Source: a virus. Taken from it: 21,158 bases of DNA. The translations under genes and the position numbers were made by a program. Positions within the stretch are counted from its first letter, which is position 1, and every line of letters starts with the position of its first letter. Under the pieces are notes generated by a model. The model made no database searches, had not been told where the DNA came from, and worked only from the letters and a program-made list of their open reading frames with translations. This document shows, one piece after another, positions 1 to 21,158 of the stretch. The stretch lies in the IMG/VR virus record IMGVR_UViG_3300027779_000196, positions 1 through 21,158 of that record; one strand, 5' to 3'.

Positions 1-22
1 AGGTAGTTGGGAAAATCTATAA
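1..22 (+). CDS. Probable 3' end of an upstream + strand gene (partial)
   Basis: In frame 2 the first bases read GSWENL followed by TAA at 20-22, immediately before a strong hairpin terminator. This fits the end of a rightward gene converging on the leftward membrane-protein gene. Only six codons are visible, so nothing can be said about function. A coincidental open frame is possible. Confidence 0.25.
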
Positions 23-28
23 ACAAAA

Positions 29-57
29 AAAAAGGGGCGATATTATCACCCCTTTTT
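29..57. terminator. Bidirectional rho-independent terminator between convergent genes
   Basis: AAAAAGGGG at 29-37 pairs with CCCCTTTTT at 49-57, giving nine base pairs. Inside, past a C/A mismatch, GAT at 39-41 can pair with ATC at 45-47. Reading leftward the stem is followed by a long T tract (the A-run at 25-33, then AAA at 21-23). Reading rightward it ends in five Ts. The shape suits termination in both directions, between a gene that seems to end at 22 and the - strand gene ending at 77. Confidence 0.8.
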
Positions 58-76
58 AATTCCACCTTTATTTCTT

Positions 77-298
77 TTACTTATTCAGCAATCCTAATAT
101 CACCAATAGTGATATAAATCCAGCGAATCCACTTGTTGCAAACAAATTCACTAAACTAATTAGATTACCAATAATATCCATACCGAAGAACCCGCCAACA
201 AAAATCAGTTGAACGAGAACCCCAAGACCGATAATAGATAATAACACGTCTTTAAGACTTGCTACCATATCTACTACCATTGTCATAGTATTTTTCAT
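77..298 (-). CDS. Small two-helix membrane protein, holin-like in size
   Basis: This 73-residue protein is the only convincing gene on the - strand. It has a short charged N-terminus (Lys2, Asp10, Lys16), a hydrophobic segment at about residues 18-38, and a second region at about 45-71 ending LGLLNK, so two membrane helices are likely. The middle (GMDIIGNLISLV) is Gly/Ile-rich and could be amphipathic. A G-rich Shine-Dalgarno-like stretch (AGGGGGAAA on the - strand, 304-312) precedes ATG, and a strong terminator follows the stop. Small proteins of this build are, from memory, common in marine T4-like phages. A holin or other membrane-active role is possible by size and topology but is not shown by any motif. 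Confidence 0.7.
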   Translation of the reverse strand: MKNTMTMVVDMVASLKDVLLSIIGLGVLVQLIFVGGFFGMDIIGNLISLVNLFATSGFAGFISLLVILGLLNK

Positions 299-327
299 AT
301 TAGTTTCCCCCTATTATTCATCTAAAA

Positions 328-347
328 GACTACATAATTCCGTAGTC
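328..347. promoter_or_regulatory. Short inverted repeat (possible operator or 5'UTR hairpin)
   Basis: GACTAC at 328-333 is the exact inverse of GTAGTC at 342-347, with an 8-base spacer. It lies 30 bases upstream of the leftward start codon, so it could be a repressor site or a hairpin in that gene's leader. A six-base stem is short and could be chance in this composition. Confidence 0.3.
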
Positions 348-388
348 GTATAATAACTATATACAAATACGGAAAAAATCAACGAGTA

Positions 389-396
389 TATAAATA
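389..396 (+). promoter_or_regulatory. T4-late-promoter-like box TATAAATA
   Basis: The octamer matches the T4 late promoter consensus exactly and lies 58 bases before the ATG at 455, the first gene of a tail operon, as expected for late transcription. The same octamer also occurs by chance inside a gene at 7517-7524. The base composition makes a few random hits likely, so position is the main support. Confidence 0.4.
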
Positions 397-409
397 TATA
401 TCCCTATTT

Positions 410-431
410 TTTCACATTTCACTATTTATTA
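410..431 (+). promoter_or_regulatory. Two-part motif, copy 1 (TTTCAC, 7 bases, TATTTATTA)
   Basis: TTTCAC at 410-415 and TATTTATTA at 423-431 keep the same order and 7-base spacing as the copies at 12962 and 15770. It ends 23 bases before the ATG at 455. This copy is the most diverged of the three. Confidence 0.4.
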
Positions 432-454
432 TTAGATAAAAAACAGGCAAAATT

Positions 455-844
455 ATGGCAACAGACTACGAAATATTCAAAGGCAAAACACTCGGTGATG
501 TATTTAAAGACATCTACGATAATTCCCATACCAATAAAAAACAATTAGAAGTTCTAATGAAAGAAGTGGTAGGGTTTATTAAAGATGGCGATAGTGCTAT
601 CCAGATTATACCTATGTTGAAAGAATACTTAGAAATCAACGTAAAGAACGACGAACAACTTGTTAAGTTGGCAACAATCGTGCAAAGAATTACAGCAGCT
701 GAAGGAAGAATATCGGATTCAGGAGATGAGTTCGGATTATCAGAACAAGAAAAAGAACAATTAATGAACGCAATAGAATCAGACGTTCAAGAGTTACAAG
801 TGAGAAAAGACTCAATCGAGTCAAGTATTAAAAAGGAAAATTAA
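455..844 (+). CDS. Helical protein of unknown function, first gene of the tail operon
   Basis: This 129-residue acidic protein looks all-helical. An N-terminal segment (IFKGKTLGDVFKDIYDN, about 6-22) is followed by Lys/Glu-rich amphipathic helices and a C-terminal stretch at about 95-127 with coiled-coil spacing. There is no signal peptide, membrane segment or catalytic motif. The Shine-Dalgarno is weak (AGG, 9 bases from ATG). Its stop directly abuts the start of the gp5-like gene, so the two are probably co-translated. Position suggests a structural or assembly-chaperone role in the tail hub, but this is inferred from neighbours only. Confidence 0.8.
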   Translation: MATDYEIFKGKTLGDVFKDIYDNSHTNKKQLEVLMKEVVGFIKDGDSAIQIIPMLKEYLEINVKNDEQLVKLATIVQRITAAEGRISDSGDEFGLSEQEKEQLMNAIESDVQELQVRKDSIESSIKKEN

Positions 845-2335
845 ATGGCCTATACAGAAACCAAAGCAGGTTCTGGTGTTGATAAAACTTTTGATAATTC
901 ATTTATTACACGAAATGAATTATATGCAATATTAGACCAATTAAAAGAAGAAAGTAAATTTTACGAATTAGAAGTATTTGAAGTTGTTGAAATCAATACT
1001 ACTAGTATCGGTGAAGTAATTGGTAGATATGTATTTTCTGAACAAGGTAGTTCAGTAGAGGAAGTCCAAGATAGAACTTTTTTACCATTAAATTCAAACA
1101 TAATCCAATATCCTTTACGAGGCGAATTGTGGTTAGGTATGTCTTACAGAGGACAACAATATTATTTAGCAAGGTTGAGTGAAAACATAACTGATGTCAA
1201 TTTTCAAAAATTTAATGAAAGTACCATTAGTGAAAATCAAACAACTAATTTTTCACGAGGTGGAGACTTTATTGATATAAAACCAATTCCAGCTACCATT
1301 GATGAGGGTGATACTTTAATACAAGGCCGATTTGGTAATTATATAAAGTTGTCAAGTAGACAAAATGAAGGACCAGACGACTCGTCAAGAATAACAATCA
1401 ATAATAAAAAATCAGTTATTGATTTGGAATCAGTCGAAGATTCTGCTTTAATTGGTATGTCTTCCGATTCAATTATTATAAGTGCTAGAAAAAATGTAGA
1501 TATTGTTGCTGAAGGTGATGTATTTATTAATGGTAATAGTGTAACTGTTAAAAACAATGAAGCAGTCAATATAGTAACTCAACAACTCGTAACAGATTAT
1601 GTCGGTGGAATAACAAAAGATTTAAATATAGAATTAAATAACGATACAAGGTTATTACCAAAAAATAGTATTGAGTTAGCAAAACAAATGGAACCTTTTG
1701 TAACATATCTTCACGGTGAAATACAAGCATTAGTATATTTGATACAACCACCAACATTACCAAATGGTTTTCCAAATCCATTATTTGCGAAAGGTTGGGA
1801 TATAAAACTTGAAACCTTAAAGAAGTTAGCTAAAAAGATAAAAGAATTTTTTAATTTAGAGTTTTTACCATTACACGATTTTGAAACCGTATCCCTAAAT
1901 GATTTTTTTACAGCACTTGGATTAGATGGTTTATCAATTGATTTTCCAATAGATGAGTGGGAAACATTTTATAATGATATAGATGCTCTTAAACAGAAAG
2001 TATTAGACGCACAAACAAAAGCACAAGTAGCATTACAATCAGTTCAAGCATTGAATGCAGCATTTGATGTGATACAAGGTGGTGGTGGAAGTGTCGAAAC
2101 AATAGTAGAAGCACTTGATGCTTATGAAGCAGACCCAAATAATCCACCATTAGATACAATAGACATTAGAGATGTTATATCGGATGGTGCTGATGTAGGA
2201 GATATAGCGAATTATTTAAATTTTGGTGGTTCACCACAAGTGAGGGATGCTATACAAGGAGCAGTCCAAGCAGAACAAGACTCTCAACAATTGAACCAAA
2301 TAGTAAGAATTGTAGAATTAACAAAACCTATGTAG
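845..2335 (+). CDS. gp5: gp5-like baseplate hub / central spike protein without lysozyme domain
   Basis: The 496-residue product has an N-terminal beta region (about 40-125) of OB-fold type. The segment EGDTLIQGRFGNYIKLSS at about 153-170 is typical of phage spike proteins of the gp5/gpV class. Next comes a repetitive beta stretch (about 191-243, with SDSIIISARKNVDIVAEG and VFINGNSVTVKNNEAVNI) that fits the beta-helix needle of a membrane-piercing spike. The C-terminal half is mostly helical, with Ala/Gln-rich coiled-coil sequence near 380-410 and a Gly run (VIQGGGGSVE). T4 gp5 carries a lysozyme domain between OB-fold and needle; none is visible here. It is placed just upstream of the gp25 and gp6 genes. 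The class is fairly secure, the exact T4 equivalence less so. Confidence 0.7.
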   Translation: MAYTETKAGSGVDKTFDNSFITRNELYAILDQLKEESKFYELEVFEVVEINTTSIGEVIGRYVFSEQGSSVEEVQDRTFLPLNSNIIQYPLRGELWLGMSYRGQQYYLARLSENITDVNFQKFNESTISENQTTNFSRGGDFIDIKPIPATIDEGDTLIQGRFGNYIKLSSRQNEGPDDSSRITINNKKSVIDLESVEDSALIGMSSDSIIISARKNVDIVAEGDVFINGNSVTVKNNEAVNIVTQQLVTDYVGGITKDLNIELNNDTRLLPKNSIELAKQMEPFVTYLHGEIQALVYLIQPPTLPNGFPNPLFAKGWDIKLETLKKLAKKIKEFFNLEFLPLHDFETVSLNDFFTALGLDGLSIDFPIDEWETFYNDIDALKQKVLDAQTKAQVALQSVQALNAAFDVIQGGGGSVETIVEALDAYEADPNNPPLDTIDIRDVISDGADVGDIANYLNFGGSPQVRDAIQGAVQAEQDSQQLNQIVRIVELTKPM

Positions 2336-2343
2336 GAGTAGAA

Positions 2344-2826
2344 ATGAAGAAGAATGACTTAATAAAAATAATTGAATTAGTTGTCCGTAAAGAAGTCAAA
2401 AAACAGATGACCGAGATATTTATTAATGATAAAGAAGAAATCAAACTATCAGAAGTGATTTCTAAACCAAAACCAAAAGCTAAAAAACAAATAGTTAAAA
2501 AACAATACAGCAAAAATACAGCGTTGAACGAAGTATTGAACAACACAAATCCTTTGGGAAAAAGTCAACAAGACGAGTATCCATCATTGGGCGGTGGTGT
2601 TTTAGGTTCTGAGAATATGGCAGAAGTATTGGGTTATGGTAATTTAGGTGGAGTTCAAAATAAAGAAATGGCACGAGAAATGGCAGCAGTAGATACAATC
2701 AAGAAACAAGGTGTTTCAGTAGACCAAGTTCCAACGGGTGTTCAAGATGCTTTAACTCGTGATTATTCTGGACTGATGAAAGCAATAGATAAAAAGAAAA
2801 CAGGTGAGGGTGGTTTTAGACCTTAA
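2344..2826 (+). CDS. Small Lys-rich tail-module protein, function unknown
   Basis: This 160-residue protein starts with a helical segment (about 1-30), followed by a strongly basic, probably disordered stretch (about 48-62, KPKPKAKKQIVKKQYSK). A Gly/Asn-rich middle (YPSLGGGVLGSENMAEVLGYGNLGG) and a helical C-terminus follow. A good Shine-Dalgarno (TAGGAG) overlaps the preceding stop region. There are no cysteines and no catalytic motif. The modular, low-complexity build and location between spike and wedge genes suggest a minor virion or assembly protein. I do not recognise the family with confidence. Confidence 0.75.
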   Translation: MKKNDLIKIIELVVRKEVKKQMTEIFINDKEEIKLSEVISKPKPKAKKQIVKKQYSKNTALNEVLNNTNPLGKSQQDEYPSLGGGVLGSENMAEVLGYGNLGGVQNKEMAREMAAVDTIKKQGVSVDQVPTGVQDALTRDYSGLMKAIDKKKTGEGGFRP

Positions 2827-2832
2827 TAAATA

Positions 2833-3240
2833 ATGGCAAGAAGTGTAAGAGAGATAGATAGAAATGATGACAAGTATGTCGGAATAGAATTTCCATTGGG
2901 ATATAGTCCAGAGGGATTTTTCTATAAGACAAAAACTGTATTACAACAATCTAAAGCAAACTTACGAAACTTGTTATTAACCACACCAGGTGAAAGAATA
3001 ATGCAACCAGAATTTGGTTCTCAATTGAAGAGTATCGTATTTGAACAAGGACAAGATATTCCAAATAGAATTGAAGAAGTTGTTCGTTCAGCGGTTGATA
3101 AGTATTTAGCATATATTAATATTAATAATGTTTTCACTATACAAGAAGATAATGTAGTTAATGTTTCAATTGAATATTCGGTTCCATTAAATCCCGATGA
3201 CATTGAAGTATTAAATTTTGATTTTAGAATTGGAGAATAA
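2833..3240 (+). CDS. gp25: gp25-like baseplate wedge protein
   Basis: At 135 residues it is close to T4 gp25 (132). The diagnostic core is present: after a helix (about 36-50) comes TTPGERIMQPEFGSQLKSIV at 50-69, the conserved turn and strand shared by gp25, phage P2 gpW and T6SS TssE. A helical segment (77-92) and the C-terminal strands (VNVSIEYSVPLN at 109-120) complete the fold. In contractile tails this protein sits in the inner baseplate and helps start sheath assembly. No clear Shine-Dalgarno precedes the ATG (TAATAAATA lies directly before it), so translation may depend on coupling to the gene ending six bases upstream. It is followed two bases later by gp6, a common phage gene order. 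Confidence 0.93.
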   Translation: MARSVREIDRNDDKYVGIEFPLGYSPEGFFYKTKTVLQQSKANLRNLLLTTPGERIMQPEFGSQLKSIVFEQGQDIPNRIEEVVRSAVDKYLAYININNVFTIQEDNVVNVSIEYSVPLNPDDIEVLNFDFRIGE

Positions 3241-3242
3241 GA

Positions 3243-5198
3243 ATGCCAGATTATGGAACAAATAAAAAGTTAATCAGTAAGGAAGTAAATTATCTCGGTA
3301 GAGATTTTACAGACATAAGAGCAAATTTAATTGAGTTTGCTAAAACATACTTCCCAACTCAATACAATGATTTTAATGAAGCATCACCAGGAATGATGTT
3401 TGTTGAAATGGCATCGTATGTTGGTGATGTATTGAATTACTATGTTGACAATCAATTCAGAGAAACACTATTACATTATGCAGAAGAAAGAAAAAATGTA
3501 TTAGCGATTGCTCAATCATATGGATACAAACCAAAATTAGCAACACCATCAACGGTTCAATTGACCGTTAGTGTTGAGGTTCCAGCGAAAGTTGTTGGTT
3601 CTAACTATCAAGCAGATTTAGATTACGCTGGAATATTAAGTTCTAACTCAACCGTATCATCAAACAACGGAGCAGAATTTACTTTATTAGATGATGTTAA
3701 TTTTAAAGCATCAAGTTCATTAGATAGAATGGTAGTTGAATTATTAGACCCACCATCAGGAGCAACACCAGCACTTTTCAGATTATCTAAAAAAGTATTA
3801 GCACAATCAGGAACAAGAGAATCAGAAGATTTTAGTTTTACAACTGCAAAAGAATTTGATAAAATAGTTTTATCAAACGATAAGGTAACTGAGATTATAT
3901 CAGTAACGGATAGTCAAGGAAATACTTGGTATCAAGTTCCATTCTTAGCACAAGACACAATATTTGAATCAGACCAAAACACAACACTTACTGACCCCGA
4001 TTTAGCTGAGTTTGAAATGGATACACCATACTTATTAAAATTAATTAAATCATCAAGACGATTTACAACTTATGTTCGTGATGATAATAAAATGGAATTG
4101 AGATTCGGTAGTGGTGTTAGTGATAATCCTGATGAAGAAATAATTCCAAATCCAGATAATGTTGGTTCATCTTTAGGTATGGGTATTTCAAGATTAGACG
4201 AGGCATTTGACCCGAGTAATTTTTTAAAAACTCAAACATTTGGATTGGCACCAAGTAGCACAACTCTAACCGTAAATTATAATTATGGTGGAAGAGTAGA
4301 AGATAATGTTCCAAGTAACACTATAAATAAGTTTAGTAGAAAAGTATATACAATTTCTACCGAAGGAATAACAGGAGCAGATAAAGAAACTTCTGAACAA
4401 AGTATATCAATTACAAATGAAAGTCCAGCATCAGGTGGTTCATCAACGGAAACCCTTATACAAATAAAAGAAAATGCAGCTGCATACTTTAATGCACAGA
4501 ACAGAGCAGTTACAAAAGCAGACTACATTACGAGAGCTTATTCATTACCACAAAAATATGGTAACATCGCAAAGGCATATATTGTTCAAGATGAACAATT
4601 AGAAAAAAAGCAATTATCTATAAATGACGGAGTGATACAAACAATTACTGCAGATAAATCTAATCCATTAGCATTGAATATGTATTTATTAGGATACAGC
4701 GCAGATAAAAAATTAGTTGCTTTGAATAGAGCAGTAAAACAAAATTTAAAAATATATCTTTCACAATATAGAATATTAACAGACGCAATCAACATTAAAG
4801 ACGGATATGTTATCAATGTTGGTGTTAAGTTTAATATCATTGTGAAACGAGGATACAATAAAAATGATGTATTGTTTAGAGCAATACAAAAAGTAAAACA
4901 ATTCTTTGCACCAGACAAATGGCAAATCAATCAACCGATTGTGTTGACTGACTTGGCATATCAAATTTCATTAGTGGACGGAGTAGTATCCATTGTTCCA
5001 CCAGAAGTTAATAATCCAAATCAAGATTTGATATTAATTGAAAACAAACATAAGGTTGTAAATGGGTATAGTGGTAATGTGTATGATTTAAAATCAGCAT
5101 CACAAGAAGGAATTATATATCCTTCATTAGACCCAAGTATATTTGAACTTAAATTTCCCAATAGTGATATTGAGGGTAAAGTAGTGGGAGATAGATAA
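3243..5198 (+). CDS. gp6: gp6 / baseplate J-like wedge protein
   Basis: The 651-residue product matches the size of T4 gp6 (660), the wedge protein whose dimers form the baseplate iris. The N-terminus (15-97) carries the typical pattern: NYLGRDFTDIRANLIEFAK, then a FNEASPGMMFVEMASYVGDV segment and a helix ending with QSYGYKP. The central beta region follows. At about 411-452 lies the conserved AYFNAQNRAVTKADYITRAY segment of baseplate-J proteins, and at about 530-600 a ferredoxin-like alpha/beta region ending in a TDLAYQISLVDGVVSI-type segment. It begins two bases after gp25 and its stop overlaps the next start (TAATG at 5196-5200). The assignment is firm at family level. Confidence 0.92.
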   Translation: MPDYGTNKKLISKEVNYLGRDFTDIRANLIEFAKTYFPTQYNDFNEASPGMMFVEMASYVGDVLNYYVDNQFRETLLHYAEERKNVLAIAQSYGYKPKLATPSTVQLTVSVEVPAKVVGSNYQADLDYAGILSSNSTVSSNNGAEFTLLDDVNFKASSSLDRMVVELLDPPSGATPALFRLSKKVLAQSGTRESEDFSFTTAKEFDKIVLSNDKVTEIISVTDSQGNTWYQVPFLAQDTIFESDQNTTLTDPDLAEFEMDTPYLLKLIKSSRRFTTYVRDDNKMELRFGSGVSDNPDEEIIPNPDNVGSSLGMGISRLDEAFDPSNFLKTQTFGLAPSSTTLTVNYNYGGRVEDNVPSNTINKFSRKVYTISTEGITGADKETSEQSISITNESPASGGSSTETLIQIKENAAAYFNAQNRAVTKADYITRAYSLPQKYGNIAKAYIVQDEQLEKKQLSINDGVIQTITADKSNPLALNMYLLGYSADKKLVALNRAVKQNLKIYLSQYRILTDAINIKDGYVINVGVKFNIIVKRGYNKNDVLFRAIQKVKQFFAPDKWQINQPIVLTDLAYQISLVDGVVSIVPPEVNNPNQDLILIENKHKVVNGYSGNVYDLKSASQEGIIYPSLDPSIFELKFPNSDIEGKVVGDR

Positions 5199-6364
5199 TG
5201 CATTATTTTGAATTTGGAAAAAGAGATGCGAGCATTTATTCAGGTGGAACAACAGCTTCCATTAATACTGGACTAGATGAAATATTAGAAATTAATAAAG
5301 TTGTAAACAATAATGGTACGGTAGGTAATGTATCAAGAGTATTGATTGATTTTGATTTAGCATACATTTCACAATCCATTCAAGAAAGTAAAATACCTTC
5401 AACGGCAAAATATTATTTAAATTTATTTGACGCAACTTCACAAGAAGTTGAAGCAGAACAATCACTACATATCTATATGGTAAGTGGTAGTTGGAAACAA
5501 GGAACAGGAAAACTTGACCACGACCCAGTAACTTCAGACGGAGTAAGTTATCAATATCGTGACCACGATGCGAAAACACCTTGGGTAACAGGTTCAGTAT
5601 TGACTGAGGGTGGTGCTTGGTTTACAGCAAGTTACGCTTCTGGTCAAGAATATGGAGTTAGTTCTTCATACGATTTAACATTTGATAAAAAAGATGTTAG
5701 AGCAGATGTAACCGACTTAGTGAAGAATTGGATTTATTCAAGTTCTATTTACCCGAACAACGGGTTTATTGTTAAACGAGAAGATAGTGGTTCATATGGA
5801 AACAATCACGCAACAGCTAGTTTTGATTTCAATACAGGACAAGAAGGTGATGGAACTCGTTTAGGAAATCTAAAATATTTCTCAAGAGAAACCCATACAA
5901 TCTATCCACCTAAATTAGAAGTGGAGTGGGATGATTCAAGTTGGTCAACAGGAAGTTTATCGGCATTAAGTTCAACAGATTTGGAAAGATTAAAAGTTTA
6001 TTTTAAAAACTTGAGAACAGAATATAAAGAAAAAACAATTACAAAATTAAGAATAGTTGGTAGAGAATTATATCCAACAACTGCTTTTTCAACAACACCA
6101 GGTGAATTAGATGTTAAATATTTACCAAGTGCATCTGCTTTCTACTCAGTTAGAGACGCAGAAACAGAAGAAGTAATTATTCCATTTGGTAGTGGTTCTA
6201 AGATTAGTTGTGATAGCACAAGTAATTTCTTTAACATACAAATGGATGGATTACAAGCAGAGAGGAATTATCGTTTTTGTCTTAAAGTAGTTAGTGGCAG
6301 TGGAACGACTGATGAACAGATTAACTTTTATGATGATAACTATGAATTTAGAGTGGTGAGATAA
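5198..6364 (+). CDS. Baseplate-adjacent protein with DNRLRE-like beta domain
   Basis: This 388-residue beta-rich protein has residues 1-250 resembling DNRLRE-type modules: an N-terminal strand DASIYSG, a long strand RVLIDFDLAYI, the segment DVTDLVKNWIYSSSIYPNNG, then LKYFSRETHTIYPPKLEVEW. That order (Asp-Val-Thr-Asp helix, Trp, NNG-F strand, SRE, Pro-Pro-Leu-Glu-Val) is what I know of the family, which is usually found in extracellular or carbohydrate-active proteins. The C-terminal part (about 300-388) looks like a second beta sandwich. The start overlaps the gp6 stop by one base, implying translational coupling. A peripheral baseplate or adhesin role is an inference. The T4 counterpart by position would be in the gp7/gp8 area, but I see no sequence resemblance to them. 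Confidence 0.75.
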   Translation: MHYFEFGKRDASIYSGGTTASINTGLDEILEINKVVNNNGTVGNVSRVLIDFDLAYISQSIQESKIPSTAKYYLNLFDATSQEVEAEQSLHIYMVSGSWKQGTGKLDHDPVTSDGVSYQYRDHDAKTPWVTGSVLTEGGAWFTASYASGQEYGVSSSYDLTFDKKDVRADVTDLVKNWIYSSSIYPNNGFIVKREDSGSYGNNHATASFDFNTGQEGDGTRLGNLKYFSRETHTIYPPKLEVEWDDSSWSTGSLSALSSTDLERLKVYFKNLRTEYKEKTITKLRIVGRELYPTTAFSTTPGELDVKYLPSASAFYSVRDAETEEVIIPFGSGSKISCDSTSNFFNIQMDGLQAERNYRFCLKVVSGSGTTDEQINFYDDNYEFRVVR

Positions 6365-6365
6365 A

Positions 6366-7085
6366 GTGCCTTACTTACCTTCCGACGCAGCAAAAAAATC
6401 AAGCTTGTATAGTAATATCATAAATGGTGATACACTCGAATATCAAAATGAAATTGAAGACTTAAAGAAGAAACAACAAGTATCAGGTTCAGTTAATGCT
6501 AATTCACCATTACGAGATGTAGATGGAATATTAGTTTCGTTTGAAAGTGCAGCACCAGGTATTTCTTTAGAAGAAGATTTTGAAGAAGTTCGTTTAGAAA
6601 ATAAACAATTCTTTTTTACTGGTCAATTAAATAATGAATTTATACATTATTTTCAACCGATAGCAACAGACACAGACACAACCACAACAACCACAACAAC
6701 CACAACAACAGCTACCACAGAAGAAGTTGAATTTACATTAACATTGAGAGATTATTTAATCCAATTCGTTAATGAAGAATTTGCAGAAGAATTTACACCC
6801 GAAGTATCAACAGATAAATTACATAGTAAGTTGTTACAATTTTTTGATGAGAACAGAAGTAAAGGAAATAATGCACCAGGTTGGGAAGAATTTAGATTAA
6901 ATGATAAAAGAAAAGCAGCAGGAATAAGTGGTAAACGATTCGGTAAAGTGAAAAAAGATTTACGAGATTTTCAATATGATGAATTAATTGAAAATCATCT
7001 ATATAGAACACCAAAGGGACAACGAATATGGTTACAATTAGGATTTCCATATGTTGTAGACCTATCACCAGGTAAAGACTCATAA
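6366..7085 (+). CDS. Tail-module protein with poly-Thr linker, GTG start
   Basis: The 239-residue product starts at GTG two bases after the previous stop. No in-frame ATG exists nearby, so the GTG start is well supported. Residues 1-100 are mixed and partly helical. A run of threonines at about 102-117 (DTDTTTTTTTTTTTATTEE) separates them from a C-terminal helical domain beginning TLRDYLIQFVNEEF. That domain also has a basic stretch (RKAAGISGKRFGKVKKDLRDF) and a terminal aromatic segment (YVVDL). The architecture, two folded domains joined by a flexible linker, suits a tail-appendage connector. The stop overlaps the next ATG by one base (TAATG). Function unknown. Confidence 0.75.
   Translation: MPYLPSDAAKKSSLYSNIINGDTLEYQNEIEDLKKKQQVSGSVNANSPLRDVDGILVSFESAAPGISLEEDFEEVRLENKQFFFTGQLNNEFIHYFQPIATDTDTTTTTTTTTTTATTEEVEFTLTLRDYLIQFVNEEFAEEFTPEVSTDKLHSKLLQFFDENRSKGNNAPGWEEFRLNDKRKAAGISGKRFGKVKKDLRDFQYDELIENHLYRTPKGQRIWLQLGFPYVVDLSPGKDS
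6682..6708 (+). repeat. Tandem 9-base repeat (CCACAACAA x3)
   Basis: Three perfect copies of CCACAACAA lie at 6682-6690, 6691-6699 and 6700-6708, flanked by further ACA/ACC codons. They encode the poly-Thr linker of the surrounding gene. As the unit is a multiple of three, copy changes would only lengthen or shorten the linker. Confidence 0.9.
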
Positions 7086-7996
7086 TGGCACAAGAATATT
7101 CATTTACACAACAAGAAAGAAAAAACCTTTTCGCACCTTCTAAAGTTTATAGTAGTTTCGGTAGAGATGAGCTAAATGACTTTGTAATGCTACACGTCTA
7201 TGATACGAGTGGTAATTTAATTGTAACAAAAGTTTTAGCATTAAATGAAGTTAGTTTTGAAAATGACGGAGACTTTATTGATATTAATGTCGGACAACAC
7301 CTGAGAGATTTAGGATTTCAAGAAGGTGAATATGATGTTGTTTATAAATTTTTAAGAAGACTCGCTGGTAGAGAACGAACTGTTTTCGTAGATGGAAATG
7401 GTAATATTTTTGGTGGAGAAGTTCAAAGAAAAGTTATTGGAAATGAAATAAAATTCTTAAAGGGTGGAGATGAAGAAAAAGATACTTCATTAAGAGAAGA
7501 AGTATTCATTAAAGAATATAAATATCCATTAGTAGAAACATCACCAGATAGAACAGAATTTATTTTAGAATTAGATAACAATATAAAAGGTTCTGAATAT
7601 AGAAATGACTTTGTTGAAATGGGAGAGATGATTGAATATACACCACTCAGTAAAGATAATGTGGGTTCGATAGAATTTGATTCAAAAAAACCACACATTT
7701 TAGAATTTCAGATAGACTCAACGGATAGAGGGTTTACGCAAAATATGGTAGGTGGACAAATCATCATACCGAATATGTATAAGATTACAGGTAATGAAGA
7801 TACAACAAATGAAGATGTTAATCCTGAAAACACAGGTAATGGAACTCTACAAGGACAACTTGAAGGTGGAGCAGCAACAGATTTTCTTGATATGACAAAC
7901 GAAGAATTAATTGATATATTATTAAATGACCCTGACCCAAATGAAAGAGAATTGGCAGACGGGGCATTACAAGAAAGAGCAAACGAACAAAGATAG
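7085..7996 (+). CDS. Beta-rich tail/baseplate protein of unknown function
   Basis: This is a 303-residue acidic protein. Residues 1-115 look beta-sandwich-like (FVMLHVYDTSGNLIVTKV, DFIDINVGQHLRDLGFQEGEY, VVYKFLRRLAG). A segment YKYPLVETSPDRTEFILELD at about 145-165 resembles strand motifs I associate with structural proteins of T4-like phages of Bacteroidetes-type hosts. The C-terminal 70 residues are Asn/Asp/Glu-rich and probably disordered, ending with a short helix (NEELIDILLNDPDPNERE). The start overlaps the preceding stop; the next gene begins three bases after this stop. No enzyme motif, signal peptide or membrane helix is seen. The virion role is inferred from context. Confidence 0.75.
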   Translation: MAQEYSFTQQERKNLFAPSKVYSSFGRDELNDFVMLHVYDTSGNLIVTKVLALNEVSFENDGDFIDINVGQHLRDLGFQEGEYDVVYKFLRRLAGRERTVFVDGNGNIFGGEVQRKVIGNEIKFLKGGDEEKDTSLREEVFIKEYKYPLVETSPDRTEFILELDNNIKGSEYRNDFVEMGEMIEYTPLSKDNVGSIEFDSKKPHILEFQIDSTDRGFTQNMVGGQIIIPNMYKITGNEDTTNEDVNPENTGNGTLQGQLEGGAATDFLDMTNEELIDILLNDPDPNERELADGALQERANEQR

Positions 7997-7999
7997 AAA

Positions 8000-10900
8000 A
8001 TGGCAAGAAGAGGATTTATAGATAAAGATATTGCGAATAGAGGAGCACGAGGTGGTTCTTCTGAAGGTGCTAATGCAAAAAGGCAGGTAAGAAACAATCA
8101 AGTCATTACTGGTGTGAGAGCAAACGTGACATCACCAGCAAGACCACCATTGGTAAGACCTACACCACCGCCAGCACCACCAGCAACAGATACATCTACT
8201 CCAGGAAATGCTGCAGGAAATATTGCAGCTGCAATCGCAACAAGACCAAGTCCACCAGTAGTGATTCCAACACCACCACCATTTATTCCAACACCACCAC
8301 CAATATTTATACCAACACCGCTCCCACTTCCACAATCAACGATTACAGGAACGACAGGACCACTTATGCCAGGACCAGGCAGTGGTAGAGATGGAGCAGA
8401 AAATACATTTGGTGCACCACCACCAAATACAGAAATATTTCCAGGACCAGTACCAATTCAATCATTACCATTAGGTCCAGTTGATATAGACATAATTACA
8501 GAAGGCGGTTCAGGCGGAGATGAAGCAACTAATAATCAATTACCAATACCAGAAGATACAAGACCAGGTGGAATCGTAGGGCCAAGTGGTATTAGGACAG
8601 GTCCAGAATTTACACCACCACCACCACCAATAGAATTTAATCCACCATTACCAGAATTAATAGAGGAAATAGTTGAGATAGCACTTCAAACACCAAAGGA
8701 AGACCCACCAGCGCCAGTTCAAACAACGGTACAAATACCTGAACCAAAGCCATCAACACCAGTTGTGGCACCACCAAGACCAAAGATTAAAAAATCAACA
8801 GATATACCTACGCCAAAAGTTGGGTATATTCAGAAACCAAATGGATTTATAAAAAAACCACAAGAGCCAGTAGTAGATGTTGTATTTCCACCAAAAGTAA
8901 CAGGTCCTGGTTCACCAACAAAGCCAGGTGGATTAGCAGGAACATTAGTCGGAACAGGTAAACCAAAAGTAACTGCACCAACTGATGACGCAGGTGCAGT
9001 AGTAGGACCACAAGTATCTGAACCGAAGCCAGTAGTAGGAACACCGGGTCCAACATTTAAAGGTTCTGATACAATTGTTAGACCTGATGGAGTAACAGAA
9101 ATTCTTGGACCAGGCGGAGTAGTCTTGGAAGAGATTGGATTACGAGGACAAATAATTGTTGACCCAATTAAAGACGCAGGATTTGACCCGAAAGACCCAC
9201 CAGATAGTATTAAAGCATTACGAGATGAGTTCGCAGAACACGTTGAAAGTGGTGCAGATGAGGCAGGTGAAGTATTTTATGTATCGGAAGAAACAAAAGA
9301 AGAATTAATTAATGACGGATTAGGAGATGTTGGTGGAGCATTGACCGTAAAAGACCAAGCAGAAAAAATGGAAAAGTTAGCACCAAATGGTGATGTAAGT
9401 AACTTACCATCAGGACTTGCAGTATTACAAAATGATTTAGTTAAAAAGGGAGTTATAAAACCAAATTTAGAAGTTGCTCAAACAAAAACACGAGGAACAA
9501 AGAAAGCAATTGAAAAGGTTGTTATTCCAGAAGTTGTTCAAGCTCAATTAACACCAAGAGATTATTTAGCAACGATAGAAGAAGTGTTGGATACAAATCG
9601 TATTCGTGTTTCATTATCTTATAATGACGGAGTAAATCTTTACAAACATAAAGGTGAAGACCAAGTATCAAATAAATTTAAAGGATTTAGAGTTAATTAT
9701 GTAAAGAATAATATTGAACGATACAAAACATATGTTAAAGTTGGAAACCAATATTATTTGGTTACTAATAGTAAGTTGGGTATTGACGGAAAACAGAGAA
9801 TTATTAAAACAAAACAACCACTTACAGATGATGTAGTGGATGGAGAAAAGTTTACATTTGTAGAAAAAAGACTTCCTAATTATCGTGATAGAGTTAGATT
9901 AGAACCTTTCCAAGACACGCCAAATGATGGGATATTTTTAAGATTACCAAATTTTAATTCCATAGATAATCCAATTAATTTTCAAGGAACACAATATGGA
10001 ACACATACTTCACTAACAAGTGATAATGATGAAGACGCTCGTGATATCGAAAGAATATTGGTATCGGGTAGTTTATTAAATGTTCAACCAAATATTGATT
10101 ATCAAAAAACTACAACAGACTTGAATCTTGAACCAGACGATTTAGGTTTTGGAAACTTCGTTCATTTTTCAAATGCAGAATCAAGACTTAGTAATTTTAG
10201 AGATAAGTTAGAATTAATTGAAGGATATACAACTACAAGTGCTTCTTTATTTGAGTTAACAGGTTCGGGTTCATTCCCAGCGATTAGTTCGGAAATGGAT
10301 GAAGTGCAGGCAAAGATTCAAAGAGTTAAAAATTCCTTTGACCCATATGAACATTATTTATATTTTGAAAGTTCATCTTATGTGAGTTCATCAGACGGAC
10401 AATTTCACGATACAAGTTGGCCTAAGTCAAATTCATCATCACCATATACATTACAATCGGTTTCTGCAGCAGCGAGTTGGTATAACAATTTAATATCAAG
10501 CGCATCAGATTACGACCAACGAAATATGAATTCATTACGAAATTCATTACCAGAACACATTTATGCAGATAGTGAAAACAATGTATTCTTAGAATTTATG
10601 GATATGGTAGGACAACAATTTGATGAAATATATACATATGTAGATACCTTTACGGATATCAACAAACGAGTTGACAAAATATCAGAAGGTATATCAAAAG
10701 ATGTTGCACGAGAATATGCAAGAGCTCTTGGATTAGAATTATATAGTGGTAATGATTTATTAATATTACCAGAGTATTTGTTGGGTAAAGAATCTGATGG
10801 AAGTGCTCTATACGAATCACCACAAGAAGAAGTTACTGAAAAGATATGGAAACGAATATTAGCCAATCTACCATTTTTCTTAAAATCAAAAGGAACAGAA

Positions 10901-12946
10901 AGAGCAATTAAAGGATTATTAAATTGTTATGGTATCCCAAGCACAATGTTAAGAGTTCGTGAATATGGTGGACCAGATAAAGGAACGAGAGTTAATTATG
11001 AGATTAAACGAAAATTTACAAGAGCATTAGACTTCCATTCAGAACAATACATTCAAACACGTTGGACAGGTAGTAATGCTGCAACTGAAGATGGATTAAA
11101 TCCATCAACAATAGAATTTAGATTTAGAACACCTTCATCATCAAATCAAGTATTATTACAAAAAGATAATGACTTTGCTATTGCACTACAAGACAATGGT
11201 TCAACGGATGACTATGGACATTTAAAATTCCAAATTAGTTCTTCTGGTTTTGATGAGGGCGCTTATATTACATCATCAGAATTACCATTTTACAATGACG
11301 AGTTCTGGTCAGTAATGTTGACAAGAAAAGATACAGACGGAAACGAATTCACACACGACAATGCACTATCTCAAAGTGTGTATGAATTGACAACTAAACA
11401 ATTCGATTCAACAAGACAAAAGATTTTATACACAGCAAGTGCAAGTTTACAATCACATACTTCAAGTTTAGCAACCGATATAAACAATATAACGGGTAGT
11501 AGATTAAATGCAGCATTCACAGGTAGTGGATTTGTTTACCTTGGTGGGCAAAATACAGGATTTGGTTCAAGATTTACGGGTTCATTAATGGAGTATCGTT
11601 TATGGGGTGAACCATTATCACAGAGTGTATTTGACAATCACGTCAGAACACCAAAATCATACAATGGTAATTTTTATTCATCATCATATGATGAATTACT
11701 ATTAAGACTTCCATTAGATGAAAATATAAACTTTACAGGTTCAAATACAGCATTAACGGCATCAAATCTTGCACACAATAAAGAATTATATCAATCTCTT
11801 ACAGGATTGATTACAGGTAGCGCAATCAATAATTTTGCAAATAATTCATTTAGAAGTATAGTTGACCAAGAAAAGTTAAGAATTCCAGATGTCGGTTCAA
11901 GAAGACGAAACGCAACTAAGATTAGAATTGAAGATACAACATTACCAACTGATGAAAGTGGAAGTAAAGTATTGTCAGTAGATAAACGAAATGAAAAATC
12001 ATCAGATGACTTTGCACCAAATGATAGTAATCAATTGGGTATTTATTTTTCACCTATTGATGTAGTGAATGAAGATATTATATATAGTGTAGCAGATTTT
12101 AATTTTGATGATTATATCGGTGACCCAAGAGATGAGAACAAAATACAATATAAAGATTTAGGACATATAAGAAGACAATATTTTAAACGATATAACAACT
12201 CAAACAATTTTTGGGATTATTTAAGAATATTAAAATTTTATGATTCAAGTGTATTTGATTCAGTTAAAGCATTACTTCCAGCGAGAGCACGAACAGATTT
12301 AGGTGTATTGATTGAACCAAGTATATTAGAACGTTCAAAACAGGTAGTTGGTAGAGATATAGAATTTGATAATCAATATTTTGAAAACGCAAATCATTTC
12401 GGAGATGGAATACAAGTAACGAGATTTATAGAAAGTGGTTCAGACAATTACTTCAAAACAAGTGGAGAATACACAACTTATAATGGAGAAATTAATTTAG
12501 CATTCTTTGATACAGGTTCATCAGTTGGATTCTTAGGTAATCCATCATTAGTGAAATTAAATCAAATAGATAAACGAAGTGTATTCGGAACACTATATGC
12601 AACATCAAGTATTACATTAGGTGGAACAGATACTATTTTTACCGAAACACTACAACCTAATATTACGGGTTCAAGAATATCAGAGAAAAATCAAGTAGAA
12701 CAATTCTTTTATTCAAGTTCATTTAGCGCATCAATCGGACCAACATTATCATATAGTTCATCATTCGATAAATCAGAATTTGCAAGTATGGCAGAAACAA
12801 CTAACTTGTTTAGAGCATTCGTTCAAGGAACATTATTAACGAGAGATAACACAATTGATGGTGGTGAGCCAGTAGAAATTACAGAGGTAGCACCAACCGT
12901 ATTAAAGACACAAGAATCAGAAACAGCAAAATTAAAAGTAGAATAA
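8000..12946 (+). CDS. Giant mosaic tail protein: Pro-rich N-terminus, tail-protein-I-like and LamG-like domains
   Basis: The largest gene encodes 1648 residues. Residues 1-40 are basic (MARRGFIDKDIANRGARGG). About 43-375 are Pro/Gly/Thr-rich and disordered, with PTPPP and GPG clusters. A beta domain follows at about 517-650. Residues 783-1000 hold a helical segment with KIWKRILANLPFFLKSKGTE, then an AIKGLLNCYGIPSTMLRVRE segment, resembling the phage tail protein I pattern (a baseplate-to-fibre connector in P2-like tails). About 1013-1245 look like a concanavalin/LamG jelly roll (FTGSLMEYRLWGEPLSQSVF near the end), a possible sugar-binding domain. The remainder, rich in SSS and TGS, resembles appendage sequence. 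It starts three bases after the previous stop. It is probably a large baseplate/fibre-attachment component; domain calls are by eye. Confidence 0.75.
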   Translation: MARRGFIDKDIANRGARGGSSEGANAKRQVRNNQVITGVRANVTSPARPPLVRPTPPPAPPATDTSTPGNAAGNIAAAIATRPSPPVVIPTPPPFIPTPPPIFIPTPLPLPQSTITGTTGPLMPGPGSGRDGAENTFGAPPPNTEIFPGPVPIQSLPLGPVDIDIITEGGSGGDEATNNQLPIPEDTRPGGIVGPSGIRTGPEFTPPPPPIEFNPPLPELIEEIVEIALQTPKEDPPAPVQTTVQIPEPKPSTPVVAPPRPKIKKSTDIPTPKVGYIQKPNGFIKKPQEPVVDVVFPPKVTGPGSPTKPGGLAGTLVGTGKPKVTAPTDDAGAVVGPQVSEPKPVVGTPGPTFKGSDTIVRPDGVTEILGPGGVVLEEIGLRGQIIVDPIKDAGFDPKDPPDSIKALRDEFAEHVESGADEAGEVFYVSEETKEELINDGLGDVGGALTVKDQAEKMEKLAPNGDVSNLPSGLAVLQNDLVKKGVIKPNLEVAQTKTRGTKKAIEKVVIPEVVQAQLTPRDYLATIEEVLDTNRIRVSLSYNDGVNLYKHKGEDQVSNKFKGFRVNYVKNNIERYKTYVKVGNQYYLVTNSKLGIDGKQRIIKTKQPLTDDVVDGEKFTFVEKRLPNYRDRVRLEPFQDTPNDGIFLRLPNFNSIDNPINFQGTQYGTHTSLTSDNDEDARDIERILVSGSLLNVQPNIDYQKTTTDLNLEPDDLGFGNFVHFSNAESRLSNFRDKLELIEGYTTTSASLFELTGSGSFPAISSEMDEVQAKIQRVKNSFDPYEHYLYFESSSYVSSSDGQFHDTSWPKSNSSSPYTLQSVSAAASWYNNLISSASDYDQRNMNSLRNSLPEHIYADSENNVFLEFMDMVGQQFDEIYTYVDTFTDINKRVDKISEGISKDVAREYARALGLELYSGNDLLILPEYLLGKESDGSALYESPQEEVTEKIWKRILANLPFFLKSKGTERAIKGLLNCYGIPSTMLRVREYGGPDKGTRVNYEIKRKFTRALDFHSEQYIQTRWTGSNAATEDGLNPSTIEFRFRTPSSSNQVLLQKDNDFAIALQDNGSTDDYGHLKFQISSSGFDEGAYITSSELPFYNDEFWSVMLTRKDTDGNEFTHDNALSQSVYELTTKQFDSTRQKILYTASASLQSHTSSLATDINNITGSRLNAAFTGSGFVYLGGQNTGFGSRFTGSLMEYRLWGEPLSQSVFDNHVRTPKSYNGNFYSSSYDELLLRLPLDENINFTGSNTALTASNLAHNKELYQSLTGLITGSAINNFANNSFRSIVDQEKLRIPDVGSRRRNATKIRIEDTTLPTDESGSKVLSVDKRNEKSSDDFAPNDSNQLGIYFSPIDVVNEDIIYSVADFNFDDYIGDPRDENKIQYKDLGHIRRQYFKRYNNSNNFWDYLRILKFYDSSVFDSVKALLPARARTDLGVLIEPSILERSKQVVGRDIEFDNQYFENANHFGDGIQVTRFIESGSDNYFKTSGEYTTYNGEINLAFFDTGSSVGFLGNPSLVKLNQIDKRSVFGTLYATSSITLGGTDTIFTETLQPNITGSRISEKNQVEQFFYSSSFSASIGPTLSYSSSFDKSEFASMAETTNLFRAFVQGTLLTRDNTIDGGEPVEITEVAPTVLKTQESETAKLKVE
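8264..8302 (+). repeat. Direct repeat in the Pro-rich coding region
   Basis: ATTCCAACACCACCACCA (18 bases) occurs at 8264-8281 and again at 8285-8302, with a 21-base period, encoding IPTPPPF then IPTPPPI. A third, diverged unit (IPTPLP) follows. It marks local duplication inside the disordered N-terminal region of the giant tail protein. Confidence 0.8.
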
Positions 12947-12961
12947 AAAACATATGGAAAA

Positions 12962-12983
12962 TTTAACTTTCTTATATTTATTA
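12962..12983 (+). promoter_or_regulatory. Two-part motif, copy 2 (TTTAAC, 7 bases, TATTTATTA)
   Basis: Positions 12962-12967 read TTTAAC and 12970-12983 read TCTTATATTTATTA. Of 22 bases, 20 match the copy at 15770-15791. It lies in the 79-base gap after the giant tail gene, ending 42 bases before the ATG at 13026. It may be a phage-specific promoter or processing site; no terminator hairpin is seen in the gap. Confidence 0.5.
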
Positions 12984-13025
12984 GAGAACAAGAATAGTTA
13001 TATAATTTCCACAGGAGCAAAATAA

Positions 13026-13706
13026 ATGGGATTTTTAGACAACACAAGTATAACAGTAGACGCAATTTTGACCAAAAAAGGTCGTGAACTTTTGGCAAGA
13101 GGGCAAGATGAATTTAGAATTACAAAATTTGCATTAGCAGATGATGAAGTAGATTACAATCTATGGGACACATCACACCCGAATGGTTCAAACTATTACG
13201 GAGCAGTGATTGAAAATATGCCTTTATTAGAGGCGTTCGTAGATGAAAATCAGCTAATGAGATATAAATTAACAACACTTCCAAAGGAAACAGCAAAACT
13301 TCCTATATTGGAATTACCAAGTCCATCATTAACTTTCAATGGAGCAGGTATTACACAAACCGTTTCACCAAATACCCGTAATGGTATGGATAGTTCATAT
13401 ACATTTACATTATTTAATGCAGATGTTGCGAACTTATCTTTAAGTGGTGGTTCAGCAGCCCCACGACAAAGAAGATTCTTACCTAATGGTGAAGTAGAAC
13501 AAGACTTTGGTGGTAGAGCAACTACACCAGTATTCTTAAATGAAGCAGAAAGAAAACGTTCTATTACAGTTGTTGGTAAAAGTGTGAGAGTTATCTCAAG
13601 GTCTTTAACAACACTAACAAATACTAACATTTCAGTTACGGGTAATCAGTCAGGTGCAAATTTCACAATATCGTTAACCGTAAAAGCTGACCCAAGTAAA
13701 TTATAA
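13026..13706 (+). CDS. Conserved structural (tail appendage) protein
   Basis: This 226-residue protein begins MGFLDNTSITVDAILTKKGR, then ELLARGQDEFRITKFALADD, an N-terminal module that I recall from structural proteins of T4-like marine phages, although its role is unknown to me. Residues 85-226 are beta-rich, ending with VTGNQSGANFTISLTVKADP, which looks like an Ig-like or fibre-type strand pattern. ACAGGAG gives a good Shine-Dalgarno about ten bases before the ATG. Together with the next two genes it forms a group of appendage proteins. No signal peptide is present, as expected for cytoplasmically assembled virion parts. Confidence 0.8.
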   Translation: MGFLDNTSITVDAILTKKGRELLARGQDEFRITKFALADDEVDYNLWDTSHPNGSNYYGAVIENMPLLEAFVDENQLMRYKLTTLPKETAKLPILELPSPSLTFNGAGITQTVSPNTRNGMDSSYTFTLFNADVANLSLSGGSAAPRQRRFLPNGEVEQDFGGRATTPVFLNEAERKRSITVVGKSVRVISRSLTTLTNTNISVTGNQSGANFTISLTVKADPSKL

Positions 13707-13718
13707 GGAGTATAAGTA

Positions 13719-14759
13719 ATGGCATTTCAAAGATTTAACAGAGCAAATGATGTAGTTGAGAATCAACGAACTACAATCTCAAGTGGATTGTGGAGTGGTG
13801 GTTCAGGAACATTAACCTCATTTTATACTCAATCAACAAACGGAGCTGCAACAGGTTCGTTCTTAGAATTATATAACGAAGACCCAAATCTATCAAGTTC
13901 AGCAGAAGTCCAATTCGCAGTTGGATATGCACACTATGATGGAAGTGGTTCAGCAGGAACTGTAACAAAATTAACATCAGGTGGTAGAAATACAGCTGCA
14001 CTTTATAGTCAGTTTAGAAATGTATTGTTAGCACCAAACACAGATAAGTTTGAATTTACAAATTCACCAACCGCATCGGGCGACAAAGACTTTTATTTTG
14101 TTTCTTTTCAAAGAGCAAGACAAAGAGAAAAGATTGACCCAGGTAATTGGGAATTACAATTAAGTGGTGAATTACCAATTCACCTATCAGGTTCATCAGT
14201 TAGATTAATTGATGATAGTGGAGCAACAACAAATCCTACCGTAAATCAAGGTGGTAGAGTATTTAATGTAGTTAGTGGTTCAGTAGCAGATGGTGTTCAT
14301 AAAACAGCAGCAACAGAAACACAAGCAGGTGCATTTGGACTATTCTATCCTGACTTAGGATTGATATTGTTAAATGCTATCAAGACAGAATTAACAGGTG
14401 GTTTAAGACCTTTAAATGACAGAAGTGCAACAAACTTCGCAAGTAGGTCACAAGCATTCTATAATGCTATTGATTCTGGTTCATCATTTACGGCTCGTAG
14501 GGAAGAAGAAATTAGTTCAACAAATTACTTTGTTCGCGCAAATAACAAGAACTTTAATTTTAGCACTAATCCAACTTACGCTACTCAATCTGATGGTTCA
14601 TTAACACAAGCAACTTTTTATAAAGACCCGAAAACTTTTATTACACAAGTAGGTTTATATAATGATGATAATGAATTATTAGCAATTGCTAAGTTATCAA
14701 AACCAATATTAAAATCATATTCAAGGGAAGCTATTATAAAAGTGAAACTTGATTTTTAG
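13719..14759 (+). CDS. Tail appendage structural protein, paralogue A
   Basis: The 346-residue product has a Ser/Gly/Thr-rich beta N-terminus and a middle segment PIHLSGSSVRLIDDSGATT, followed by FGLFYPDLGLILLN. The C-terminal module includes STNYFVRANNKNFNFSTNPT, then KTFITQVGLYNDDNELLAIA and KLSKPI. The same block order appears in the next gene, implying duplication. I associate the NxxFNxSxNPT and GLYND-NELLA patterns with virion structural proteins of T4-like phages. The Shine-Dalgarno AAGGAG overlaps the stop of the preceding gene. It is probably a fibre, collar or baseplate decoration protein; the exact position in the virion is unknown. Confidence 0.8.
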   Translation: MAFQRFNRANDVVENQRTTISSGLWSGGSGTLTSFYTQSTNGAATGSFLELYNEDPNLSSSAEVQFAVGYAHYDGSGSAGTVTKLTSGGRNTAALYSQFRNVLLAPNTDKFEFTNSPTASGDKDFYFVSFQRARQREKIDPGNWELQLSGELPIHLSGSSVRLIDDSGATTNPTVNQGGRVFNVVSGSVADGVHKTAATETQAGAFGLFYPDLGLILLNAIKTELTGGLRPLNDRSATNFASRSQAFYNAIDSGSSFTARREEEISSTNYFVRANNKNFNFSTNPTYATQSDGSLTQATFYKDPKTFITQVGLYNDDNELLAIAKLSKPILKSYSREAIIKVKLDF

Positions 14760-14768
14760 GACAAACTA

Positions 14769-15767
14769 ATGTTCAAAAATCTTGACCCACAAGACGTATC
14801 AAAGAAGTCTTTTCAGACATTCAAAAACTTCACATTCAATAACAATGATAGTGGGAGTGGTGTATTTGCAGTAAAAGCCCGTAGTGGTTCTTTATTCAAT
14901 TATGTTAGCGCTTCTGACGATGTTACAACAATAACAACAGGTTCAATCTCAACAAATTATTTTTCATTACCGAATTGGTATTTGTTAAATAATCTATTTT
15001 ATTCTTCACACGGACAAGATTATGTAAATCCAGAAGTATCAAATAGACAACTACATTTATCAGCATCAGTAATTAGTGTTGGTAGAGAATTGTTTGGTGA
15101 ACAGATTAAACCAGGTTCAGTAATTTTATCCGATACATCATTGGGAGCTACAAGAGATATACGAGACGACGCAGAAGGTAATCTTTACGACAATGCTTTT
15201 TCAGCAAGTTTCGCAGCATTTAAATCAGGTTCTAAAGTGAATCAAGTTTTACCATTTACCATAACGGGTTCATCAACACGAGGTAGTGGTAGTGTAGTGG
15301 GAAATGTATTTTACGAACAAGGATTATTAGTATTTACAGATACTGGTTCATATCGTGAAACAGGACACGGAACAGGTTACACATTAAAATATCAAGCAAC
15401 ACAAACTCACTATGAATATGAATATCGTATACGAGTTAAACCACGTGAATACAATACAACAACAAATATCAGTACAACACCAGATAGAAGTGGTAGTATG
15501 ACAATGGTAGAGGGTGTTGTATCTATGTCTAACTTCTTTCCACCAAGTCATTTACCGACTGGACAAGGAACTGGAAGTTATGCTACATTTTATAACGCAG
15601 TAACTGAATCATTATCATTTACTACAAATACAGAATTTAGACCTTATGTAACCGAAATTGGTTTATATAGTGAAAATAGTGAACTATTAGTTCACGGAAA
15701 ACTAGCGAAACCTATCAAATTATCAGACGATATCGAAACAACATTTATTGTTCGCTTTGATGTCTAA
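14769..15767 (+). CDS. Tail appendage structural protein, paralogue B
   Basis: The 332-residue product shares the layout of its upstream neighbour: PGSVILSDTSLGATRDIRDD matches the GSSVRLIDDSGATT block, NVFYEQGLLVFTD matches LFYPDLGLILLN, and YRIRVKPREYNTTTNIS matches YFVRANNKNFNFSTNPT. At the C-terminus, YVTEIGLYSENSELLVHGKL then AKPIKL matches ITQVGLYNDDNELL. Similarity is low overall, so the duplication is old or the two were acquired separately. It begins nine bases after the previous stop, with AGGAC as a weak ribosome site. It is the last recognisable virion gene before the envelope-gene block. Confidence 0.8.
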   Translation: MFKNLDPQDVSKKSFQTFKNFTFNNNDSGSGVFAVKARSGSLFNYVSASDDVTTITTGSISTNYFSLPNWYLLNNLFYSSHGQDYVNPEVSNRQLHLSASVISVGRELFGEQIKPGSVILSDTSLGATRDIRDDAEGNLYDNAFSASFAAFKSGSKVNQVLPFTITGSSTRGSGSVVGNVFYEQGLLVFTDTGSYRETGHGTGYTLKYQATQTHYEYEYRIRVKPREYNTTTNISTTPDRSGSMTMVEGVVSMSNFFPPSHLPTGQGTGSYATFYNAVTESLSFTTNTEFRPYVTEIGLYSENSELLVHGKLAKPIKLSDDIETTFIVRFDV

Positions 15768-15769
15768 TT

Positions 15770-15791
15770 TTTAACAATCTTATATTTATTA
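15770..15791 (+). promoter_or_regulatory. Two-part motif, copy 3 (TTTAAC, 7 bases, TATTTATTA)
   Basis: TTTAAC at 15770-15775 and TCTTATATTTATTA at 15778-15791 are nearly identical to the copy at 12962-12983. It ends 25 bases before the ATG at 15817 and so would control entry into the envelope-gene block. The spacer is only 49 bases, and most of it is this motif plus a Shine-Dalgarno (CGGAG). Confidence 0.5.
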
Positions 15792-15816
15792 TTGAATTAA
15801 ACCAACGGAGAACACT

Positions 15817-18777
15817 ATGTTTCGTTTTATAAAAAATACGGTTATGACAGCAGTTATGTTTGGATTTGTCTTTGCACAAAGTCCAATCATAAGAGTTAAA
15901 CAAATAGGTGAATGGAAAACACCAGAGTATTGGTGGAAAGCACAAGAGACTGTAACACTACAAACATTTTTAGCAGATGATATAGCAACACCAGCTTATA
16001 CAAATAATAATTTTGATTCTTGGAGAGATGACATTTTAGAAATAGAAGTCACTCTTGACGATGTAGGTCAAGATATTACTACATTTAGATTTGATATTGC
16101 ATTTGACAACGATTTAATAACTTGGGTTGAAAATGATGGAACTACACAAGAAACATCAGTCAATGCTTGGACTCAAGGAAACTCACGAGTAATTAAAGGT
16201 AGTCAAATATCAGGTTGGACTGAAGGTGATGAAACATCAAACAATTCAACAGACTATTCATTTGAAGTAGTTCATTATTCAAATGTAGGATATACAGATA
16301 CTATTCAAAGTAGTGGTAATGAAACTTCAGCAACCGATACAGGTTATGATTGGTTAAGAATTACTATGGTATCACACGGAGTTGATATCGCTGAAAATAG
16401 TGGAGCAGGTGATGGAGTACCAGATTTTACATTCGGTAATGGTTCTGGAAATCAAGCACAAGTCCTTAAATTAACATTTAGAATTAATGATGTAGTTGAT
16501 AATTATCAACCAAAGTCATTTAGAATCCCAACACTTTATAGTGGTGGTAGTGGATATTATACTTATGTATCTGATGATTATCTATTAGATTATAAAGTTT
16601 ACATAGATGGTAATTGGGGAACTGATTCAGTAAACAATGGTGGAGCAAGAGGAGATTTATCTCTACATCCGAAATTAGTTGACATTGAAGGTTTCGGTAG
16701 ATACATTGGTGAAAAGACCGACACAGATAGTGACGGAGTAGATGACGATACATTTGTTCAAAAAACTTATCCTTATTGGAAAGTTGTATTCGAATTAGAT
16801 GAAGCTAATCCAGATGTAGATGGTGATACACCATTTGCTAATTGGTATAATATAGAAAGTATCGCTGATGACGCAAACACAACAGATGAGGATTTATCTG
16901 ATGATGTTATAGGAGACGCTAGTGGAACATATTACTATCTGAAATTAACAGACACAACCACACCAACAGCTTTAGCATCACAAACTTTACCAGGAACTGG
17001 ATTCTTAGGAGTATCATATTTTGATTACACCTATACGGATAAAAATGGATATTACAATATTCAATTACCAAGAAACAATACTTATCGTGTATCGTTCTGG
17101 CCACCAGACGCAAATGATGATATCGGTTCTCACTCACAATTAGAATTAGATAGAGGAGCGATTACAAACATTAATGACGCAATCGCAGCATTTAATTTTC
17201 AATCAAATAAATTTACAAATGAAACAAATATTAATGTAGATTCACCAAGTGCTTATTTAATTGGTGATGTAGACGGAGATGACTTATTCCAATTGAATGA
17301 TGCTTACTTTATATGGGCATACACAAGTGGAGTATTTTCAACATCATATACTCACGTTAATGGGAATTCATATCAACAATGGTCAAGTATTGATAATTTA
17401 AAAGCAAATGGACAAACACAAACTCTCGCGTATTATCAAGCACTTAGAGGTGGAGATACAAAACAAAGAAGAGAATTTACAGCATTTTGGGATGACGATT
17501 TACCACAAGAAACAACAACACTAACACAAGATGCTGGTGGAGTTATTTGGTTAAATGCTTTAATGGATGATGTCGTAACAGGTAATGATACTTTACAAGT
17601 AGTAGTATTGGCTGGAACATCAACCTTTGATGACCCAGATGTAACAACAGACGGAGATGTAAATCCAGATTATATACAAGATGAAATAGCACTTTACTTT
17701 ACTGGTGATATGAATTTATCAGGAACAAGAGTATTGGAAACATCTCAAGGTGCAGACGGATATCAAGACGCTTACACAGGAACAACATATTATCGTTGGT
17801 CAACACACACGGTTCAGAACGGAAGTTCAGGAGATAGTTCTTGGAATCAAAATTGTGTAAATGCAAGTTGTGATGACGCACCAACAGCTTGGACATATAC
17901 CAACACAAACAACACTTATGATGGAAGTAGTAGAAGTATGAACTCAACAGAAGGTGTAAGTTTATCATTACCAGATGACGGAAGTGTTAAAGTTCAAATG
18001 GGTAATCAAGTTGTAGTTCCTTTGACAATTACACCAACAATAGATGAGTTAACAGGACTACCAACTAAGGTAGCAGGGTTTGAATTTGAAGTCAGATATA
18101 AAGAAGAACAACTTCAATTTATTGACGCTCAAACAGGACTTTTACCAGGACCTTGGTTAACTTATTTAAATGAAAGTGAAATTGATGATGAGGGATATAA
18201 GATAATTTCATTTGGAGCATTAGATAACTCACCGAACAATGCACCACAAGATTACTACATAACAGAGGAAATGGTTGGTTTACAATTAGTATTTAATTCA
18301 AAACTAAATGAAAACAATAACCAAGAGTGGACAGAAGCAGACTTACAATTTGTAGGAAAAGCTAACGCTGGTAATCCAGCAGGTGATGACTTGTTTATGA
18401 ATAGACAAAGTGGTAAGATTAGAATATGGAATAAGTTTTGGGCATTCGGTGGTGGACAACCAAACGAAGATGAAATGACTTATGTTTATCCAAATCCATA
18501 TAATGATAGTGAACACGAATCTATTAACTTCCAATTCTTTATGGAACAAACTGGACACGTGATGATTAGTATTTATAACGCTAATGGACAAAAAGTTGGA
18601 ACTATATTGGATGAAGTCGTTAATGACGGAATGCACACATACACTTTCTCAGACTTACCAGATGTAATAGGTGAAGGTGGATATGGTGGATATGAAGACT
18701 TACAACCAGGTATTTATCTATTCGTAATGGAAACAGAAAACAAAATTAAGTCTAAGAAATTTACAATAATTAAATAA
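15817..18777 (+). CDS. Exported multidomain protein with type IX secretion C-terminal sorting domain
   Basis: The 986-residue product has a signal peptide (basic MFRFIKN, hydrophobic core, cleavage probably after VFA at residue 20). A cohesin-like beta domain may span about 72-230 (ILEIEVTLDD, TTFRFDIAFDNDLITW). Acidic calcium-loop-like sequences follow (DTDSDGVDDD near 308; a dockerin-like GDVDGDDLFQLNDAY at 483-497). A second cohesin-like domain covers about 708-860 (VKVQMGNQVVVPLTI, AGFEFEVRYKEEQLQF). The last 99 residues form a T9SS type A-like sorting domain: YVYPNPYND at 889-897, GHVMISIYNANGQKVGTILD, GMHTYTF, and a terminal GIYLFVMETENKIKSKKFTI segment. Such domains direct outer-membrane passage and surface attachment in Bacteroidetes and relatives. 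A PorV/PorQ-like gene follows nine bases later. Cell-surface location is likely; a virion role is unlikely given the signal peptide. Confidence 0.85.
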   Translation: MFRFIKNTVMTAVMFGFVFAQSPIIRVKQIGEWKTPEYWWKAQETVTLQTFLADDIATPAYTNNNFDSWRDDILEIEVTLDDVGQDITTFRFDIAFDNDLITWVENDGTTQETSVNAWTQGNSRVIKGSQISGWTEGDETSNNSTDYSFEVVHYSNVGYTDTIQSSGNETSATDTGYDWLRITMVSHGVDIAENSGAGDGVPDFTFGNGSGNQAQVLKLTFRINDVVDNYQPKSFRIPTLYSGGSGYYTYVSDDYLLDYKVYIDGNWGTDSVNNGGARGDLSLHPKLVDIEGFGRYIGEKTDTDSDGVDDDTFVQKTYPYWKVVFELDEANPDVDGDTPFANWYNIESIADDANTTDEDLSDDVIGDASGTYYYLKLTDTTTPTALASQTLPGTGFLGVSYFDYTYTDKNGYYNIQLPRNNTYRVSFWPPDANDDIGSHSQLELDRGAITNINDAIAAFNFQSNKFTNETNINVDSPSAYLIGDVDGDDLFQLNDAYFIWAYTSGVFSTSYTHVNGNSYQQWSSIDNLKANGQTQTLAYYQALRGGDTKQRREFTAFWDDDLPQETTTLTQDAGGVIWLNALMDDVVTGNDTLQVVVLAGTSTFDDPDVTTDGDVNPDYIQDEIALYFTGDMNLSGTRVLETSQGADGYQDAYTGTTYYRWSTHTVQNGSSGDSSWNQNCVNASCDDAPTAWTYTNTNNTYDGSSRSMNSTEGVSLSLPDDGSVKVQMGNQVVVPLTITPTIDELTGLPTKVAGFEFEVRYKEEQLQFIDAQTGLLPGPWLTYLNESEIDDEGYKIISFGALDNSPNNAPQDYYITEEMVGLQLVFNSKLNENNNQEWTEADLQFVGKANAGNPAGDDLFMNRQSGKIRIWNKFWAFGGGQPNEDEMTYVYPNPYNDSEHESINFQFFMEQTGHVMISIYNANGQKVGTILDEVVNDGMHTYTFSDLPDVIGEGGYGGYEDLQPGIYLFVMETENKIKSKKFTIIK

Positions 18778-18785
18778 GGAGTATT

Positions 18786-19640
18786 ATGAATAAATTATTA
18801 AGTTTATTATTATTAACAGGAACACTATTCGCACAGGCAAATAGTATATTTACATTGAACCCAAGTGTTCATAGTGCAGGAGCAGGAAATTCAGGTATTG
18901 CAGATTTAAATTCTAAAAACCTATTTCATAATCCAGCATTTGCAGGACTTGAATCACACCAAGAAACATCATATGTAAAATGGTTACCAAACCTAACAGA
19001 TGATATGGGATATCAAAATCTACAATACACAAGTGGTATGGGATTTTCCGTAGAAGTATTTTACTTTGATTACGGAACTCAAACAGCCGCAGATATCGGT
19101 GGTATCATAACAGGAGAGTTTGATTCATCATCACTAAGAGTTGGTGGAAGTTATGCTATGGAATTGGGAGATTGGTTATTGGGTGCAAGACTTAATCTTT
19201 ACAATCATACTTTTATTGATGATATAGATATTGATATGAATTATGGAGTTGATATCGGTGCGTATAAAGTATTCGGTAACACATCATTGGGTCTTGTATT
19301 AAAAGACTTAGGTGGTGATACTAAATTTTTAGACCAATCAACAAGTTTACCAATGTCATTAGGTATTGGTGTTAAACAAAGCTTTGGTAGTTTTAGTTTA
19401 CTATCAGATATAAAACTATTTGAAGATTATTCTTCATTTGGAGTTGGCGGTGAATATTTATTAGGAGAAGTAGGTAATTTAAGATTAGGGTATTATTCAG
19501 AACCAGAATTTAATGTTGATTACATCACAATAGGTGGTGGTATCAATACTAATGTTGTGGATATATCATTAGCATATCTTTACAATACCGAGAGTTTCCA
19601 CAACGAAACCTTAATGATTTCATTTGGGTTTGATTTTTAG
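18786..19640 (+). CDS. PorV/PorQ-like outer-membrane beta-barrel protein
   Basis: The 284-residue product has a signal peptide (MNKLLSLLLLTGTLFAQANS, cleavage near residues 16-18). The N-terminal segment resembles the PorV/PorQ/UPF0164 group: NPSVHSAGAGNSGIAD at 25-40, then LFHNPAFAGL at 46-55 and ETSYVKWLPNL at 60-70. The rest is a series of amphipathic strands with Gly/aromatic alternation, ending in FGFDF with a terminal Phe, the usual signal for outer-membrane barrel insertion. PorV carries sorted cargo from the T9SS translocon to the attachment complex, and PorQ helps anchor it. At 284 residues this one is shorter than typical PorV (near 390). A Shine-Dalgarno AAGGAG spans the gap behind the cargo gene. 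PorV-like versus a generic barrel cannot be settled by eye. Confidence 0.72.
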   Translation: MNKLLSLLLLTGTLFAQANSIFTLNPSVHSAGAGNSGIADLNSKNLFHNPAFAGLESHQETSYVKWLPNLTDDMGYQNLQYTSGMGFSVEVFYFDYGTQTAADIGGIITGEFDSSSLRVGGSYAMELGDWLLGARLNLYNHTFIDDIDIDMNYGVDIGAYKVFGNTSLGLVLKDLGGDTKFLDQSTSLPMSLGIGVKQSFGSFSLLSDIKLFEDYSSFGVGGEYLLGEVGNLRLGYYSEPEFNVDYITIGGGINTNVVDISLAYLYNTESFHNETLMISFGFDF

Positions 19641-19644
19641 GAGA
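19639..19644 (+). promoter_or_regulatory. Ribosome binding site of the Cys-rich micropeptide
   Basis: AGGAGA overlaps the stop of the barrel gene. It is 3-6 bases from two consecutive ATG codons at 19647 and 19650, the second giving the more usual spacing. It supports real translation of the 20-21-residue frame. Confidence 0.6.
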
Positions 19645-19646
19645 TA

Positions 19647-19712
19647 ATGATGTGTAATAATCCAGAGTGTAAATGTGAAAATTGCAATTGTGAAAATTGT
19701 AATTGTAAATAG
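19647..19712 (+). CDS. Cys-rich micropeptide, metallothionein-like spacing
   Basis: This 21-codon frame (or 20 from the second ATG) lies in the gap between the barrel gene and the next gene and has its own AGGAGA ribosome site. After MM it reads CNNPECKCENC then NCENCNCK. Seven cysteines fall at residues 3, 8, 10, 13, 15, 18 and 20, with no other reactive residue type. The alternating CxC and CxxC spacing with Asn/Glu/Lys between is what metal-binding peptides such as metallothioneins show. The ENCNC unit is repeated, so slippage could have built it. No signal peptide is seen. It may bind Zn, Cu or Fe, or be a small regulator. Stop at 19710-19712; the next gene starts 11 bases later. Confidence 0.6.
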   Translation: MMCNNPECKCENCNCENCNCK

Positions 19713-19723
19713 AGGAAAATAAA

Positions 19724-20128
19724 ATGGCAAAAAAAGTAGTAGATACAGAAAAAATGTTAGATGATGCTCAGAATAAAAAATTCGGTTTATCAATAACAAA
19801 CATTGTAAGTATAGTAACGGTGTTATCAGGTTTGATAGCAGGTTGGTATACATTTACAGGTAGAATAGATTCATTAGAAGAAGTAGTTGAAGGATTTGCA
19901 GAAGCAAGTGATATAGAAATAGTCACTAACAAAATCCAAAGTTTTGATGATGATATCATTTACCTAAGAGAAAAATTAGATACCGTAGGTGAAGTTGATT
20001 TATCACCATTAGAAAAAGATATAGTAAATCTTAATCGTGATATTAAAGAACTTAAAGGTTCTATCAGAAGTCTTGCAAAAGAGATTGAAGACTTTCACGG
20101 TGACCCATTAGCAAAGTTTAAAAAATAA
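19724..20128 (+). CDS. One-pass membrane protein with periplasmic-type coiled coil
   Basis: The 134-residue product has a basic, Lys-containing N-terminus (1-19), one hydrophobic helix at about 22-44 (LSITNIVSIVTVLSGLIAGW), and then a long charged helix with heptad-like spacing (46-120, e.g. SPLEKDIVNLNRDIKELKGS). Positive charges before the helix suggest N-in, C-out topology. That layout is shared by phage inner-membrane spanins (Rz type), but also by many unrelated membrane coiled-coil proteins, and no sequence link to Rz is visible. The GAGG ribosome site is good. The stop overlaps the next start (TAATG at 20126-20130). Role unknown; lysis or envelope scaffolding are options. Confidence 0.75.
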   Translation: MAKKVVDTEKMLDDAQNKKFGLSITNIVSIVTVLSGLIAGWYTFTGRIDSLEEVVEGFAEASDIEIVTNKIQSFDDDIIYLREKLDTVGEVDLSPLEKDIVNLNRDIKELKGSIRSLAKEIEDFHGDPLAKFKK

Positions 20129-20271
20129 TGGATATCTTTAAAACAAAAAAAGCCAAAATAAAATCAATTCAATCACAATTAAGTGATAAGAATTCTAATC
20201 TATCATTAATGAAAAGATTAATTCTTATGGTGCAATTGATGATATTGGGATTTGGTAAAACAGAAAAATGA
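20128..20271 (+). CDS. 47-residue basic/hydrophobic mini-protein, coupled to both neighbours
   Basis: The start codon shares one base with the upstream stop, and the TGA stop overlaps the ferredoxin ATG by four bases (ATGA at 20268-20271). Such double overlap is strong evidence that this short frame is translated. The N-terminus is Lys-rich ([20 protein letters not shown]) and the C-terminus is hydrophobic with Met/Leu/Ile ([19 protein letters not shown]), so it may sit at or in the inner membrane. No family is recognised. It could be a small partner of the coiled-coil protein or mainly serve to couple ferredoxin translation. Confidence 0.6.
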
Positions 20272-20555
20272 CTTTTATCATTACAGACCCGTGTATCGGG
20301 ACTTGTGACACAGCTTGTGTAGATGTTTGTCCAGTGGATTGTATTCACGGACCAATAGATGTAACGGGCGCAGGAGCAGAAGTTCCAGGATTAAAAACAT
20401 TAGACGGAATGCAATTGTATATTGACCCGGAAGAATGTATTGATTGTGGTGCTTGTGAGCCAGAATGTCCAGTTGACGCAATATATGACGAAGATGCTGC
20501 ACCAGATGATATGCAAAAGTTCATAGAAATTAACGCAAACTTTTTTAAGGGGTAG
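20268..20555 (+). CDS. Ferredoxin, 7Fe ([3Fe-4S][4Fe-4S]) bacterial type
   Basis: The 95-residue product has cysteines at 9, 13, 17, 21 and 25 ([18 protein letters not shown]) and at 57, 60, 63 and 67 ([17 protein letters not shown]). In 7Fe ferredoxins the first motif is C-x7-C-x3-C-P: here Cys9, Cys17 and Cys67 would hold [3Fe-4S], and Cys21, Cys57, Cys60 and Cys63 [4Fe-4S]. Cys25 matches the free cysteine of the family, while Cys13 is extra. A 31-residue insert between the motifs (28-56) is a little longer than in short 2[4Fe-4S] ferredoxins. It would carry low-potential electrons in the cytoplasm. Partner enzymes are not in this window. It starts inside the previous stop with no clear Shine-Dalgarno, so translation is probably coupled. 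Confidence 0.9.
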
Positions 20556-20559
20556 AAAA

Positions 20560-21158
20560 ATGAAACATATATTAAGTTTATTTATAACATTATTTTTATT
20601 AGGTTGTGCAACATCACAAGTTGAAGCACAATCAGGTAAAACAAAAGTCCAATCAAAGATAGCTTCATATGAAGCAGAAAAAACTCTTGATGATATCAAG
20701 TGGTTTGATGGAGAACCTGAAGGAGTTCAGTTGATTCAGATTTCCATTTCAGAAAATATTCTAAATGCCTATCCAGAACTTCGTGATAAACGAGTTGGAT
20801 TCGGTGTAACTAATAGAATTATTGAAGTCTTGGAAGAAGCAGGACGATTCTACTTCGTTGAAGAAAAAGAAGAAGTGATTAACAAAATGGTTCAAGAATG
20901 GGAAAGAAGTGTTAGTGGATTGCTTGACAATGAATTAGATAGTGTTGGACAATTTGCGCAAACTAAATACTTTGTATATGCAGAATTGTATGACTTTGCA
21001 GTATCCAATCAAGAAGAAATATCAAGAAGAAAAGTAAAATTAAAAAATACCACAATGGTTGGTATTCAAGTTCGTCTTGTTTCAGTTGAAACAGGTAAGT
21101 ATATTACGGGTAGTGGTTTAGGAACTTCAGCAAAAGAAGGTGAAGGACTATTAAAAAA
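20560..21158 (+). CDS. csgG: CsgG-like outer-membrane lipoprotein (partial, runs off window)
   Basis: The first 199 residues are visible and the frame is open at the right edge. A lipoprotein signal is clear: MKHILSLFITLF followed by lipobox LLGC with Cys16, then ATSQ, so outer-membrane sorting is expected. Within the mature part, VGFGVTNRIIEVLEEAGRFY, FVEEKEEVINKMVQEWE, TKYFVYAELYDFAV and VGIQVRLVSVETGKYITGSG follow the pattern of the CsgG/HfaB family: helix, a strand ending in a Phe-Val-Glu 'who is degraded' turn, an Ala-Glu-Leu strand, then a Val-x-Leu-Val-x-Val-x-T-Gly strand. CsgG forms a nonameric outer-membrane pore for curli subunits. CsgG-like genes are known in some marine phages, from memory. 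AAGGGG lies eight bases before the ATG. Curli partners CsgE, CsgF and CsgA are not seen. A LpoB-like or other CsgG-fold lipoprotein is the main alternative. Confidence 0.75.
   Translation, partial: MKHILSLFITLFLLGCATSQVEAQSGKTKVQSKIASYEAEKTLDDIKWFDGEPEGVQLIQISISENILNAYPELRDKRVGFGVTNRIIEVLEEAGRFYFVEEKEEVINKMVQEWERSVSGLLDNELDSVGQFAQTKYFVYAELYDFAVSNQEEISRRKVKLKNTTMVGIQVRLVSVETGKYITGSGLGTSAKEGEGLLK

Follow-up and report, generated by a model that had tools for sequence, protein, structure and literature searches.

A putative type IX secretion cargo with a PorV/PorQ-type neighbour in a conserved envelope cassette of T4-like phages

Introduction

Why would a phage carry, directly behind its tail genes, a large protein tagged for the type IX secretion system (T9SS)? 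The question is posed by one stretch of viral DNA, an entire linear IMG/VR record of 21,158 bases (IMGVR_UViG_3300027779_000196) that we term the window. A first-pass annotation, made from the letters of the window alone, had noticed an apparent T9SS sorting domain on a 986-residue protein, and had proposed that a phage sends this protein to the host surface as a new kind of envelope takeover.

We argue below that the gene, on balance, probably encodes the cargo of a surface-export module carried by the phage, a reading that is drawn from sequence comparisons. It is based on the sorting domain of the protein, a PorV-type neighbouring gene, an all-or-nothing gene cassette, the phage context, a shared promoter-like motif, purifying selection and a presumptive host that bears a T9SS. 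The presumptive host phylum, Marinimicrobia (SAR406), is a numerous group of ocean bacteria with few cultured members, and there is, to our knowledge, almost no work on what its phages do to the surface of the cell.

Results

A conserved protein with a type A sorting domain

The cargo gene and its terminal domain are located as follows.

15817 to 18777, + strand: T9SS cargo, 986 aa, with exact open reading frame boundaries
18484 to 18768, + strand: C-terminal type A sorting domain (TIGR04183; cargo residues 890-984)

Residues 890-984 score 31.1 bits against TIGR04183, for which the NCBI cut-off is 23, and the sorting domain reported by the first-pass annotation is thereby borne out. The annotation would have given the domain up had it scored below the cut-offs for sorting domains; on this point the NCBIfam model upholds it, whereas PF18962, the Pfam model of the same domain, gives 18.5 bits, under its cut-off of 27. 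Relatives of the cargo match TIGR04183 independently, including 12 of 14 close ones (the remaining two break off ahead of the domain) and all 13 divergent full-length ones. The domain is present in every full-length relative tested, down to about 50% identity. The N-terminus, MFRFIKNTVMTAVMFGFVFAQS, is signal-peptide-like by inspection and is also conserved in relatives. Comparison with four relatives gives dN/dS values of 0.15-0.24, indicative of purifying selection, and the gene is therefore not a chance open reading frame.

Besides these two ends, the protein contains a cohesin-like N-terminal region, a dockerin/EF-hand-like motif (GDVDGDDLFQLND, residues 483-495) and a second cohesin-like region at about 712-872, which precedes the sorting domain. 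A structure model of the cargo has a mean pLDDT of 37 and is unusable save perhaps for its C-terminal third; Foldseek searches with this low-confidence model return cohesin matches with TMt values of 0.6-0.7. These cohesin-like folds and dockerin/EF-hand-like motifs would suit an adhesin, by which an exported cargo sticks infected cells to each other or to particles and so brings progeny into contact with more hosts. A precedent of sorts is provided by the T9SS cargos of Cryophage, which are reported to be carbohydrate-active or PA14 proteins (PMC7468147). However, the match to the cohesin family PF00963 falls just short (23.1 bits, cut-off 24.1), and a Pfam search detected no carbohydrate-binding domain in the cargo. 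We consider adhesion or aggregation an unlikely main role.

A PorV/PorQ-type barrel encoded next to the cargo

Only a few bases separate the end of the cargo gene from the start of a second gene.

18786 to 19640, + strand: PorV/PorQ-family outer-membrane barrel, 284 aa, with a signal-peptide-like N-terminus (assigned by NF033709, Foldseek and profile comparison)

The protein scores 101.5 bits against NF033709, the PorV/PorQ family model (cut-off 90), and 17 of 18 phage members match this model at E<=0.001. It falls well below the equivalog cut-offs for both PorV (NF033710; 56.5 bits, cut-off 250) and PorQ (53.9 bits, cut-off 220), and for this reason we assign it to the PorV/PorQ family rather than to PorV proper. 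Its AlphaFold model has a pLDDT of 73.5, and the two top PDB matches found by Foldseek are both PorV of the T9SS translocon (8gl6_F, E 6.7e-11; 6h3i_F, E 1.8e-10; TMq 0.70). A profile built from 18 divergent phage barrels has a single sequence match in the PDB, the PorV of 6h3i, with an E value of 2.4e-13.

Type A cargos of Flavobacterium require PorV (PMC12618676), and T9SS substrates bind the extracellular loops of their carrier within the SprA pore (PMC10994853). The comparisons made here support the view that one phage operon specifies two partners, a T9SS cargo of type A and a carrier of the PorV type. It could be argued instead that the neighbour is a generic barrel with no relation to the T9SS, that the cargo uses the PorV of the host, and that the two genes are linked only through a shared cassette. 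The missed equivalog cut-offs fit such an arrangement, as do the five other envelope genes in the cassette (see below) and the separation of the phage PorVs, as a single clade, from those host PorVs that were sampled. We think this improbable: the best matches in both fold and sequence are specifically to T9SS PorV, and the barrel always accompanies the cargo.

When set against a limited sample of host PorVs, the phage PorVs form a single clade with long branches. Recent capture of a host PorV was rejected on the basis of this tree, subject to the same limited host sample.

A seven-gene cassette that is present as a whole or absent

The cargo and the barrel occupy a site bounded on the left by the tail-region gene J and on the right by two downstream genes, DS1 and DS2. 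The following additional features of this region are visible in the window.

14769 to 15767, + strand: tail-region gene J, 332 aa, the left border of the cassette, assigned by synteny
19724 to 20128, + strand: protein K, 134 aa, a cassette member with one membrane helix and a coiled coil
20268 to 20555, + strand: FdxA-like ferredoxin, an optional passenger whose best cellular match among those listed is in Marinimicrobia
20560 to 21156, + strand: CsgG-like lipoprotein, incomplete because the contig stops within it (about 234 aa at full length in relatives)

The full cassette comprises seven genes. Besides those for the cargo, the PorV-type barrel, K and the CsgG-like lipoprotein, there are genes for a secreted, barrel-like protein of 328 aa, for a second CsgG-like protein, and for a membrane/coiled-coil protein that ends in a DUF6808-like stretch. 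The annotation had not picked up the barrel or the cassette; the cargo is no lone gene but part of a conserved envelope block with a PorV/PorQ-type carrier.

The CsgG-like lipoprotein of the window gives 14.8 bits against PF03783 (cut-off 20.8, E 0.018), and none of the CsgG-like lipoproteins tested matches that family at E<=0.01. As the cut-off is missed, we use the name CsgG-like only. Profile comparison indicates that the two CsgG-like genes are paralogues. Profiles of the CsgG-like lipoprotein, the 328-aa barrel and the second CsgG-like protein have no meaningful match among PDB sequences.

The FdxA-like ferredoxin is an occasional extra passenger of the cassette. Ferredoxins of this type are 74-98% identical among several cassette phages, lie elsewhere within the cassette in two divergent ones, and may be auxiliary metabolic genes.

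To take a census, viral contigs were scanned with a gene downstream of the region, which yielded 80 loci. All 19 loci that bear the cargo also have PorV and the other members, with the exception of one in which K is unrecognised. Conversely, 52 loci have J and DS genes without the cargo. All of these lack every cassette member at that position, and in the majority J lies right against DS1. No PorV was found anywhere in eight empty-site phage contigs of 64-165 kb, and none of the seven cassette genes is present in the 165-kb contig. This same 165-kb phage (L417) encodes at 3599-6337 a 912-aa protein that resembles a TonB-dependent outer-membrane receptor with a carboxypeptidase-regulatory-like start. 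Cargo and PorV co-occur in every contig that extends far enough, and although cargos diverge to about 50% identity and PorVs to 22%, the members of the cassette remain together.

Four relatives (L359, L363, L387 and L391) have a different block between J and DS1/DS2. It encodes a signal-peptide protein of 426-428 aa, a lipoprotein, thioredoxin-like proteins and a K-like gene. The occurrence of another conserved block in the same slot suggests that the site is a hot spot for envelope cassettes.

A promoter-like motif shared with a tail gene

The sequence TATATTTATTA occurs exactly twice in the window, once ahead of the cargo and once ahead of a tail-region gene.

12973 to 12983, + strand: promoter-like motif TATATTTATTA, exact match, 53 nt ahead of tail gene H (13026)
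13026 to 13706, + strand: tail-region gene H, 226 aa, assigned by synteny and kept in relatives
15781 to 15791, + strand: promoter-like motif TATATTTATTA, exact match, 36 nt ahead of the cargo start

In aligned relatives the core of the motif before the cargo is largely conserved and is followed by a GGAG ribosome site. Across six phage contigs, including the window, exact matches to a 10-base form of the motif number 22 on the coding strand and none on the other strand. That the cargo and gene H have the motif in common suggests that the cassette is expressed with the tail genes, late in infection. Such apparent late timing is no less compatible with the protection or release of progeny than with early exclusion, and it argues against superinfection exclusion of the classical early kind.

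Two other functions come into question. According to the first, the cargo and barrel would serve as a decoy that occupies SprA and stops the export of host surface proteins, including any phage receptors. A complex of carrier and substrate does occupy the SprA pore during export (PMC10994853), and here both partners of the transport intermediate come from the phage. Jamming is nonetheless hard to reconcile with a long, conserved cargo body under purifying selection, which would be needless in a mere plug, and it leaves the five other cassette genes without explanation. We judge it to have little chance of being correct.

According to the second, the CsgG-like, barrel and K-type proteins would open the envelope at lysis, with the cargo as a helper. 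The apparent late expression is compatible with such a release module, as are the weak resemblance of K to Rz-like spanin and XhlA families and the presence of envelope-type cassettes with a K-like gene at the same site in the four relatives noted above. However, most relatives have no cassette at the site, no holin or endolysin was recognised in the cassette, and the spanin matches are at the coiled-coil level only. A function in release appears no more probable to us than jamming.

The cassette belongs to a T4-like phage lineage

Virion structural genes are encoded upstream of the cargo on the same strand.

2833 to 3240, + strand: baseplate wedge gp25 (PF04965, 45.5 bits, cut-off 27.2; PHROG 261)
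3243 to 5198, + strand: gp6-like baseplate wedge (PHROGs 219 and 6, E 1e-19 to 1e-18), with 422 IMG/VR relatives

The cargo begins 49 nt downstream of gene J, also on the same strand, so that the position behind virion genes described by the annotation is correct. At the far left of the window (77-298, - strand), a 73-aa hydrophobic open reading frame is kept in many relatives just upstream of the tail module.

About 50 IMG/VR contigs from many samples have the cargo straight behind the same tail genes. Scanning viral contigs with the cargo recovered 33 further contigs with 58-94% identity, in which the order of tail genes is the same wherever the contig reaches. When contigs were selected by gp6 rather than by the cargo, 15 of 21 have the cargo. 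None of the six that lack it shows a loss, because all end around J: three within J or about 100 nt past it, and three at or before J.

A 70.7-kb contig of the window's sublineage contains the cassette from the PorV end onward, and its 39 PorV residues are identical to those of the window. This contig encodes a large terminase, a portal and a major capsid protein that are 62-70% identical to those of the 165-kb relative, whose proteins match the PHROG terminase, portal and major head families. With the gp25/gp6 baseplate, these genes identify the lineage as T4-like myoviruses, which are large and marine. Among the INPHARED isolates, neither the cargo nor PorV has a match; gp6 relatives in that collection, 40-46% identical, come from Microcystis phage Mel-JY01 and from Flavobacterium phages.

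These data answer several checks that the first-pass annotation had set for its claim, namely that terminase, capsid and portal genes be found, that related phages keep the cargo gene, and that the DNA not be a bacterial chromosome. Although the ferredoxin, PorV and sorting domains are genes of cellular type, the idea that the window is host DNA, a mis-assembly or the end of a bacterial chromosome fused to phage tail genes is essentially refuted by the terminase, portal and capsid genes on a cassette contig, the same gene order in about 50 contigs from many samples, and the lack of a full-length cargo homologue in 244 Marinimicrobia genomes.

A presumptive host with a T9SS

The host is probably a member of Marinimicrobia, a phylum that bears the T9SS. 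Behind this assignment are phage contigs in Marinimicrobia bins and a single gene, the ferredoxin, of a horizontally mobile kind. Among the matches listed from species-representative genomes, the best for the ferredoxin is Marinimicrobia MED647 (68%), and ferredoxins of this FdxA-like kind are common in Marinimicrobia. The ferredoxin match in genome G056 (L300) is on a cellular contig and not on a phage. Bins of three of the 244 Marinimicrobia genomes contain related phage contigs (L319, L320 and L321). One phage contig from a Marinimicrobia bin is collinear for 19 kb and its cassette site is empty, and the closest such contig is without the cassette. A search of the whole window's DNA for CRISPR spacers gave no clear spacer, and instead brought up these three phage contigs.

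Searches for T9SS genes, like those for binned phage contigs, covered Marinimicrobia genomes. PorU is above cut-off in 93 of 120, SprA is present in 14 of 15, and sorting domains are present in all 15 examined for them. In small genomes of 0.8-1.0 Mb (e.g. G129, G133 and G095), a full-length SprA is accompanied by a PorV-like gene of 311 aa and by 2-4 proteins with sorting domains, but PorU does not reach its cut-off, and the T9SS is thus reduced or divergent. In small SAR406 genomes where the best-scoring PorV occurs without such a PorU, the attachment step may differ.

A cargo profile run against the 244 Marinimicrobia genomes matches in the sorting domain only, and these matches add to the link with this host; a scan of genome contigs with the cargo found no cargo. 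Recent capture of a host cargo was rejected on these profile matches. In favour of the annotation's claim of a phage-borne T9SS cargo are the sorting domain itself, a phage context that is conserved, and a presumptive host phylum that bears the T9SS.

Discussion

A model for surface export

We propose that the cassette would be transcribed late, together with the tail genes, from the shared promoter motif. The cargo would reach the periplasm through Sec and would be exported by SprA, the T9SS translocon of the host. The PorV-like barrel of the phage would then take hold of the C-terminal domain of the cargo, in the manner of host PorV with type A cargo, and the cargo would end up displayed on the outside of the infected Marinimicrobia cell. 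There, more speculatively, its cohesin- and dockerin-like modules would allow it to stack or cross-link as a coat. Because the cargo model is poor, the coat idea leans on weak domain matches.

Receptor masking, exclusion and aggregation, the purposes put forward in the first-pass annotation, are treated here as hypotheses. The likeliest use of the surface-export module, which we advance only tentatively, would be a coat that, at a late stage of infection, conceals phage receptors or blocks them. Such a coat would spare progeny from loss on the dying cell, on debris and on infected neighbours, and would bar competing phages.

A broader reading, which we hold to be somewhat doubtful, is that the cassette forms a terminal T9SS branch owned by the phage, which builds a phage-specified coat or organelle on the infected cell, and that the site is a slot for alternative envelope-takeover modules. 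The phage would supply the carrier, outer-membrane pores, barrels and a single cargo, and would borrow only the translocon and motor of the host.

The paired cargo and carrier suggest that a phage remodels the surface of its host cell during infection. Within the literature searched, this would be the first phage known to encode part of a T9SS. The pair also makes a testable claim of a cognate type A C-terminal domain and PorV, and the phage carriers, which span 22% to 99% identity to the barrel of the window, offer a natural series of carrier-cargo pairs for the study of carrier specificity. Finally, the site defines a genomic slot in which phages appear to swap envelope-modifying cassettes.

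Comparison with known systems

We know of no relation in sequence or pathway between the phage cargo and the Llp lipoprotein of phage T5. Llp is not a T9SS cargo, and it is as a phage outer-membrane protein for superinfection exclusion (PMC9586334) that it serves as a model for the proposed purpose. Closer in architecture are type B cargos with a dedicated PorP/SprF shuttle, in which the cargo gene is likewise followed by the gene for its own carrier (PMC12618676); in contrast, the present pair combines a type A sorting domain with a PorV-like carrier. The 284-aa barrel has the fold of T9SS PorV and belongs to the same sequence family (PDB 6h3i and 8gl6; PMC10994853), but is shorter, under the PorV equivalog cut-off and phage-encoded. 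The phage barrel is linked to one cargo, in contrast to bacterial PorV, which handles every type A cargo.

Phage open reading frames with T9SS sorting domains have been reported before (PMC7468147, PMC6949934), and the annotation's description of a new kind of takeover must be narrowed to this extent. In cluster 2 of the gut BACON-domain phages, such open reading frames lie near structural genes; these are other phages with other hosts, and the available part of the report describes no carrier or conserved cassette (PMC6949934). The literature search found no report of a phage-encoded PorV or of a cassette of this kind. For Cryophage, from cryoconite, type A sorting domains in phage proteins are thought to use the host system, and the cargos (an endoglucanase, a GH39 protein and a PA14 protein) are among the variable genes, with no PorV mentioned in the portion of the report available (PMC7468147). 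By comparison with that portion, the lineage described here has one cargo family fixed alongside its own PorV-type gene and five additional envelope genes. Phage proteins with T9SS tags are therefore already known and, as far as our searches reach, the new part is the PorV-type carrier and the cassette that accompany the cargo.
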